The translations under genes and the position numbers were made by a program. Shown here in pieces: positions 1-64,000 of a stretch of 64,000 bases of DNA. Source of the DNA: an uncultured Bacteroidota bacterium. GTDB lineage: Bacteria > Bacteroidota > Bacteroidia > Bacteroidales > F082. The stretch lies in NCBI GenBank assembly GCA_903957365.1, contig CAJBPB010000295.1, forward strand, positions 1-64,000, written 5' to 3'. Each line of letters begins with the position of its first letter. The stretch's first letter is position 1. The notes under the pieces are model-generated. The model made no database searches and was not told where the DNA came from. It saw only the letters and a list, made by a program, of their open reading frames with translations.

Positions 1-52
1 AAATTAACAAATAAGCAGTAATCAGATGTTAACACGAAATACATTGAAAATC

Positions 53-1168
53 ATGAATAAAAACTTAGTGTTTATCGCCTTGATGGCGTTTGCTGTGTCA
101 TGCAGCAGTCCGTCCGATAAAAAATCGGAACTTAACAAACTAAAAAAACAGCATGACGAACTGGCTGTAAAAATCAAGGCGTTGGAAACAGAGTTGGGCT
201 CAACAGGTGGCACTGTTGCCAAAAATCTGGTTAATGTTATTATTACAGAAGCCAGACCTGCAGAGTTTAATCATTATATTGAGGTGCAGGGTAAAGTGGA
301 TGGCGAAGACAATATCGCTGTTTCAGCACAAATGCCAGGGGCCATTACAGAGGTGTTTGTAAAGGAAGGACAATCTGTTCGTAAAGGACAGATACTTGCA
401 CAGATTGACAACAGTGTGATGCAGCAGCAGCTTTCAAATATGGAGCAGCAGCTTGAGTTTGTAACGAATCTTTACGAAAAGCAAAAAGCTTTGTGGGATC
501 AGAAAATTGGAAGTGAAGTGCAGTTTCTCACCGCAAAAAATAACAAGGAAAGTCTCGAAAAAAATCTTGCTGCATTGAAAGACCAGATTGAAATGTCAAA
601 AATAAAATCACCAATCAACGGAAGCGTTGAAGAGATTAATTTGAAAGTGGGACAAATGGCCTCGCCCGGTTTGCCGGCAGTGCGTGTTGTCAATTTCAAT
701 ACCGTGAAAGTGGTTGCCGAAATGGCTGAGGCTTATGCGGCAAAAATTACACCAGGAAACAAGGTAGTTATCTATTTCCCAGATTTTAAAACTGAGGTTG
801 AATCTGAAATAAGTTTCACAAGTAAATATATCAATCCGGTGAACCGTACTTTTATTACCGAAGTTAAATTAGCTCCCGGAAAGGTTGAATACCGTGCCAA
901 CATGATCGCGATAGTAAAAATAAATGACTACCAGAATACAACCGCATTCACTGTTCCGATAACGCTTATCAGGGAATCACCAAAGGGTAATTATATTTAT
1001 GTGGCACGTCAGGAGAACGGAGAAATGGTTGCACGCCGGCTGCCGGTTACTGTTGGAAGAACTTATAACGGATTGGCAGAATTGCTGACCGGTGTAAACG
1101 CTGGTGAAAAGATCATTACAACTGGTTTCAACAACCTTATGGATGGACAGTTAATCTTAGCCAAATAG
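53..1168 (+). CDS. RND efflux periplasmic adaptor (membrane fusion protein), lipoprotein
   Basis: This is the periplasmic adaptor of a tripartite RND pump, joining the inner-membrane permease to an outer-membrane channel. I chose the ATG at 53 rather than an in-frame ATG at 26 because it gives a clean lipoprotein signal with lipobox AVSC (Cys about 17); 371 residues result. A short charged coiled coil follows (about 22-45). A split biotinyl/lipoyl-like domain follows, with halves around GAITEVFVKEGQSVRKGQI and SPINGSVEEINLKVGQ on either side of an alpha hairpin, then beta-barrel and membrane-proximal domains. The permease starts 44 bases downstream, so the two are probably one transcript. No TolC-like gene is visible; it may lie before the window. 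Substrate cannot be predicted. Confidence 0.93.
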   Translation: MNKNLVFIALMAFAVSCSSPSDKKSELNKLKKQHDELAVKIKALETELGSTGGTVAKNLVNVIITEARPAEFNHYIEVQGKVDGEDNIAVSAQMPGAITEVFVKEGQSVRKGQILAQIDNSVMQQQLSNMEQQLEFVTNLYEKQKALWDQKIGSEVQFLTAKNNKESLEKNLAALKDQIEMSKIKSPINGSVEEINLKVGQMASPGLPAVRVVNFNTVKVVAEMAEAYAAKITPGNKVVIYFPDFKTEVESEISFTSKYINPVNRTFITEVKLAPGKVEYRANMIAIVKINDYQNTTAFTVPITLIRESPKGNYIYVARQENGEMVARRLPVTVGRTYNGLAELLTGVNAGEKIITTGFNNLMDGQLILAK

Positions 1169-1212
1169 TCATAAGTTGAAAAAATCATCCTAATTTAATT
1201 AATTGAAAAACA

Positions 1213-4200
1213 ATGAAAACGAATAAATTCAAGGAGTTTTTTGCGACAAGTTGGGCTATTGATAACAAAACAAGTATTTATGTTCTGACTATCTTTATCA
1301 CACTACTTGGCATCAACGCCTATCAAACAATACCCAAGGAGCAGTTTCCCGAAATTGTTATTCCTACGATCCTTGTAAATACAATTTATCCCGGGACTTC
1401 GCCTGAGGATATGGAGAATCTGGTTACACGTCCGATCGAAAAACAACTGAAAGGCATCAATGGAGTTAAAAAAATCACCAGCAATTCATTGCAGGATTTT
1501 TCATCCATCGCCATCGAGTTTAATACAGATGTGGATGTCCCGGAAGCCAAACAGCGCGTAAAAGACGCCGTTGACCGTTCGATGACCAATCTGCCGAATA
1601 ATCTGCTTACCGATCCAAACGTAATGGATATTGATTTCTCGGAGATCCCGATTATGTATATTCAGATTTCGGGCGAATATGATCTTGATCAGTTGAAGAA
1701 ATACGCCGAAATGGCACAGGATCGTATCGAATCGTTGAGTGAAATCACACGTGTGGATATCGTTGGAGCACTCGAGCGTGAAATTCAGGTAAACGTGGAT
1801 ATGTATAAAGCCCAGGCTGTGAGTGTAACACTTACTGATATTGAGCGTGCTGTTTCCGCTGAAAACCTTACTATTTCTGCTGGTAACGTCAGTACTTTCG
1901 GTATGAAACGTTCAATTCGTGTGCAAGGGCAGTTTACCAACCTGGATATGATGCGTAATATCATCATCAAATCGGGTAGTGGTGCCGCAGTCTATTTGAA
2001 AGATGTGGCTGATGTAAGTGACAGTTTTAAAGAGCAGGAAAGTTTTTCACGCCTTTACGGGAAAAACGTTATCACATTGAATGTGGTAAAAAAGAGTGGC
2101 CGGAATCTGATTGAAGCTTCTGATAAAATCAAGGACATTCTTAACAAAGAACTTATTGGAAATCAGTTCCCTACCGATCTGAAAGTTCAGATATCCGGTG
2201 ATCAGTCACGTTTTACACGTAATACCCTTGAAGAACTTAACAATACCATTATTTTCGGATTTCTCCTGGTAACGCTGGTGCTGATGTTTTTCATGGGATT
2301 CACCAATGCGTTTTTTGTGGCGATGGCTGTACCGCTTTCGATGTTTGTTGCTTTCCTGGCAATGCCTGCCATGGGCTTTACAATGAACATGATCGTGATG
2401 TTTGGTTTCATCTTCGCCCTGGGAATTGTAGTCGATGATGCCATTGTGGTAATCGAAAATATCCACCGTCTTCATCATGAAGAACCCAATATTGTATTGG
2501 CTGCGAAACGAGCTGCCGGGGAGGTGTTTATGCCTATTTTATCAGGAACGCTTACAACGCTTGCGCCTTTCTTCCCTCTTGCATTCTGGCCTGGGATCAC
2601 TGGTAAATTCATGTTTTATATTCCTGTAACACTGATTCTTACGTTATTTGCTTCTTTGTTCGTTGCTTATATCATTAATCCGGTGTTTGCTATTTCGTTT
2701 ATGAAAAACGAATATGTTGCGCCCGACAAGAAACGAATTCGTAAACAAATGGTTTATCAGATATTAATTATTCTGAGTATGGCCCTTGGAAGTTATGCTT
2801 TGTATGCCATCACCGACAGTATGCTGGCTCTTGGAATTGCGAATTTCCTTGTCATAGCTGCTGGTCTGGTACTTTTCTTCCATACTTTGATGAATCCGTA
2901 TATTAAATGGTGGCAGGCATCGGGTTGGCCATCGCTGGTTAATCTTTACGAGAAACAATTGCGTTTCACGCTCAGAAAAAATAATCCCTGGATTCTACTT
3001 GTTGGTGTTGTGGCTTTGCTCTTTTTTACCTTTTTCATCGTAGGTGTGCGCAATCCGAAAGTAGTTTTCTTTCCAGACAATATGCCTAATGCTGTCAGTG
3101 TGCGTTTGCAATTGCCGGTAGGAACAGATCAGGTTGTCACCGATTCAGTAACTAAAATTGTTGAAAAACGTGTGATGGCTGTTTTGGGTGAAAATAATCC
3201 GGTTGTTGAATCTGTAATCAGCAACGTTGCGCTTGGCGCAGGGGATGATATGGATTTCACCAGAACACTGAGTCCTGAAAAAGGAAAAGTTACGGTGAAT
3301 TTTGTTGAATATAAATACAGAAACGGAGTAAATACAAGTGATTATCTTGATGAAATCAGGGAAGCTGTAAAAGGTATTCCAGGTGTTGAGATCTTTACTG
3401 GTAAAAATTCGATGGGACCTCCAGTTGGTAAACCAATCAATATTGAAATCACTGGCGAGAATCTTGGTGAATTGATAGTTTCGGCCGGCGCTTTCAAAAA
3501 CTTCCTCGATTCTTTGCAGATTGCCGGAATTGAAGAGTTAAAGAGTGATTTTCAGGAAAATAAACCTGAGATTGCCATCAATATCGATCGTGAACGTGCC
3601 AACAAGGAAGGTCTGATGACCGGTCAGATAGCCATGGAGATACGCACCGCTGTGCTGGGGAAAGAGATTTCCAAGTACAAAGTGGATGAAGATGAATTTC
3701 CGATTCAGTTGCGCTATTCTGAAGCTACACGACAGAATATCAACAATCTGATCAATATGAAGATAACCTACCGCGATATGGCGACGGGAATGCTCAGGTC
3801 GATTCCTTTGTCATCAGTGGCAACCATCGAATATGCCGACTCTTACGGCGGTATCAAGCGACAGAATCTGAAACGTATTATCACCATTTCAAGTGATGTT
3901 CTGACAGGTTATACGGCCAACGAAATTGTTCCTCAGATCGAAAGGCTTGCTGCCGGATTTCCTCTTCCGCAGGGTATTCAGATAAGTCTGACCGGTGAAA
4001 GGGTTGATCAGGAAGAGACCGCTTCGTTTTTATTAAAAGCGATGTTGATTGCCATCGGACTGATCTTCTTTATCCTGATCACACAGTTTAATTCAATCAG
4101 CAAAACAGTGATTATTTTGAGTGAAGTAATCTTTAGTATTATCGGTGTATTGCTGGGTATTGTGATTTTCGATATGACAATTTCGATCATCATGACCGGA

Positions 4201-4614
4201 CTGGGTATAGTGGCTTTAGGTGGTATCGTTGTCCGGAATGGTATTCTGATTGTTGAGTTTATCGATGTATTGAAAGATCGTGGATTGAAAACCCGCGATG
4301 CCATCATTGAAGCCGGAAAAACCCGTATTACGCCTGTAATCCTTACTGCAACAGCAACAATTCTTGGATTGGTTCCGCTGGCCATTGGATTCAATCTTAA
4401 TTTTGAAACCTTCTTTACGCATTTTGATCCGCAGATTCATATCGGTGGTGATAACGTAATGTTCTGGGGTCCTCTTGCCTGGACGATTATTTTCGGATTA
4501 AGTTTTGCAACCTTCCTTACGCTGATTTTTGTGCCGGCGATGTATTTGATCGCCTATGAAATGAAAGTTAAATTGAAAAGAAGGAAATCAAACAAAAAGA
4601 TAAAGGTTTCCTAA
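1213..4614 (+). CDS. RND (AcrB/HAE-type) efflux permease
   Basis: This is the inner-membrane proton-driven permease of the RND pump, 1133 residues, slightly longer than the usual 1020-1060. After an N-terminal transmembrane helix comes a porter domain, then the helix bundle with LGIVVDDAIVVIENIHR near residue 400-420, the conserved TM4 aspartate pair of the family. A second porter domain and second helix bundle (VVRNGILIVEFIDVLKDRG near 1010-1030) complete the internal duplication. The C-terminus is lysine-rich and cytoplasmic. A strong hairpin terminator lies about 20 bases after the stop. The family also exports cell-envelope compounds and metabolites, so a drug role is not established. Confidence 0.95.
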   Translation: MKTNKFKEFFATSWAIDNKTSIYVLTIFITLLGINAYQTIPKEQFPEIVIPTILVNTIYPGTSPEDMENLVTRPIEKQLKGINGVKKITSNSLQDFSSIAIEFNTDVDVPEAKQRVKDAVDRSMTNLPNNLLTDPNVMDIDFSEIPIMYIQISGEYDLDQLKKYAEMAQDRIESLSEITRVDIVGALEREIQVNVDMYKAQAVSVTLTDIERAVSAENLTISAGNVSTFGMKRSIRVQGQFTNLDMMRNIIIKSGSGAAVYLKDVADVSDSFKEQESFSRLYGKNVITLNVVKKSGRNLIEASDKIKDILNKELIGNQFPTDLKVQISGDQSRFTRNTLEELNNTIIFGFLLVTLVLMFFMGFTNAFFVAMAVPLSMFVAFLAMPAMGFTMNMIVMFGFIFALGIVVDDAIVVIENIHRLHHEEPNIVLAAKRAAGEVFMPILSGTLTTLAPFFPLAFWPGITGKFMFYIPVTLILTLFASLFVAYIINPVFAISFMKNEYVAPDKKRIRKQMVYQILIILSMALGSYALYAITDSMLALGIANFLVIAAGLVLFFHTLMNPYIKWWQASGWPSLVNLYEKQLRFTLRKNNPWILLVGVVALLFFTFFIVGVRNPKVVFFPDNMPNAVSVRLQLPVGTDQVVTDSVTKIVEKRVMAVLGENNPVVESVISNVALGAGDDMDFTRTLSPEKGKVTVNFVEYKYRNGVNTSDYLDEIREAVKGIPGVEIFTGKNSMGPPVGKPINIEITGENLGELIVSAGAFKNFLDSLQIAGIEELKSDFQENKPEIAINIDRERANKEGLMTGQIAMEIRTAVLGKEISKYKVDEDEFPIQLRYSEATRQNINNLINMKITYRDMATGMLRSIPLSSVATIEYADSYGGIKRQNLKRIITISSDVLTGYTANEIVPQIERLAAGFPLPQGIQISLTGERVDQEETASFLLKAMLIAIGLIFFILITQFNSISKTVIILSEVIFSIIGVLLGIVIFDMTISIIMTGLGIVALGGIVVRNGILIVEFIDVLKDRGLKTRDAIIEAGKTRITPVILTATATILGLVPLAIGFNLNFETFFTHFDPQIHIGGDNVMFWGPLAWTIIFGLSFATFLTLIFVPAMYLIAYEMKVKLKRRKSNKKIKVS

Positions 4615-4632
4615 GTTATCCCATCAGACTTG

Positions 4633-4672
4633 AAAAGGTGATATCGGTTTTTACTGGTATCACCTTTTTTTT
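4633..4672 (+). terminator. Rho-independent terminator of the RND operon
   Basis: AAGGTGATATC pairs with GGTATCACCTT across a short loop and is followed by a run of T. It lies about 20 bases after the permease stop and may also serve the convergent small membrane gene on the other strand. Confidence 0.85.
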
Positions 4673-4741
4673 GTGTTTGGAATATGTATGAGGTATTTGG
4701 AAATCAACTCCGGTGATCATGGTTTGATCAAAATTATTCTA

Positions 4742-5203
4742 TCAAGGCAGTTTCAACCAGTATTCAAGGATGATTGCAATGGCATCTGTTGTAAGTAAAA
4801 TCAGAATGCCCGATTCAGTCTTCAGTTTTGTTTTCATCACCATTCCGGTTAAGCCTGCAAATAACGTAATTACTGGTAATAACATGATATTCCCGTGCCA
4901 ATGATTGACTAACCAAAGCCAGTAAGTGAAAATGGGTGCAGCCATCAGGCAAATGATAAGTCTTGATTTTGTCGGTAAATTTTTTGCGGTTATCCCGTAA
5001 ACGACCGTTAAAAATACACTGACAAAATAGATTCCTATCCCTGTGAACTGTATTGTTTTATAAGGGAATAATACTAGTGCAACACCGATTGCCATCCCAA
5101 AAGTAATAATACTGAGCATTTTATTGCTTGATATCCTCATTTTTATAATATGGAAAACAGCAAAAATGGCGGCATGTGCTAGCAGTATTTTTATGATAAT
5201 CAT
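4742..5203 (-). CDS. Small multi-pass membrane protein, unknown function
   Basis: A 153-residue protein made almost entirely of hydrophobic helices, roughly four or five membrane spans separated by short charged loops (KMRISSNK near 22-29, KNLPTKSR near 74-81, KTKLKTES near 125-132). I do not recognise a family. Its start is 22 bases after the stop of the MORN-repeat gene upstream on the same strand, and no separate promoter is visible, so the two are probably co-transcribed. The 3' end faces the RND terminator. Confidence 0.7.
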   Translation of the reverse strand: MIIIKILLAHAAIFAVFHIIKMRISSNKMLSIITFGMAIGVALVLFPYKTIQFTGIGIYFVSVFLTVVYGITAKNLPTKSRLIICLMAAPIFTYWLWLVNHWHGNIMLLPVITLFAGLTGMVMKTKLKTESGILILLTTDAIAIILEYWLKLP

Positions 5204-5225
5204 TATTTTACTGCTGGTTTGTTTG

Positions 5226-5906
5226 TCAGTTATTCAATTCAACGGTCCAATCACCGGGTTCAGAAATCATGAATTCAAACTTCACCTCTAGCGGCATGGT
5301 ATGCAGTTTATTCATTGTGGAATACATGATTTTAATTGTAACAGGAAATGTCACTTCTTCATAACCAATCAGTTCGCCGAGTTGAGTTTCATATCCGCTT
5401 GAGCAGGTCATCAGCAGGTTTGTGACGGCAACATTACGACTTCCATTTTGCAGAATTTCAATCAGAACCCGTTCTTTAACTGAAGGATTCTTGAGAAACC
5501 GATACCTGTCGACCCCGGATTTATACAGAACCACAGGGCTTTTTGGTTTTGGTCCGCCATAAGTGTCTTTTTGCCAGATTCCGTCCTGAATGCTGTCTTT
5601 TCCGTTCACATGCATGGTATAAATACCAACTCCATCACGTTTCCCTTCGTACCATTCGCCAACATAAGTTTCACCGGTTGACCAGGTATAAGTGCCTGCG
5701 CCATGCGGAAGACCTTTATAAAACTTTCCTTCATAACGGTCGGTTCCGACAGCTATACCTTTGCCATTTGCCAGACCATCTTTGCATTTCCCTTCGTAGG
5801 TTCCTGCAATTTCCTGTTTCAACACCTTACATGTTTCCTGGCTGTATAGGAATAATGTGGAGGTTGTGATGGCAATCAACAGACTAAATCGAAGTATTGT
5901 TTTCAT
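5226..5906 (-). CDS. Exported MORN-repeat protein
   Basis: A 226-residue protein with an N-terminal signal peptide (about 1-23, ending LYSQ). MORN-type repeats follow at about 38-115, recognisable as YEGKFYKGLPHGAGTYTW and YVGEWYEGKRDGVGIYTM. The C-terminal half (about 125-226) has no MORN repeat and looks like a beta-rich domain. MORN repeats often mediate protein or lipid contact at membranes, but the precise role here is unknown. The gene precedes a small membrane protein gene with a 22-base gap. A TACCTTTA box (read on this strand) lies at 5949-5956. Confidence 0.85.
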   Translation of the reverse strand: MKTILRFSLLIAITTSTLFLYSQETCKVLKQEIAGTYEGKCKDGLANGKGIAVGTDRYEGKFYKGLPHGAGTYTWSTGETYVGEWYEGKRDGVGIYTMHVNGKDSIQDGIWQKDTYGGPKPKSPVVLYKSGVDRYRFLKNPSVKERVLIEILQNGSRNVAVTNLLMTCSSGYETQLGELIGYEEVTFPVTIKIMYSTMNKLHTMPLEVKFEFMISEPGDWTVELNN

Positions 5907-5948
5907 TTTGAATGAATTATCGGATTACAAATTTGTAAATTCTTAGTA

Positions 5949-5956
5949 TAAAGGTA
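5949..5956 (-). promoter_or_regulatory. Possible -7 element for the MORN gene
   Basis: Read on the minus strand this is TACCTTTA, one base off the Bacteroidota -7 consensus TAnnTTTG. It sits 43 bases before the start codon. Confidence 0.35.
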
Positions 5957-5994
5957 CGATTAAAAAAGCGCCTTTGTTATTATGATGGTTTCTT

Positions 5995-6975
5995 TCATTT
6001 ACCACTTTTCATTTTCCATCTTGAATTGGCCCATTTTTTTTGTTCTGAAGGATCAAGAAAAGTCCAGGCAAGTAAACGGCTGGTTTTGTTGCCTTGTCCC
6101 ATCGGAATGGTTTCAACTTCCACTGCATCTGCTCTTCTGAGTGTATCATAAGCGCTCTTGAGTGTCGATTGTTTCGATATCAGCGTTGTGAACCAAAAAA
6201 CAGAATCAAGAAATTGCCGGCTCTGACGTATCATATCCTGTGTGAATCTTTCTTCACCACCTTCGCACCACAATTCATTGTTCTGGCCGCCAAAATTCAG
6301 GACAGGACTGGTGATCAATCCTTCATTAAGGTTATTCAGCTTGCGAAGTGTTCCTGATTGGGCTTCAGCTAAAGAAGCGTGAAAAGGCGGATTACATAAG
6401 GACAGATCAATGGGCTCGTTTTTTTGGAGAATTCCATAGAAAATATCTTTCGGATCTGGTTGTAACCTCAAATCAATTTTGCCTGCCAGAACGGAATTGG
6501 AGTTTATAATTTTATCAGCCGATTCAATGGCTGACTGATCAATATCAGAACCAATAAATGACCAGCCATATTCTTTGTTTCCAATCAACGGATAAATGCA
6601 ATTGGCGCCAACGCCTATGTCCAGAATTTTTATCTCATTACCGGTTGGGATCTTTCCATAATTTTTACCGCGCAATAAATCGGCAGCATAATGGATATAA
6701 TCGGCACGACCTGGAACAGGCGGACATAAATAGTTTTGGGGGATGTCCCAGTGTTCGATTTGATAGAAGTGCTTTAACAGGGCTTTATTCAGCATTTTCA
6801 CCGCCTCCGGATCAGAGAAATCGATGGATTCGTCGTTGTATAAATTCATCTTTACAAACTTTGCTAGATCAGGACAGGCCACAATCAACTGACCGAAATC
6901 GTAGCGTTCACGATGTCTGTTTCGCGGATGCAATCTCGATTTTTCTTTTGGATGTTCTTTTTTTTTATTGAGCAT
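5995..6975 (-). CDS. rlmF: 23S rRNA (adenine-1618-N6)-methyltransferase RlmF
   Basis: A 326-residue SAM-dependent methyltransferase predicted to methylate N6 of A1618 in 23S rRNA. The basic N-terminus (KEKSRLHPRNRHRERYDF) is typical of RlmF. The SAM-binding motif I is ILDIGVGANCIYPLIG near residue 118-133, and the catalytic N6-adenine motif is CNPPFHAS near 193-200. Length is close to the roughly 310 residues of E. coli RlmF. The gene appears monocistronic: its stop faces the MORN gene promoter, and the divergent lipoprotein gene lies about 250 bases away. Confidence 0.93.
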   Translation of the reverse strand: MLNKKKEHPKEKSRLHPRNRHRERYDFGQLIVACPDLAKFVKMNLYNDESIDFSDPEAVKMLNKALLKHFYQIEHWDIPQNYLCPPVPGRADYIHYAADLLRGKNYGKIPTGNEIKILDIGVGANCIYPLIGNKEYGWSFIGSDIDQSAIESADKIINSNSVLAGKIDLRLQPDPKDIFYGILQKNEPIDLSLCNPPFHASLAEAQSGTLRKLNNLNEGLITSPVLNFGGQNNELWCEGGEERFTQDMIRQSRQFLDSVFWFTTLISKQSTLKSAYDTLRRADAVEVETIPMGQGNKTSRLLAWTFLDPSEQKKWANSRWKMKSGK

Positions 6976-7145
6976 ATTTAAGTGATACAGTTTCTTTCAG
7001 TCTATTTTTTTATCATCAGGCATCCAACATAAAAAATATTGCGCCTTGTTACCAACTGCATTTTACAATGCAGATTGTTCAAAATTACGACAAACATTAA
7101 GAAACCGTCTTATTATTTAAATGGTCTGTTTTTAACATTTCATGT

Positions 7146-7153
7146 TATTTTTG
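7146..7153 (+). promoter_or_regulatory. -7 promoter element for the small lipoprotein gene
   Basis: TATTTTTG matches the Bacteroidota -7 consensus TAnnTTTG exactly, 76 bases before the start codon at 7229. No clear TTG box was seen at -33. Confidence 0.4.
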
Positions 7154-7228
7154 CAAACATAAAATGAGCAGTAAAATCAATGGCTGAAAACTATACTAAC
7201 AGGATCAGTCATTTTATAAAAACAGACA

Positions 7229-7603
7229 ATGAAAATAAAATTATTCTTTCTTTTGATTTTTGCGGGCACACTGTTTATAACACAGGGGTGTGCCGAAAAT
7301 GACGTAACAGAACCAGTTACAAGCACAATTTATGTTAATCTGGCTTCAAATGATACCTACGAATATGATCTTGGAGTCTTTGGTGATGAGGAAGGCGCAA
7401 CAATAATCAAACAGGCTTCTTTTTATAGAATCAGTAAAATTGACAACCTGATGACTGACAGTAAAACAATGTACACTTATCTGCCTTCTCAGGATTACGT
7501 CGGAAAAGACGAAGTTGAAATTAAGACTGCCAGAGGTTCTGATGGGGCAAGTGCAAACACGGATATTGAAATCATCCGTATTGTTTTTACTGTATTAAAA
7601 TAA
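7229..7603 (+). CDS. Small putative lipoprotein, unknown function
   Basis: A 124-residue protein with a lipoprotein signal: a hydrophobic stretch then ITQGC, placing the lipidated Cys at about 21. The mature part is short, polar and beta-rich, with YLPSQDYVGKDEVEIKTARG near 85-104. That stretch resembles the final strands of the Ig- or cadherin-like modules common in Bacteroidota surface proteins. I cannot name a family. It is a single gene between a divergent rlmF and a convergent glycoside hydrolase, with a strong bidirectional terminator after it. Confidence 0.75.
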   Translation: MKIKLFFLLIFAGTLFITQGCAENDVTEPVTSTIYVNLASNDTYEYDLGVFGDEEGATIIKQASFYRISKIDNLMTDSKTMYTYLPSQDYVGKDEVEIKTARGSDGASANTDIEIIRIVFTVLK

Positions 7604-7670
7604 AAAGGGAGAAAGTTTTCTTCAATTGAAGAAGCTATTGGATAAAGAATATAAAACCTAAAGCTATAAT

Positions 7671-7706
7671 GTAAAAGCCTGAAAAAGAATATTTTCAGGC
7701 TTTTAC
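7671..7706. terminator. Bidirectional hairpin terminator between convergent genes
   Basis: A perfect 15-base inverted repeat (GTAAAAGCCTGAAAA and its complement) flanks a 6-base loop. A-rich and T-rich ends on the stem let it work for both the lipoprotein gene (+) and the glycoside hydrolase gene (-). Confidence 0.85.
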
Positions 7707-7739
7707 AAAATATGAATCTTTGTTCTCAAAAGACAATTC

Positions 7740-8993
7740 TTACTGTTTGACTAACAGGCTGTTCGTCTGTATTGATTTTCCGGTTACAGAAACAAAATAA
7801 ACGCCATCCTGAAGATGATACTGATCTAACGGAATCTCTATCGAATTGCCTTGCACTTCAAGCTGGATTGAAACCAGCTGGTTGCCATTCAGACCCGAAA
7901 TTTGCAATTCAACAATTTCAAACAGCGGATTCGATAATAACAAAACCGTTTTGTTCGTCGCAGGGTTTGGAACCAGCCGCGATTTTTGAACAACAGGTCT
8001 GTCAAAAATACCCAATGCATGCTCGGTGAAAGTAATTTTAAGCGCAACATAAGCCTCGGTTGTGTTTCGTTCAATATCTACAATTCCCCACCATTCCTCG
8101 TTTGCATAACTGTCGTAAGGAATGGTCATGGCGAATCCTGTCGCGTCATGGGAACTGTTGTTTCCCCCTTTCCACCATTCGTCAACGAAAGCGAAAAATG
8201 TAATTCCTGAACATATATCGAGTTTATCCTTTATGTTATACCATATCGTTGTGTCAGCGATTGCTTGTTCTTTCTGGATTTCACGGGACAGATTTTTATT
8301 GTACCGGTCAGCACCTGATTCTGAAAAATAACAAGGTTTGGTAGATAATGCAGAAAATTGCGTAGCTGCAGGAGCTGGATTGTCCCAACGGTAAACATTC
8401 AATCCCCAGACATCAACCTGCGGACAGCGACTAATAGCATCTGCTGAAGGAACTTCACCATGTGCTGTCGAAACGGGGTGGTTTGGGTCAGCGTTGTGTA
8501 TGGCTGCTGAAGCATTGTTAAGAATAGTGTACCAGTTATTTATGTTGTTATTAAACCAGTCAGCATGGTAATTGTACTCATTTCCTAATTCCCACATGAG
8601 TATGGCGTCATGGTTTTTATAGGTGTTTATATAAGAAAGATAGGTTCCGTGACTGATGTCGGGATATTGAAAAGTATCATCGTAATTTGGAAAACCGATA
8701 ATGATTTTAATTCCGGCGGCAGCGAATTTATCGAGAACGGTCTCATCTGTTATTGGCACATAGGTGCGTATTGTATTGATGTTTGCCTGCGTCATCAACA
8801 GAATATCCTGATCAATATGTGAAAAGTCTGCCGGATCAGAACGATCATCACCTATGGCAACCGGTGAGTAACATACGCCTCGGATGATATACAACGAATC
8901 GTCAACAAGAATGCGCTTTCCATCGACTGTAACAATGGACTGTGAAAAAAGATAAGCCGGAAATAGTAGTAAATACAATAGCAGAGATTTCAT
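7740..8993 (-). CDS. Secreted glycoside hydrolase (clan GH-A-like TIM barrel) with T9SS sorting domain
   Basis: A 417-residue secreted enzyme. The signal peptide is about 1-18 (ending LFSQ). The catalytic barrel covers about 25-320. WELGNE near 134-139 supplies a likely acid/base Glu139 and CYFSESGAD near 221-229 a likely nucleophile Glu225, the usual clan GH-A spacing. The N-terminal RGVCYSP and NTIRTYVP strands resemble GH2/GH5/GH72-type barrels, but the family and substrate are not decided by eye. Residues about 335-417 (VPNPATNKTVLLL ... DGVYFVSVTGK) form a type A T9SS C-terminal domain, so the enzyme should be exported by T9SS. It appears monocistronic. Confidence 0.85.
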   Translation of the reverse strand: MKSLLLYLLLFPAYLFSQSIVTVDGKRILVDDSLYIIRGVCYSPVAIGDDRSDPADFSHIDQDILLMTQANINTIRTYVPITDETVLDKFAAAGIKIIIGFPNYDDTFQYPDISHGTYLSYINTYKNHDAILMWELGNEYNYHADWFNNNINNWYTILNNASAAIHNADPNHPVSTAHGEVPSADAISRCPQVDVWGLNVYRWDNPAPAATQFSALSTKPCYFSESGADRYNKNLSREIQKEQAIADTTIWYNIKDKLDICSGITFFAFVDEWWKGGNNSSHDATGFAMTIPYDSYANEEWWGIVDIERNTTEAYVALKITFTEHALGIFDRPVVQKSRLVPNPATNKTVLLLSNPLFEIVELQISGLNGNQLVSIQLEVQGNSIEIPLDQYHLQDGVYFVSVTGKSIQTNSLLVKQ

Positions 8994-9035
8994 ATGGCAT
9001 GAATTAGTGTTTAACCAACATTTGTTTTGAGGTCA

Positions 9036-9043
9036 TAAAAGTA
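9036..9043 (-). promoter_or_regulatory. Possible -7 element for the glycoside hydrolase
   Basis: Read on the minus strand this is TACTTTTA, one base from TAnnTTTG, 43 bases before the start codon at 8993. Confidence 0.35.
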
Positions 9044-9106
9044 GCATGAAAAACATTTGGAAACATGTAATTTTTAGGCTGGCTCTTTTAGCGTTTATTT
9101 AAATTG

Positions 9107-9138
9107 TTTGCACAACAATAAAAAACGCAGTAATTTAG
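9107..9138 (+). promoter_or_regulatory. Likely promoter of the lysine-rich micro-gene
   Basis: TTTG at 9107-9110 and TAATTTAG at 9131-9138 are 20 bases apart, matching the Bacteroidota -33/-7 arrangement with one mismatch in the -7 box. It lies 30 bases before the micro-gene start. Confidence 0.35.
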
Positions 9139-9168
9139 TTCTTTGAAAACCCACTAAAACTTATAGCT

Positions 9169-9264
9169 ATGGCAAAATCACTGGATAAAAAAAAGGAAGA
9201 AAAGAAGAAACCGGCTAAAACCCTCAAAGAAAAAAGACTTGAGAAAAAAGAGAAGAAAAAATAG
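9169..9264 (+). CDS. 31-residue lysine-rich small protein
   Basis: A short frame from ATG at 9169 to TAG at 9264 encodes 31 residues, more than half lysine (MAKSLDKKKEEKKKPAKTLK at the start, then EKRLEKKEKKK). A promoter-like pair precedes it and a perfect intrinsic terminator follows 36 bases after the stop, so the unit looks like a complete gene. Very basic small proteins of this sort occur in Bacteroidota genomes, and a nucleic-acid or ribosome contact is plausible, but no function is established. Low complexity means chance cannot be excluded from the protein sequence alone; the flanking signals are the stronger evidence. Confidence 0.65.
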   Translation: MAKSLDKKKEEKKKPAKTLKEKRLEKKEKKK

Positions 9265-9300
9265 TGCTGTTTCTCATTTCTTCAAAAAAAATGCATTGAA

Positions 9301-9328
9301 ACGGGGCGGAATTCGCCCCGTTTTTTTT
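9301..9328 (+). terminator. Strong intrinsic terminator after the micro-gene
   Basis: ACGGGGCG and CGCCCCGT form a perfect 8-pair GC-rich stem around a 5-base loop, followed by seven or eight T. It is an unusually GC-rich patch in this AT-rich DNA. Confidence 0.9.
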
Positions 9329-9647
9329 GTGAAGATTTTTATACAAAAGGATAATAATTATACGAAAAGCTTCTGATCGATTGGTTTCTTCTGAAACCGG
9401 AAATGGGCAGAAAGAGTATTCTCTTCGCGTATTTTATCAAAAACAAAACTTGACAACTATTCATTTCACTGCTTTTTATTCAAGCGCTTACAATAGTCCA
9501 AAAGACTTTAAATAATTCTTTACTGTACAAAAATCAACAATTAATTGTAACGGTTAGGTTCATTATTTTCATGTATTCAGTCACTATTGTATAAAGTTTA
9601 CTGAGATTCTGAAGCATTCTCACAAGAACTAAAAGATGTGATTTCGA
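9329..9647. other. Gene-free stretch, nothing recognised
   Basis: About 320 AT-rich bases between the micro-gene terminator and the 3' end of the helicase gene. I see no convincing frame, hairpin, tRNA or repeat here. Confidence 0.6.
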
Positions 9648-12158
9648 TTAGTTGAAAGATTCATCAATCACACCCAAATGCTCTAAATGTGATAAAACCA
9701 TTTTGATATCTGCATAAGATACATCATCGCCCAAAACATGTTTGGCGCTGCCGAGGCTCAGGTCATGTGTTTCGGTGAAATATTCAGAGATGAGGTCAAT
9801 TTTATCTTTGGTAAGAAATTGATCCACATCCAGTTGGCCGGTTTTCACAAAAGCGGATAGATGACTGAGAATGGTAGTAACAGCAAAATTTCGTTCTTCA
9901 GCGATCTCTTCCGGGCTTTTACCGGCTTTATACATATCAAAACTAACTTGTTTCGTATCGGTTTTTGGTGCCTTCTCAACCTCTTTTGGTTCGCTTGTAT
10001 CGATAGATAGGCCAAGATTGTTGCGGTTGCTGTAATCTGAAATCATCTCAAGTAGTATGCCTCCGTAAGCCGCCAGTTTCTTTTTACCAATGCCTTTGAT
10101 TTGTTTCAATGCAAGCAGGTTCAATGGTAATTCTTCGCTGATACCATTCAGGGCTTTCCATGGTAAAATGAGGTCGGGCCGCACATTCAGTTCTTCTGCA
10201 AGATTATCGCGCCACTTTTTCAGTTGCCTGTACAATCCCAGGTTTTTCTGGTTGCCAAAACTGTCTTTGATCTCCTTTTTCTTCATCATTGGCATCTCGA
10301 TCGCTGCCTTGGCACGGGTTTCGACATATTTTGAAACTGAAAAACCATGGTTCGATACAAGCAAACATTGCTGACGGATAAAAAGTTCGGAAAGCAAGCG
10401 CTCCTGCGCATCATTTAATGATTTACGTATGGTTGTATTGTCAGTAACAAATTCAATATGAGCGCTTTGAATTGTTTCATTTATCTTCGGAATGAAATAT
10501 TCAATGGCTTTACGGATACGTTCCTGTAAAATTTCATTTTGTTCAATATCTGGTTGCTGCGATGCATATTGGGCTATTTGTCTGCGAAACTTTTCACCTA
10601 TTTCAAACACTTCTGATTTGAATTTCTGTATCAGTGAATCAAACAAATTACGGCCTGAATCATCCACAGCACCTGCATTTTCCGATAACAGTCTGCTTAG
10701 CGAAAACATGCGTTTCAATTGCGGTTCAAAGTCGAATAGTTCATGCAAAAGAGATTGCTGATAACCAATTTTAGCATCTTCAAGTCGTTGTGTGTCAGGT
10801 GGATTGTCCTGGATCTGGTGTACAAAACTATTCACGCCGGCATCATGACGAATCGAACGACGTAATATAGGAGTGCTCAAAACCATGCCTTCCAGCGTTT
10901 TACATCTGCTGAGCGCAACATAAACCTGTCCGTGTGTGAATGAAGCATTGGCGTTGATGATGGCTTTCTCGAAAGTGAGTCCCTGACTTTTGTGTATAGT
11001 GATCGCCCATGCAAGTTTCAGTGGATATTGTGTAAATGTGCCAATAACCGTTTCGCTTATTTCTTTGGTGGTTTCGTTCAGGGTATATCTGCAATTATTC
11101 CATTCCAGTGGCACAACCTCAATTTCTTCTTCATCTCCTTTGCATTGCACGCTCAAAACCTTATCGCTGATTTGTACAAGTGTGCCGATTTTTCCGTTGT
11201 AAAAAGCCTTTGCCGGATTTGGATCGTTTTTTACAAACATCACCTGCGCACCAACTTTCAAGGCAAGATCCTGATCAGTTGGGTAGGCATACTCTGGGAA
11301 GTCGCCGGTAACCGTAGCGTCAAATTTTTTTAACTTTCCTTGCAGTGCCAGCAGTTTCGCTTCATTAATTTTCTGGCTCTGGTGGTTGTGGGTGGTAAGT
11401 GTGATATATCCTTCATCGTCCGACGGATTAAAACCGGGTAAATGCCTTTGGTTCAGTTGATCAATGGTTGCATCATCCAGTTCGTTTTCGCGAACTTTGT
11501 TGAGCATGGCAATAAACTGTTCATCCTGCTGCCTGAAAACTTCGGTAAGCTCAAGGCTGATATAATCTGTTTTTTTTAAGGCCAGACTGCTGAAGAAATA
11601 AACTGAATCATAATACGGACGAAGTATTTCCCATTCATCCTCTTTGGCAACAGGTGCCAGTTGCTGCACATCGCCAATCATCAACAATTGCACTCCCCCA
11701 AAAGGCACTGACCGATATCGGTAACGGCGCAAAACGCTGTCAATTGCATCGAGCAGATCGGCGCGTACCATGCTTATTTCGTCAATAACCAACAAATCAA
11801 GACTTTTTATAATATTGATCTTTTCGCGTGTCATTTTCTGGTAACGGGAAGCGGCGCTTTTATCATTGTTGGCTGTAATTGAAAACCGGCCTGAACGTGA
11901 AATGTCAGCGGCGAATTCCTCTGGAATCTGCGGTCCGAAGGGAAGTTGAAAGAATGAATGAATAGTAACGCCACCGGCATTGATTGCCGCAACACCTGTT
12001 GGCGCGACAATGACCATTCTTTTGGCTGTTTTCAGGCGGAGCTGATGCAGAAATGTGGTTTTCCCCGTTCCTGCCTTCCCCGTTAAAAATAAATGTTTGT
12101 CGGTGAAATTCACGAAATCGAAAGCGAGTTGTAGTTGTTCAGTTGAAATGAAAGTCAT
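9648..12158 (-). CDS. PIF1-like superfamily 1 helicase with HRDC and C-terminal helix-turn-helix domains
   Basis: An 836-residue ATP-dependent helicase. Walker A is GKAGTGKTT at about 27-35 and Walker B is LLVIDEISM at about 122-130. The helicase core ends with WAITIHKSQGLTFEKA and VYVALSRCKTLEGMVL, the PIF1/RecD-type motifs V-VI. A long helical linker with several charged segments follows. An HRDC domain sits at about 640-710 (LYRQLKKWRDNLAEEL ... KQIKGIGKKKLAAYG). The last 100 residues form a helix-turn-helix domain like that at the end of some RecQ proteins (MYKAGKSPEEIAEERNFAV). The architecture suggests a genome-maintenance helicase, perhaps with Pif1-like G-quadruplex or R-loop work; that role is inference. 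It appears monocistronic. Confidence 0.9.
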   Translation of the reverse strand: MTFISTEQLQLAFDFVNFTDKHLFLTGKAGTGKTTFLHQLRLKTAKRMVIVAPTGVAAINAGGVTIHSFFQLPFGPQIPEEFAADISRSGRFSITANNDKSAASRYQKMTREKINIIKSLDLLVIDEISMVRADLLDAIDSVLRRYRYRSVPFGGVQLLMIGDVQQLAPVAKEDEWEILRPYYDSVYFFSSLALKKTDYISLELTEVFRQQDEQFIAMLNKVRENELDDATIDQLNQRHLPGFNPSDDEGYITLTTHNHQSQKINEAKLLALQGKLKKFDATVTGDFPEYAYPTDQDLALKVGAQVMFVKNDPNPAKAFYNGKIGTLVQISDKVLSVQCKGDEEEIEVVPLEWNNCRYTLNETTKEISETVIGTFTQYPLKLAWAITIHKSQGLTFEKAIINANASFTHGQVYVALSRCKTLEGMVLSTPILRRSIRHDAGVNSFVHQIQDNPPDTQRLEDAKIGYQQSLLHELFDFEPQLKRMFSLSRLLSENAGAVDDSGRNLFDSLIQKFKSEVFEIGEKFRRQIAQYASQQPDIEQNEILQERIRKAIEYFIPKINETIQSAHIEFVTDNTTIRKSLNDAQERLLSELFIRQQCLLVSNHGFSVSKYVETRAKAAIEMPMMKKKEIKDSFGNQKNLGLYRQLKKWRDNLAEELNVRPDLILPWKALNGISEELPLNLLALKQIKGIGKKKLAAYGGILLEMISDYSNRNNLGLSIDTSEPKEVEKAPKTDTKQVSFDMYKAGKSPEEIAEERNFAVTTILSHLSAFVKTGQLDVDQFLTKDKIDLISEYFTETHDLSLGSAKHVLGDDVSYADIKMVLSHLEHLGVIDESFN

Positions 12159-12258
12159 TGCGGATTGTTTTGTTCTGTAACCGGACTAAATTAGTAATTA
12201 TGTTAATACCATGACAAACAATTTATTGTGATTGTTAAAGTGGAGGCAGTAATACTGC

Positions 12259-12382
12259 AAACAGGATAAATTTTCGTATCGAACCGCACATAAAGATTGG
12301 GCTAAAGCCCATATTGTATTGATTTTCAATTTTCCCCGACCTGAAGGTCGGGGTTAATAATATGCGACGATTTATCCTGTTT
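12259..12382. repeat. REP/MITE-like palindromic element
   Basis: A roughly 124-base element bounded by a perfect 13-base inverted repeat: AAACAGGATAAAT at 12259-12271 and its complement at 12370-12382. Inside are two hairpins: TGGGCTAAAGCCCA at 12298-12311, and CCCCGACCTGAAGGTCGGGG at 12334-12353. It has no coding capacity. The nested palindromes in an intergenic gap fit a non-autonomous element mobilised by a REP-associated (IS200-like) or other transposase; that is inference, and no transposase lies in this window. It separates the divergent helicase and YdeI-type genes and could also end transcripts. Confidence 0.7.
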
Positions 12383-12422
12383 TTACTATAAAAAGAATTT
12401 TTTCAGAAAATACATATTGGCT

Positions 12423-12430
12423 TATTTTTG
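12423..12430 (+). promoter_or_regulatory. -7 promoter element for the YdeI-type gene
   Basis: TATTTTTG matches TAnnTTTG exactly and lies 19 bases before the start codon at 12450, giving a very short leader. Confidence 0.45.
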
Positions 12431-12449
12431 AAATCTAAAATTTAATGAT

Positions 12450-13064
12450 ATGGAAGGAAAGAATGTTGTTTTTGACCAGTATATTTTAAATGCCGCACCT
12501 TTTGCCCGGGATATTCTGCATCATATTCGTTCAGTAGTTCATCAGGCTTGTCCACAGGTTGAGGAAAGTCTGAAATGGGGATTTCCTCATTTTGGCTATA
12601 AAGGTGCTATTTTATGCAGTATGGCTGCATTTAAAAACCATTGTGCATTTGGATTCTGGTTAGGTTGTCAAATGACCGACAATTTCAAACTGATGGAATC
12701 GAATGATAAAACAGGCATGGGAAATTTCGGACAGTTGAAGTCGTTGAGTGATTTGCCTTCAGATGAAATCCTGATACTTTACATCCGTGAAGCTATGGAG
12801 CTGAGTGAAAAGGGAATAAAAATACAGAAATCGAAACCTGTTTCCGTAAAGGAACTTATCGTTCCTGAATACTTCGCGCAAGCGATTGCTCAGGATGCGA
12901 AAGCCAGAACAGTATTTGAAACTTTCAGTCCGGGCAAAAAGAAGGAATACATCATGTGGATTACTGAAGCAAAAACAGATGCTACAAGACAAAAACGGTT
13001 GGAACAGTCATTAGCGTGGATTGCCGAAGGTAAATCGCGAAACTGGAAGTATGAGAAGTGTTGA
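12450..13064 (+). CDS. YdeI/DUF1801-type protein (OmpD-associated family)
   Basis: A 204-residue soluble protein. The N-terminal part (about 15-120) has the DUF1801 fold signature: LHHIRSVVHQACPQVEESLKW, then GFPHFGYKGAILCSMAAFK. The C-terminal part (about 140-204) is a YdeI-like segment: PEYFAQAIAQDAKARTVFE, then KEYIMWITEAKTDATRQKR. YdeI in enterobacteria was linked to polymyxin resistance, and similar proteins to bacteriocin protection, but no biochemical role is established for this branch. It is a single gene with its own -7 box close to the start. Confidence 0.88.
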   Translation: MEGKNVVFDQYILNAAPFARDILHHIRSVVHQACPQVEESLKWGFPHFGYKGAILCSMAAFKNHCAFGFWLGCQMTDNFKLMESNDKTGMGNFGQLKSLSDLPSDEILILYIREAMELSEKGIKIQKSKPVSVKELIVPEYFAQAIAQDAKARTVFETFSPGKKKEYIMWITEAKTDATRQKRLEQSLAWIAEGKSRNWKYEKC

Positions 13065-13147
13065 AGAGTTCAAAGGTTGAATGTTGAAAGTTTAAAGATT
13101 GAACTATTTTTCATGTTCTGGAAGATAAAAAACACTAAAAACTCTTG

Positions 13148-14659
13148 TTACCAGTTGATATAATGAATTTTGAAATCGTCATTGGTATATCCGCCAATCA
13201 CTTGCAGACGGCCCTCTTCAGCGTCTTTCACACTGGTAAATGCGTTTGATGTACGGTGACCACGGTCTGTCCAGGGCCATCCTGGAAATTTCTCAAGCAG
13301 AATTTCGTTGAATTTATAAGTAAGGTTGAAATCGTCTTTTTCCTGATGAATATTACTGACAAGCATATTATACGATTTAACGCCTTTGCCTTCGATATCA
13401 CAGAAACAGGATGAAAAAACGAAATAGTAATATGGTCCGCGCGTGTAATCAACGATGGGAGATTCAATAAAAATATCCATATTATCTTCCTGCCGGTCGA
13501 TCTCAGGATTGAGGTTGTTCCGGTAGATATTACCAATCAGATTGTAACAGACATCGATACCGGTAACAAATAAATCGAAATCACCGTCACCATCATAATC
13601 ACCCCATCGTGCGATTCCATTTGAAACACCTGTCAGCCCTGCCATATAATCGATAAAACCAACATTTTTCCTGTTTTCAAAAACAATTGTATAAGGGCGT
13701 TCCAGACTTTCGCCACTGATCACAAAATCAGGATCACCATCAGCATCAAAGTCACTTACGTCAATTTTTGAGTTCATTAATTGCCGCATTCCGTTTTCCC
13801 TTTGTTCTTCAAACTGCATTTCTTTATAAGCACGAAAAACACGTGTATAAGGTGTTCCGTAGGTTGATGTCCCACTCACGACAAAATCAAGCATATTGTC
13901 AAGATTATAATCGAGCCATGCGCCATCACTATGTTTCAGGCCGGGAAACATTTGCGGGAGTAATTTATATCCGTTATTCTGGTAAATGTAAATACGTGTT
14001 ATTGGTCCGGAACCCGATAATCCGGTAAGCAAAATATCGAGGCTGCCGTTGCGGTTAATGTCTCCCCAACGTGCACTACCAAATTGGATGCCGGGCAGAC
14101 TGATTTTGCTTTCGGTTAGTTTGCCTTCTGTATTCTCGTAAATCCTTGTGAAAATCATTCGGTTATTGTCGCCACCCGCTATCAATATATCAAGATCACC
14201 ATCGTTGTCAAAATCACCAAATTCAACCGAGCCATCAATAAGCCCATCTATAAAAGAAGGAATACGGGCAAAAGTTCCATTTGTTTGCTGCAGAAATACA
14301 CCTGCAACAGGCTTGTTTCCTAAGCCCAGACCAGTCAGTACAACGTCCTGTAAACCATCTTTGTTAAAATCGGCAACATCCATATCTCCCCGGCTGAAAG
14401 CAGGCAGACTGTTGTTTGTGATAGTGAACTGATCCTGCGCTGTTTGCTTGTAATAATTGGTTTTGGGCTGCATTTTGTTGTTCACCAGTTCTCCACTATG
14501 TAACAGGTCAAGTTTCGATTCGCGCAAAATCCAGATTCCTGTTGAATTGGCTAATCCCTGAGGCTGCTTGTTAATTTCAGTAAAAACCTGGGCCTGTGTA
14601 ATCGAAACAAGCAGATTAAGGGTGATAAGAATAAAGAGATTGATTGAAAATTTTGTCAC
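13148..14659 (-). CDS. Secreted FG-GAP/VCBS repeat protein
   Basis: A 503-residue protein predicted to start at GTG 14659, since no ATG lies near and residues 1-23 from it form a good signal peptide (ending ITQAQ). From about 85 to 380 it carries calcium-binding FG-GAP/VCBS repeats of the form DFNKDGLQDVVLTG, DFDNDGDLDILIAG, DINRNGSLDILLTG, DFDADGDPDFVISG and DYDGDGDFDLFVTG, expected to build a beta propeller. The last 110 residues lack repeats and do not look like a T9SS sorting domain. The gene follows the hybrid kinase by 9 bases on the same strand, so it is probably co-transcribed with it. Confidence 0.85.
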   Translation of the reverse strand: MTKFSINLFILITLNLLVSITQAQVFTEINKQPQGLANSTGIWILRESKLDLLHSGELVNNKMQPKTNYYKQTAQDQFTITNNSLPAFSRGDMDVADFNKDGLQDVVLTGLGLGNKPVAGVFLQQTNGTFARIPSFIDGLIDGSVEFGDFDNDGDLDILIAGGDNNRMIFTRIYENTEGKLTESKISLPGIQFGSARWGDINRNGSLDILLTGLSGSGPITRIYIYQNNGYKLLPQMFPGLKHSDGAWLDYNLDNMLDFVVSGTSTYGTPYTRVFRAYKEMQFEEQRENGMRQLMNSKIDVSDFDADGDPDFVISGESLERPYTIVFENRKNVGFIDYMAGLTGVSNGIARWGDYDGDGDFDLFVTGIDVCYNLIGNIYRNNLNPEIDRQEDNMDIFIESPIVDYTRGPYYYFVFSSCFCDIEGKGVKSYNMLVSNIHQEKDDFNLTYKFNEILLEKFPGWPWTDRGHRTSNAFTSVKDAEEGRLQVIGGYTNDDFKIHYINW

Positions 14660-14668
14660 GCGCGTGAA

Positions 14669-17467
14669 TTATTGTTTTTCAAAATTAAATATTTTTTTGA
14701 AAGTATCAACCAATGTTTCAATATTGAAAGGTTTACTGATAAAACCATCAAATCCCATATCAATATATTTCTGGCCCTCATCGAGCATTGCAAAGGCTGT
14801 AACTGCAATAACAGGCACATGCAAACCCATTGATTTTATTTTTTTCATGGCTGTGATGCCATCCATTTCAGGCATCTGAATATCCATCAGAATAAGATCA
14901 ACCTTCGATTTGGAAACGATATCTACTGCTATTAAACCGTTTGTCGCATAAATCACATTGCATTTCAGACGCTTTAACATCAATCCGGCCAGGTGGTGGT
15001 TTGTTTCAAGATCTTCTGCGACCAAAATGGTTTTGTTGTGGTAGTCAACTTTCCCAATATGTTTAGTCTGCTGAATCATATTTTCGGTTCCGGCAAACTC
15101 GAGTTCAGCGGGGAGTGTGAAATAAAAGACTGTCCCATGGCCTTCTACTGATTCGACCCATATTTTACCGCCGAGTAATTGAGTTAGGTTTCTGGTTATA
15201 GCAAGCCCCAATCCTGTCCCTCCGTATAGTCTTGTATGTGAGTCATCAGCTTGTCGGAAGCGCTCAAAAACAACTTCGAGTTTTGAGTCAGGAATACCGA
15301 TTCCGGAGTCACGAACATAAAATTCGAAATGATCTTCGATATGTAAAACGCCGAATTCAATCTCACCATTTGAAGTAAACTTCAAAGCGTTACTGATCAA
15401 ATTGGTCAGTATTTGCTGCAGACGCAACCGATCCGTGGTGATTTTGGATTGTTCAATAGCTACGCGGTGATTTAATATAAGGTGAACTCCTTTTTTTCCG
15501 GTCCGGTCGAGCTGTTGTTTAAAGGTGTTGTATGTTTCGTCGAGTACAGTGGCAACCGGGAAAGTTGTTGGCTGTATTTTTAACTCGCCCGCCTCAATTT
15601 TCGAAATGTCAATGATATCGTTGATGAGGTTAAGCAGCAATTTTCCGCTCGATTTTATCATGTTTACAAATTCGGTTTTTTCCTCTTCATCATATTCTGG
15701 TGATGAAAGTAAATCGGAAAATCCCAGAATGGCATTCATTGGTGTTCTGATTTCATGTGACATATTTGCCAGAAACGCAGATTTTAGTTTATCAGATTCC
15801 TCTGCTTTGTTTTTTGCACGAATCAATTCAAGTTCAAACTCTTTTTGCGGAGTAATGTTATCCATCACAGCGACATAACCGATGAAAACATTGTCGTTAA
15901 ACATGGGCGCAACTTTCAAATGAAACCAGTTGATTACTTCATGAATAATCATCCGATAGGAAATTTCTCCAACCTGATGGTTGATACGATGAATATTTTC
16001 CCAGAAATCTATTACTTCGTCACGGTCTTCAATAATAATATGATCAAGCCATATGCCTTCAGAAAACAGATTTTCCGGAATATCTGTAATCTCAAGCAAT
16101 CGTTTGTTCATAAATACAATGCGACCCTTTTCGTTGGTCACAATAATGCCCGAAGGAGAAGTTTCAGAGATTGTCTTAAATTTTTCTTCACTTTTTCTGA
16201 GCGAGTCAAGTAAGACTTCGTGTGCCAGAATTTCTTCTTTTAATTCTTTCGTACGTGTATCAACCCTTTGCTCGAGTGACCGGTTCATCAACGCAAGATT
16301 TTGACTCTGCTTTCTGTTTTTAGTGTATCGCCAGATTGCAATCAATGCAATTAAAACAAAAGTTAAACTGATAATCAGGACAATGAATATTTTTAAACGC
16401 ATTTCCTGCTCTTTCACTTTCAGTCGTAATATTTCATTGTCAGCATCTAATTTGCTTGTTTCATAACGCACTCTGATTTCGGTCATCTCATAAGATCTCC
16501 GTTCGTTCGAAATAGACTCACTAAGTTTAGAAACCTTATGGGTTAGAAGAAGCGCTTCTTCAAATTGTTTTTTTTCTGCAAGAATTTTACTTTGAAGTTC
16601 ATAGTTCACTATGAGAAGCTGACTGTTGTTCTGGCTGAGAGCCATACTTTCTGCTTTTTTAAGCAAATCAAACGCGGTTGCAAAATCATTGCGTTTGATA
16701 TATATTTCAGCTAATGAATTGTAAATCATAGCAAGACCAAAATCAGCCTTCTCTTTAATGTATTCTGTCTCGGCCAGCTTTAGATATGAAAAGGCGTCAT
16801 CCAGCCTGTCAAGCTTTAGCATTGCTTTCCCAAGATTTCCATAGATGTTAGCCAGCTCAATAGATTCATTCTTTTTTTTGCGGATTTCAATGGCTTTATT
16901 AAAGAAATTTAATGCTTTCTCAAGTTCATTAAGTTTTATAAGCGCCATTCCAATGGTATTGTACGAATAGGCTACCTGTGATTCGTCTTTTAAAAACTCT
17001 TTGATTGCCAGTGATTTGTATTGGTAATTAAGGGCTTCTTCAAATTCATTATTTGAAAAATAAACGTTGCCAATGTTAGCAAGGGTGAAAGCAGTTCCCA
17101 TGCTGTCTTTAAGGGTTTCAAATATTTTAAGTGCTTCGAAATGGAGTATGAATGATTTTTCGTAAATATGAAGTTTACGATAGCAAACCCCTTCTTCGTT
17201 CAGGATTCTTGCTTTGAAAAGCTCGTTGCCCGGTTCATTGAAAAGTTGTTCAGCTTCTCTGGCAAGATCAATCCCGCGCGCGGGATCAAGGTTACGAAGT
17301 GACGAGATTAATTGCTCGTAAATGATCAGTTTTTCCTGACCTTCTTTGGTCTTTAATAAATTAGTAAGGCTGTCGGTTGTTGGATTATTGTTGCCAAAAA
17401 TACTGGTTGGAAAATGTAAACCAATCATTATCAAGGTGACAAAAAGAAGCATTAATTTGCTTCGCAT
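14669..17467 (-). CDS. TPR-containing hybrid sensor histidine kinase/response regulator
   Basis: A 932-residue membrane kinase. The signal peptide is about 1-25. Periplasmic TPR repeats run from about 45 to 320, for example NIGNVYFSNNEFEEALNYQ at 131-149. One membrane span covers about 359-380. A coiled coil (385-425) and a PAS domain (about 425-540) follow. The HisKA box is FLANMSHEIRTPMNAILGF with phospho-His571. The ATPase lobe shows NALKFTSNG, DSGIGIP and YGGTGLGLAI. A C-terminal receiver has phospho-acceptor Asp862 in LILMDIQMPEMDG. The next gene on this strand is an FG-GAP protein 9 bases away, and a stand-alone receiver lies upstream. The signal sensed is unknown. Confidence 0.92.
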   Translation of the reverse strand: MRSKLMLLFVTLIMIGLHFPTSIFGNNNPTTDSLTNLLKTKEGQEKLIIYEQLISSLRNLDPARGIDLAREAEQLFNEPGNELFKARILNEEGVCYRKLHIYEKSFILHFEALKIFETLKDSMGTAFTLANIGNVYFSNNEFEEALNYQYKSLAIKEFLKDESQVAYSYNTIGMALIKLNELEKALNFFNKAIEIRKKKNESIELANIYGNLGKAMLKLDRLDDAFSYLKLAETEYIKEKADFGLAMIYNSLAEIYIKRNDFATAFDLLKKAESMALSQNNSQLLIVNYELQSKILAEKKQFEEALLLTHKVSKLSESISNERRSYEMTEIRVRYETSKLDADNEILRLKVKEQEMRLKIFIVLIISLTFVLIALIAIWRYTKNRKQSQNLALMNRSLEQRVDTRTKELKEEILAHEVLLDSLRKSEEKFKTISETSPSGIIVTNEKGRIVFMNKRLLEITDIPENLFSEGIWLDHIIIEDRDEVIDFWENIHRINHQVGEISYRMIIHEVINWFHLKVAPMFNDNVFIGYVAVMDNITPQKEFELELIRAKNKAEESDKLKSAFLANMSHEIRTPMNAILGFSDLLSSPEYDEEEKTEFVNMIKSSGKLLLNLINDIIDISKIEAGELKIQPTTFPVATVLDETYNTFKQQLDRTGKKGVHLILNHRVAIEQSKITTDRLRLQQILTNLISNALKFTSNGEIEFGVLHIEDHFEFYVRDSGIGIPDSKLEVVFERFRQADDSHTRLYGGTGLGLAITRNLTQLLGGKIWVESVEGHGTVFYFTLPAELEFAGTENMIQQTKHIGKVDYHNKTILVAEDLETNHHLAGLMLKRLKCNVIYATNGLIAVDIVSKSKVDLILMDIQMPEMDGITAMKKIKSMGLHVPVIAVTAFAMLDEGQKYIDMGFDGFISKPFNIETLVDTFKKIFNFEKQ

Positions 17468-17503
17468 AGTATGGGATTATTAAAACAATGATTTATATTA
17501 TGA

Positions 17504-17511
17504 CAAAGATA
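17504..17511 (-). promoter_or_regulatory. -7 promoter element for the hybrid kinase gene
   Basis: Read on the minus strand this is TATCTTTG, an exact TAnnTTTG match, 36 bases before the kinase start. It suggests the kinase can be expressed apart from the upstream receiver gene. Confidence 0.4.
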
Positions 17512-17544
17512 ATTAAATCTGAATAGCTGCTCGAAATCAATTAA

Positions 17545-17958
17545 TTAAGCGATGAACATTGAGATAGTTTCAATAAGTGTTTTAGGTACAATGGGTTTTG
17601 AAATATAAGCATCAAAAGGAGCATTCAGTCTGTCGAATAATGGCGAATCGGTGAAAGTACTCTGTGATAGTACTGGTAACGTTGATTTGGTTTTTTTTAT
17701 TCGCAATGTTGTTTCTAGGCCATCCATGACCGGCATATTGTAATCCATCAGAACAAGATCAATGTTTTGTTCTGAACTAATGATTTCGAGTGCTTTGAAC
17801 CCATCTTCAGCCCAGACTATTGAAGCGCCTGTTCGTAAAAGCATGGCTTTTATAAGCAAATAATTGACTTTCACATCGTCAACAACTAAAATTGTTTTAT
17901 TCTTGAAAACAGCTTCCAGTTGTATCAAATTCTCATTTTTAATCTCGTTTGTTTTCAT
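17545..17958 (-). CDS. Stand-alone response regulator receiver protein
   Basis: A 137-residue protein made of a short N-terminal extension and one CheY-like receiver. The acidic pair is DD27-28 in ILVVDD, the phospho-acceptor is Asp72 in LVLMDYNMPVMDG, and the conserved lysine is in DAYISKPIVP near the C-terminus. There is no output domain. It lies 77 bases upstream of the hybrid kinase on the same strand, so it may act as a phosphate relay or sink for that kinase, or for another. Confidence 0.88.
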   Translation of the reverse strand: MKTNEIKNENLIQLEAVFKNKTILVVDDVKVNYLLIKAMLLRTGASIVWAEDGFKALEIISSEQNIDLVLMDYNMPVMDGLETTLRIKKTKSTLPVLSQSTFTDSPLFDRLNAPFDAYISKPIVPKTLIETISMFIA

Positions 17959-18117
17959 TGTTTTGGCAATCTAAAATCCTAAAATTACTTATCTATAAAC
18001 GTACCAATCAAATAAAACACACAAGATCAATTGTTTACATTATTTATATTATATTTTTATTCTCCCAAAATGTATAAAAAGTCTCAAATTGGGAATTTGA
18101 TAAATTATTTTTATCAA

Positions 18118-20253
18118 TTAAAGGTTTTCATCAAAATAGGTGGTAATCTTTTTAATCAGATGTGCCCGATCCTTGCCCCGCACATTGTGTCCGTAACCTG
18201 GATAAACAAAATAATCAACCAAAACACCCTCATCCACACAACGTTTCAAAAAAGTAAGACTATTCTGCCAAACGACGGTATTGTCGGATGTGCCATGAAT
18301 TAGAAGTAATTTTCCTTTCAGGTTTTTCGCCTGATCAAGCAGATTGGCATTGGCATAACCTTCGGGATTGGTCTGAGGTGTGTCCATATACCTTTCACCA
18401 TACATTACTTCATAATATTTCCAATCAACAACGGGACCGCCGGCTACTGCGACTTTAAATATTTCAGGATGCTGCAATTTTAAGGTCATTGCCAGAAAAC
18501 CACCATAACTCCATCCATCGACACCAATTCTTTTATCATCAACAAAATCAAGCGATTTCAGATAATTAATTCCCTGAAGCTGGTCTTCAATTTCAACTTT
18601 TCCCAGATTTCTGAAAATGGCCTGTTCGAATTTTTTACCACGGTTTGCTGATCCACGGTTATCCATTGTAAAAACCACATAGCCTTTTTGCGCAAGATAG
18701 TTGAGATAATTATTGGCTCCTCCCAGCCAGCTTTCTGTCACCATTTGTGCGTGTGGCCCACCGTAAACGTAAACAATTACCGGGTATTTCTTCGCCGGGT
18801 CAAAATCGACTGGTTTGATCATCCGGCAGTATAAATCGGTTCCATCACTCGCTTTTACAGTGAATATTGAAGTCAGACCGAGTTTATACTCTTTCAATAA
18901 ATTTCCCTCTGCCTTGATAACTTTGAGTTTATTGGTTTTTGTGGAAATCAGTGAAATAGTCTTTGGTGTTTCCCGGTTTGAATAAATATCCAGTACATAT
19001 TTACCTGACTTGCTCAATATGGCCCGATGCATCCCTTTTTCAGAACTTAATCGTTCTATTTTCCCTGATTTCAAATTTGTTTTGTAAATATTTTGTTCAA
19101 TAGGACTGTCTTTGGTTGCAATGAAAATTACTTCACCCGTTTCACTGTTAAAACCATGAACATCAGTTACAATCCATTCTCCCTGGGTAAGTTGTTTGAT
19201 AAGGTTTCCGTCTGTATCGTACAGATATAAATGAGAATATCCGTCTCTTTGGCTTATCCAGATGAAGCGGTTATTTTGTCCGGGAACAAAAAGCAATGGA
19301 TGTTGTGGCTCAACATATTTTTCATCTGTTTCCTCGAAAAGCATTTTGGTGAATTCGCCTGATAGCGCATCATAAGCGTTCATTACAAGGTGATTTTGAT
19401 CACGGTTTAATACACCGGTATAAATGATTTTATTATCAGGATGCCAGGTTACAGATGTGAGATATTGTTCGGCTGGTTCACCTGTTTTCAAATAAATGGT
19501 CGCCTTAGAAGACAAATTATACACCCCAAGCGTTACTTCGTGACTTTTCTCACCAGCCATCGGATAACGCTCATTCTTAACTTCGGCAATTCTTTTGTCA
19601 GTATCAACAATCGGGTAACTGGCCACCATCCGTTCATCCATTCTGTAGAAAGCAATTGAGTTGCCATCGGGTGACCAGAAAATACCACCGTTTATTCCGA
19701 ATTCATTGCGATGTACTGATTGTCCGCAAACAACACCTTCGGGTTCAGTAGTGATTTTTGTATGAGACTGACCTTCATAAACATATAGATTGTTATCGAC
19801 AGTGTACGCGACATTAAGTAAAGGTAGATTAACTGAGAAATTTGCCGCTTTTTCTGGAAATTCTGTAATTTTCAACATTGTTTTTTTCGAAACATCGAAA
19901 ACAAATAGTTTGTTCAGGACGAAGAAATACATACGGGTTGCGTCCACCCAGTTGGTCTGTGGAATCTTAGCCAGTGTATCGAAGCTATCGGCCTTCAATG
20001 AATTATTTAAATCAGCCAGACTGAAGAATACTTCAGTGAGGTTTGATTCCGCATGGGTTTTCATCACCAGTTTTTTGTCATTATAGGTGAAATCATCCTG
20101 TCCGGTTATCCATTGTAATTGACCGTAACCGCTCGGGTTAAGTAATGGATTCAGACCGACTGATTCTTCCGGTGTAAATATTTTATCCTGAGCTACAAGA
20201 AATGATGTTGAAAAAATCAGTAAAAGACTGATTATGAAAGATAGTATTTTCAT
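18118..20253 (-). CDS. Exported S9 family peptidase (dipeptidyl peptidase IV-like)
   Basis: A 711-residue serine peptidase that removes X-Pro-type dipeptides from peptide N-termini, if it behaves like DPP IV. The frame extends to 20424, but I place the start at 20253: the ATG there gives a signal peptide (KILSFIISLLLIFSTSFLVA), while the extension would run into the GGGP synthase gene. An eight-bladed-propeller DPPIV N-terminal domain covers about 80-430. The alpha/beta hydrolase domain contains GWSYGG with Ser582, GTSDN with Asp657 and YPGYGHNV with His689, the full triad. It is likely periplasmic. It follows the GGGP synthase gene by 68 bases. Confidence 0.93.
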   Translation of the reverse strand: MKILSFIISLLLIFSTSFLVAQDKIFTPEESVGLNPLLNPSGYGQLQWITGQDDFTYNDKKLVMKTHAESNLTEVFFSLADLNNSLKADSFDTLAKIPQTNWVDATRMYFFVLNKLFVFDVSKKTMLKITEFPEKAANFSVNLPLLNVAYTVDNNLYVYEGQSHTKITTEPEGVVCGQSVHRNEFGINGGIFWSPDGNSIAFYRMDERMVASYPIVDTDKRIAEVKNERYPMAGEKSHEVTLGVYNLSSKATIYLKTGEPAEQYLTSVTWHPDNKIIYTGVLNRDQNHLVMNAYDALSGEFTKMLFEETDEKYVEPQHPLLFVPGQNNRFIWISQRDGYSHLYLYDTDGNLIKQLTQGEWIVTDVHGFNSETGEVIFIATKDSPIEQNIYKTNLKSGKIERLSSEKGMHRAILSKSGKYVLDIYSNRETPKTISLISTKTNKLKVIKAEGNLLKEYKLGLTSIFTVKASDGTDLYCRMIKPVDFDPAKKYPVIVYVYGGPHAQMVTESWLGGANNYLNYLAQKGYVVFTMDNRGSANRGKKFEQAIFRNLGKVEIEDQLQGINYLKSLDFVDDKRIGVDGWSYGGFLAMTLKLQHPEIFKVAVAGGPVVDWKYYEVMYGERYMDTPQTNPEGYANANLLDQAKNLKGKLLLIHGTSDNTVVWQNSLTFLKRCVDEGVLVDYFVYPGYGHNVRGKDRAHLIKKITTYFDENL

Positions 20254-20321
20254 TTTATTATGCTGATTATTAAAGTCAAGGCTAATTATACTGTTTATTG
20301 TGCACTCTTTTCTCAATTCAA

Positions 20322-21050
20322 TCAAATAACACCATGCACTGCATCGGCAAACTGACTCAGCAGACCAGGTTCTTTTTCGAGTGCGTTTCCGATAACTATA
20401 ACATCGGCGCCGGCACGAGCGCATTGGGCAGCGCGTTCGGGGGTGCGGATTCCACCACCGACAATCAGGGGAATATTAATGCTTCCATGTACCATTTTTA
20501 TCATTTCATCTGAAACCGAACGTTCGGCACCTGAACCGCCTTCAAGGAAAATGAGTTTCATGCCAAGCATTTCGCCCGCCATGGCTGTACAAATAGCAAT
20601 ATCAAATTTATCATTTGGAATTGGAACGGTATTGCTCATATAACTTACTGAAGTGGGTTTGCCACTATCGATCAGCATATATCCGGTCGGAAGAATTTCA
20701 AGACCACTCAGTTTCAGATAGGGAGCTGCAATCACATGGCGGCCGATTAACATTTCAGCATTACGGCCCGAAATTAGTGAAAGAAAAAGAAAACCGTCGG
20801 CTTTGTTGCTAAGTTGATTGGTGTTTCCCGGAAACAGGATTACAGGGATTTTTGCGTGAATTTTGAGTAATTTGATGCAGCTGTCGAGATTGTCGTTGGT
20901 AAGCAAACTACCGCCAACAAAGAAAAAATCAACACCTGATTCCTGCGAGCGTTTTGCGATTTGTATAATTTGTTCATCCGTTGGCTTGTCCGGATCAACC
21001 AACACTGCAATTTTTTTTCCCGGTTTTGTGAATAAATCGTAGAGTTTCAT
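20322..21050 (-). CDS. Geranylgeranylglyceryl phosphate synthase family protein (PcrB/GGGPS)
   Basis: A 242-residue TIM-barrel prenyltransferase expected to join glycerol-1-phosphate to a polyprenyl diphosphate, the first ether-lipid step of archaea. Motifs are LVDPDKP, GGSLLT, YLKLSGLEILPTGYML, FLEGGSGAERSV (family catalytic Glu), VGGGIRTPERA and IGNALEK. The start is ATG 21050; a TTG at 21065 is less likely because an exact -7 box at 21070-21077 would put the transcript start at about that point. Bacteroidota members are known as group II GGGPS; what they are for in these bacteria is not settled. Confidence 0.92.
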   Translation of the reverse strand: MKLYDLFTKPGKKIAVLVDPDKPTDEQIIQIAKRSQESGVDFFFVGGSLLTNDNLDSCIKLLKIHAKIPVILFPGNTNQLSNKADGFLFLSLISGRNAEMLIGRHVIAAPYLKLSGLEILPTGYMLIDSGKPTSVSYMSNTVPIPNDKFDIAICTAMAGEMLGMKLIFLEGGSGAERSVSDEMIKMVHGSINIPLIVGGGIRTPERAAQCARAGADVIVIGNALEKEPGLLSQFADAVHGVI

Positions 21051-21069
21051 ATTGTTACTATTCAATTTC

Positions 21070-21077
21070 CAAAATTA
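21070..21077 (-). promoter_or_regulatory. -7 promoter element for the GGGPS gene
   Basis: Read on the minus strand this is TAATTTTG, an exact TAnnTTTG match 20 bases before the ATG at 21050. It supports that start over the TTG at 21065. Confidence 0.45.
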
Positions 21078-21169
21078 GAAATTTAACAGATTGAAGGGCT
21101 AAAAATAGTGAAAGACTAACGAAATAGTAAAATCGTGCAAGTGACCTGTTAGAATAAATCGCCGAATAG

Positions 21170-21204
21170 TCAAATTGCCAAATTGTCAAATTGCCAAATT
21201 GCCA
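21170..21204. repeat. Short tandem repeat next to metF
   Basis: The motif CAAATTG(C/T)C is repeated about four times in a row, ending just before the metF stop codon. Read on the minus strand it gives CAATTTGGCAATTTGACAAT, which resembles the 16-base repeat found at 26202-26265 beyond metH. Confidence 0.7.
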
Positions 21205-21209
21205 GATTT

Positions 21210-22175
21210 TTAAAAAACAGCTTCAGCTATCTTTCGGATATTATCCGAATTTCCCATTGTGTAAAAGTGCAAAACAGGGGCGCCTTTGGCGATAAGTTCA
21301 CGCGATTGCGCAATAGCCCATTCGATACCAAGTTTGCGAACCTGCTTGTTATCAGTACATTTTTGAACTTCCCTGACCAATTCCTGTGGCAAATCAATAT
21401 TAAAAGTCTGTGGGAGAACATTCAGATGATTCAAAGTTGATATTGGTTTCAAACCGGGAATTATTGGAATAGTGATTCCGATGGCGCGGCATTTATCAAC
21501 AAAATCAAAATACTTTTTATTATCGTAGAACATCTGTGTGACAACAAATTCAGAACCTGCATCGATTTTCATTTTCAAAAATTTCAGATCACTTTCCAGA
21601 TTGGGTGCTTCTATATGTTTTTCCGGATAACCGGCAACGCCAACACTGAAGTTTGTAGGTGTGGCATTGAGTAAATCTTCCTCAATATATTTACCATTGT
21701 TCAGTTTCATAATCTGATTTACCAGATCGATGGAATGAGAGTGCCCACCAGGTTCGGCACGGAAATACTTCATGGATGGCTGCGCATCACCACGCACCAC
21801 AAGCAGGTTTTTTACCCCCAGAAAATGCAGGTCGATCAATGCGTTTTCAGTTTCTTCCTGGTTAAAGCCGCCACAAATGATATGCGGTACAACGTTCAAA
21901 CGGTAACGATACATAATTGCAGCCGTGATGCCAACCGTACCAGGCCGTTTGCGTATCGTTTTCTTTTCGAGCAGGCCGTTGCTGAGTGGTTTATAATGAA
22001 ACTCTTCCTGATGGTAAGTCACGTTCACAAAAGCGGGATTAAATTCCATCAAAGGATCAATGGCGTTTTCGATATGTTCGATGTTCTGTCCTTTCAATGG
22101 AGGCAGTAACTCAAAAGAAAACAATGTTTTATCAGCTTTTTCGATGGCTTCATTCACTTTTAAAAAACTATGCAT
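21210..22175 (-). CDS. metF: 5,10-methylenetetrahydrofolate reductase MetF
   Basis: A 321-residue flavoprotein that reduces methylenetetrahydrofolate to 5-methyltetrahydrofolate, the methyl donor used by MetH. The TIM-barrel landmarks are visible: FSFELLPPLKG with the family's catalytic Glu near the N-terminus, NVTYHQEE, HIICGGFNQEETENAL, NLLVVRGDAQPS and EFVVTQMFYDN. Length is close to the usual 290-310. It starts 8 bases after the metH stop on the same strand, so it belongs to the riboswitch-controlled metH-metF transcript. A short tandem repeat lies at its 3' end. Confidence 0.96.
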   Translation of the reverse strand: MHSFLKVNEAIEKADKTLFSFELLPPLKGQNIEHIENAIDPLMEFNPAFVNVTYHQEEFHYKPLSNGLLEKKTIRKRPGTVGITAAIMYRYRLNVVPHIICGGFNQEETENALIDLHFLGVKNLLVVRGDAQPSMKYFRAEPGGHSHSIDLVNQIMKLNNGKYIEEDLLNATPTNFSVGVAGYPEKHIEAPNLESDLKFLKMKIDAGSEFVVTQMFYDNKKYFDFVDKCRAIGITIPIIPGLKPISTLNHLNVLPQTFNIDLPQELVREVQKCTDNKQVRKLGIEWAIAQSRELIAKGAPVLHFYTMGNSDNIRKIAEAVF

Positions 22176-22183
22176 GGGATTTA

Positions 22184-25100
22184 TTATTTGTAGTTCAGAT
22201 TAGAATTTAATAGTCGTTCCATTTCAGTGATGCTGATGTGTTTCCGTTGCGAATAATCATTGAGTTGGTCGCGCCCGATTTTTCCAACATTAAAATATTG
22301 TGCATCAGGATGTGCAAAATAGAATCCGCTTACTGCCGCTGTGGGTGTCATGGCAAAATTTTCGGTCAGCGCAACGGTGGTATGTTTTTCAGCGTCAAGC
22401 AAACTGAAAATGATTTGTTTTTCGGAGTGTTCCGGACAGGCCGGATAGCCTGGTGCCGGACGAATGCCCCGGTATTCCTCGCCAAGCAATTGGCTGATAT
22501 CAAAGGGTTCGTCAGGTGAATAGCCCCAGTATTCTTTTCTAACTTTATAATGAAGGAATTCGGCGAATGCTTCGGCAAGCCGGTCTGCCAAAACCTTGGC
22601 CATGATGGCGTTGTAATCATCATTCTCTGATTCAAATTTTTGCACAATTGGATCAAGACCAATTCCTGCTGTGACAACAAAAAAACCAAGATAATCCTTT
22701 ATGCCTGCAGTGGTTGGCGCAATAAAATCGGCCAGACTCAGATTGGGGATATTATCATTCTTTTTTTGCTGGTTTCGTAAAAACTCAAAGTTGGCAATTT
22801 GATTTTCAGGTGCTTCGGGATCAAAAATATGAACCGAATCATCTTCCGCACTGGCCGGAAAAATTCCAAATGACGCCTTCGCAACCAATAATTTTTCATC
22901 CACAATCTTTTGTAATAAAAATTGGGCATCATCAAATAATTTGCGTGCTTCTTCTCCTTTCAAAGGATCATCAAAAATCTGTGGATATTTTCCACTGATC
23001 CGCCACGAATGAAAAAAGAAAGTCCAGTCAATGAAAGGGACTAATTCTTCAAGAGATTGATTTTCAATATGTATAACACCCGGTTTGACAGGTTTAAAAA
23101 TCGTGGTTTCATCAAAATGGCCAACGAATTTATTTCTACGCGCTTCATCAATACCCAGATAAGTTTCTTCGCTTCGGTTGTCGCGGTGTTTCTTGCGCAG
23201 CATTTCGTAGCGTTCGTTCAGGTCGCTGATATAACCTGCTGTTCTGGTTTTATCGCCCAGCAAGTTTGAAATAACCTGTGTCACTTTGGATGCGTCACGC
23301 ACATGTACAACCGGTTTTTTATAGGCAGGTGCAATCTTCACAGCGGTATGAATTTCTGAAGTGGTTGCACCGCCAATCAGCAAAGGCCAATGCAGATTCA
23401 GTCGCTCCATTTCGGATGCGACATGCACCATTTCTTCCAAAGACGGTGTGATCAATCCACTGAGTCCGATAATGTCAACATTGTGTTCAAGGGCAGTCTG
23501 TAAAATTTTAGATGCCGGAACCATCACGCCTAAGTCAATCACTTCGAAGTTGTTACAGGCAAGAACAACACCAACGATGTTCTTGCCGATATCGTGTACA
23601 TCGCCCTTTACCGTAGCAAGCAAAACCTTACCGGCAGAACTCGATTCGGTCACTTTTTCGGCTTCGATATAAGGAAGTAGCACAGCCACAGCTTTTTTCA
23701 TCACACGGGCACTTTTCACCACTTGCGGAAGAAACATTTTTCCCGCGCCAAACAAATCGCCTACAACACCCATCCCATCCATCAATGGTTGCTCTATCAC
23801 ATCTAAAGCCCGTGGATATTGCGTTCTGGCTTCCAGTGTATCTTCTTCAATGAATTCGGTGATTCCTTTAATTAAAGAATGTTTTAATCTTTCGCTAACA
23901 GAAGTATCGCGCCATGCATCATGTTTTTCTTCCTTTTTTATGCCAGTTTTTATGTTTTCAGCAAACAACAGCAGACGCTCAGTAGCATCCGCACGCCGGT
24001 TTAATACTAGATCTTCAGAAAGTTCAAGTAATTCAGGATCAATTTCATCGTAAATCTGTAACATTCCAGGATTTACGATGCCCATATCCATGCCGGCCTT
24101 GATGGCGTGAAACAGAAATACTGAATGAATGGCTTCGCGCACCGTGTCATTTCCGCGAAATGAAAAAGACAGGTTACTTACGCCTCCGCTTGTTTTGGCA
24201 TAAGGCAGATTTTGTTTAATCCAGGTAACGGCATTGATATAATCGACCGCGTAATTGGAATGTTCTTCAATACCAGTACCGATTGCCAGAATATTTGGAT
24301 CAAAAATGATGTCCTGGGGTGGGAAATTCACTTTTTCGGTCAGGATGCGGTAAGCACGCTGGCAAATTTCGATTTTTCGCTCCAGAGATGATGCCTGTCC
24401 TTCTTCATCAAAAGCCATAACAACAGCTGCCGCGCCATATTTACGAACCAATTTCGCGTGTTCGATGAATTGTTCTTCACCTTCTTTCAGACTGATAGAG
24501 TTTACAATGGCTTTGCCCTGCAGGCATTTGAGTCCTCGTTCAATCACCGTCCATTTTGATGAATCGATCATCACCGGGAGTCTTGCGATTTCAGGATCAG
24601 ACATCAGGATATGCAGAAATTTTTCCATTTCAACTTCCGCATCCAACATGCCATCGTCCATATTCACATCAATCACTTGTGCGCCACCTTCTACCTGATG
24701 GCGGGCAATGGTAAGTGCTTCTTCGTATTTTTTATCGCGAATCAGCCGGGCAAACTTAATCGACCCGCTCACATTGGTCCGTTCACCGATATTGACAAAA
24801 TTACTTTCGCGCTGTACTTTCAGGGGTTCGAGGCCGGTAAATACCGTAGTCGGCTGAATAGCAGGTTTCTGGTGACTTCTTTGATTCTCTGCGACTTTCA
24901 CAAACTCACGGATATGATCGGGTGTAGTGCCGCAGCAACCCCCCACGATGTTTACAAAACCATGACTTACAAAGTCGTGGATGTGCGCGCCCATTTGCTC
25001 AGGCGATTCATCATAACCACCAAACTGATTGGGCAGACCAGCGTTTGGGTAAGCACTGATCGCGAATGTTGATTTTTGCGAGAGTTCTTCAATATAAGGA

Positions 25101-25864
25101 CGCATCTGTTCAGCACCTAGAGCGCAGTTCAGACCGATACTAAGTAAATCGAAATGCGAAACGGAATGCAGGAAAGCTTCAACGGTTTGTCCTGAAAGCG
25201 TTCTCCCGCTGGCATCAGTGATTGTCCCCGATATCATTACCGGAATCCGGATGCCCAGATTCTCCTGCAATTGCTGGATAGCAAAAAGTGCTGCTTTTGC
25301 ATTAAGTGTATCAAAAATAGTTTCGACCAATAAAATATCCACACCACCTTCGACCAGCGCTGCGGCTTGCTGGTAATAGTTTTCGACCAGCTGATCATAA
25401 CTAACCGCGCGGTAGCCGGGGTCATTTACATCAGGCGACATGGAAGCCGTTTTGTTTGTGGGACCGATGGCTCCTGCCACATAGCGTGGTTTGCTTGGGT
25501 TAAGTGCTGTAAATTCATCGGCTACGGATCTTGCAATCTGCGCTGCCGCGATATTCATTTCAATGACAATTTCCTCAAGATGATAATCCGATTGTGAAAT
25601 CTGTGTGCCATTGAAGGTATTTGTCTCGATGATATCGGCACCCGCTTCGAGATAATCGCGGTGAATGGCCGAAATGATATGCGGTTGTGTGAGAGATAAC
25701 AGGTCATTGTTGCCTTTCAGATCAGAATGATGATTCTTGAACTGTTCGCCCCGGTAATCTTTTTCGGTGAGGTTATAACGCTGAATCATTGTGCCCATGG
25801 CGCCATCAAGCACCAAAACACGATCGGAGAGTAATTCCTTTATTGAAGGTTTAATCAAAGTCAT
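22184..25864 (-). CDS. metH: Cobalamin-dependent methionine synthase MetH
   Basis: A full-length 1226-residue enzyme that methylates homocysteine using methyltetrahydrofolate and B12. The homocysteine-binding domain covers about 1-330, with zinc ligands in GGCCGTT near 306-312. The pterin-binding domain is about 355-620 ([12 protein letters not shown] at its start). The cap and B12-binding domains are about 650-890, with the cobalt-ligand motif [11 protein letters not shown] near 755. The SAM-dependent reactivation domain is about 920-1226, with [12 protein letters not shown] near 1135. It leads the metH-metF operon, and a SAM-I riboswitch lies in its 5' leader, so high SAM should repress it. 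All key residues are present. Confidence 0.98.
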
Positions 25865-25987
25865 AGGTTTAGCTTTTTATGTTGAAATTTGGCCAATCGC
25901 ATTAAAAATGAGTTTGATAGAAAAATCTAACTGACTCTAAAGTAAAACATTAGCATAAATTTACAACAATCATTTTACATTCGTTTA

Positions 25988-26103
25988 ATTTATAATCTCC
26001 CTCCGGGTTTCCCCGTCAGGTTAGGTATTAGCACCACTCCCGCACGAACGGGAAGGTTGCTAGAGCTTCGGTGAGCCTAATCTCTCCACTCTTCTTTATA
26101 AAT
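25988..26103 (-). promoter_or_regulatory. SAM-I (S-box) riboswitch upstream of metH
   Basis: Read on the minus strand, an 8-base-pair P1 stem (ATTTATAA at 26103-26096 with TTATAAAT at 25995-25988) encloses the S-box core. The core elements appear in order: GAAGCTCTAGCAACC, a P3 hairpin (TCCCGTTCGTGCGGGA), GGTGCTAATACC, and a P4 hairpin (CCTGACGGGGAAACCCGGAGG region). The GCAACC and GGTGCTAATNCC stretches are hallmark conserved positions of this class. It sits 123 bases before the metH start. I see no GC-rich terminator between aptamer and gene, so the expression platform is not clear. Confidence 0.88.
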
Positions 26104-26201
26104 CAAAAGACCTTTTTTGTGGAAGGGCAATTGAATTAAGAGACTGCAAAGAAACGAAAAATTTCATTTTGGCGCAAGTTATCAGGAATAATTCTAAATT
26201 G

Positions 26202-26265
26202 GACAATGAGGTAATTTGACAATGAGGCAATTTGACAATGAGGCAATTTGACAATTTGGGAATGT
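26202..26265. repeat. 16-base tandem repeat, four copies
   Basis: GACAATGAGGTAATTT, then two copies of GACAATGAGGCAATTT, then a diverged fourth copy, with no spacers. It lies in the 510-base gap between the metH riboswitch and the receptor-L-domain gene. It resembles the shorter repeat at 21170-21204. Confidence 0.85.
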
Positions 26266-26319
26266 GAGCATGATTTTTCAGTTATTTTTTTTCACCTTCT
26301 GATTTTTGAATTAAAGTGC

Positions 26320-26327
26320 TAATTTTG
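26320..26327 (+). promoter_or_regulatory. -7 promoter element for the receptor-L-domain gene
   Basis: TAATTTTG is an exact TAnnTTTG match, 48 bases before the start codon at 26376. The rest of the gap 25865-26375 holds the riboswitch and tandem repeat already listed and no gene. Confidence 0.45.
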
Positions 26328-26375
26328 GGAGAATTATAAAAAACACCCTTGATTTAAATAAAAACTAGCCAACTG

Positions 26376-28361
26376 ATGAAAAACCTTTACATTTTTATGT
26401 TTGTGGTCATGATGTCTGTCAGATTGATGGGCCAGGGCTGTTTGCCGGAAGGGATAACATTTACAACTCAGGAACAGATTGATAGTTTTCCAGTGAATTA
26501 TCCCGGGTGTACTGAGATTGGAGGCAATGTAGATATTATGAATGGTCAGATAACCAATCTACTCGGTTTATCAAACATTACTGCTATTGGTGGTCGTTTG
26601 ACAATCGGTTTAATTGAGGAACTTACAACTTTGTCCGGACTTGATAATCTGACCACTATCGGTGATTATTTATATATCTTAAATAATGAAAATTTGACTA
26701 ATTTGACTGGATTAAATCAATTAGTTACAATTGGTAGCAGTATGTCTTTTTATGGAAATCCAAGCATAGAAAATTTTGAAGGATTGAATAATTTAAACTC
26801 GATTGGGGGAGATTTCTTTGTTGAATGGAATGAAAATTTACAGAATTTCACAGGACTGGAAGATCTTGATTCAATAGGTGGAAGACTAGATTTTTTTTCA
26901 AATCAATTCCTTTTGAATCTTAGCGGGCTGGATTCTCTGAAACATATTGGTGGTGAAATATCAATCCAATATAATACGAGTTTATCAGATATTCAAGGCT
27001 TATCGAATCTTGAACAAGGAACAATAAATAATCTGAATATTTCATCCAATCCGGCCTTACATGAATGCCAAATATTACCATTTTGTCAATTTCTTTCAAA
27101 TCCAACAGGCTCAGTGAATATTTATTCGAATGGTGCAGGTTGCAATAATCCAGCTGAAATAGCTGAATCCTGTGGATTTGCTCTTGGTTGCTTGCCGTAT
27201 GGAAATTATTGGGTTAAAACCCAGCAGGAAGCGGATAATTTTTTCCAGAATTTTCCCGATTGTAATGATCTTAAAGGGGATTTGACTATTGGTGGTTCAA
27301 GCTTAAACTACGTAAATGGTTTGTATGGAATCAATTCAGTGGAAGGACATCTCATACTAACGCACAATCGTCAAATGAATAATTTGATTGGGCTTGAATC
27401 ACTTATTCAGGTTGGAGGTAATTTATATATTGGAGGTTATGAAGCAGATGGAAATGAGTATTTACGAAATTTTGAGGGATTGGAGAATCTGGTCAATTTT
27501 GATGGAGATATTCAGATCATTGGGAATTATTCTCTTGTAAATTTGCAAGGACTTTCCGGCATCGATTCAGTAAATGATTTATCCATCACAACTTATCCCG
27601 GCATGATTGATTTATCAGGATTAGATAGTCTGACCTCAGTGATGCATGATCTCCATATAGCAGGATATTCAATAAAGCACTTGGATGGTCTCGAAAAAAT
27701 TGATTCTATCAATGGGAACCTCTATATTGGTGCAACTGATTCGCTGATAGATATGCAAGGATTGAATAATTTAGTCTATATTGGGGAGGATCTTAGCCTT
27801 TCCTACAATAAATCCCTGAATTCGCTGGCTGATCTGATTAACTTGAAATCAGTTCATAATCTCGCAATCTGGAGCAATGAATCATTAACAAGTTTACATG
27901 GTTTGGATAGCATTAACGGTCATATTATCAGTTATATGTATATTAGTGATAACCAGATGTTATCCCATTGTGAAGTGAAAAGTATTTGTGATTACTTAGT
28001 CAATCCAACTGGAACAGTTGAAATTAATGACAATGCCTCAGGTTGCAATTCTCGCGATGAAGTTGAAGCCGCCTGCACCGTTGGCATAAACGAAAAGTTA
28101 ACCAATGATATTTGTACTGTTTTCCCTAATCCATCTTCCGGTTTGCTGCGGTTTTCGTTTACAATTACTGAGCCAACGGGTTTCAGTATTGAAATAGTAA
28201 ATAGTCTTGGACACAAGATCAAGGGCCCTGAACCTGGCTATTTGTCTTCCGGCACGCATGAAATCATCTGGAATGCCAGTCACCTGCCCGATGGAATCTA
28301 TTTCTACAGACTACAAACCAATTCGCAAACCGCAAGCGGTAGAATCGTTTTAAAGGATTAG
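26376..28361 (+). CDS. Secreted receptor-L-domain/leucine-rich protein with T9SS sorting domain
   Basis: A 661-residue surface protein. The signal peptide is about 1-20. Two similar halves follow, each a solenoid of receptor-L-domain-like repeats (LTxLSGLDNLTTIGDYLYI, NLTGLNQLVTIGSSM and so on). Each ends in a cysteine-bearing cap: HECQILPFCQFLSNPTG near 229-245 and HCEVKSICDYLVNPTG near 530-545. Residues about 580-661 (VFPNPSSGLLRFSF ... LPDGIYFYRLQ) form a type A T9SS C-terminal domain, so it should be exported and anchored at the cell surface. A binding or adhesion role is plausible; no ligand can be named. It has its own -7 box and separates the metH and ahcY transcripts. Confidence 0.87.
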   Translation: MKNLYIFMFVVMMSVRLMGQGCLPEGITFTTQEQIDSFPVNYPGCTEIGGNVDIMNGQITNLLGLSNITAIGGRLTIGLIEELTTLSGLDNLTTIGDYLYILNNENLTNLTGLNQLVTIGSSMSFYGNPSIENFEGLNNLNSIGGDFFVEWNENLQNFTGLEDLDSIGGRLDFFSNQFLLNLSGLDSLKHIGGEISIQYNTSLSDIQGLSNLEQGTINNLNISSNPALHECQILPFCQFLSNPTGSVNIYSNGAGCNNPAEIAESCGFALGCLPYGNYWVKTQQEADNFFQNFPDCNDLKGDLTIGGSSLNYVNGLYGINSVEGHLILTHNRQMNNLIGLESLIQVGGNLYIGGYEADGNEYLRNFEGLENLVNFDGDIQIIGNYSLVNLQGLSGIDSVNDLSITTYPGMIDLSGLDSLTSVMHDLHIAGYSIKHLDGLEKIDSINGNLYIGATDSLIDMQGLNNLVYIGEDLSLSYNKSLNSLADLINLKSVHNLAIWSNESLTSLHGLDSINGHIISYMYISDNQMLSHCEVKSICDYLVNPTGTVEINDNASGCNSRDEVEAACTVGINEKLTNDICTVFPNPSSGLLRFSFTITEPTGFSIEIVNSLGHKIKGPEPGYLSSGTHEIIWNASHLPDGIYFYRLQTNSQTASGRIVLKD

Positions 28362-28434
28362 GCAATTATCTGCTCCTGATGATGAACAATCTGTCTGAGA
28401 ATACTGTTTATCACTGTAATTCAGAAAATATATG

Positions 28435-28442
28435 TACTTTTG
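28435..28442 (+). promoter_or_regulatory. -7 promoter element for ahcY
   Basis: TACTTTTG is an exact TAnnTTTG match, 39 bases before the ahcY start. No riboswitch was recognised in this leader. Confidence 0.5.
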
Positions 28443-28480
28443 CAAACTTTTTAATTGTTTTATAAACAACCTTTTTGACT

Positions 28481-29908
28481 ATGAATCAAAGTGTTATTGA
28501 AAATGATCTCCAATATAAAGTAGCTGACATCAAGTTGGCTGATTGGGGTCGCAAAGAAATTGAAGTCGCCGAGATGGAGATGCCAGGTTTAATGTCGTTG
28601 CGTGCCAAGTTCGGCGCAAAAAAACCACTCAAAGGCGCCCGTATTTCCGGTTCATTGCATATGACCATTCAAACCGCCGTGTTGATCGAGACACTGGTTG
28701 AGTTGGGCGCAGAAGTGCGTTGGGCAAGCTGTAATATTTTTTCAACCCAGGATCATGCTGCTGCAGCCATTGCAGCTGTTGGTGTTCCTGTTTTTGCCTG
28801 GAAAGGTGAAAACCTCGACGAATACTGGTGGTGTACAAAACAGGCGCTCACTTTCGAAGGCGGATTGGGTCCAAACCTGATCGTTGATGATGGTGGTGAT
28901 GCTACCATGATGATTCATAAAGGTTTAGAGGTTGAAAAAAACCCTGCCTTGCTAAACGGCACAACCAGCAGTGCTGAAGAAGCCGCTTTTATGAAATCCT
29001 TAAGTGAAACTTATGTAGAGGATAGCAAACACTGGCACCGAACAGTAGCCGACTGGAAAGGTGTTTCTGAAGAAACAACTACCGGAGTGCACCGTCTGTA
29101 TCAGATGAAAGAAAGTGGCGCATTACTTGTGCCTGCCATCAATGTGAACGACTCAGTGACCAAATCAAAATTTGATAATTTGTACGGTTGCCGCGAATCA
29201 CTGGCAGATGGAATCAAACGTGCGACCGATGTGATGCTTGCTGGTAAAGTATGCGTTGTTTTAGGTTATGGTGATGTGGGCAAAGGTTCTGCAAAATCTC
29301 TGAAAGCCTATGGTGCCCGCGTATTGATTACTGAAATCGATCCGATCTGCGCTTTACAGGCTGCCATGGAAGGTTTTGAAGTTACCACCATTGAAGAAGC
29401 GTTGAAAATCGGTAATATTTACGTTACCACTACCGGTAATAAAGATGTTATCACACTTGATCATATCCGTCAGATGAAAGATCAGGCAATTGTGTGTAAT
29501 ATAGGCCATTTCGACAACGAAATTCAGGTTAGTCGTTTGGATGAAGCCAATGATGTGATCAAAACAACCATCAAACCACAGGTTGATAAATATGAGTTTT
29601 CGAACGGAAACTGCATTTATCTTCTGGCTGAAGGTCGTCTGGTCAACTTAGGCTGTGCCACAGGTCATCCAAGTTTTGTAATGAGTAATTCATTCACAAA
29701 CCAAACTTTGGCACAACTCGATTTATGGGAAAAACGTAACAATCTGGAAGTAGATGTATATCGTTTGCCAAAACATCTTGACGAAGAAGTTGCCCGTTTA
29801 CACCTCGCTCAAATTGGCGTAAAACTCACTACTTTAACTGATGAACAGGCTGCTTATATTGGTGTTCCGGTTGGTGGACCATATAAACCAGATCATTACA
29901 GATATTAA
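28481..29908 (+). CDS. ahcY: Adenosylhomocysteinase (S-adenosyl-L-homocysteine hydrolase)
   Basis: A 475-residue cytoplasmic enzyme that splits S-adenosylhomocysteine into adenosine and homocysteine, closing the methyl cycle that MetH and MetF serve. I chose ATG 28481 over a TTG two codons upstream. Visible motifs are [57 protein letters not shown] and the NAD-binding [10 protein letters not shown] near 262-272. The C-terminal tail ends KPDHYRY, typical of the tetramer. Length matches the long bacterial form. An exact -7 box precedes it and a strong terminator follows. Confidence 0.98.
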
Positions 29909-29981
29909 AAACATAAATAATTCTTTTTCAGGCTCAGAAAGTATTACTTAGTGGGTTTGATAAATAAAATTAACTGATCAT

Positions 29982-30013
29982 AAAAGGCATCCCTTCTGGG
30001 ATGCCTTTTTTTT
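29982..30013 (+). terminator. Rho-independent terminator of ahcY
   Basis: AAGGCATCCC and GGGATGCCTT pair around the loop TTCT and run into eight T. It lies 73 bases after the ahcY stop. Confidence 0.92.
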
Positions 30014-30226
30014 GTATTTTATTGATTTATTGAATAGTTACTGAAACTTCTGACAATGATTCAATTTCTGAAAAAGTAAAAAAATGACAATGATTATTTT
30101 ATTTCATATATTCGCATCAACATCCTAATCGCCTTAAGTTGAACCGTGCCATGCATAAAAACCCAAAAACACGAATATATTTTATGGTAGGTTTCATTTG
30201 TTCAATAAAATTCAAATGAAGTATTG
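30014..30226. other. Leader region of the first propeller kinase, no gene seen
   Basis: About 210 AT-rich bases. TATATTCG at 30107-30114 is a one-mismatch -7 box that would give a leader of roughly 105 bases. No conserved RNA structure was recognised. Confidence 0.4.
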
Positions 30227-33214
30227 ATGAAACAATTTGCCAGTTTACTTTCTTTGCTGATGGTGTTTCTGAATTTTTCATTGACAGCGCAGGAATATAG
30301 TTACAAGCATTATACAGTGCAGGATGGATTGGTTCAATCACAGGTAATGGTCCTGTTTCAGGACAGCAAAGGATATGTCTGGGCCGGTACCAAAGGAGGT
30401 GTGAGCCGGTTCGATGGTATATCATTTCAAAATTTCACTAAAAAAGACGGATTACCTGATAATGCAGCGCAGTTTATCGAAGAAGACAAACAGGGAAGAA
30501 TCTGGTTTTTAACCCCGGAAGGTCTGGCAAGTTTCGATGGTAAAAGCATCACAGGATATCCGACCAGTCTATTTAGAAATCACAGAGGTCTTATCGCATT
30601 GTATGAGTCTGAACCGGGAGTGATGACCATTGTTTATACAAGCAAAACCAATCAGGTAGTCTTTCTTAATTTCTCTGATGGAATCTATAATCAGGCTTTT
30701 TTACTTTTTCCGGAAAAGGAATTACCATTTCCCGATTGCTTAAGTATTGGTACATATGATCCTGCAGATAAAATATTCTGGTTGGCATCTTACCAATATG
30801 GATTGTTCAAAATTCAGGATAAGAAGGCTGAGAGGTTTGATTTTGAAATGAAGAGTATAAATGCATTGAGAATAGGTAGTGATGGAAAATTATACCTTCT
30901 GGCCAATGACAAGGTGTTTTTCATGCAAAACGATTTATTTCATGAACTTTTTACAAACCCTTCTCCAATTGATCATTTTATTTTTCCTCCTTTCGTTGTT
31001 GATAAAAATGGTGTGGTGTTTTTTTGGAATCAACAAGTGCAGGAATTGCAATTGTATGATGGCAAAGAAATCATCAGAGAAGGATTTCGCTTTAATCAGA
31101 TGGCTGCATTGATGATTGACTGTGAAAATAACCTTTGGATCGGAACCGAAACAGGTCTTTACCGTATGATATCCAGAGCGTTTGTGAATTTTATTCCTGA
31201 GAAAAGCGGGATTAACAGTATGATCTGGAGTGTTGTTGAAGATAAAAATGGGATGATCTGGTTCAGTTCTCTCGAAGAAGGTTTGCAAAGTTACGATGGA
31301 AAAAAATTCAATACAGTTCAGTCATACGAAACTGTCACAAAGGGCAAACATTTCTGTTTTTATATGGGAAGCATTGTTGATCACAACAAGGATATTTTGT
31401 TCACGACGACAGATTTTATGGGATTGAAATTTGACGGTTCATCTTTTAAGAAAATGTCGGATGAGAATTACATTATAAGTACTTTGATTTTTTATGAGGA
31501 TCAGGAAAATCATGATTTGTATGCCGGTACAAATTGCGGACTGTTCAGGATGAGAAAAGACAAGAAAACGGAAAATCTTGGAATTCAGCCCGGTAACGGC
31601 AAAAGCAGGAGCATTGTCAGTATTGTTAAAGACAAAAACAAACGGTTTTGGTTAGGTGGTTTTAACGGAATCAGTTTAATGATAAACGATAGTATAATTC
31701 ACTTGCCAACAAAGGAAATGCCTTTTAGTGAAGGCGGCAATGCAATGCTTACCGATTCCAGACAAAACATCTGGATTGGGAACTCAGAAGGATTGTTTCA
31801 ATACGATTTTGATAAATTCAAATCATTTGATCAAGCTGAATTAGGTACCATGGTTACTTCATTGTCATTAATCGGTGATAGTGCTTTGTTGATTGGCTCA
31901 GTCAATGGCTTGGTTATCTTCGATTTAAATGCGTATTACAAAAATAAAGAGGTTAATTTAACTGTTTTCGGAAAAGATGATGGTTTTCAGGGTATTGAGG
32001 TTGGACAGAACGCAATTCTGAGGGATTCGAAAGGATATTACTGGATTCCAACTTCTGACAGGGTTGTAAGGTTTGAACCAGGTTTACATAAAAAAAATAC
32101 GATTCCACCTCAAACATATATCAGCAGTGTGAGTTTGTTAAACAACAAGATGGAATGGGTAAAATTAAATGGTGAACATTATAATAATCAAGAACTTAGT
32201 CTTTTGCATACAGAGAAAAATCTGCGATTCGAGTTTACCGGAATCAGTACAACAATGCCAGACCGCGTACAATACAGCCACTTTCTTGAGGGTTATGACA
32301 GAGGTTGGTCTGAGCCGGAACATGATCGTTTTGCAGTATATACCAATCTCCCGCCCGGAAAGTATAAATTATTACTGAAAGCTGGAAATAGCGATGGAGT
32401 ATGGACAAGCCAACCTGTGGTTTTTTCATTTCGCATTGTTCCTGCATTTTATCAGCGAACCATTTTCTGGATTTCTTTCATCTTACTTTCATCTTTTTTA
32501 TTGTTTTTCCTTGGTTACCTCTTGTCAAGCTATCGTAAACGCCAACGCCAGCTTGCGCTTGAGGCCGAAAACAAAATGACCCAGTTGCAGTTACTGACCA
32601 TTAAAAATCAGATGGACCCTCATTTTGTTTATAATGCGATTAATTCAATAGCTTCTGCCGTGTTGAAAGAAGACAAGGAAATTGCCTATAAGTTTTTTGT
32701 GAAACTTTCAAATCTGATGCGCAGTATCATGAGTACAGGTGATAAACTTGTACGTTCACTTAAAGAAGAGGTTGATTTTGTGCATGATTATCTTGATTTT
32801 CAGAAATTCAGGCACAAAGACAGGTTTGATTATACAATCAATATTTCACCGGAAGTCGATTTATTCAGAATTGTACCGAAGATGACAATTCAGACTTTTA
32901 CAGAAAACGCATTGAAACATGGGTTGCTGCATTTGGATAACGGAGGAAAACTTCTAATTTCGATCATGTCAAAAAATGAAAATCTTGAAATTATCATCGA
33001 AGATAATGGTATAGGAAGAGAGAAAGCGAAACTGGTTTCGGAGAATTCTATCGGTAAAGGTTTCATAATCCTGAATGGTTATTTTGATTATTTCAATCGG
33101 AATAATTCAAAAAAGATCTCATGGAATATTTTTGATCTTATTGATGATGAAGGAAATGCAACAGGTACAAGGGTTATTGTAAATATGCCAGATGATTTTA
33201 ATTTTGGAGTTTGA
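30227..33214 (+). CDS. Two-component propeller sensor with LytS-type histidine kinase domain
   Basis: A 995-residue membrane sensor. ATG 30227 is preferred over the in-frame TTG before it. A signal peptide (about 1-22) leads to a long periplasmic region of propeller (Reg_prop) repeats, such as VWAGTKGGVSRFDG and LWIGTETGLYRM, then a Y_Y_Y-type Ig domain (about 640-735). One span covers about 745-770. The cytoplasmic kinase is of the LytS/YehU kind, with QMDPHFVYNAINSI around His799; Asp replaces the usual Asn before PHF. The ATPase lobe has EDNGIGREKA and GKGF. The next gene, 147 bases on, is a receiver protein and its probable partner. The ligand is unknown. Confidence 0.9.
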   Translation: MKQFASLLSLLMVFLNFSLTAQEYSYKHYTVQDGLVQSQVMVLFQDSKGYVWAGTKGGVSRFDGISFQNFTKKDGLPDNAAQFIEEDKQGRIWFLTPEGLASFDGKSITGYPTSLFRNHRGLIALYESEPGVMTIVYTSKTNQVVFLNFSDGIYNQAFLLFPEKELPFPDCLSIGTYDPADKIFWLASYQYGLFKIQDKKAERFDFEMKSINALRIGSDGKLYLLANDKVFFMQNDLFHELFTNPSPIDHFIFPPFVVDKNGVVFFWNQQVQELQLYDGKEIIREGFRFNQMAALMIDCENNLWIGTETGLYRMISRAFVNFIPEKSGINSMIWSVVEDKNGMIWFSSLEEGLQSYDGKKFNTVQSYETVTKGKHFCFYMGSIVDHNKDILFTTTDFMGLKFDGSSFKKMSDENYIISTLIFYEDQENHDLYAGTNCGLFRMRKDKKTENLGIQPGNGKSRSIVSIVKDKNKRFWLGGFNGISLMINDSIIHLPTKEMPFSEGGNAMLTDSRQNIWIGNSEGLFQYDFDKFKSFDQAELGTMVTSLSLIGDSALLIGSVNGLVIFDLNAYYKNKEVNLTVFGKDDGFQGIEVGQNAILRDSKGYYWIPTSDRVVRFEPGLHKKNTIPPQTYISSVSLLNNKMEWVKLNGEHYNNQELSLLHTEKNLRFEFTGISTTMPDRVQYSHFLEGYDRGWSEPEHDRFAVYTNLPPGKYKLLLKAGNSDGVWTSQPVVFSFRIVPAFYQRTIFWISFILLSSFLLFFLGYLLSSYRKRQRQLALEAENKMTQLQLLTIKNQMDPHFVYNAINSIASAVLKEDKEIAYKFFVKLSNLMRSIMSTGDKLVRSLKEEVDFVHDYLDFQKFRHKDRFDYTINISPEVDLFRIVPKMTIQTFTENALKHGLLHLDNGGKLLISIMSKNENLEIIIEDNGIGREKAKLVSENSIGKGFIILNGYFDYFNRNNSKKISWNIFDLIDDEGNATGTRVIVNMPDDFNFGV

Positions 33215-33361
33215 ATGTGAAATCAGGAAATTGAAATGTGTGAAATGAATAACTGGTTAAATGATTTTTTAGGCATAGGCATTGAAAAACGGAACCTGAT
33301 GTTGTGGCACTTCAATTGAATCATAAATATCACTAAAATATAATACTAGTAAAACGGAAAA

Positions 33362-33757
33362 ATGAGAAACAAAATCAGAACCCTTATCATTGATGACGAG
33401 ATTGAAGGTAGATATGTGTTAGAAACGATGCTGGTAAAAATTCAGGAAATTGAGTTATTGGCCTCACTCGGAGATGCTGAGTCAGGCATAGAGGCTATTG
33501 AAAAATTAAAACCTGAACTTGTTTTCTTAGATATCAGAATGCCTCATATGTCGGGTTTGGATATGGTGAAAGTTCTCCATGAAAGAAAACTTATGACAAC
33601 AATTGTTTTTGTAACAGCCTATGATAAGTTTGGTATTCAGGCAATTAAACTGGCGGCTTATGATTATCTTTTAAAACCAATTGATCCCGAAGAGCTTCGC
33701 CTGGTAATCCATCGGTATTTAGACGGGAAAAGACCAGTTTATCCAGATCAACCTTAA
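33362..33757 (+). CDS. Receiver-only response regulator (no LytTR domain)
   Basis: A 131-residue CheY-like protein: acidic pair DD11-12 in TLIIDD, phospho-acceptor Asp57 in LVFLDIRMPHMSG, and AYDYLLKPIDPEE with the conserved lysine. The sequence is that of a LytR/AlgR-type receiver, but the protein stops about 15 residues after the receiver and has no DNA-binding domain. The 60 bases after the stop show no leftover LytTR sequence before the convergent lipoprotein gene. It is placed after a LytS-type kinase, whose partner normally carries LytTR, so output must go through another protein or the gene was cut short. Confidence 0.88.
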   Translation: MRNKIRTLIIDDEIEGRYVLETMLVKIQEIELLASLGDAESGIEAIEKLKPELVFLDIRMPHMSGLDMVKVLHERKLMTTIVFVTAYDKFGIQAIKLAAYDYLLKPIDPEELRLVIHRYLDGKRPVYPDQP

Positions 33758-33819
33758 AAATCTTTTTAAAAGGTATTTAAAACATGATTAAAGAAATGTG
33801 GACAATTCATGCAGTGATC

Positions 33820-34284
33820 TCAGTTAAATATTCTCAGGTATTGTCCGTTGTAAGTTGTGTTGTAGCGAATCATCGGCCATGTGCCTGTGCCTTCAAAAAT
33901 ACTGCCATTCAGCAATGAATAGGTGGTTCCTAAGCATTCGTCTTTTGCAAATGGATAATTATCACCTACAACCAGTCGGGTACAGTTTGTAGCACTTTCG
34001 CAACAGCGATTGGGTTCATTGGGAGGAATACGGTCGTAGGCCAGAAACTCATCCTGCGTAAGCCTGTAAACAATAATTCCTCTGCTTGGCGGATTCGAAG
34101 TCAGGTACATCCATCCGCCCGAAGTGTTGATTTCCTGATACACTGTCGAGTTAGGATCAATTGTAATATTGATATAAACATCGGGGATATTTGGGTTTTG
34201 TTCCTCTTTGCTACATGATTGCGAGGCAATCAATACCATTAGAAAAATAACAGACAGCAACGGTTTACAGGTTTTCACTTTCAT
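33820..34284 (-). CDS. Putative lipoprotein with a degenerate Rieske-like domain
   Basis: A 154-residue predicted lipoprotein; ATG 34284 gives a signal with lipobox SQSC. The remainder looks like the Rieske-like domain of Bacteroidota lipoproteins: GIIVYRLTQDEFLAYDRIPP, then RCCESATNCTRLVVGD, DECLGTTYSLLNGSIFEGTG and a final RYNTTYNGQYLRIFN. True Rieske sites use Cys-X-His and Cys-X2-His; here cysteines are present but the histidines are missing, so a [2Fe-2S] cluster is unlikely. The cysteines could form disulfides instead. It is a single gene with convergent and divergent neighbours. The fold call is by eye and moderate. Confidence 0.72.
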   Translation of the reverse strand: MKVKTCKPLLSVIFLMVLIASQSCSKEEQNPNIPDVYINITIDPNSTVYQEINTSGGWMYLTSNPPSRGIIVYRLTQDEFLAYDRIPPNEPNRCCESATNCTRLVVGDNYPFAKDECLGTTYSLLNGSIFEGTGTWPMIRYNTTYNGQYLRIFN

Positions 34285-34373
34285 CAGATTGCATATAATA
34301 ATCATACTCCACCAACGTAAAATTTCGGTTAAAATTACGTTACTTTGTGCGATGTTTCTCTTTTTTAGCCAAA

Positions 34374-34655
34374 ATGCATAAACTTAGTTCAACTTTATTT
34401 ATTTTACTTTCATTCTTCTTCCTTTTTGGATTGTCGGGTTGCTTGTTTCAAAGTGAAGTAGCAAAGGCTGAGCGACAGGCTGGTCAGGATGATATTGCTT
34501 TTCAAAAGGAAATGCAGGTTGAATACGAGACATTGGTTAAGAGGCATCTTGACCAACAATCTGATGAGTCAAAAAAATTGATGAAAAAGATGAAAAGAAA
34601 GAGTGGTAAAACAATGCAATGGCGCCGCCGTTCATGGTTCAGGGAAAATTTCTGA
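34374..34655 (+). CDS. Small putative lipoprotein with basic C-terminus
   Basis: A 93-residue protein. ATG 34374 is preferred to a GTG at 34347 because it begins a lipoprotein signal directly (hydrophobic LFILLSFFFLFGLSGC). The mature part is highly charged: an acidic/glutamine-rich helix, then KKLMKKMKRKSGKTMQWRRR near the end. No family recognised. The stop TGA is 2 bases before the preferred ATG of the next propeller kinase, so the two are probably translated from one message and may work together. Confidence 0.7.
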   Translation: MHKLSSTLFILLSFFFLFGLSGCLFQSEVAKAERQAGQDDIAFQKEMQVEYETLVKRHLDQQSDESKKLMKKMKRKSGKTMQWRRRSWFRENF

Positions 34656-34657
34656 TT

Positions 34658-37600
34658 ATGAAACGAGTATTGAATATTCTAAAACATCTGAAACAACCTG
34701 ATTTATGTAAATGGTTGATAAATAATCATTTGTCGGTTATAATCATTTCTTTTTTCTTTACCTTTTTTATGTTGACAATCACCATCGGCTTTGCGCAAAT
34801 CGTTGAGCGCGAGCCCTATTTTGACCGTATCATGTCTGAAAATGTGAAGATTGAACGGGGAATTAGTCAAAATTCTATTGTTTCAATTGTGCAGGATAAT
34901 AAGGGATTTATGTGGTTTGGCACTCTTGATGGCTTGAATCGTTTTGATGGTTACAAATTCACTATATATAATAAGGAGCAAGGCTTAACCAATGAATCAA
35001 TCAGGTGCATGCTTGTCTCAAATGATACACTTTGGGTTGGTACTGAACACGGTTTGAACCGGATCATCTTAAGTTATGATAAGATTGATTGTTTTTATAA
35101 GCATATCAAGGAGAGCAACTCTTTGGTTGATAACTGGATAAATTCAATCTTCAAAGATCACCGTGGGCAATTATGGATCTGCACATCAAACGGCCTGGAT
35201 TTGTTTGAATACTCAAAAAATAATTTCAGACATTTTACTGACATCGAAACAAAGTATGGACTTCCCGGACTTCAATATAATAAGGTGTTACAGGATGAAA
35301 AACACAATTATTATATTGCAACCGATCGTGGATTGTTTATTATGGATGCTGTAAGTGGCGAGGTTGAAATTTTTACCAATGATCCTTCCAACAGATTCAG
35401 TTTGCCTGATAATCATATAAATACATTGATGTTTGGTAAAAATCAACAATTGTATGTTGGTACAAATAAAGGACTGGCTATTTTCAATAAAACAAGCAAG
35501 ACATTTGAAAAGTTGATCTCGGGTGTTTCGAACAAGAAGGCATTGGAAACGGATCAGATTATTTGCCTGATAAAAGACTTGGATATTGGGATCTGGGTTG
35601 GGACCTATGGGAACGGGCTTTATTTTATTAATACTGAAACCAATGAAATCAAAGCTTACCATAGTAAGCTCGCTCAAAACTATAGTTTGTCAAACAACAG
35701 GGTATTAAGTATTTATCAGGGTGATGACGGTATTGTTTGGATAGGAACTTTCAATGGATTGAACAAACTCGACAGAGATGCACCGAAATTCAGGGCATAT
35801 CGTGCGAATTATGAATTTTTAAGTGGTTTTTCGAGCAACCAGGTGTGGAGTTTTCTTGAATATTCACCACATGAGATATTGGTTGGGACCGACAATGGCA
35901 TTTCTGTTTATGATAGAAAAAGCAGATTATATAGCCAAAGTGAATTGTTCAATGGGCCTTCAGTAGGATTGAAAAACAAACAGATTCGTTGTCTTTTTAG
36001 AGATAGCAGGAACAATTATTGGATAGGAACACGCCATGATGGATTGTACCGGTTTGATCCTGTTTCAGGAAAACGATGGAATTATAAATACAATCCGATT
36101 GACAAAAATTCAATCAGTAACAATTTTATTCTGGATATAATCGAAGATCGAAAAGGATGTATCTGGATTGCTACAGGCAATGGTTTGAACAGGATTGATG
36201 AGAGCCGAAAAGAATTCGATCATTTTTTTTATAATGATTCAGACTTCAATTCACTGGCCGACAATAAATTATATGATCTGTACCTGAATAGGAGGGACCA
36301 GTTATGGATAACTACCGCCAATGGTTTGGCCATGTTTAATGAAATTGCTGAGGATTTTACAACCTACAAAATTCCAAAACTTAATAGTGAAGTTAAAATA
36401 AGTAGTACCAATAGTTTCTATTCAGTATTAGAAGATGAGGAAGGTATTATGTGGCTTGGATCAAGGGGTGGTGGATTGATTCGTTTTGATATCAAAAAGA
36501 ATGAATTCAGTGTTTTAACAATGAAAGATGGCCTGCCTGATAATATTGTGTATATGGTTTTAGAAGATCGTTTCAAAGATATCTGGCTAACTACAAATTG
36601 GGGGCTTACAAGGTATAACAAAACATCACGAAGTATTTCAAACTTCGATATAACAGATGGATTGCAATGCAATGAATTTAATTGGAATGCCGGATATATA
36701 GCTTCAGATGGCGAAATATTCGTTGGTGGTATGAATGGTTTCAATGCGTTTTATCCTGAAGAAATTAGTACGCATAAAGGAAAGCAGAATATCCGTATTA
36801 CTGGTTTTAAAAAGTTCAATATTTTACAAAATCAAGTTCTCAATGATGGAGATACTTTATGGCTGGAGCATGATGATAATTTCTTTTCATTTGAATTTTC
36901 AGCGCTTGATTACACCAATCCGTCAAAAAGTACCTACAGGTATATGCTTGAAAATTATGATACAAAATGGATTGAAAAAAATGCAGGAAACCGTATAGCA
37001 GAATATACGCGTGTGTCACCCGGCACCTACTATTTCAGGTTAATGTCAACAAATACAGGTGGTCAGTGGCCTGAGAGTGGAATCAATTACACAATAATTG
37101 TCAGACAACCATGGTACTCAACCTGGTATTTTAGAGCAATTGTTGTATTCGCTTTGGGAATAATAATCTATTCGCTGATATTATTTCGCATGCGTTTAAT
37201 GAAGAGAAAACATGAGTCTGTAAAACAGATTTACGCTATTGAAAAAAAGTTATATCAACTCGAACAGAAAGCGCTTCAGTTGCAGATGAATCCGCATTTT
37301 TTATTCAATTCATTAAATAGTATTCAAGGACTTATTTTGGGAAGCGATATTGATGCTGCTGTACATTATTTGTCAAAGTTTTCTCAGTTAATGCGAATGA
37401 CACTCAGCAATTCAACTGAGAGTTTTATTCCATTGGTTAATGAACTGAATGCATTGATGCTTTATGTCGAGCTTGAGACATTCAGGTTTGGAGAACGTTT
37501 TGATTTTTCGATAAAAATTGACCCTAAAATTGATCAGGAATTTACTGAGATTCCTCCAATGATTTTACAACCTTATGTCGAAAATGCTATCATACATGGT

Positions 37601-37891
37601 ATATTGAACAGAACAACCAAAGGAAAATTATTTATTGAACTGGTTCTGGAAGGTCAAAACCTCGTTTGTGTTATTCAGGATGACGGAGTAGGCAGGAAAA
37701 AGGCTATAGAACTCAGAGAGCAATCAGGAATTGAACGCGCATCAAAAGGGATGTCAATAACAAGTGAACGATTGGCTATTCTGAATCATTTCTCAAACGA
37801 CATTTACTCTGTTAAAATTATCGATCTTTTCGATGAACAGGGAAATCCTTCAGGAACAAGGGTTGAAGTAAATATTTATTTAAGAAAATAA
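34658..37891 (+). CDS. Second two-component propeller sensor with LytS-type histidine kinase domain
   Basis: A 1077-residue membrane sensor; the frame opens at 34619 but ATG 34658 avoids overlap with the preceding gene. An N-terminal hydrophobic segment (about 23-47) is a signal anchor or signal peptide. Propeller (Reg_prop) repeats fill most of the exterior, for example MWFGTLDGLNRFDGYKF and VWIGTFNGLNKLDRDA, followed by a Y_Y_Y domain (about 715-805). A span lies near 823-845. The kinase box is QMNPHFLFNSLNSIQG with His880, and the ATPase lobe has DDGVGRKKA. A LytTR regulator follows 265 bases downstream and is the likely partner. Its target genes may include the downstream envelope cluster; that is inference. 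Confidence 0.91.
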   Translation: MKRVLNILKHLKQPDLCKWLINNHLSVIIISFFFTFFMLTITIGFAQIVEREPYFDRIMSENVKIERGISQNSIVSIVQDNKGFMWFGTLDGLNRFDGYKFTIYNKEQGLTNESIRCMLVSNDTLWVGTEHGLNRIILSYDKIDCFYKHIKESNSLVDNWINSIFKDHRGQLWICTSNGLDLFEYSKNNFRHFTDIETKYGLPGLQYNKVLQDEKHNYYIATDRGLFIMDAVSGEVEIFTNDPSNRFSLPDNHINTLMFGKNQQLYVGTNKGLAIFNKTSKTFEKLISGVSNKKALETDQIICLIKDLDIGIWVGTYGNGLYFINTETNEIKAYHSKLAQNYSLSNNRVLSIYQGDDGIVWIGTFNGLNKLDRDAPKFRAYRANYEFLSGFSSNQVWSFLEYSPHEILVGTDNGISVYDRKSRLYSQSELFNGPSVGLKNKQIRCLFRDSRNNYWIGTRHDGLYRFDPVSGKRWNYKYNPIDKNSISNNFILDIIEDRKGCIWIATGNGLNRIDESRKEFDHFFYNDSDFNSLADNKLYDLYLNRRDQLWITTANGLAMFNEIAEDFTTYKIPKLNSEVKISSTNSFYSVLEDEEGIMWLGSRGGGLIRFDIKKNEFSVLTMKDGLPDNIVYMVLEDRFKDIWLTTNWGLTRYNKTSRSISNFDITDGLQCNEFNWNAGYIASDGEIFVGGMNGFNAFYPEEISTHKGKQNIRITGFKKFNILQNQVLNDGDTLWLEHDDNFFSFEFSALDYTNPSKSTYRYMLENYDTKWIEKNAGNRIAEYTRVSPGTYYFRLMSTNTGGQWPESGINYTIIVRQPWYSTWYFRAIVVFALGIIIYSLILFRMRLMKRKHESVKQIYAIEKKLYQLEQKALQLQMNPHFLFNSLNSIQGLILGSDIDAAVHYLSKFSQLMRMTLSNSTESFIPLVNELNALMLYVELETFRFGERFDFSIKIDPKIDQEFTEIPPMILQPYVENAIIHGILNRTTKGKLFIELVLEGQNLVCVIQDDGVGRKKAIELREQSGIERASKGMSITSERLAILNHFSNDIYSVKIIDLFDEQGNPSGTRVEVNIYLRK

Positions 37892-38103
37892 TTTGTAGTA
37901 TGATTCTCCTGATCACATAAGGTGACAACTTAAATTGGGGATATTAATTTTCAAAAAACTCCTTTGTAATCTAAACGATTTAAAAATCTGCGATTATTAA
38001 CCTTAAAAAAAATTCCTGATAAAGATTCAGACAATAGCAATCAGAAAAGTTATTTTTTTTAAAATTTACTGTGATAAATTACACTATCGCTTTCAAAATA
38101 TTG

Positions 38104-38111
38104 TACTTTTA
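38104..38111 (+). promoter_or_regulatory. Possible -7 element for the LytTR regulator
   Basis: TACTTTTA, one base from TAnnTTTG, 46 bases before the start at 38157. The regulator may thus be made apart from the kinase. Confidence 0.35.
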
Positions 38112-38156
38112 CCCTAGATATTTTTAAAATCAGCCAAATTATCAAAGGTTTGTATT

Positions 38157-38906
38157 ATGATTCGTTGTGTCATTGTAGAGGATGAGCTTAAATCACGTGA
38201 GGCATTAAAGGCATTGATTCATCGATTCTGTCCTGAAGTGATGGTCTGTGCTGAAGCGGGTGGTGTAGAAGCTGGCCGTGCTGTTATCGAACAGCATCAT
38301 CCTGACGTTGTTTTTCTCGATATTGAGATGCCGGATGGTAGTGGATTCCGTTTGCTTGAGAAATTTGATAAAATTGATTTTGAAGTGGTTTTTACCACAG
38401 CTTACGAACAATTTGCTATTAAGGCTATTCGTTATCAAGCCCTTGATTATTTGCTTAAACCTATTGTTCCTCAGGAACTTATGTCTGCTGTTGAAAAAGT
38501 AAGGCTGATAAAAGAAAAAAAAAGCAGCATGAAAAATATTGAGTCAATGTTAATTACATATGGCTCAAGACCACAGGAAAAAAGAAAAATAAATCTGGCT
38601 ACAGCTGATAAAATACACATCGTCGATGTTGATACGATTGTTCGTTGTGAGTCTGATAATTACTACACGCATTTTTATTTAAACAATGGACAACATCTTT
38701 TAATCAGTAAAACCCTGAAAGAAATAGAAGGAATGCTCGAGGAGTTTGAGTTTATCCGTCCGCATAAATCACATCTGGTAAATGTTCATTTCATTCAGAA
38801 TTTCAATCGCGATGAAGGTGGTTTTATTACACTTACCGATGGTAGTAAAATCCCGGTTTCACGTCGTAAAAAGGAAAAAGTTCTTGAGATGATACATAAC
38901 ATCTGA
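38157..38906 (+). CDS. LytTR-family response regulator
   Basis: A 249-residue DNA-binding regulator. The receiver occupies about 1-120 with acidic residues ED8-9, phospho-acceptor Asp55 in VVFLDIEMPDGSG, and ALDYLLKPIVPQE. The LytTR domain covers about 145-245, with VRCESDNYYTHFYLNNGQ, the KTLKEIEGMLEE helix and FIRPHKSHLVNVHFI. It is the natural partner of the LytS-type kinase just upstream. LytTR proteins usually bind paired direct repeats; I did not find a convincing pair in the promoters nearby. Confidence 0.93.
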   Translation: MIRCVIVEDELKSREALKALIHRFCPEVMVCAEAGGVEAGRAVIEQHHPDVVFLDIEMPDGSGFRLLEKFDKIDFEVVFTTAYEQFAIKAIRYQALDYLLKPIVPQELMSAVEKVRLIKEKKSSMKNIESMLITYGSRPQEKRKINLATADKIHIVDVDTIVRCESDNYYTHFYLNNGQHLLISKTLKEIEGMLEEFEFIRPHKSHLVNVHFIQNFNRDEGGFITLTDGSKIPVSRRKKEKVLEMIHNI

Positions 38907-39010
38907 GGATTTTTATTTTTTTTTACTCTTTATTTTTCTTCAAATTAAAGTTTTCTGATCAAATTCCAAATATACTGCAAGGATTAAAAACAGCGTTAAC
39001 AATTTCACGC

Positions 39011-39042
39011 TTGTTTTTTTTATTTCCAAATATGTATCTTTA
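39011..39042 (+). promoter_or_regulatory. Likely promoter of the acidic membrane-anchored protein
   Basis: TTG at 39011-39013 and TATCTTTA at 39035-39042 are 21 bases apart, close to the Bacteroidota -33/-7 layout with one mismatch. The start codon is at 39073. Confidence 0.4.
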
Positions 39043-39072
39043 CACTTTAAGATCAATAAATATTCAAGTGTT

Positions 39073-39519
39073 ATGGAGGATCTGATTTATATTCTGATTG
39101 CTGTTTTTTGGGTTATTTTTACAATTATGCGAAAATCACAGAAAAAGCAACAAGCAATTTCTAACGATGAGGCTTCACCCCAACCTAAAAAAACATCCAG
39201 TTTTGAGGAGGTATTGGAAGAAATTTTACGACCACGTGAGATGAAACCGGTTGAAATTTTCAATCCAACACTCGAAGAAGTTGGAATCGATGATGCATCG
39301 GGGCAGTTTTCACTGGAAACAACAGAATCTGAGATTCAATCACTGGAGGTGATGAATTCAATGGAAACACTGGATTCAGAAGAATCACAGACAACTTACA
39401 CATCAATTCATTTTGATGAAGAGCCTGAGGAAGAATTGAAAACCAATTATATTACCTTTGATTTTGATGTAAGGCAAGCCGTCATTTACTCGGCGATTCT
39501 GAACCGTCCTTATCTATAA
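39073..39519 (+). CDS. Membrane-anchored acidic protein, conserved C-terminus, unknown function
   Basis: A 148-residue protein with one N-terminal membrane helix (about 4-20, LIYILIAVFWVIFTIM). A positive patch follows, then a long acidic, serine-rich and probably disordered middle (about 45-125). The last stretch, FDVRQAVIYSAILNRPYL, looks like a conserved C-terminal motif seen in Bacteroidota proteins of this layout. The layout resembles a small bitopic scaffold or a regulator tethered to the inner membrane. No function is known to me. It lies between the LytTR regulator and the TonB-dependent receptor and has its own promoter-like boxes. Confidence 0.75.
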   Translation: MEDLIYILIAVFWVIFTIMRKSQKKQQAISNDEASPQPKKTSSFEEVLEEILRPREMKPVEIFNPTLEEVGIDDASGQFSLETTESEIQSLEVMNSMETLDSEESQTTYTSIHFDEEPEEELKTNYITFDFDVRQAVIYSAILNRPYL

Positions 39520-39561
39520 GAATTATTGATTGAAACTTTTTTTTCAAGGCATGGTTTTTCT

Positions 39562-39594
39562 TTGGTAAATAAAACGAATAGTTTTTTACCTTTA
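39562..39594 (+). promoter_or_regulatory. Likely promoter of the TonB receptor operon
   Basis: TTG at 39562-39564 and TACCTTTA at 39587-39594 are 22 bases apart, similar to the Bacteroidota pattern with one mismatch in the -7 box. The receptor start is at 39646. Confidence 0.4.
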
Positions 39595-39645
39595 CCCACT
39601 TTTAACGCACAAATTTGAAATAGTATAACATAAATTTACGCTGGT

Positions 39646-42600
39646 ATGTTAAAAAATTTACTGCTTACCTTGGGTATAGTGCTGATGTCTTGTACGTTAG
39701 CGTTTTCACAGCAGGGACGATTACAAGGAAAAGTTTTCGAGAAAGATAGCCGCGAACCTGTTGCTTTCGCCAATATCATACTCGAAAATGGAGGAACAAT
39801 CGTCGGTGGTGCCACCTCTGACTTTGATGGTAACTATGTAATCAATCCGATTCCTCCCGGAAAGTATGATTTGAAGGCCACTTTTGTGGGTTTCAATCCT
39901 GTCACTGTAAGAGGGATTACCATAACCGGTAATCAAATTACATTTTATGATATTGCGATGGTCAGTTCATCTATCGATTTGCAGACTGTCGAAATTATTG
40001 ACTATGCAATTCCTTTGATTTCGAAGGATCAGACTACCAGTGGTGCATCTGTGACAGCCGAAGAAATCAAAAAGATGCCTAACCGTTCAGCTGAGGCTGT
40101 TGCAGCGACTGTCGGAGGTGTGTTTTCAGCGGATGGTGAGCGTGGTAACGTGCGCGGAGCCCGTTCTGATGCGACGGCCACTTACATTGACGGTGTTCGC
40201 GTGATTGGTTCAAGTAGTATTCCACAGTCAGCTATCGAACAGGTGGACGTGATTCTTGGTGGAACACCTGCACAATATGGTGATGCCACAGGTGGTATTA
40301 TCAATGTTACTACCAAAGGCCCTTCCCGTACTTTCGGCGCTGGTGTCGAAATGGAGAGTTCTCAATTTCTTGATGCCTATGGTCACAACCGCGTTGGTTT
40401 CAACGTTCAGGGACCACTTATTAAAGGAAAAGGTGAAAATACTTCACTTCTAGGATTTTTTCTTGCCGGCGATGTTAATTTTGACCAGGACGGAGCATTG
40501 TCTTCTATAGGCTGGCAACATGCCAACAGCACTGTTTTAAATTCGATCGAGCAAAATCCTTTACGCCCCTCAGGAACCGGAACCGGAACATATTTAAATG
40601 GTGAGTTTGTTCGCGGCAGCGACCTTGTTACGAGTAAACAGTCGATGAACACTTCAAGTTATGACGTTAATGTTTCAGGAAATATCAATATCCGTACAAC
40701 AGAAACTATAAATCTGACTTTTGGCGGAACCTATAATAAATCTGCAGGCAGTGCTTTCAACTACAGCAGCTCTTTTTACAACTACGATAAAAATGCCTTG
40801 TATGATAACAATACATGGCGCGTATTTGGACGTTTTACTCAACGTTTTCCAACTTCCAGTGAAAGCACTTCATTGGTTAAAAATGTGTATTATTCAATTC
40901 AGGCTGACTATACAAGACAGAAAAATACCTACGGAGATCCAAATCATGGTGATGATCTGTTTAAGTATGGCTATATTGGAAAATTCTCTACCTATAAAAC
41001 GCCTACTTACGAGTTAGGTAATGATACTGTTAATGGTCATTATTATGAAAATGTATATCTTCTCAATTCTTGGGATTATGATACATTGGTAACATGGACT
41101 CCTTCTGATATCAATTCTCTGGTTGCAAATCATACAACCAGTTATTATGATACATACACCGGATTACCAGATGGCCATTATAACAACCTTGACCAGATTT
41201 TACTTGGTGGTGGTTTGGTAAACGGTAGCACCCCAGATCCTTTTTATGGCTTATATGCAGCTCCGGGAACAAACCAAACAGGCTCTGGAATTACTGACAA
41301 TGATCAGTTTAGTATCAATGTGGCCGGATCAATGGATATTGGTAACCACGAAATTAAACTTGGATTTCAATACGAACAACGTACCAACCGTGGTGTGAAT
41401 TATGGTCCGACTGGATTGTGGAACCTAATGCGTGGTCTGACAAACTTTCATTTGATTGAGTTAGACAAGGACAATCCGTATGTTGTAAATTATGATGGAA
41501 TTATTGATACCATAATGTATAACCGGAAATATGATGCCAATTCACAACGTACCTTTGATCAGAATCTTAGAACCAAACTAGGTTTGTCTGTTGACGGACT
41601 TGATTACATAAATGTTGACTCTTATGATTTTAACAACAACAGCATCGAATATTATGATGTGAATGGTGATCGTCATACAATCAATCTTGATGAAAAACTT
41701 TTCGATATCAGTATGTTCAGTGCTGATGAATTGCTGAATGATGGAAATGCTTATGTGGGTTATTTAGGATATGATTATACAGGTGAAAAACTCACGTCAT
41801 CTCCAAGTTTTGCTGATTTCTTTACCGCGCAGGATGCGAATGGAAACTATACCCGTCCAATTGGCGCTTTTCAGCCAATTTATATGGCCGGATATATTCA
41901 GGATAAATTTGCTTTTAAAGATTTGATCTTCAATATTGGTGTACGTGTTGACCGTTTTGATGCCAACCAAAAAGTATTGAAAGATAACTATTTGCTGTTC
42001 AATGCATATACTGCCAGTGAAGTAACAACAATCAAGGGTCAGACTGTTACCCATCCAAGTGGAATCGGTGATGATTATACTGTATATGTTGATAAAGTAA
42101 GTGATCCGTCAAGAATTGTAGGTTATCGTTCAGAAAACACCTGGTACAATGCTGAAGGTGCTGAAATTCAAGATCCAATCGTTTTAGACGTTGGATCAGG
42201 AATTGCTCCTTACCTTATAAATGCAAATCAGAACAGGGTAGATATCACATCTTTTAAGGATTATGATCCTCAACTCAGTGTGATGCCTCGTATTTCCTTC
42301 TCATTTCCTATTTCCGATGAAGCATTGTTTTTTGCCCATTACGATGTGTTGACACAACGTCCTACAAGTAATTTATTCTCTAATCCTTCGACCTATTATT
42401 TCTTTGAGAATATTGGAACTACAATCAATAACCCTTCATTGAAACCATCTCAGACCATTGATTATGAGTTAGGGTTTACGCAGAAGTTAACAAACGCATC
42501 ATCCATCACATTCACAACTTTTTATCGTGAAATGAGAGATATGATTCAGATATATCGTTTCAACGGCGCCTATCCAAAATCTTATACCTCGTATAACAAT

Positions 42601-43353
42601 TTAGATTTTGGTACTGTAAAAGGTTTGACAGTTGAATATGATCTTCGCCGCACAGGAAACGCACGTGTCAGAGCAAGCTACACTTTACAGTTTGCCAATG
42701 CTACCGGTGCAAGTACAACAACAGCTGCTGCTCTGGTAGCTGCCGGTTTACCAAACCTTCGTTCAACAATCCCAATGCCTTGGGACCGTCGTCACCAGTT
42801 CAATATCTTATTGGATTACAGATACGGAGAAGGTAAAGAATATAACGGACCACGAATCAACCGTGAGAAAAAAGAGAAGAAACCTGTTCAGGTACTTGCC
42901 AATACAGGATTTTCTTTAACAGTCGGTGGAGGATCAGGAACACCTTATACTGCCTCCAGAAATGTTGTTTCTCCTATCAGTCAGGGAAGTAATCTGTTAA
43001 AGGGTAGTTATTATGGTTCAAGATTACCATGGCAGTTCCGTCTTGATTTGAAGGTTGATAAAGACTTCAACCTTAATATTGGTGGTAACGAAGAAAAAGA
43101 TAAACGTACTGCCTATCTGAATGTTTATTTGCAGGTATTGAATTTACTCGACACCAAAAATATTATGGGTGTGTATCCTGCAACTGGTAATCCGGATGAT
43201 GATGGTTATTTATCCGCTCCTGAATGGCAACGTCAGATCAGTAACCAGACAGATCCTGAAGCATTCAGAGAACTGTATGAAGTTTATGTTAATTCGCCAG
43301 GTAACTATAGTTCGCCGCGTCAAATTCGCTTAGGTGTTTTATTCAACTTCTAA
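39646..43353 (+). CDS. TonB-dependent outer-membrane receptor with carboxypeptidase-like N-terminal domain
   Basis: A 1235-residue outer-membrane protein. The signal peptide is about 1-22. A carboxypeptidase-regulatory-like domain covers about 24-105 (GRLQGKVFEKDSREPVAFAN). The plug is about 135-230, with VRGARSDATATYIDGVRV and GGTPAQYGDATGGIINVTTK. The beta barrel runs to the C-terminus, which ends IRLGVLFNF as expected for an outer-membrane barrel. It is Oar-like rather than SusC-like: no SusD gene is adjacent. The next gene starts 3 bases on and encodes a huge exported protein, followed by a PorV-like barrel, so the three are probably one operon. The substrate is unknown. Confidence 0.93.
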   Translation: MLKNLLLTLGIVLMSCTLAFSQQGRLQGKVFEKDSREPVAFANIILENGGTIVGGATSDFDGNYVINPIPPGKYDLKATFVGFNPVTVRGITITGNQITFYDIAMVSSSIDLQTVEIIDYAIPLISKDQTTSGASVTAEEIKKMPNRSAEAVAATVGGVFSADGERGNVRGARSDATATYIDGVRVIGSSSIPQSAIEQVDVILGGTPAQYGDATGGIINVTTKGPSRTFGAGVEMESSQFLDAYGHNRVGFNVQGPLIKGKGENTSLLGFFLAGDVNFDQDGALSSIGWQHANSTVLNSIEQNPLRPSGTGTGTYLNGEFVRGSDLVTSKQSMNTSSYDVNVSGNINIRTTETINLTFGGTYNKSAGSAFNYSSSFYNYDKNALYDNNTWRVFGRFTQRFPTSSESTSLVKNVYYSIQADYTRQKNTYGDPNHGDDLFKYGYIGKFSTYKTPTYELGNDTVNGHYYENVYLLNSWDYDTLVTWTPSDINSLVANHTTSYYDTYTGLPDGHYNNLDQILLGGGLVNGSTPDPFYGLYAAPGTNQTGSGITDNDQFSINVAGSMDIGNHEIKLGFQYEQRTNRGVNYGPTGLWNLMRGLTNFHLIELDKDNPYVVNYDGIIDTIMYNRKYDANSQRTFDQNLRTKLGLSVDGLDYINVDSYDFNNNSIEYYDVNGDRHTINLDEKLFDISMFSADELLNDGNAYVGYLGYDYTGEKLTSSPSFADFFTAQDANGNYTRPIGAFQPIYMAGYIQDKFAFKDLIFNIGVRVDRFDANQKVLKDNYLLFNAYTASEVTTIKGQTVTHPSGIGDDYTVYVDKVSDPSRIVGYRSENTWYNAEGAEIQDPIVLDVGSGIAPYLINANQNRVDITSFKDYDPQLSVMPRISFSFPISDEALFFAHYDVLTQRPTSNLFSNPSTYYFFENIGTTINNPSLKPSQTIDYELGFTQKLTNASSITFTTFYREMRDMIQIYRFNGAYPKSYTSYNNLDFGTVKGLTVEYDLRRTGNARVRASYTLQFANATGASTTTAAALVAAGLPNLRSTIPMPWDRRHQFNILLDYRYGEGKEYNGPRINREKKEKKPVQVLANTGFSLTVGGGSGTPYTASRNVVSPISQGSNLLKGSYYGSRLPWQFRLDLKVDKDFNLNIGGNEEKDKRTAYLNVYLQVLNLLDTKNIMGVYPATGNPDDDGYLSAPEWQRQISNQTDPEAFRELYEVYVNSPGNYSSPRQIRLGVLFNF

Positions 43354-43355
43354 AA

Positions 43356-46300
43356 ATGATATCGGTTATGAAACACCTCTTAGTCACGAAAAAAATCAAT
43401 GAGAAAATGAAGAATATATTACAAAAGCTTATAGTAGCATCATTCATTTTACTGCTTTATAATCAAGGTTGGGCGCGTGAGCTTCAACTTCCGGGTGGAT
43501 TGAAGTCGTCCTACAATCTTAAAGAGACCACTGCTGGTTGTTCACCCTCTTCCGCATTTGAATGGCTCAACATTAACAATGTGAATGCCCGTATAAATGC
43601 CGGAGGTGATATGTGGTGGGATCTGGATGGTACCGGTAAATATTTTATTCCTAAGAATGGATCGGCAACATCCATGTTTTCCGGTTCACTCTGGATTGGA
43701 GGCCTGGATATCAACAATCAGTTAAAACTCGCCGCTTTACGCTACCGACAGGTGGGTAATGATTATTGGACAGGACCACTGACGATAGATGGAACAGCTG
43801 CGATTGATAACACTGTATGTGCCCAGTATGACAAGCATTTTAAAATTACCCGTGCGGTTGTTGACGAATATTTGGCGCATGTTGATGCTGCAACCGGAGC
43901 ATTTATTCCAAGTGAGGATTATGTGATTCCAAAGGAAATACTTGATTGGCCCGCCCACGGTGATGTTTCTAAAAATCAAAGTTATTATCTCGCCCCATTT
44001 TACGATGTGGATGGTGACGGTGAATATACGCCAACATCCGGCGATTATCCTTATTATGATATTGATAACAGTCTTTGTCAGACAAAAACACCGACAATGG
44101 ATGAGTCTATTGAAGGATCAATTAATGGTTCTATTCTGGCTGACCAGGTTATAAAAGGTGACCAGACAATCTGGTGGGTTTTTAATGATAAGGGAAATTT
44201 TCACTCTGAAACCAATGGAGCAGCCATCGGTATGGAAATCAGGGCACAGGCCTTTGCCTTTGCTACAAATGATGAAGTGAACAACATGACATTTTATAGT
44301 TACGAAATCATTAACAGATCAACTTTTGAACTGACTGAAACTTATTTCTGCCCTTGGGTTGATACTGACCTTGGTTATGCAGCGGATGACTTTGTTGGAT
44401 GTGATGTTGGACGCGGATTAGGATATTGCTATAACGGTAAGGCAATTGACGGTAGCGGAACTCCTGAATCTTATGGTAATCAGCCACCTGCAATCGGTGT
44501 TGACTTTTTCCAGGGACCTTATATGGATGCTGATATTTCCGATAATCCAAAATACCGCATCATCACTGATGCAATCAGCGGTGATACCCTCGGTCGTGAG
44601 CAGATATGCGATGTTAGTATTAACGGAGTTAATTTTGGAAACGGTATTGTTGATGATGAACGTTATGGAATGCGTCGTTTTGTATATCATAATAATTGTG
44701 CGTCCGGTCCAACCTGCGACCCTCAGATAGCTCCTGAATATTATAACTTCTTACGTGGTATCTGGAAAGATGGTACAATTATGCAATACGGTGGTACCGC
44801 GCATCCAACCGGAGCCGGAACCGTTGGACCAGAAACTGATTTTATGTTTCCTGGTGATACTGACCCATGTAACTGGGGCACTGGTGGCACACCTCCAAAC
44901 GGTGGTTATACCCAAAATGGCCTTTATTGGACAGAAGAAACTGGAAATGGTGGTTCGCCAAATCCTCCTGGTGACCGTCGTTTCATGCAGTCTGCCGGTC
45001 CTTTTACCTTGAAACCAGGTGCTGTAAATTATATCACCGTTGGTATTCCATGGGCACGTGCAACTTCAGGTGGAGCATTTGCTTCTGTTACTTTATTGCG
45101 TGTTGTCGACGACAAAGCACAGTCACTGTTTGATAATTGCTTTAAAGTGATCGATGGACCAAATGCCCCTGACCTTTCATATCAGGAACTTGATCGTGAG
45201 ATTATACTTTATATCTCCAATTCACCTTCATCAAATAATTATGGTGAAAAATACCAGGAGTATGATCCAAACATTATGCAACCTTATCCAAACGATGTCA
45301 CATTAAGAAGTGACTCTCTGTATCGTTTTGAAGGATATCAGATTTTCCAGTTGAAAAATGCTACTGTAGGTGTTGAAAGTTTGCATGATGCTGATTTGGT
45401 TCGTCTGGTTGCACAGTACGACATTAAAAATAATGTCAGTAAAATTGTTAATTACAATTATGATGAATCTATTGGCGCAGGTGTTCCTGTAGTTGAAGTA
45501 GTGGGTGGTAATAATGGTATTCAACATTCATTTACACTTACACAGGATGCTTTTGCAACAGATGATGTTCGGTTGATCAATCATAAACAATATTATTATA
45601 TGGCAATTGCATATGCACACAATGAGTATATGCCTTATTCACAAGAGCCGGGTATTTTAAATGGCCTGTTAGGACAAAAGAAACCATACCTTGCTGGAAG
45701 AAAAAATATCCGTATTTACACTGCTATTCCTCATAAAACAATCAATGGTCTGTTACCAAATTCAGATTATGGTGATGGTCCTGAAATTACCCGTTTGGCC
45801 GGTAATGGAAATGGTGGAATGACACTTGAACTGAAACAAGAAACAATTGACGAAATCCTGAGCAAAGAGCCAGCCGGTCCAAATAATAAATATGGAAGCC
45901 CGACTTATCCTATTGCTTACAATCCTGTTTATGAGTCTGGTAATGGTCCGGTGAATATTCGTGTTGTCGATCCATTGAATGTTAAATCAGCTGATTATGA
46001 ACTTTGGTTTGATACGTTGAAATTCGTTCGTTTGTATGAAGTAACCGGTGAGCCTGAAATTAAAGGAGATACGGCAAGTAAATATATTTCCCATTGGTTC
46101 CTTAAGGATCTTGCTACAGGTGAAGTGTTTGAGTCAGATACAACTACTCTTATGAATGATGAACAATTGTTCTTAAGCAGAGGTATTGCGGTTCAGATTG
46201 AGCAACCTTTTAAACCGGGCCCATATAAAGTAGGTCAGAACGCGGCAAGTAAGTCTATGTTCCGTGTTCTCGCTGATAATAACGGTTTTATTGAATCAAG

Positions 46301-47738
46301 TATAGTATATGCAGATAGTTCTCGTCAGTGGCTTGATGGAATTCGTGATGAGGATGTCCCAGGCTGGCCAACGAACTGGATTCGTTCAGGAACTTATAAA
46401 GATCAGGAAAACCGTGCATTTGATGACTGGAATATGTCAACAGATCCTGACAGACCATGGGACCCGGATCAATCTTACGAAAAGATCCTGAATGGTATTT
46501 GGTCGCCTTATTCTTTGGTTAGTTTTGGTAATAACTTTGGACAGGGATCAATTCAAAGCAATGTTGGACCTGCATTCAGTGAAGATTCTAAAACAAGCAG
46601 CCGTTTTGAGAATATTTCGAGTGTTGACATTGTCCTAACACCTGATAAATCAAAATGGTCACGTGTTCCGGTTCTCGAAATGCAGTCTGATATAACCCTT
46701 GCAGCAGGAAACGCGCCTCGTTTTAGTCTTCGTCGCGCTGCATCTGTTGATAAGGAAGGTAATCCTGCAGCTGATATGACAGCTCCTGCCAGTGATAATC
46801 CAAATGATGCTAACTATATCAGCAGTTATGGTATGGGTTGGTTCCCTGGATATGCGATCAATATAGAGACGGGTGAACGTTTGAATATGATGTTTGGTGA
46901 AGATTCATATCTTTCAGCTCAAAATGGCCGGGATATGATCTTTAATCCAACCGCCAAGGATATGGATGCCGTTAATCAGGCTTTTGATCCCAACATCTTC
47001 TCACAGGTTGGATTTGATCCGCTTATGGGAGGTAAACATTATGTATATGTAATGCGTCACGATTATTACAATTTCTCACAGGGTGATATTAATTTCGATT
47101 TTCCAAGTCCTGCGTATGATGCTGGAAAGTATGCTTACAGTGTACTTGATACCATTTTCCAGTCGCAATATCCATTCATTTCATCTTATTTTTTCTCACA
47201 GATCATGTATGCTGGTATGCCGATGGGTGTCAAAGGCAAGGATTGGCTGTCAAATGAGGCGAAAATCAGAATTCGTGTTGCAAAACAGTACCAGAAATAC
47301 TATTCACTTTTACCACTCGATACTGTTCCGGAAGGAATGGATGTGAACCATTATTTCCCAAAATATGCGTTTACAACGAAGGGAATCGCCACAGAGGCTG
47401 AAAATCCTGAGAAACTTGAAACGGATTTAGATCTAATTAATGTAGTTCCCAATCCCTACTATGCATACTCATCCTATGAGCGTAATGCATTGGACAACCG
47501 TGTAAAGATTACGAATTTGCCTGAGAAATGCGTTGTCACCATCTATAATATCAGCGGAGTAAAAGTCCGCCAGTTTAAAAAAGATGAAGCCAAGACATCC
47601 ATTGACTGGGACTTGAAGAACTTTGCAGGTGTTCCTATTGCGAGCGGCATTTATCTCATTCATATTAAATCTGATGATGGCGAAAGAATCATCAAATGGT
47701 TTGGAACAATGCGTCCGATTGACCTCAATACTTTTTAA
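43356..47738 (+). CDS. 1460-residue exported protein with T9SS-like C-terminal domain
   Basis: A very large exported protein. In-frame ATGs at 43356, 43368 and 43407 are possible; from 43407 the N-terminus is an ordinary signal peptide (KNILQKLIVASFILLLY), so the true length is 1443-1460. The body is rich in aromatic, Asn, Asp and Gly residues (SMFSGSLWIGGLDINNQ; YYLAPFYDVDGDGEYTPTSG; IWWVFNDKGNFHSETNG). It matches a Bacteroidota family often labelled only by its sorting domain. Residues about 1365-1450 (VVPNPYYAYSSYE ... GVPIASGIYLIHIKSDDGE) resemble a T9SS C-terminal domain, followed by a short tail, GTMRPIDLNTF. The gene lies between the TonB receptor (3 bases) and the PorV-like gene (35 bases). 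Confidence 0.85.
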   Translation: MISVMKHLLVTKKINEKMKNILQKLIVASFILLLYNQGWARELQLPGGLKSSYNLKETTAGCSPSSAFEWLNINNVNARINAGGDMWWDLDGTGKYFIPKNGSATSMFSGSLWIGGLDINNQLKLAALRYRQVGNDYWTGPLTIDGTAAIDNTVCAQYDKHFKITRAVVDEYLAHVDAATGAFIPSEDYVIPKEILDWPAHGDVSKNQSYYLAPFYDVDGDGEYTPTSGDYPYYDIDNSLCQTKTPTMDESIEGSINGSILADQVIKGDQTIWWVFNDKGNFHSETNGAAIGMEIRAQAFAFATNDEVNNMTFYSYEIINRSTFELTETYFCPWVDTDLGYAADDFVGCDVGRGLGYCYNGKAIDGSGTPESYGNQPPAIGVDFFQGPYMDADISDNPKYRIITDAISGDTLGREQICDVSINGVNFGNGIVDDERYGMRRFVYHNNCASGPTCDPQIAPEYYNFLRGIWKDGTIMQYGGTAHPTGAGTVGPETDFMFPGDTDPCNWGTGGTPPNGGYTQNGLYWTEETGNGGSPNPPGDRRFMQSAGPFTLKPGAVNYITVGIPWARATSGGAFASVTLLRVVDDKAQSLFDNCFKVIDGPNAPDLSYQELDREIILYISNSPSSNNYGEKYQEYDPNIMQPYPNDVTLRSDSLYRFEGYQIFQLKNATVGVESLHDADLVRLVAQYDIKNNVSKIVNYNYDESIGAGVPVVEVVGGNNGIQHSFTLTQDAFATDDVRLINHKQYYYMAIAYAHNEYMPYSQEPGILNGLLGQKKPYLAGRKNIRIYTAIPHKTINGLLPNSDYGDGPEITRLAGNGNGGMTLELKQETIDEILSKEPAGPNNKYGSPTYPIAYNPVYESGNGPVNIRVVDPLNVKSADYELWFDTLKFVRLYEVTGEPEIKGDTASKYISHWFLKDLATGEVFESDTTTLMNDEQLFLSRGIAVQIEQPFKPGPYKVGQNAASKSMFRVLADNNGFIESSIVYADSSRQWLDGIRDEDVPGWPTNWIRSGTYKDQENRAFDDWNMSTDPDRPWDPDQSYEKILNGIWSPYSLVSFGNNFGQGSIQSNVGPAFSEDSKTSSRFENISSVDIVLTPDKSKWSRVPVLEMQSDITLAAGNAPRFSLRRAASVDKEGNPAADMTAPASDNPNDANYISSYGMGWFPGYAINIETGERLNMMFGEDSYLSAQNGRDMIFNPTAKDMDAVNQAFDPNIFSQVGFDPLMGGKHYVYVMRHDYYNFSQGDINFDFPSPAYDAGKYAYSVLDTIFQSQYPFISSYFFSQIMYAGMPMGVKGKDWLSNEAKIRIRVAKQYQKYYSLLPLDTVPEGMDVNHYFPKYAFTTKGIATEAENPEKLETDLDLINVVPNPYYAYSSYERNALDNRVKITNLPEKCVVTIYNISGVKVRQFKKDEAKTSIDWDLKNFAGVPIASGIYLIHIKSDDGERIIKWFGTMRPIDLNTF

Positions 47739-47773
47739 CCCAAACGAATTGCGAACAAAAAAATTAATCTACA

Positions 47774-48844
47774 ATGATGAACACTTTTTATAGATATCTG
47801 ATCGCAACGAGCCTGCTGCTAGCAATAAGTTCTACCGGACTTGAATCATTTGCAGGCAACAAAGACCGTTCCGGACAAGCCGGAGCCTCGGAGCTTTTAA
47901 TCAATCCATGGGCAAGAAGCACTGGTTGGGGCAATGCCGGTATATCAAACATCAAAGGTCTGGAGGCCATTTGGAGTAATGTCGGCGGAACTGCCTTCAC
48001 GAAAAAAACAGAGCTGATCTTTTCACATACTACCTGGTTAAAAGGTTCAGATGTGAATATTTTTTCCTTTGGTCTGTCACAACGAGTCGGTGAATCTGGT
48101 GCGTTTGGATTGGCCGTAATGTCAATGAATTATGGTGATATTCCAATTACTACAAATGATGATCCTGATGGTGGTTTGGGTAATTTTACGCCCAGTCTGT
48201 TAAATATTGGTTTGTCATACGCCAAGTCTTTCTCCAATAGCATACATGCTGGTTTTGTGCTGAAAATTATTTCAGAAAGTATTTCTGATATCAGTGCACA
48301 AGGCGTGGCTATTGATGCAGGTATTCAGTATGTTACCGGGGCAACAGAAAATATCCATTTTGGTATCTCGCTGAAGAACATCGGACCAACCATGAAATTC
48401 TCTGGTGACGGTTTGTCACTGCGCGCATTCATTCCTGGTCAGGAAACCCAATTTACTGTTGAGCAGCGTTCAGAGGCTTTTGAATTGCCAACTCAGTTGG
48501 TTATCGGAACAGCCTATGACTTTAACTTTGAAAAGGAGAGTCGGTTTACTTTGGCCGCTAATTTTACATCCAATTCATTTACAAAAGACCAGATCACTCT
48601 GGGAGGTGAATTTAGCCTTCGCGAATATTTGTTATTACGTGCTGGTTATACCTATGAAAATGGTATCTGGAGTGATATTGAATCAGCTGATCGTACCAAT
48701 GTTTCCAAAGGCCTGAGTGCTGGTTTGTCAATTCAGGTACCATTGAATAAAGAATCAGGATCTGTGTTTTCGATAGATTATTCATACCGTGATACAGATC
48801 ATTTTAATGGTAATCATACAATTGGAGCCCGCATTAGTTTCTAA
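47774..48844 (+). CDS. PorV/PorQ-family outer-membrane protein
   Basis: A 356-residue outer-membrane barrel of the FadL-like PorV/PorQ family. A signal peptide (about 1-28) leads to the family's N-terminal stretch ASELLINPWARSTGWGNAGIS, then GLEAIWSNVGGTAF, LKGSDVNIFSFGLSQ and many amphipathic strands, ending HTIGARISF with a terminal phenylalanine. PorV is the shuttle of the T9SS that carries cargo to the attachment complex, and PorQ is a related barrel. This copy follows a probable T9SS cargo gene and a TonB receptor, so it may serve that cargo, or it may be a family member with a separate role. It is the last gene of the apparent operon. Confidence 0.88.
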   Translation: MMNTFYRYLIATSLLLAISSTGLESFAGNKDRSGQAGASELLINPWARSTGWGNAGISNIKGLEAIWSNVGGTAFTKKTELIFSHTTWLKGSDVNIFSFGLSQRVGESGAFGLAVMSMNYGDIPITTNDDPDGGLGNFTPSLLNIGLSYAKSFSNSIHAGFVLKIISESISDISAQGVAIDAGIQYVTGATENIHFGISLKNIGPTMKFSGDGLSLRAFIPGQETQFTVEQRSEAFELPTQLVIGTAYDFNFEKESRFTLAANFTSNSFTKDQITLGGEFSLREYLLLRAGYTYENGIWSDIESADRTNVSKGLSAGLSIQVPLNKESGSVFSIDYSYRDTDHFNGNHTIGARISF

Positions 48845-48870
48845 TGCATTAGCAGTTTAATAAAATATTG

Positions 48871-48878
48871 TAACTTTG
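48871..48878 (+). promoter_or_regulatory. -7 promoter element for greA
   Basis: TAACTTTG is an exact match to TAnnTTTG and is followed by C, also preferred. It is 60 bases before the greA start. Confidence 0.55.
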
Positions 48879-48889
48879 CAGCGGTAAAG

Positions 48890-48914
48890 GCCCTTAATGT
48901 TTTTAAGGGCTTTT
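48890..48914 (+). terminator. Terminator-like hairpin inside the greA leader
   Basis: GCCCTTAA and TTAAGGGC pair perfectly around a 5-base loop, then TTTT follows. It lies after the greA -7 box and before the greA start, so it would be in the greA transcript. It may end the upstream PorV-like operon, attenuate greA, or both. Confidence 0.7.
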
Positions 48915-48937
48915 ATCGTATTTTAATTCTATAACTT

Positions 48938-49411
48938 ATGTCAGAAACTAAGTATTTTACACAGGAAGGTCTTCAGAAACTCAAAGATGAGTTAGAAGAA
49001 CTTGTTTCAAAAGAAAGACCAAAGATCTCTCAGATGATTGCCGAAGCGCGCGACAAAGGCGATCTGTCGGAGAATGCTGAATACGATGCTGCCAAAGATG
49101 CACAGGGAATGCTTGAGTTAAAAATTTCCCAGTTACAGAATCTTTTGATCAATGCACGTATTATCGATGAATCTAAAATGGATCTGACAAAGGTTTTATT
49201 ACTTTCCAAAGTGAAAATTAAAAATGTAGCCAATGGATCAATACTTTGTTATACACTTGTGCCTGAAAAAGAAGCGGATTTAAAAAACGGGAAAATTTCT
49301 GTCAATTCACCTATATCAAAAGGTTTGCTTGGTAAAAGTGTTGGTGATCATGCTACTATTGCTGTACCGGCTGGAAATATGACTTTTGAAATCATTGAAA
49401 TCTCACGATAA
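48938..49411 (+). CDS. greA: Transcription elongation factor GreA
   Basis: A 157-residue factor that enters the secondary channel of RNA polymerase and stimulates cleavage of backtracked RNA. The N-terminal coiled coil (about 8-75) has GDLSENAEYDAAKDAQ, whose acidic residues at the tip position the catalytic magnesium. The C-terminal FKBP-like domain shows KISVNSPISKGLLGKSVGDH. Length is the family norm of about 158. The HIT gene follows after 11 bases, so they are likely co-transcribed. The leader contains a terminator-like hairpin. Confidence 0.97.
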   Translation: MSETKYFTQEGLQKLKDELEELVSKERPKISQMIAEARDKGDLSENAEYDAAKDAQGMLELKISQLQNLLINARIIDESKMDLTKVLLLSKVKIKNVANGSILCYTLVPEKEADLKNGKISVNSPISKGLLGKSVGDHATIAVPAGNMTFEIIEISR

Positions 49412-49422
49412 ATTATATTGTT

Positions 49423-49815
49423 ATGGCAACCATTTTCACTCGAATTGTGCAAGGTGAGATACCCTGTTACAAAATTGCGGAGGATGACAGTTATTTTGCT
49501 TTCCTTGATATTAATCCTTTAGCCAAAGGTCACACACTTGTTATTCCAAAAAAGGAGAATGATTATATCCTGAAAATGGAAGATGCCGATCTTTCGGGTC
49601 TGATTCTTTTTGCCAAGAAAATCGGGCTGGCGATCGAGAAAGTTGTCCCTTGTAAACGCATTGGATTAACTGTAATCGGACTGGAAGTTCCTCATACGCA
49701 TATCCACCTTATTCCGATTAATGCAATATCAGACATGGAATTTAGTCGCCCCAAACTTAAGCTAACAAATGAAGAACTGGCTGAAATTTGTGAAAGAATA
49801 AAGTCTGAGTTATAA
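49423..49815 (+). CDS. HIT-family nucleotide hydrolase/transferase
   Basis: A 130-residue HIT protein. The start is typical (FTRIVQGEIPCYKIAEDD), with LDINPLAKGHTLVIPK in the middle and the histidine triad HTHIHLIP at 91-98. Such proteins hydrolyse or transfer nucleoside phosphates such as adenosine phosphoramidates. The true substrate is not predictable. Pairing with greA in one operon is seen in other Bacteroidota, as far as I recall. It ends convergently with the PurF-like gene; no clear terminator is visible in the 54-base gap. Confidence 0.94.
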   Translation: MATIFTRIVQGEIPCYKIAEDDSYFAFLDINPLAKGHTLVIPKKENDYILKMEDADLSGLILFAKKIGLAIEKVVPCKRIGLTVIGLEVPHTHIHLIPINAISDMEFSRPKLKLTNEELAEICERIKSEL

Positions 49816-49869
49816 TAGTTCACCGGGCATTCTGTAGTAATATCATTCTTTGGAATTAAACCAAACACT

Positions 49870-51771
49870 CTAATAAGCCCGCTGATTTTTCCCTTCAATA
49901 AAATTAATAAAGGATTTATTTACAACTTTATTACCTCCTGGTGTAGGGTAATTACCAGTAAAATACCAGTCTCCCTTGTGATTTGGAATAGCCTGATGAA
50001 GATTTTCAATGGTTTGATACACAATACTTACTTTCGCCTTTACCAGAGGTGTCGTTATTAATTGGGCTATTTTATCAGAAATTTGCTGCGCAGTAAAGGG
50101 TTTATATATTGCTTTTACATTGTTTGTGATCTGCTCTTTTGGTAAATGCTCCTGTTCTTTGCAACGTTCATAAACCTCGTTAATGATATTTTCCCTGTTG
50201 GTTTCTTTAAGTAATGCAATTGCAGCGCGAAAGGCGATAAAATCACTTAGTTTTGCCATATCAATACCATAGCAATCCGGATAACGGATTTGAGGAGCTG
50301 ATGAAGTAATGATAATATGTTTTGGTCCCAGACGGTCAAGAATACGGATGATACTATTACGTAAAGTTGTTCCACGAACGATTGAATCGTCCAAAACTAC
50401 AAGCGTGTCCACATCCCGGTTCACTACGCCATAAGTCACATCATAGATATGAGCGACAAGGTCTTCGCGCTGATTGTCCTGCGTAATGAAAGTGCGTAGT
50501 TTCATATCTTTTACCGCAATTTCTTCAACCCTTAATCTTATTGCAAAAATATCATCCAATTGCTCTTTGCTGAAATTTGCGCCAAGTGCCAATATCCGGT
50601 CTTTTTTAATCTGCAGACATTGATTATTCAACTCCTGTATAAGTCCTCGGAAAGCAACCGAAGCGGTGTTTGGAATATATGAAAACACAGTTTCTTTAAG
50701 ATTATGATCGATGGCATCCAGAATCTGGGGTGTTAGCAGACAGCCCAGCATTTTTCTCTCCTGATAAATTTCAGAATCGGTACCGCGTGAAAAATATATT
50801 CTTTCAAAAGAACAGGCCTTTCTTTCGGTGGGTGTTTTGAACATGACCTCCGAGAAATGTCCATTTTTTTTGATAATCAATGCATGGCCTGGTTTGATTT
50901 CATGAATATCGTTTGCATTGGCGTCAAATGCTGTCTGAATTGGAGGCCGCTCTGAAGTGACAACAACAATTTCCTCGTCATGGTAATAGTATGCCGGACG
51001 AATTCCTGCCGGATCACGCATTACAAAAGCGTCACCGTGACCAAGCATACCTGTAATGACATAACCACCATCCCAATATTGGGAAGCCTCAGTTAAAATA
51101 CTTTGAATATTGAGTTCTTCAGCTATCTTGGGAGTGATTTCTTTCTTAGAAAAACCAGCTTTCTTAAATCCCCAATATACCCTTTCGTTTTCTTCATCCA
51201 GAAAATGACCGATTTTTTCGAGAACAGTAACTGTGTCAGATGTTTCAACAGGGTATTGACCCAGATCAACCAATTTATTGAAAAGCTCATCAACATTGGT
51301 CATATTGAAGTTACCGGCAAGAACAAGGTTACGTGTCATCCAATTATTCGCCCTGACAAATGGATGAAGATTGGATATGCTGTTCTGCCCAAAAGTACCA
51401 TAACGTAAGTGACCCATGAATAATTCGCCTGAAAACTCCAGATTTTGTTTTAGCCAGTGCACATCGCGCAGACCCATCGGTTGTTTCTCGGTTGCTTCAT
51501 GCAATTTGTCATAAACCTGATTGAATATGTCTTTAATAGGCGTTGTCGAATTCGAACGTATACGATTAATATACTTTGTTCCGGGTTCCATATCAAATTT
51601 TATAGATGCAATACCTGCACCATCTTGTCCCCGGTTATGCTGTTTCTGCATCAGAAGATGCAATTTCTGCAAGCCATAAAAGGGCGTTCCGTATTTTTCG
51701 AGGTAAAATTCGAGGGGTTTGAGTAAACGAATCAAGGCAATGCCACACTCGTGTTTTATCTGGTCGCTCAT
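49870..51771 (-). CDS. Long PurF-like amidophosphoribosyltransferase family protein
   Basis: A 633-residue protein with a class II glutamine amidotransferase domain and a type I phosphoribosyltransferase domain. ATG 51771 begins SDQIKHECGIAL, with Cys9 as the expected N-terminal nucleophile after removal of a short propeptide. HNRGQDGAGIASI and GHLRYGTFG follow. The PRPP-binding motif TLVVLDDSIVRGTTL lies around 480. Canonical PurF is about 460-510 residues; the excess is spread over extra segments, including one between Cys9 and HNRGQDG. This long form is common in Bacteroidota, sometimes in addition to an ordinary PurF. It either makes phosphoribosylamine or is a paralog with a changed role. 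Confidence 0.88.
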   Translation of the reverse strand: MSDQIKHECGIALIRLLKPLEFYLEKYGTPFYGLQKLHLLMQKQHNRGQDGAGIASIKFDMEPGTKYINRIRSNSTTPIKDIFNQVYDKLHEATEKQPMGLRDVHWLKQNLEFSGELFMGHLRYGTFGQNSISNLHPFVRANNWMTRNLVLAGNFNMTNVDELFNKLVDLGQYPVETSDTVTVLEKIGHFLDEENERVYWGFKKAGFSKKEITPKIAEELNIQSILTEASQYWDGGYVITGMLGHGDAFVMRDPAGIRPAYYYHDEEIVVVTSERPPIQTAFDANANDIHEIKPGHALIIKKNGHFSEVMFKTPTERKACSFERIYFSRGTDSEIYQERKMLGCLLTPQILDAIDHNLKETVFSYIPNTASVAFRGLIQELNNQCLQIKKDRILALGANFSKEQLDDIFAIRLRVEEIAVKDMKLRTFITQDNQREDLVAHIYDVTYGVVNRDVDTLVVLDDSIVRGTTLRNSIIRILDRLGPKHIIITSSAPQIRYPDCYGIDMAKLSDFIAFRAAIALLKETNRENIINEVYERCKEQEHLPKEQITNNVKAIYKPFTAQQISDKIAQLITTPLVKAKVSIVYQTIENLHQAIPNHKGDWYFTGNYPTPGGNKVVNKSFINFIEGKNQRAY

Positions 51772-51798
51772 TCGTGTTAGGCTTATTTGAATATTTGA

Positions 51799-51806
51799 TA
51801 AATTTG
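51799..51806 (+). promoter_or_regulatory. -7 promoter element for the GNAT gene
   Basis: TAAATTTG is an exact TAnnTTTG match 36 bases before the GNAT start at 51843. It lies within the short divergent region shared with the PurF-like gene. Confidence 0.4.
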
Positions 51807-51820
51807 CAACAAGCAAGAAG

Positions 51821-51828
51821 CAAAATTA
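51821..51828 (-). promoter_or_regulatory. -7 promoter element for the PurF-like gene
   Basis: Read on the minus strand this is TAATTTTG, an exact match, 49 bases before the start at 51771. The two divergent -7 boxes are only 14 bases apart, with the plus-strand box nearer the PurF-like gene, so the two transcription units overlap. Confidence 0.4.
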
Positions 51829-51842
51829 ATTAAAATTAGCGT

Positions 51843-52292
51843 ATGATAACGATCAAACGGGCATTAGAAACCGATATTCCGGTGCTGGTAAGTTTCCAGG
51901 AAAGAATGGCATTTGAGACGGAAGGGATTTCACTTGATGTTTCAATACTTACAGCAGGCATGAGGGCATTATTCGCAAATCCGGAAAAAGGGTGTTACTT
52001 TGTAGCAGTGAACGATGCTAAAGTTGTGGCTTCTTTGTTGATTACTTATGAGTGGAGCGATTGGCGTAACAGAACCATCTATTGGATTCAATCAGTTTTT
52101 GTTGATCCGGTTCACCGCCGGAAAGGAATTTACAGCCAGATGTATCAGTATATTCAGGCTTTGGTTGATAAGGATGATTCTATTGGTGGTATTCGTTTGT
52201 ATGTTGACAGAACAAACATAAATGCCCAGCAAACTTATGCTGCATTGGGTATGAACGGAGAACATTATTTGGTATTTGAATGGATGAAATAA
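51843..52292 (+). CDS. GNAT-family N-acetyltransferase
   Basis: A 149-residue acyl-CoA-dependent acetyltransferase. The central strand-loop-helix IYWIQSVFVDPVHRRKGIYSQMYQYI near 79-104 is the acetyl-CoA pyrophosphate loop, with RRKGIY in place of the usual Q/RxxGxG/A. A later strand, GIRLYVDRTNINAQQTYAALGM, is typical of motif B. The substrate is unknown. It stands alone with its own promoter; the YfcC gene follows after 85 bases. Confidence 0.9.
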   Translation: MITIKRALETDIPVLVSFQERMAFETEGISLDVSILTAGMRALFANPEKGCYFVAVNDAKVVASLLITYEWSDWRNRTIYWIQSVFVDPVHRRKGIYSQMYQYIQALVDKDDSIGGIRLYVDRTNINAQQTYAALGMNGEHYLVFEWMK

Positions 52293-52377
52293 ATGAATTT
52301 AACAGATTCTATTTTGATTCTGATAGAAATTCCAAACTGGTTCGTTAAAATTGGCATTATTAAAAATTCAATAGTAT

Positions 52378-54003
52378 ATGTTTAAAAAAGGCAAAGTTCC
52401 ACACACCTATGTCATAGTATTTTCGATTATATTGATCTCAGCCATGCTCACCTGGATAATTCCTTCAGGAAAATATGTAAAGGAAACTAAGCTTGTCAAT
52501 GGTACTGAAAAGCAAACTGTAACCTACTATCTTGAAAAAGATATTCCTGCCACTTACGAGCTAAAAGTAAAAAGTCAACCACAAACCTGGCAGATATTCT
52601 CAGCCTTGTTTAAAGGATTTGTCAAGCAAAGTAATATAATCGCATTTATCCTGATCATTGGCGGGGCTTTCTGGATTATGAACCAAAGTAAGGCAATAGA
52701 TGTGGCAATTTTCACTTTCCTGCGCTTTGTCAGAAAACTTGAGCATAATGCTTTTATGCGTACAATAGGAGTAGATAATATGGTTATCGTATTGGTAATG
52801 ATTATGTTCAGTTTATTTGGCGCTATCTTCGGCATGAGTGAAGAAACCATAGCATTTACAATCATTTTAATTCCACTTGCCATTTCGATGGGTTATGACT
52901 CTATTGTGGGTGTGTGTATGGTGTATGTGGGGGCTCATCTTGGATTTGCAGGCGCAATTTTGAATCCATTCACCATTGGAATTGCCCAGGGATTGGCTGA
53001 GATTCCATTGTTTTCAGGAATTGAATTTCGTATAGTCTGCTGGTTTTTAATCAATATTGTTGGAATTATTTTTGTGCTTCGTTATGCTCATAAAGTAAAA
53101 AGGAACCCAACCTCTTCTTCAATGTATGAGGAAGATGATTATTGGAGAAAAAAGGAACTCAACGAAAATGAAGAGATCGTATATTATACACCAAAAATTT
53201 CCTGGTTTGTTTATGCTGGTGTGTTCGCTGCTCTGATCGCTTTTTCGTGGTTTTATCCTGTTACGACTTTGAAAGTTGGACTTTCATCATTCAAATTCAA
53301 TGTGTTACCTGTTTTAACTGTAATTTTTGGAATCGCTGGGTTTTTCTCACTTCGTAAAAGTGTCCATTATTTCATTTTGCTGCTTCTTACTTATACGATT
53401 GTCTTTTTAATTGTCGGAGTAATGGGGTATGATTGGTATGTGATGGAAATTGCAGCTTTATTTCTGGCATTAGGTATTTCAAGTGGATTGGCAATCAATA
53501 AATCGGCGAATGATATTGCGAAGCTTTTTCTGGAAGGTGTAAATGATATTTCTTCAGCTGCGATTATTGTTGGCCTTGCTGGTGGTATTATTGTCGTTCT
53601 TGAAAACGGAGGTGTTATTGACTCCATATTGTTTGGTTTGTCAAAATCAATGCGCGATTTTGGTGATATAGCTTCGGTAAGCACCATGTACGTTATTCAA
53701 ACAGTTATAAATCTGGTGATACCATCCGGTTCAGCAAAAGCGGCTATCACTATGCCAATCATGGCGCCTTTCAGTGATTTGATCGGGATTTCGCGTCAGG
53801 CAACCGTGATGGCATTTCAGTTTGGTGACGGTTTTACGAATATGATTACACCTACTTCAGGTGTGTTGATCGGTGTGTTAGGCGTTGCACGCATTCCATA
53901 TCAGAAATGGTTGAAATGGGTTTGGCCGCTGATATTGATTTTGTTTTTTCTGGGGATTTTAATGCTGATCCCAACCGTAACAATGAAGTTAAACGGTTTC
54001 TAA
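52378..54003 (+). CDS. YfcC-family carrier (DcuC/SCFA-type anaerobic C4-dicarboxylate superfamily)
   Basis: A 541-residue inner-membrane transporter with about 12-14 helices. The N-terminus (KGKVPHTYVIVFSIILIS, then AMLTWIIPSGKY) is characteristic of YfcC. FGAIFGMSEETIAFTIILIP and GAHLGFAGAILNPFTIGIAQ in the first half, and IQTVINLVIPSGSAKAAITM plus FQFGDGFTNMITPTSGVLIG in the second, are the two re-entrant transport motifs. Relatives carry arginine/ornithine, short-chain fatty acids or dicarboxylates, so the substrate is open. A hydrophilic loop with many charged residues lies near 240-270. It appears monocistronic. Confidence 0.92.
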   Translation: MFKKGKVPHTYVIVFSIILISAMLTWIIPSGKYVKETKLVNGTEKQTVTYYLEKDIPATYELKVKSQPQTWQIFSALFKGFVKQSNIIAFILIIGGAFWIMNQSKAIDVAIFTFLRFVRKLEHNAFMRTIGVDNMVIVLVMIMFSLFGAIFGMSEETIAFTIILIPLAISMGYDSIVGVCMVYVGAHLGFAGAILNPFTIGIAQGLAEIPLFSGIEFRIVCWFLINIVGIIFVLRYAHKVKRNPTSSSMYEEDDYWRKKELNENEEIVYYTPKISWFVYAGVFAALIAFSWFYPVTTLKVGLSSFKFNVLPVLTVIFGIAGFFSLRKSVHYFILLLLTYTIVFLIVGVMGYDWYVMEIAALFLALGISSGLAINKSANDIAKLFLEGVNDISSAAIIVGLAGGIIVVLENGGVIDSILFGLSKSMRDFGDIASVSTMYVIQTVINLVIPSGSAKAAITMPIMAPFSDLIGISRQATVMAFQFGDGFTNMITPTSGVLIGVLGVARIPYQKWLKWVWPLILILFFLGILMLIPTVTMKLNGF

Positions 54004-54058
54004 TAATTGAAGATTTGAGTTGCTGCAATTGTTATAATGCAATAAAAACTTTTTTACG

Positions 54059-54089
54059 TTGACAAATACCATATTTTAGAGTATTTTTA
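54059..54089 (+). promoter_or_regulatory. Likely promoter of the paralogous exported pair
   Basis: TTG at 54059-54061 and TATTTTTA at 54082-54089 are 20 bases apart, close to the Bacteroidota pattern with one mismatch. The first gene starts at 54116. Confidence 0.35.
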
Positions 54090-54115
54090 TTCTCCTTTAT
54101 AAAACACAATATACC

Positions 54116-54892
54116 ATGAAACATTTATTATTCAGACTGGGATTACTACTGTTTTTCATTGGATTGATGAATCAACAAGCGCAATCTCAGAGCATCCTTC
54201 GTAAAATCCAGAACAAAGCAGAAGACAAAGTAGTTCAAAAGATTTTCAAAGAAGGGGATCAACCCCCAAATGAGAACGCTCCTTCAGAAAATGCCGAATC
54301 AGGAAATACCGGGCCAACCAATACAAAGGGTGCCGCATTAGAAAACAGTGCTCCCAATGTGAATGAAAGTATTGAAGTTGCAGAAAAGGCGGCAAACGAC
54401 AAAAATTATGCTGGTGCGAGAGATGCAACCCGAAAGGCTTTACTCGGTGTGGAGATTGAAATTGGTAAGCAGGTATTGAACGACTTGCCCAACGAAGCAC
54501 ATCAGCTTCCAAAGGTTGAAGAAGAAGATAATGTGACCAGCACGGGAGTGGGATTTGTCGGATTGGTAATAAAAAGAGTATATCGTAAGGCAGATCAGCA
54601 ATTGGAAGTGATGATTGCCAATGATGCTGGTATGTTTACCGGAATAAATATGTATTGGGCTTCGGGTGCCTACTCAACTGCACAGGATCCAAACCGAAAA
54701 GAGGTAAGCTATAAAGGCTATAAGGCACTAATGGTTTTCGATGAATCCTCGGGTTATAGTTTGAATATTCCCTTTGGCCAGACTTCTTTATTGGTTTTTG
54801 ATGGAATAAACTTCGAGAATGAGCAGGAAATTATGGATGCTGCCAATGAGTTTGATATTGAAAAAATTAAAAAACAATTGGGCGAACAATGA
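54116..54892 (+). CDS. Exported protein of unknown function, paralog A
   Basis: A 258-residue protein with a signal peptide (about 1-24, ending AQSQ). A low-complexity linker follows (about 45-85, rich in Asn, Glu, Pro and Ser). The C-terminal 170 residues form a domain shared with the next gene: an alpha helix (ARDATRKALLGVEIEIGKQVLNDLP), GVGFVGLVIKRVYRK, then DPNRKEVSYKGYKALMVFD and a final FDIEKIKKQL helix. No family recognised. The stop overlaps the next start by 4 bases (ATGA), so translation is coupled and the two probably act together. Confidence 0.78.
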   Translation: MKHLLFRLGLLLFFIGLMNQQAQSQSILRKIQNKAEDKVVQKIFKEGDQPPNENAPSENAESGNTGPTNTKGAALENSAPNVNESIEVAEKAANDKNYAGARDATRKALLGVEIEIGKQVLNDLPNEAHQLPKVEEEDNVTSTGVGFVGLVIKRVYRKADQQLEVMIANDAGMFTGINMYWASGAYSTAQDPNRKEVSYKGYKALMVFDESSGYSLNIPFGQTSLLVFDGINFENEQEIMDAANEFDIEKIKKQLGEQ

Positions 54893-55491
54893 AAACATTA
54901 ATAATATGTGCCATATTGGCATCGCAATTCTTTGTCATACAAGGATATGCACAGTATATTACAGGAAAATTAGATCAGGCAAAAACCTCCTATAGTTCGG
55001 GTGATCTCGAAAATACACGTTTTGCACTTCAACAGGCATTGCAGGAAATAAACCAGATTATCGCGAAGGAAATTCTGGAAATGCTTCCTGCTGAGATGGG
55101 AAAAATGCAGAAACTTGTTGCCGAAGATAGCTATTCTGGTGGAGTTGGCGGCTTTGCCGGTATAACTGTCCATCGTAATTACAAGTCTGATGTCAGTAGT
55201 GTTGGTGTTGATATTCTGGGCGATTCACCCATGATTAAAGCATTAAATACCATGTTGGCAATGCCGGGATTCATGACTTCAGATCCAAATCAAAAAAAGA
55301 TAAAGGTGGCCGGATATAAGGCATTACTCACTAAAAACACAGATGATCAAGGTGTTGTGTCATGTACTGTGCAATTGCCCTTTGATAATTCTTTGCTGAC
55401 GGTGAATACGAATGGTATCGCTGATGAAAATGAATTGATCGGTATGCTGAATACCATTCCGATGGCTGATATTGCGAAAAAGGCAAAATAA
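54889..55491 (+). CDS. Exported protein of unknown function, paralog B
   Basis: A 200-residue protein with a signal peptide (about 1-21, ending GYAQ). It lacks the linker of paralog A but repeats its domain: FALQQALQEINQIIAKEILEMLP, GGVGGFAGITVHRNYKSD, DPNQKKIKVAGYKALLTKN and a short C-terminal helix. The shared DPNxK and GYKALL motifs and matching order show a tandem duplication. Predicted to be periplasmic or surface-exposed; the helix-plus-beta layout gives no clear function. It ends convergently with the M14 peptidase gene, with nothing notable in the 112-base gap. Confidence 0.78.
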   Translation: MKTLIICAILASQFFVIQGYAQYITGKLDQAKTSYSSGDLENTRFALQQALQEINQIIAKEILEMLPAEMGKMQKLVAEDSYSGGVGGFAGITVHRNYKSDVSSVGVDILGDSPMIKALNTMLAMPGFMTSDPNQKKIKVAGYKALLTKNTDDQGVVSCTVQLPFDNSLLTVNTNGIADENELIGMLNTIPMADIAKKAK

Positions 55492-55603
55492 TTTGAATTA
55501 GATCCTTCTGTTTTCAATCTTCAGATATTGGCTCAATTATCTGTTTTTGGAACCTTATGTGTTGTAATGGGTAGATATTATCTGTAAGAATCCTGATTAA
55601 AAA

Positions 55604-57367
55604 TTACTCGATAATCCGGCCGATAGGATAGACCATGTATTTTTGATCCCACCAGGGTGTTTTACTGTAAAACCAGTTCAACTGTTCCCATGAATCTTTG
55701 GCAAAAACCGAATCACTTTGCTTTTTCAATTCATATTCAGTGCGTAAACCAGGTATCGAATCAAGCATTTTACGGGCAAGTGGCTCCATAACGTAAGATT
55801 CGGCATATTCTTTCTGTTCAAAAATCTGGTTAAAAAATCCCCATTCGACCAGCGAACCGTTTCCATTAGGCTCCAGTAAATGTGCAATAACTTTTGCAAG
55901 TGGTTGATTCATTGATACAATCATGCTCCCTTTGGGAAATAGTATTTTTGTCTTTTTCGTTTCGAAAGTCATGTTTTTGATGATACTACGTCCTTCGTAA
56001 GGTTCATCCCGCCAATCCACTTTTGTGAATTTGTATATTTCAACATCCATTTCTGTTTCCTTGTCAATCGTTTTCATTTTGACACCATGGTATCGCAATC
56101 TTTCGATTATATCATACCATTCAACGGGAATAATATAAGCCTCAGGAAGATTCACAAAAGTGGTAGGTTTACAGTGATCAAACATCGGGAGTTGCATGTT
56201 AATCGGTTTTTTGTTGTCATAAATGAACCATTCACCTCCCGTAAGATCGCTTCTGTCAACCTCATAATCAAAACCTTTGAATGTGGTAATTATGCTGTCA
56301 TGCATATCAACAGTAAATTTTGTCGGAAAAGGTTTCGATCTGAATTCCTCTGATATTGTATAAGCATCAGCTTCATCAATTAAAAATTTCAACTGTTTAT
56401 GCTCCTTATTCAAAAGTTGAATTGAAGCTAAAATAATCTCTTTGGTCGATTCAACACGCTGATCATATGGCTTTAACATATGGGTTTCGACAAGCAAACC
56501 AGGTCGGTTACGTATTGCCGTATATCCTTGGGAGAACATGGGTCCGGCTACGCCTGACAGCAACCCACTTCTTGGATCATGCCAGTTTCTAAAATAAACG
56601 TAGGGGAATATCGGCATGTTTTTATTGTCCATTTTATTGGTGATAAATGGCAGAAATACTTCGTTTTGCCATTTCGACAATGATGCATCCATATTTCCAC
56701 TGGTTTCAAGTCCGTAGGTTATAACATATTGATAGTCTGCGCCATCAGTTGTATGCGTGTCGATAAAGAACTCAGGTTGCCAATGGTTATATAATTGAAG
56801 CCAAGCCTTCATTTCTGGTGCGTCAGCTTTTAAAAAATCACGGTTCAGGTTCAGATTCTGTGCGGTGGTTCTCCATCCCATTTCTTTCGGTCCATTCTGG
56901 TTGATTCGCCCGAATTTTCCAAAACGCTCATGTCCGTCAATATTGAATATCGGAATAAATAAAACACTCACATTGCTGAACAGGGTTTCGTTTTCTTTAT
57001 GAATGATGAGGTCTCTCAATAATAACAGAATGGCATCTTTCCCTTCTGATTCACCAGCATGTATGCATGCTTCGACCAGCATGATAACACGCCCTTTTTT
57101 TCTTATTTCAACCGGATCGGATAAACCATCCCGGTCATAAATCGCATAAACCAGATCACGTTGCTGCGGACTGGTGCCAAAACTCTGAAGATTCAAAAGA
57201 TCAGATTCCTGATCAAGTCGTTGAAGAAAATCCATGGTTTCAGCATAACCTGGGGTAGCTTTTTTTTCTGATTGTTCGTAAAAAGTAATCCATGAATCGG
57301 ATTGGGAAATTAATCCATGGCTGATCGACAAACAAATTAACAGGCTTAGCGTAAACTTCATCTTCAT
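55604..57367 (-). CDS. Exported M14-family zinc carboxypeptidase
   Basis: A 587-residue exported metallopeptidase. The signal peptide is about 1-21. The carboxypeptidase domain runs from about 35 to 330, with zinc ligands His103 and Glu106 in IHAGESEGK, His205 in FIDTHTTDG and catalytic Glu294 in LLVETHMLKP. RNRPGLLVE before the glutamate and NLNLNRDF near 171 fit the substrate pocket. About 250 further residues form an extra C-terminal region with a beta-rich look. No T9SS sorting domain is visible, so a periplasmic or outer-membrane location is likely. An exact -7 box lies just upstream. Confidence 0.92.
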   Translation of the reverse strand: MKMKFTLSLLICLSISHGLISQSDSWITFYEQSEKKATPGYAETMDFLQRLDQESDLLNLQSFGTSPQQRDLVYAIYDRDGLSDPVEIRKKGRVIMLVEACIHAGESEGKDAILLLLRDLIIHKENETLFSNVSVLFIPIFNIDGHERFGKFGRINQNGPKEMGWRTTAQNLNLNRDFLKADAPEMKAWLQLYNHWQPEFFIDTHTTDGADYQYVITYGLETSGNMDASLSKWQNEVFLPFITNKMDNKNMPIFPYVYFRNWHDPRSGLLSGVAGPMFSQGYTAIRNRPGLLVETHMLKPYDQRVESTKEIILASIQLLNKEHKQLKFLIDEADAYTISEEFRSKPFPTKFTVDMHDSIITTFKGFDYEVDRSDLTGGEWFIYDNKKPINMQLPMFDHCKPTTFVNLPEAYIIPVEWYDIIERLRYHGVKMKTIDKETEMDVEIYKFTKVDWRDEPYEGRSIIKNMTFETKKTKILFPKGSMIVSMNQPLAKVIAHLLEPNGNGSLVEWGFFNQIFEQKEYAESYVMEPLARKMLDSIPGLRTEYELKKQSDSVFAKDSWEQLNWFYSKTPWWDQKYMVYPIGRIIE

Positions 57368-57384
57368 AGGATTTGGAATTAAAG

Positions 57385-57392
57385 CAAATGTA
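57385..57392 (-). promoter_or_regulatory. -7 promoter element for the M14 peptidase
   Basis: Read on the minus strand this is TACATTTG, an exact TAnnTTTG match, 17 bases before the start codon, giving a very short leader. Confidence 0.45.
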
Positions 57393-57514
57393 GAGTAAAT
57401 GTCTGTAAGGAAACACAGTTGTGTTCTCCTTGTGACAGTTTTGGGTGGCTTTTTTTAATGAATCAATTGTGTGAAAAAAGAAAGTGTCAATGGTTTCATT
57501 TTGGAGAAGAAACT

Positions 57515-58417
57515 TTATTTTGCTTCCCAGCCGAAGTCAACATAATTCCAGTCAAATTCATCGCCGTTTATGTCGATCATTAAATAACCTTCTTCCAGTC
57601 CTTTGATCTTTCCTTCCCACCAGCCAGAGCAAACGGCGCCTCCGGTTATAAATGTGGTTTTGCCTGTATAAATGCTTTCCAGAAAATGCATATGTCCCTG
57701 TAATACAAGTTTCAGGTTATGATGATCAAATTGTTTGAGTACGTCAAGCGAATTATCAATAAGTATTCCGCCCGAACTAGTAGCAAAGGAGCCCTCCTCG
57801 AGTTGTGTGTAAACGGTTACAAGAGGAATGTGGGTGCTGACACAAATGGGGGTGTTGACATCTGTGGTTGCGAGGTCCTGTCTAATCCATTCCATTTGGG
57901 TTGAATCGATATGACCGTAATAATCTCTTTCAGGTGTAAAACCGATGCAATCCAGAATTATAAAATGCCAACCTTTATGGTCGAAAGAATAATACCGCTT
58001 GCCAATATATTTTTCAAACATTTTTTTCCCGTAAAACGGGTGTTCAGGCGAAATACCACTGTTTGAATACAGTCCGAACACTTCATGGTTGCCCATTGTA
58101 TTATAAACGGGCATTTTAAATTGTTCCGATGCTGAAATGTAGATCTGGTATAGGCTGTCGGCGCGACCTTGTTTTTGTTCAAGGGCATCCATCACGAGGT
58201 CACCTCCGGTAATTACAAAGTCGGGTTTCGATTGATTTACATGATGGATGGCCTGCAGAAATCCTTTTTCTGCATCTTTTTCAGCCTGGACATGAATATC
58301 GGTTATGAAGGCAAAACAAAAATGTTCAACCTCCTTTTGTGCTGTAACATTCTGATATTGCAGGCTGCTAATAATGAAAATCGCTAAAAATTTAAGACTG
58401 ACAAAATGCTGTTTCAT
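57515..58417 (-). CDS. Exported calcineurin-like metallophosphoesterase
   Basis: A 300-residue exported phosphoesterase. The signal peptide is about 1-26 (ending VTAQ). The five metal-binding blocks are all seen: FITDIHV, FVITGGDLV, NTMGNHEVFG, STHIPLVTV and LQGHMHFLE, giving a di-metal site. It probably hydrolyses phosphomono- or diesters in the periplasm; the substrate is unknown. It has its own exact -7 box and lies 147 bases before the M14 peptidase gene, so the two may be expressed separately. Confidence 0.92.
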   Translation of the reverse strand: MKQHFVSLKFLAIFIISSLQYQNVTAQKEVEHFCFAFITDIHVQAEKDAEKGFLQAIHHVNQSKPDFVITGGDLVMDALEQKQGRADSLYQIYISASEQFKMPVYNTMGNHEVFGLYSNSGISPEHPFYGKKMFEKYIGKRYYSFDHKGWHFIILDCIGFTPERDYYGHIDSTQMEWIRQDLATTDVNTPICVSTHIPLVTVYTQLEEGSFATSSGGILIDNSLDVLKQFDHHNLKLVLQGHMHFLESIYTGKTTFITGGAVCSGWWEGKIKGLEEGYLMIDINGDEFDWNYVDFGWEAK

Positions 58418-58444
58418 AAAATAGAAGAATCAAAATTTATATTC

Positions 58445-58452
58445 CAAAAGTA
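58445..58452 (-). promoter_or_regulatory. -7 promoter element for the metallophosphoesterase
   Basis: Read on the minus strand this is TACTTTTG, an exact TAnnTTTG match 27 bases before the start codon. Confidence 0.45.
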
Positions 58453-58593
58453 GAAACTTTCTTTTTGGTTTTTGAGATGCTTAATCAAGGGCTTTGCTGG
58501 AAATTTTCTGGTTTATGAAAGGTTCTTTAAATAGTTGAAATTTGTCTGATTGATAATCAAAAAGTTCAGATGTTGTAGTTTTTTCGGAATGGT

Positions 58594-59883
58594 TTAGTTT
58601 TCTTTGTTCATTATACCCAATTTATCAAAAATCCAAAAAATCAATGACAAAACTACGCCGGCAACAGCTGCCAGCGCCATACCTTTTAGCTGTACCGAAC
58701 CAATTGTGATCGCCGCCCCGCTCACACCAGCTGCAAAAGTAATAGCTCCAAGGACCATATTGATATTTTTACTAAAATCTACTTTTTGCTCAACGTACAT
58801 TCTGAAGCCTTGCATCGCAATCACACCAAAAAGCAGTAATGTAATGCCTCCCATGACCGGATTTGGTATTGTAGTGACGGCAGCTGAAACCTTTCCGATA
58901 CATGAAAAAGCGATAGCCAATAAGGCTGCTCCGCGTATTACCCAGACCGAATAAACACGGGTGATGGCCATCACTCCAATATTTTCACCGTAGGTAGTGT
59001 TGGGAGTCGATCCTGTAAATCCAGACAAAATATTACTGATGCCATCGCCAAGTAATGACCTGTGTAATCCGGGTTTCTTCATCAGATCGCTTTCAGTGAT
59101 TTTTCCGGTGACGATCAGATGGCTGATATGTTCGGCCAAAACAACAATGCAGGCAGGCGCAATAATGATTATTGCGGTCAAATCGAAAACAGGTGCCTGA
59201 AAATGTGGTAAAGAAAACCAATCCGCATTATCGATGACTGTGGTATCGACCATTCCCATTACAAATGCAAGCAGATAGCCGGCAATCACTGCAAACAATA
59301 TCGGTATTACCTGCATAAATCCTTTGAACATAACAGAACCGAAAATTCCAATGCATAAAGTAACCATTGAAACAATAATTGTATCAATATCAATTACATA
59401 CGGCGCTACTATATTGCCGGTAGCTGTCGGCCAGGGTGCCAGTCCGGCCTGTTGAGCGGCAACGGGTGCAAGTTCCAGTCCGATAATCGCTACTACTGCT
59501 CCCATCACTGCTGGAGGCATTACAATATCAATCCAGCGAATCCCCCACTTTTTAACTACAAATGACATGAGAACAAAGAACAATCCGAAAAAAATAAAAC
59601 CGGATTGTGCATGATTAAAACTTCCATAGGTTGTTGTGATCAGTAAAACCGGTGCAATAAAGGCAAAACTTGAGCCCAGATAAGCCGGAATGCCGCCTTT
59701 GGTAATCCAGGTATATAATAAAGTGCCGATTCCATTCATCAGTAATGCAATGGCAGGATCAACACCCATTAAAACGGGCGCCAGAACGGTGCCGCCAAAC
59801 ATGGCAGTAAGGTGCTGGAAACTAAGAGGCAAGCTTTCAAGTAGTGGAAGCTTTTGATAAATACCAATGATTCTACGTGCCAT
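58594..59883 (-). CDS. uraA: Uracil permease (NCS2 uracil/xanthine family)
   Basis: A 429-residue inner-membrane transporter with about 14 helices. The N-terminus (LPLSFQHLTAMFGGTVLAPV) is typical of UraA/PyrP. The conserved acidic sites are present: CIVVLAEHISHLIVTG with the family's glutamate near 250, and STPNTTYGENIGVMAITRVY with the second glutamate near 295. It imports uracil with protons in E. coli. Here it lies 84 bases after preA on the same strand, which suggests import feeding pyrimidine reduction. No separate promoter box was seen in the gap. Confidence 0.94.
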   Translation of the reverse strand: MARRIIGIYQKLPLLESLPLSFQHLTAMFGGTVLAPVLMGVDPAIALLMNGIGTLLYTWITKGGIPAYLGSSFAFIAPVLLITTTYGSFNHAQSGFIFFGLFFVLMSFVVKKWGIRWIDIVMPPAVMGAVVAIIGLELAPVAAQQAGLAPWPTATGNIVAPYVIDIDTIIVSMVTLCIGIFGSVMFKGFMQVIPILFAVIAGYLLAFVMGMVDTTVIDNADWFSLPHFQAPVFDLTAIIIIAPACIVVLAEHISHLIVTGKITESDLMKKPGLHRSLLGDGISNILSGFTGSTPNTTYGENIGVMAITRVYSVWVIRGAALLAIAFSCIGKVSAAVTTIPNPVMGGITLLLFGVIAMQGFRMYVEQKVDFSKNINMVLGAITFAAGVSGAAITIGSVQLKGMALAAVAGVVLSLIFWIFDKLGIMNKEN

Positions 59884-59967
59884 AAATCTGTTATTTATAA
59901 ATTGAATTTGTACTTGAAAATCCCTTTTGTTTTCTTAGAAATCAGTGAAATAAAAATGTTTGATGAT

Positions 59968-61311
59968 TCAGTTCTCATCATTCTGTCTATTTTTCAAAGC
60001 ATCATTTGGATTGTAGGACGGATGCTGCAAGCCACCAGCCATTGCATCATCAAATGTTGAAGGAATGTTTCCTGCTTCGGTTCTCTGTTTCCAGGTTTCA
60101 ACCTCATTTCCGCGTTTTGTTTTTATCATGGTGATACAATGTTCAACTGGACAAACCAATGCACAAAGATTACAGCCAACGCATCGTTCAGCCAGAACTA
60201 CCGGTATTTTGTCTGTTAAGTCTTTTGGAAGCGTAATAGCCTGGTAAGCACCATCTTCACATGCTATGAAACATAAATGACAACCAATACATTTTTGCTG
60301 ATCAATGGCCGCAATGACTTCATATTTAAGGTTTAAGTTTTCCCATTCGGTAACATGACGCAAGGCTTTTCCGGTAATTTCGTCCACTGATTGAAAACCC
60401 TTTTCGTTCATATATTGTTCCAGACCGTGACTCATATTTTTAACAATGCCGAAGCCATAATGCATCACTGCTGTGCAAACCTGCACTGTGCCCGCACCCA
60501 GCAAAAAAAACTCAACAGCATCACGCCAGGTTTCAATTCCGCCGATACCAGAAATGGGAATGCCAATTTCCTTGTCCAATGCGCAGTTCTTCACCATGTT
60601 CAGGGCAATGGGTTTGATTGCTGGTCCCGAATATCCACCATTGGTGCTCATAGATCCGACAATCGGATAAGAGATAAAATTATCAATATCAATTCCGATA
60701 ATACTTTGTATGGTGTTGATCAGTGAAATGGCATCAGCACCTCCTCTTTTGGCTGCTTTTGCTGTTTCGGTAATGTCGGTGATATTAGGAGTAAGCTTCA
60801 CGATGACCGGCGTTTTAGCTACTTCCATCACCCAACTTGTAATCAGTTCAACAAGTCTGGGTTCCTGCCCGACAGCCGATCCCATGCCACGCTCGCACAT
60901 GCCGTGGGGGCATCCGAAATTCAACTCAATGCCATCCACCCCTGCGTTTTCGGCATCTTTCACTATTTGGTGCCACTCCTCACGTGTTTGAACCATGAGA
61001 GAGGCAATAATGGCATGATTAGGAAAATGTTTTTTTACCTCTTCAATGTCCCTGAGATTGTCGCTAAGTCGCCGGTCGGAAATCAACTCGATATTATTTA
61101 ATCCCATTAATCGGGTTTTGTGGTAATTCACTCCGCCATATCGACTTGAAACATTGATTGTCGGGACTCCCATCGTTTTCCAGACGGCACCGCCCCAGCC
61201 TGTGTCAAATGCTTTCATTACCTGATAACCTGTATTTGATGGTGGGCCGGATGCCAGCCAAAAAGGATTTGGGGCTTTTATTCCTGCAAAATTCACTGAG
61301 AGGTTTGCCAT
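59968..61311 (-). CDS. preA: Dihydropyrimidine dehydrogenase iron-sulfur/FMN subunit PreA
   Basis: A 447-residue enzyme subunit that interconverts uracil or thymine and their dihydro forms. The N-terminal FMN TIM barrel resembles dihydroorotate dehydrogenase: VNFAGIKAPNPFWLASGPPS, then ELNFGCPHGMCERGMG with the pyrimidine-site Cys, KLTPNITDI, and ISGIGGIETWRDAVEF. The C-terminus has two [4Fe-4S] sites, CIGCHLCFIACEDGAYQAI and CVGCNLCALVCPVEHC, as in PreA. In E. coli the NADH-oxidising partner PreT is encoded next door; none is in this window. With uraA downstream the pair suggests uracil uptake and reduction. No clear -7 box was found upstream. Confidence 0.93.
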   Translation of the reverse strand: MANLSVNFAGIKAPNPFWLASGPPSNTGYQVMKAFDTGWGGAVWKTMGVPTINVSSRYGGVNYHKTRLMGLNNIELISDRRLSDNLRDIEEVKKHFPNHAIIASLMVQTREEWHQIVKDAENAGVDGIELNFGCPHGMCERGMGSAVGQEPRLVELITSWVMEVAKTPVIVKLTPNITDITETAKAAKRGGADAISLINTIQSIIGIDIDNFISYPIVGSMSTNGGYSGPAIKPIALNMVKNCALDKEIGIPISGIGGIETWRDAVEFFLLGAGTVQVCTAVMHYGFGIVKNMSHGLEQYMNEKGFQSVDEITGKALRHVTEWENLNLKYEVIAAIDQQKCIGCHLCFIACEDGAYQAITLPKDLTDKIPVVLAERCVGCNLCALVCPVEHCITMIKTKRGNEVETWKQRTEAGNIPSTFDDAMAGGLQHPSYNPNDALKNRQNDEN

Positions 61312-61752
61312 TGTATTTTATTTGAATGTATAAATTTAGGTGTTTCTGGGTTTTAAACTAAGAAATTGTCTAAAATTTATCCTTTGGCATTTTTTTGTGA
61401 ATCAAGCTCTCATACTTTGTTAAAATCTTTGTCTATAGTGCTGTTATTAATGTCAATTTTGTCTCGTCTGAGAGTTCTTAATTCTTCAAAAAACTACTCA
61501 AAAATAAAATCCGGTAAAGTTTCTGGCAAACTAAAATAATTTGGAAATAATACTTGTATGACCACTTTATGTGTATTGAGAAGCGAAAAACCCGTGAGGG
61601 ATAGCGGTTAGTTATAAGTCCGCAAAGTCGGGAGTTTGATTCAGAATGTTCGAGTTCGAGGTTTCGATGAGCTGAAAATCAGGAGTGTACTGTGGTACAT
61701 GACTGATTTGAAGATCGAGAATAACGAAGAAATCGGACATTATGGACAAACT
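61312..61752. other. Gene-free gap with a structured, GC-richer patch
   Basis: About 440 bases between preA and the radical SAM gene. The first 250 are AT-rich with no frame. The patch at about 61580-61740 is richer in GC and has small hairpins: CCC-GTGA-GGG at 61591-61600, GCGGTTA to CCGC at 61604-61623, and GTAC-TGTG-GTAC near 61687-61698. I could not match it to a known RNA or repeat; it may be part of the radical SAM mRNA tail. Confidence 0.4.
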
Positions 61753-62805
61753 TTAATTACTGATCTTTTCATTATGGCAAACCAGGACATTTTCCTTGTC
61801 TCCATGCCAAAGATGCATCCCGTTTCCCTGGCAGTCCGTATAATCTTTACATCCGGCACATTGTCCGGTTTTTGTCCATTTTCTGTCGCGGAACATCTGA
61901 AATTTCTTGTTCCATACTTCAAAAAGATTGTCGGAATAAATATTTCCTTGTATAAAACTTCGGTCTATATTAGGACAGGCAGAGATGGAACCATCAATAA
62001 GAACCGAGCCAATATTAATGCCCGCCCGGCAGAAAAATCCAGAATCACGCACCTTCGATTCGAACTTGCCAACATAACCCTCACAACTGAATTTAATGTC
62101 AATAGTTTTTAGTTTTCTGGTCCGGCTAATGAATCCGAGCATTTCAGTAAATTGCTGATCAGTTAAAATCAATTCAGGATTGTTTGCAGCTCTTCCAATC
62201 GGGATGATGGTAAACAGCCGCCAGGCTTTCACACTTTTTGAAAGTAAATAATTGTAAATCAATGGTAATTCTTCAATATTTTTTCTGTTCACACAGGTTA
62301 CCACATCAAAATTAAGGCGCGTTGAACTCCTTGCCAGCGAGATGGCATTGTCTGCCCGGGCGAAACTGTTTTTGTTGTTACGTAACCAGTTGTGACTCTC
62401 TTCAAGGCCGTCGAGACTGATTGTTAACGCCCCCATGCCCGCATTGAGTAATGCATTGTGTTTTTCCTGGTCGTACAGATAGCCATTGGTAACCATACTC
62501 CAGCGAGCCCCGTGTTTTCTGATTTCCCGGCCACATTGTTCAATATCCTTGCGCATCAGCGGCTCACCACCAGTGAGCACTACCATAAAATTATCCGATT
62601 TGGGTTCAATCGTATCTAAAGCTGAAAGAAAATCCTCCAGCGGCATGTCATCAGATGAGCTGTTTTTGGAACAATCACTTCCGCAATGCAGACAATTGAG
62701 GTTACAGCGCATCGTACATTCCCAAAAGAGATAATTCAGTTCATGAATATTTGCTTCATTGTTTTTGAAACGCCGGAAAAGTTTGTTTTTGAAATATTCG
62801 AACAT
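61753..62805 (-). CDS. Radical SAM/SPASM enzyme of the rSAM/lipoprotein system
   Basis: A 350-residue radical SAM enzyme. The [4Fe-4S]-SAM site is CNLNCLHC (Cys34, Cys38, Cys41), followed by VVLTGGEPLMRKD near 76-88. A C-terminal SPASM-type domain for extra clusters is shown by FFCRAG near 260, GSISACPN near 278, CAGCKDYTDC near 317-326 and VLVCH near 344. SPASM enzymes typically modify peptides or proteins. Its ATG directly abuts the stop of a small lipoprotein gene (TAA then ATG), so they are translationally coupled. From memory, this matches the Bacteroidota family TIGR04133, found only beside such a lipoprotein. The chemistry and substrate are not known. Confidence 0.88.
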   Translation of the reverse strand: MFEYFKNKLFRRFKNNEANIHELNYLFWECTMRCNLNCLHCGSDCSKNSSSDDMPLEDFLSALDTIEPKSDNFMVVLTGGEPLMRKDIEQCGREIRKHGARWSMVTNGYLYDQEKHNALLNAGMGALTISLDGLEESHNWLRNNKNSFARADNAISLARSSTRLNFDVVTCVNRKNIEELPLIYNYLLSKSVKAWRLFTIIPIGRAANNPELILTDQQFTEMLGFISRTRKLKTIDIKFSCEGYVGKFESKVRDSGFFCRAGINIGSVLIDGSISACPNIDRSFIQGNIYSDNLFEVWNKKFQMFRDRKWTKTGQCAGCKDYTDCQGNGMHLWHGDKENVLVCHNEKISN

Positions 62806-63171
62806 TTATTCCCGATCCAGTGCTATTTCAAAAAAAATAGTGTAGTTCTCAGGATCGAGCACAGTGTCTCTGGTCATAAAAGCCCCATTCTGACCACCAT
62901 CCTCATCTTCAAAAAGTATGGGGTAACTGGTGGCGATGTCGGTATAAAAGGAAAAAACACCCCTATCATCCGTAAACTCATACTGATCAGTTTCAGTAAG
63001 CGAAACCCTGATTCCTTGAATTGGATCTCCAGTCGCTCTGGCTTTCACGACACCTTCGATATACATATCATATTTCATGTCCTGTGGCGTGCCATAACAG
63101 GCCTGAAAGACAAAAACCATGGATGTGACACTTAATCCACGGAGCAAATTTCTGATCCAATTGCTTATCAT
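62806..63171 (-). CDS. Radical SAM-associated lipoprotein (rSAM/lipoprotein system)
   Basis: A 121-residue lipoprotein. The signal is about 1-24 with lipobox FQAC; Cys25 begins the mature N-terminus CYGTPQDMKYDMYIEG. The rest is a carboxypeptidase-regulatory-like beta sandwich: GVVKARATGDPIQGIRVSL, then YEFTDDRGVFSFYTD and FFEIALDRE at the end. From memory, small lipoproteins with a CYG-type N-terminus next to this radical SAM family form TIGR04134. It is the likely substrate or partner of the enzyme just downstream. A TATCTTTA box lies 20 bases upstream, so this gene leads the two-gene operon. Confidence 0.86.
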   Translation of the reverse strand: MISNWIRNLLRGLSVTSMVFVFQACYGTPQDMKYDMYIEGVVKARATGDPIQGIRVSLTETDQYEFTDDRGVFSFYTDIATSYPILFEDEDGGQNGAFMTRDTVLDPENYTIFFEIALDRE

Positions 63172-63190
63172 AGCAAAATGATTTTGATGC

Positions 63191-63198
63191 TAAAGATA
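63191..63198 (-). promoter_or_regulatory. Possible -7 element for the rSAM/lipoprotein operon
   Basis: Read on the minus strand this is TATCTTTA, one base from TAnnTTTG, 20 bases before the lipoprotein start. Confidence 0.4.
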
Positions 63199-63255
63199 AG
63201 GGTATTTTATGGTTTTTTCAATAAAACAGTTTAATAAATGAATCGGACCGTGATG

Positions 63256-63891
63256 CTATTTTTTGAGTTGAAATACCTTTTTGTTCTTTGATTTGCATGC
63301 TTTTGTCATGGCTTTTTTCAACCAGTCGTATTTTGGATTTGCAATACTGTCAAGTATTTTCTTGCATGTGTCGAAATTTCCCAGATTGCGGTGTAATTCA
63401 GCAATTATGATTTTTTCGTCATCATCACCGCTGTTTAACAAACTGATTAGCTTATTGATATTGTCAGACCAGAGCTGGTTTTCGTTTTCGTAAGCCGGCA
63501 GTTCCTCTTTAAAACGAATACTGTCATTCATTTTCCACCAGATTCTTTTTCGGATGTATATTTCTTGTTTGATTGTTCTTGGCAGATGAAATTCGAAAGC
63601 CAGGAAATAATCATTTAGTGTCAGAAAATCAGCATTGAATGCTTCTTCCCATTCCTTATTGATTTTTTCACCCCAATAATAAGATCCAATTTCATTGGTT
63701 TTATCGAGCCAGAAAATGGTGGTGCATTCGAAGCATTTTGTGATGATCGGAAACTCGGGTAGCATACGGGCGAAATATCGACCATCCGAAAAGAAATCTG
63801 CTCCAAAAGTGTTACCGCTCATCAAACTGTATTTTGAATAAAGTGTATCACACAATGGGCATCGGTAAATGTAATTTGGTCCGGGTAGCAT
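63256..63891 (-). CDS. Zinc-ribbon-like protein with helical C-terminus, unknown function
   Basis: A 211-residue protein without a signal peptide. Two CxxC pairs, YRCPLCDTLY near 9-18 and TKCFECTTIFW near 51-61, should bind zinc as a split ribbon. The middle is rich in Trp, Tyr and acidic residues. The C-terminal 80 residues are helical, with a TPR-like feel: EKIIIAELHRNLGNFDTCKK, then ILDSIANPKYDWLKKAM. The C-terminus is lysine-rich. The family is not recognised. Whether it belongs to the radical SAM locus is unclear: it has its own exact -7 box, and the lipoprotein gene starts 84 bases after its stop. Confidence 0.72.
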   Translation of the reverse strand: MLPGPNYIYRCPLCDTLYSKYSLMSGNTFGADFFSDGRYFARMLPEFPIITKCFECTTIFWLDKTNEIGSYYWGEKINKEWEEAFNADFLTLNDYFLAFEFHLPRTIKQEIYIRKRIWWKMNDSIRFKEELPAYENENQLWSDNINKLISLLNSGDDDEKIIIAELHRNLGNFDTCKKILDSIANPKYDWLKKAMTKACKSKNKKVFQLKK

Positions 63892-63946
63892 AACCGTGTT
63901 GTTTTATTAAAATTACTGTTAATCTTATACAACTCACTTTGTCTTT

Positions 63947-63954
63947 CAAAGGTA
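63947..63954 (-). promoter_or_regulatory. -7 promoter element for the zinc-ribbon-like gene
   Basis: Read on the minus strand this is TACCTTTG, an exact TAnnTTTG match 55 bases before the start codon at 63891. Confidence 0.45.
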
Positions 63955-64000
63955 AGCTTGCTTTGATAAGAATTCAAAATAATTCAAATAGAATTGTTAC

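What the first reader, a model, noticed from the sequence alone, without database searches (positions are those of the whole stretch)
61753..63171. Radical SAM/SPASM enzyme translationally coupled to a CYGTP lipoprotein
Seen: TAA of the lipoprotein abuts ATG of the enzyme; the enzyme has CxxxCxxC plus SPASM-type cysteines; the lipoprotein is only 121 residues and begins CYGTP after the lipobox. Known, from memory: this pairing is catalogued as an rSAM/lipoprotein system in Bacteroidota (TIGR04133/TIGR04134), with no defined chemistry. Inference: the enzyme modifies the lipoprotein, probably in the cytoplasm before export, which would make a post-translationally modified surface lipoprotein. 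This is the best candidate in the window for a little-described system.
Basis: partly seen in the sequence, partly recalled or inferred. Interest (0 to 1): 0.82.

Follow-up and report, generated by a model that had tools for sequence, protein, structure and literature searches.

The report
Lipoprotein-modifying radical enzyme, YGxP targets
A bacterium carries a two-gene unit in which a radical enzyme sits directly behind a small membrane-anchored protein; nearly all such partner proteins in relatives, whatever their shape, carry a short Tyr-Gly motif, the same motif at which a known enzyme splices a tyrosine piece out of a protein backbone, so an enzyme of unknown chemistry now has a concrete, testable reaction.

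Summary
The enzyme (61753-62805, -) is TIGR04133 (487.5 bits, cut-off 425); the lipoprotein (62806-63171, -) is a sub-threshold TIGR04134 match (31.7 vs 39.8); stop and start codons abut. TIGR04133 is over cut-off in 86 of 393 sampled genomes of the order.
New here: the partners are united by a motif, not a fold. Of 161 nearest upstream lipobox genes 157 carry Tyr-Gly and 138 Y-G-x-P (shuffled: mean 2.7). With the motif masked, 113 form one cluster; the other 48 fall into 35, from coiled coils to mature peptides of about 22 residues; a few partners lack the lipid Cys but keep YG. In a 37-row tree TIGR04133 groups (100/97) with TIGR04103, whose Nostoc cluster has a precursor ending LYGLPPELF. 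PlpXY, a published splicease with the same cluster architecture, excises tyramine from XYG.
[quoted passage not shown] in the window that residue is the lipid-bearing Cys25. The chemistry is inferred. A 2022 splicease survey that I could not read may already cover this family.

The parts
61753..62805 (-). TIGR04133 family radical SAM/SPASM enzyme, 350 aa
   Evidence: NCBIfam TIGR04133 487.5 bits vs cut-off 425; Pfam Radical_SAM and SPASM; AF2 model pLDDT 92.2; nearest solved folds SuiB 5v1s Z 26.1, 5why (thioether enzyme) Z 26.0, anSME 4k38 Z 25.9
62680..62706 (-). C34-x3-C38-x2-C41-G42: radical SAM cluster motif; G42 is found in 9 of 9 TIGR04133 rows, 9 of 9 other YG-side rows, 1 of 5 f19 rows and 0 of 14 outgroup rows
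61777..62031 (-). SPASM domain cysteines C259 to C343; at 329, where the related enzymes shown have Cys in or near this column, the window has Gly
62806..63171 (-). partner lipoprotein, 121 aa, putative substrate; TAA abuts the enzyme's ATG
   Evidence: TIGR04134 31.7 bits, below cut-off 39.8
63100..63171 (-). signal peptide, residues 1-24, ending FQA; its h/c region (12-24) is more conserved (2.89 bits per column) than the folded domain (2.13)
   Evidence: 32 CYG-type partners aligned
63085..63099 (-). C25-Y26-G27-T28-P29: lipidation Cys followed directly by the YGxP motif, the proposed modification site
   Evidence: sequence; YG in 157 and YGxP in 138 of 161 nearest partners; in the genome the only one of 18 CYGxP pattern matches that lies behind a signal peptide in frame, judged by eye
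62818..63069 (-). transthyretin/CnaB-like beta-sandwich, residues 35-118
   Evidence: AF2 model pLDDT 86.8 and Foldseek; weak Pfam CarboxypepD_reg, below cut-off

Best explanation
The pair is a radical-SAM protein-splicing system that acts on an exported lipoprotein. [quoted passage not shown] The protein is then exported, lipidated and cleaved as usual. In the window X is Cys25, the residue that is lipidated; the Ala24-Cys25 bond and the thiol are not touched by the reaction, so lipidation should still be possible, giving a lipid-bearing N-terminal residue with a ketoamide. In other family members X is Glu, Met, Lys, Val and others, mostly in a linker and in some scaffolds repeated along the chain. 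Shown by sequence: pairing, motif, clade. Inferred: that the lipoprotein is the substrate, the reaction, its place and timing, and any role (a tethered protease inhibitor is one possibility where X is not Cys).
For: Motif: of 161 nearest upstream lipobox genes 157 have YG and 138 YGxP; mature-sequence shuffles give means of 52 and 2.7, maxima 68 and 8; YGxP density is 8.95 per 1000 aa in partners against 0.16 in 636 non-lipobox neighbours. With the motif masked, 113 partners link into one cluster and the other 48 into 35 further clusters, 29 of them singletons; the minimal-scaffold label needs 9 changes on the enzyme tree. YG persists where the lipid Cys is absent (L155, L007) or where the partner looks secreted and has no lipobox Cys (L075, L085, L095). 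Clade: TIGR04133 groups with TIGR04103, TIGR03913, L008, Agathobacter, Tropicibacter and f19 enzymes, 100/97, apart from NirJ2-like, MftC, PqqE and TIGR04053, and shares G42 with the first five. YG near those relatives: Nostoc precursor ...LYGLPPELF; 4 of 8 annotated DUF1843 peptides and 4 more in L013 and L015 that a YG filter picked; six KYGYP beside the L008 enzyme and a 35-aa ORF with MYG before the Agathobacter enzyme, both also found with a YG filter. Literature passages: PlpXY excises tyramine from XYG, natural sites MYG and LYG; XYG shown by mutational analysis.
Against: No experiment. PlpX itself was not available: the link to spliceases runs through TIGR04103 by cluster architecture. 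By profile score the window enzyme is closer to NirJ2 (130.8 bits) and AhbD (124.1) than to TIGR04103 (120.9, cut-off 725); only the tree puts it with TIGR04103, on a long branch (1.81). It lacks one SPASM Cys. No RRE partner like PlpY and no Nif11/NHLP leader: besides YG lipoproteins no gene family of 60 aa or more recurs in more than 14 of 188 loci within 2.5 kb. The f19 enzymes inside the same clade have no clear YG partner next to them, so YG substrates are not shown for the whole clade. Half of the annotated DUF1843 peptides have YM or YA. Eight of 182 loci lack a YG partner; the nearest partner in L137 has CYA. The Pro at +2 after Gly is not universal in spliceotides: the tag AVAAGYGVVFPG lacks it, and the LYGLPI tags were not accepted at the FtsZ sites tried.
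Confidence: 0.55

Rival explanations
1. The enzyme modifies the YGxP site by another radical reaction on Tyr, for example a cyclophane or ether cross-link from the Tyr ring to a nearby residue (triceptide-like), or cleavage of the Tyr side chain, without splicing.
For: Many SPASM enzymes cross-link aromatic residues (recalled); the clade assignment alone does not fix the reaction; f19 enzymes in the clade have no clear YG partner, so chemistry or substrate may have diverged.
Against: A Tyr-X2-X3 cyclophane needs a suitable beta-carbon at X3 (recalled), but the residue after YG varies widely, including Pro (14) and Gly (2) of 225 YG sites, while YG is kept in 157 of 161; Y-G with variable flanks is what PlpXY uses.
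Confidence: 0.22
2. Thioether (sactipeptide or ranthipeptide) chemistry between the Cys of CYGTP and a backbone or side-chain carbon.
For: The window motif is CYGTP, and a thioether-forming enzyme (5why) is among the nearest solved folds.
Against: Cys precedes the first YG in only 51 of 157 YG partners; minimal partners such as L093 have only the lipobox Cys; L155, L007 and the AQYG proteins lack it.
Confidence: 0.05
3. YGxP is a docking or sorting tag for the lipoprotein, and the enzyme acts on something else (small molecule, lipid or another protein).
For: By profile score the window enzyme's closest families after TIGR04133 are the haem-pathway enzymes NirJ2 and AhbD; no modification has been measured.
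Against: The pair is tightly linked with no third recurrent gene within 2.5 kb; scaffolds shrink to a lipid-anchored peptide with little left but YGxP; the related TIGR04103 enzyme of Nostoc has the same motif in an annotated RiPP precursor.
Confidence: 0.15
4. The two genes are neighbours by descent only, with no functional link.
For: Eight of 182 uncut loci lack a recognisable YG partner.
Against: 174 of 182 have one (at least one a chance hit), upstream in most and downstream or convergent in some, and partners without detectable similarity to each other still carry the motif.
Confidence: 0.03

Closest known systems
NCBIfam TIGR04133 / TIGR04134, radical SAM/SPASM protein with radical SAM-associated putative lipoprotein
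   Same: Enzyme scores over the TIGR04133 cut-off; gene order, lipobox, CYGTP start; 29 of 32 aligned CYG-type partners match TIGR04134 at E 1e-3 or better.
   Different: The window lipoprotein is below the TIGR04134 cut-off. The families name no chemistry. The coiled-coil and minimal partners show that the common feature is YG, not one fold.
Spliceotide systems: PlpXY of Pleurocapsa sp. PCC 7319, and TIGR04103 (nif11-class maturase 3) of Nostoc sp. C057
   Same: rSAM/SPASM enzyme; XYG site, XYGxP in the Nostoc precursor; joint clade of TIGR04133 and TIGR04103 in the tree.
   Different: Far below the TIGR04103 cut-off; no RRE partner seen; substrate candidate is an exported lipoprotein with a signal peptide instead of a Nif11/NHLP leader; one SPASM Cys missing. 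PlpX itself was not compared.
TIGR03913 GDL-motif peptide systems (DUF1843)
   Same: Same clade; short peptides with XYG near the N-terminus in 4 of 8 annotated copies, and in four more found by a YG filter.
   Different: Short peptides without signal peptide; the other annotated copies have YM or YA; no chemistry found in any call.

Membership tests
TIGR04133 | Whole-protein score at or over 425 bits | tested here: met
   487.5 bits, profile 8-349 of 350
TIGR04134 | Whole-protein score at or over 39.8 bits | tested here: not met
   31.7 bits, E 1.4e-07
rSAM/lipoprotein pairing | Lipobox protein encoded next to the enzyme | tested here: met
   gap 0 in the window; 161 of 188 distinct enzymes have an upstream lipobox ORF by a hand-made rule
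Splicease (PlpX type) | rSAM CX3CX2C plus SPASM domain | tested here: met
Splicease (PlpX type) | XYG site in the partner | tested here: met
   C25-Y26-G27 in the window; YG in 157 of 161 nearest partners
Splicease (PlpX type) | Sequence clade with TIGR04103 | tested here: met
   100/97 in a 37-row tree; PlpX itself not in the tree, and profile scores rank NirJ2 and AhbD slightly higher
TIGR04103 | Score at or over 725 bits | tested here: not met
   120.9 bits
Splicease (PlpX type) | RRE partner protein (PlpY) | tested here: inconclusive
   no recurrent small gene of 60 aa or more within 2.5 kb; shorter ORFs and genes elsewhere not tested
Splicease (PlpX type) | Nif11 or NHLP leader on the substrate | tested here: not met
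   NCBIfam lists only TIGR04134 and a chance match at E 0.072 for the lipoprotein
Splicease (PlpX type) | Tyramine excision, loss of C8H9NO | not testable with these tools
   needs mass spectrometry
Sactipeptide or ranthipeptide maturase | Conserved donor Cys at the core site | tested here: not met
   Cys before the first YG in 51 of 157; partners without the Cys, L155 and L007
Triceptide (cyclophane) maturase | Aromatic-X2-X3 with a cross-linkable X3 (recalled) | tested here: inconclusive
   X3 varies, Pro 14 and Gly 2 of 225 sites

The most novel reading that the evidence does not exclude
[quoted passage not shown] Partner scaffolds have been swapped and reduced many times around the same splice site, so the system is a modular way to place a ketoamide electrophile on the cell envelope.
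Probability: 0.43. Interest if true: 0.87.

Novelty: new variant of a known kind. Interest (0 to 1): 0.72.

Why it matters
A catalogued enzyme family without a named reaction gains a specific, cheap test: a mass shift of about -135.07 Da. If right, protein splicing by radical SAM enzymes is also an envelope-protein modification in Bacteroidota, with records labelled Parabacteroides, Phocaeicola, Alistipes and Prevotella and in Treponema and Fibrobacter records, and not only a peptide natural-product reaction. Alpha-ketoamides are known as reversible covalent protease inhibitors (abstracts), and published spliceotides are reported to inhibit proteases, so a surface-anchored form could matter in contact with hosts or other cells (speculation). 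The minimal partners of about 22 mature residues would also be compact splice substrates for protein engineering.

Tried and rejected
Rejected: that CYGTP as a whole defines the system (C and T vary across the family; YG rarely does). Rejected: thioether chemistry, as the Cys is dispensable across the family. Rejected: one shared fold of all partners; with the motif masked 113 of 161 link together and 48 do not. A search for a second CYGxP lipoprotein in the window's genome gave 18 DNA matches against 21 for the reversed control pattern; by eye only the window gene had a signal peptide in frame. TIGR04134 in the own genome gave the window gene and two weak hits inside long ORFs. Neighbour clustering found no third recurrent gene. 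The 211-aa ORF upstream (63256-63891) had no NCBIfam match and one weak Pfam hit. Pfam on the L008 six-repeat protein gave no family. Structure searches did not discriminate among SPASM chemistries.

Twelve (L131-L142) are below the TIGR04133 cut-off; the named loci were not scored with that model. The 80 named loci are the best 80 of 541 relatives, themselves from a capped list. The lipobox rule is a hand-made heuristic. In one search the partner choice preferred YG-bearing candidates; choosing the nearest alone gives the same counts. One counted YGxP partner is a chance hit (L212, an oxidoreductase-like ORF). Six loci cut by a contig edge (L207, L213, L120, L071, L140, L210) were left out of the 182; L207 has a downstream YG lipoprotein. 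Sixteen partners were added by eye: six upstream ones that the rule missed and ten others; one of the ten, L204, lies upstream of the enzyme's matched part but inside an over-long ORF. The 32 CYG-type partners of alignment A2 were picked from 47 that I selected for having Cys-Tyr-Gly after the lipobox, so the identity of C25, Y26 and G27 there is by construction; only the other columns are informative. The YG ORFs near L008, Agathobacter, L013 and L015 came from filters for YG.

Full report
What is there. On the - strand two ORFs abut: a 121-aa protein (62806-63171) with an N-terminal hydrophobic segment ending FQA-C, and a 350-aa radical SAM/SPASM enzyme (61753-62805). The TAA of the first is followed at once by the ATG of the second. 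The enzyme scores 487.5 bits to TIGR04133 (cut-off 425); the small protein 31.7 bits to TIGR04134 (cut-off 39.8, not met). Pfam gives Radical_SAM and SPASM for the enzyme and weak, sub-threshold CarboxypepD_reg for the lipoprotein. AlphaFold2 gives a confident enzyme (mean pLDDT 92.2) nearest to the SPASM enzymes SuiB (5v1s), 5why (titled as a thioether enzyme of sactipeptide biosynthesis) and anSME (4k38), Z 26.1, 26.0 and 25.9, and a lipoprotein with an N-terminal helix (2-26), a short linker and a transthyretin/CnaB-like beta-sandwich (35-118; mean pLDDT 86.8).

Distribution. TIGR04133 over cut-off is in 3 of 395 genomes sampled across the phylum and 86 of 393 sampled in the order, the window's own genome included in both; the 14 control genomes have none over cut-off. 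Some genomes have two or three copies. The named relatives are mostly uncultured bins labelled Bacteroidales or families that I count to it, with Fibrobacter, Spirochaetaceae and one Bacillales label (bin labels not checked). Plasmid records include Parabacteroides distasonis, Phocaeicola massiliensis and Treponema saccharophilum, the last with both genes annotated.

The partners. Of 188 distinct enzymes, 161 have a lipobox ORF upstream on the same strand. Of these, 157 carry Tyr-Gly and 138 Y-G-x-P in the mature part; choosing simply the nearest gene gives the same numbers. Shuffling the mature parts 200 times gives means of 52 (YG) and 2.7 (YGxP) of 161, maxima 68 and 8. YGxP occurs 8.95 times per 1000 residues in partners and 0.16 times in 636 non-lipobox neighbours. 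Counting any upstream candidate, 158 of the 161 have YG. Of the 27 enzymes without an upstream lipobox ORF, 6 have an upstream YG protein that the rule missed or that lacks the Cys (L192, L080, L068, L214, L155, L007), 7 a YG lipoprotein downstream, convergent or, in L204, inside an over-long enzyme ORF, 3 a downstream protein with a signal-like segment and AQYGAP or AQYGS without a lipobox Cys, 6 are cut by a contig edge, and 5 have none. With three whose upstream ORF lacks YG (L074, L079, L156) that makes 174 with and 8 without a YG partner of 182 uncut loci. At least one counted partner is a chance hit (L212).

What varies and what does not. With the motif masked the 161 partners fall into 36 clusters: one of 113 (beta-type by eye), one of 9 (coiled-coil type by eye, many with repeated YGSP), five pairs and 29 singletons, among them lipid-anchored peptides whose whole mature part is 22-39 residues. 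On a tree of 157 enzymes the CYG arrangement changes 3 times and the minimal scaffold 9 times. In 32 CYG-type partners, which were chosen for having CYG, A24 is identical in all and F22 and Q23 in 28 and 27; this end of the signal peptide is more conserved than the folded domain, which fits recognition by the enzyme. The residue before Tyr varies (Cys 52, Glu 52, Met 27, Lys 24, Val 24 of 225 sites), as does the one after Gly (Thr 81, Val 31, Ser 30, Pro 14, Gly 2). Among 237 other lipobox ORFs in these loci 51 have YGxP, many of them evident further partners. One nearest partner has CYA (L137). Apart from YG lipoproteins no gene family recurs in more than 14 of 188 loci.

Relatives of the enzyme. 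By profile score the window enzyme's next families are NirJ2 (130.8), AhbD (124.1) and TIGR04103 (120.9). A 37-row tree decides between them: it separates TIGR04133, TIGR04103, TIGR03913, Tropicibacter, Agathobacter, L008 and f19 enzymes (f19 is a family label of the genome search) from NirJ2-like, MftC, PqqE and TIGR04053 enzymes with support 100/97. YG near these relatives: a Nif11-leader precursor ending SIALYGLPPELF beside the Nostoc TIGR04103 enzyme (853.1 bits) and a 71-aa protein; DUF1843 peptides, 4 of 8 annotated ones with YG and the rest with YM or YA, and 4 more with YG in L013 and L015 picked by a YG filter; a 214-aa protein with six KYGYP repeats 35 bases behind the L008 enzyme (same filter); and a 35-aa ORF with VMYGTGVRM before the Agathobacter enzyme (same kind of filter). 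Gly42, after the third cluster Cys, is in all 18 TIGR04133 and YG-side rows, 1 of 5 f19 rows and 0 of 14 outgroup rows. The seven f19 loci that I looked at show no clear YG partner beside the enzyme; L009 and L012 have a 44-47-aa ORF with YGRP 751 bases downstream that I take for chance. They are the main result against a clade-wide rule.

Known chemistry. [quoted passage not shown] natural sites are MYG and LYG. Tags tried there include PIRPLYGLPI and PIRPGYGLPI, both Y-G-x-P, and AVAAGYGVVFPG, which is not; in FtsZ only two of the placements, both with PIRPGYGLPI, were accepted. From PMC11002830 passages: PlpX is a SPASM enzyme of IPR026482 with an RRE protein PlpY and Nif11 or nitrile-hydratase type precursors, the architecture of the Nostoc cluster. 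From PMC10373908 (passage and one section): XYG was shown by mutational analysis, and Scott et al. 2022 found the reaction across bacteria with protease-inhibiting products. That IPR026482 corresponds to TIGR04103 is recalled.

Conclusion. The joint evidence makes tyramine excision at XYG the most likely reaction (0.55), acting on the pre-lipoprotein before export. In the window X is Cys25. The reaction leaves the Ala24-Cys25 bond and the thiol intact, so lipidation and signal cleavage remain possible (inference). Differences from PlpXY are real: no RRE partner seen, no RiPP leader, a missing SPASM Cys, a long branch. So this is not filed as TIGR04103 or as a proven splicease; it is a TIGR04133 system that probably works like one.

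Novelty. No held paper mentions TIGR04133, TIGR04134 or the family names. Paper searches on spliceases, lipoproteins and Bacteroidota gave listings in which no title or abstract start makes this claim; I read passages or sections only. The library lacks the two key splicease papers (Morinaka 2018, Scott 2022) and Haft and Basu 2011. The title of Scott et al. speaks of peptides and proteins, so this family may already be there; I put that at about one in three.

Noticed in passing
L008:3003-3647: A 214-aa protein with six KYGYP repeats lies 35 bases behind a TIGR03913/TIGR04103-like radical SAM enzyme in a genome of the same order; no Pfam family. It looks like a multi-site substrate of a related enzyme.
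   Followed up: partly
L226:3839-3946 (+): 35-aa ORF ending VMYGTGVRM, not in the record's annotation, just before an Agathobacter rectalis radical SAM enzyme of the same clade; MYG is a natural splicease site.
   Followed up: no
L010, L011, L012, L016: f19 enzymes of the clade have no clear YG partner; in these four loci a small protein (99-157 aa) with MYLVI(I/V)DKLL lies upstream instead. Its role is unknown.
   Followed up: partly
L203, L188, L219, L221, L177, L181: Loci with several YGxP lipoproteins beside one TIGR04133 enzyme, including Fibrobacter succinogenes bins with low-complexity partners.
   Followed up: partly
L101 and L111 (L144 is probably the same contig as L101): Two TIGR04133-type enzymes in tandem, each behind its own lipoprotein (CAKYGDIYD type and CYGTP type).
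   Followed up: no
L137: Nearest partner has CYA in place of CYG, while a second ORF further upstream keeps CYGSP: a possible decayed or altered site.
   Followed up: no
window 63256-63891 (-): 211-aa ORF directly upstream of the lipoprotein on the same strand, no NCBIfam match, weak zinc-ribbon hit.
   Followed up: no
window 58594-61311 (-): PreA dihydropyrimidine dehydrogenase subunit next to a uracil permease: an ordinary pyrimidine pair downstream of the enzyme.
   Followed up: no
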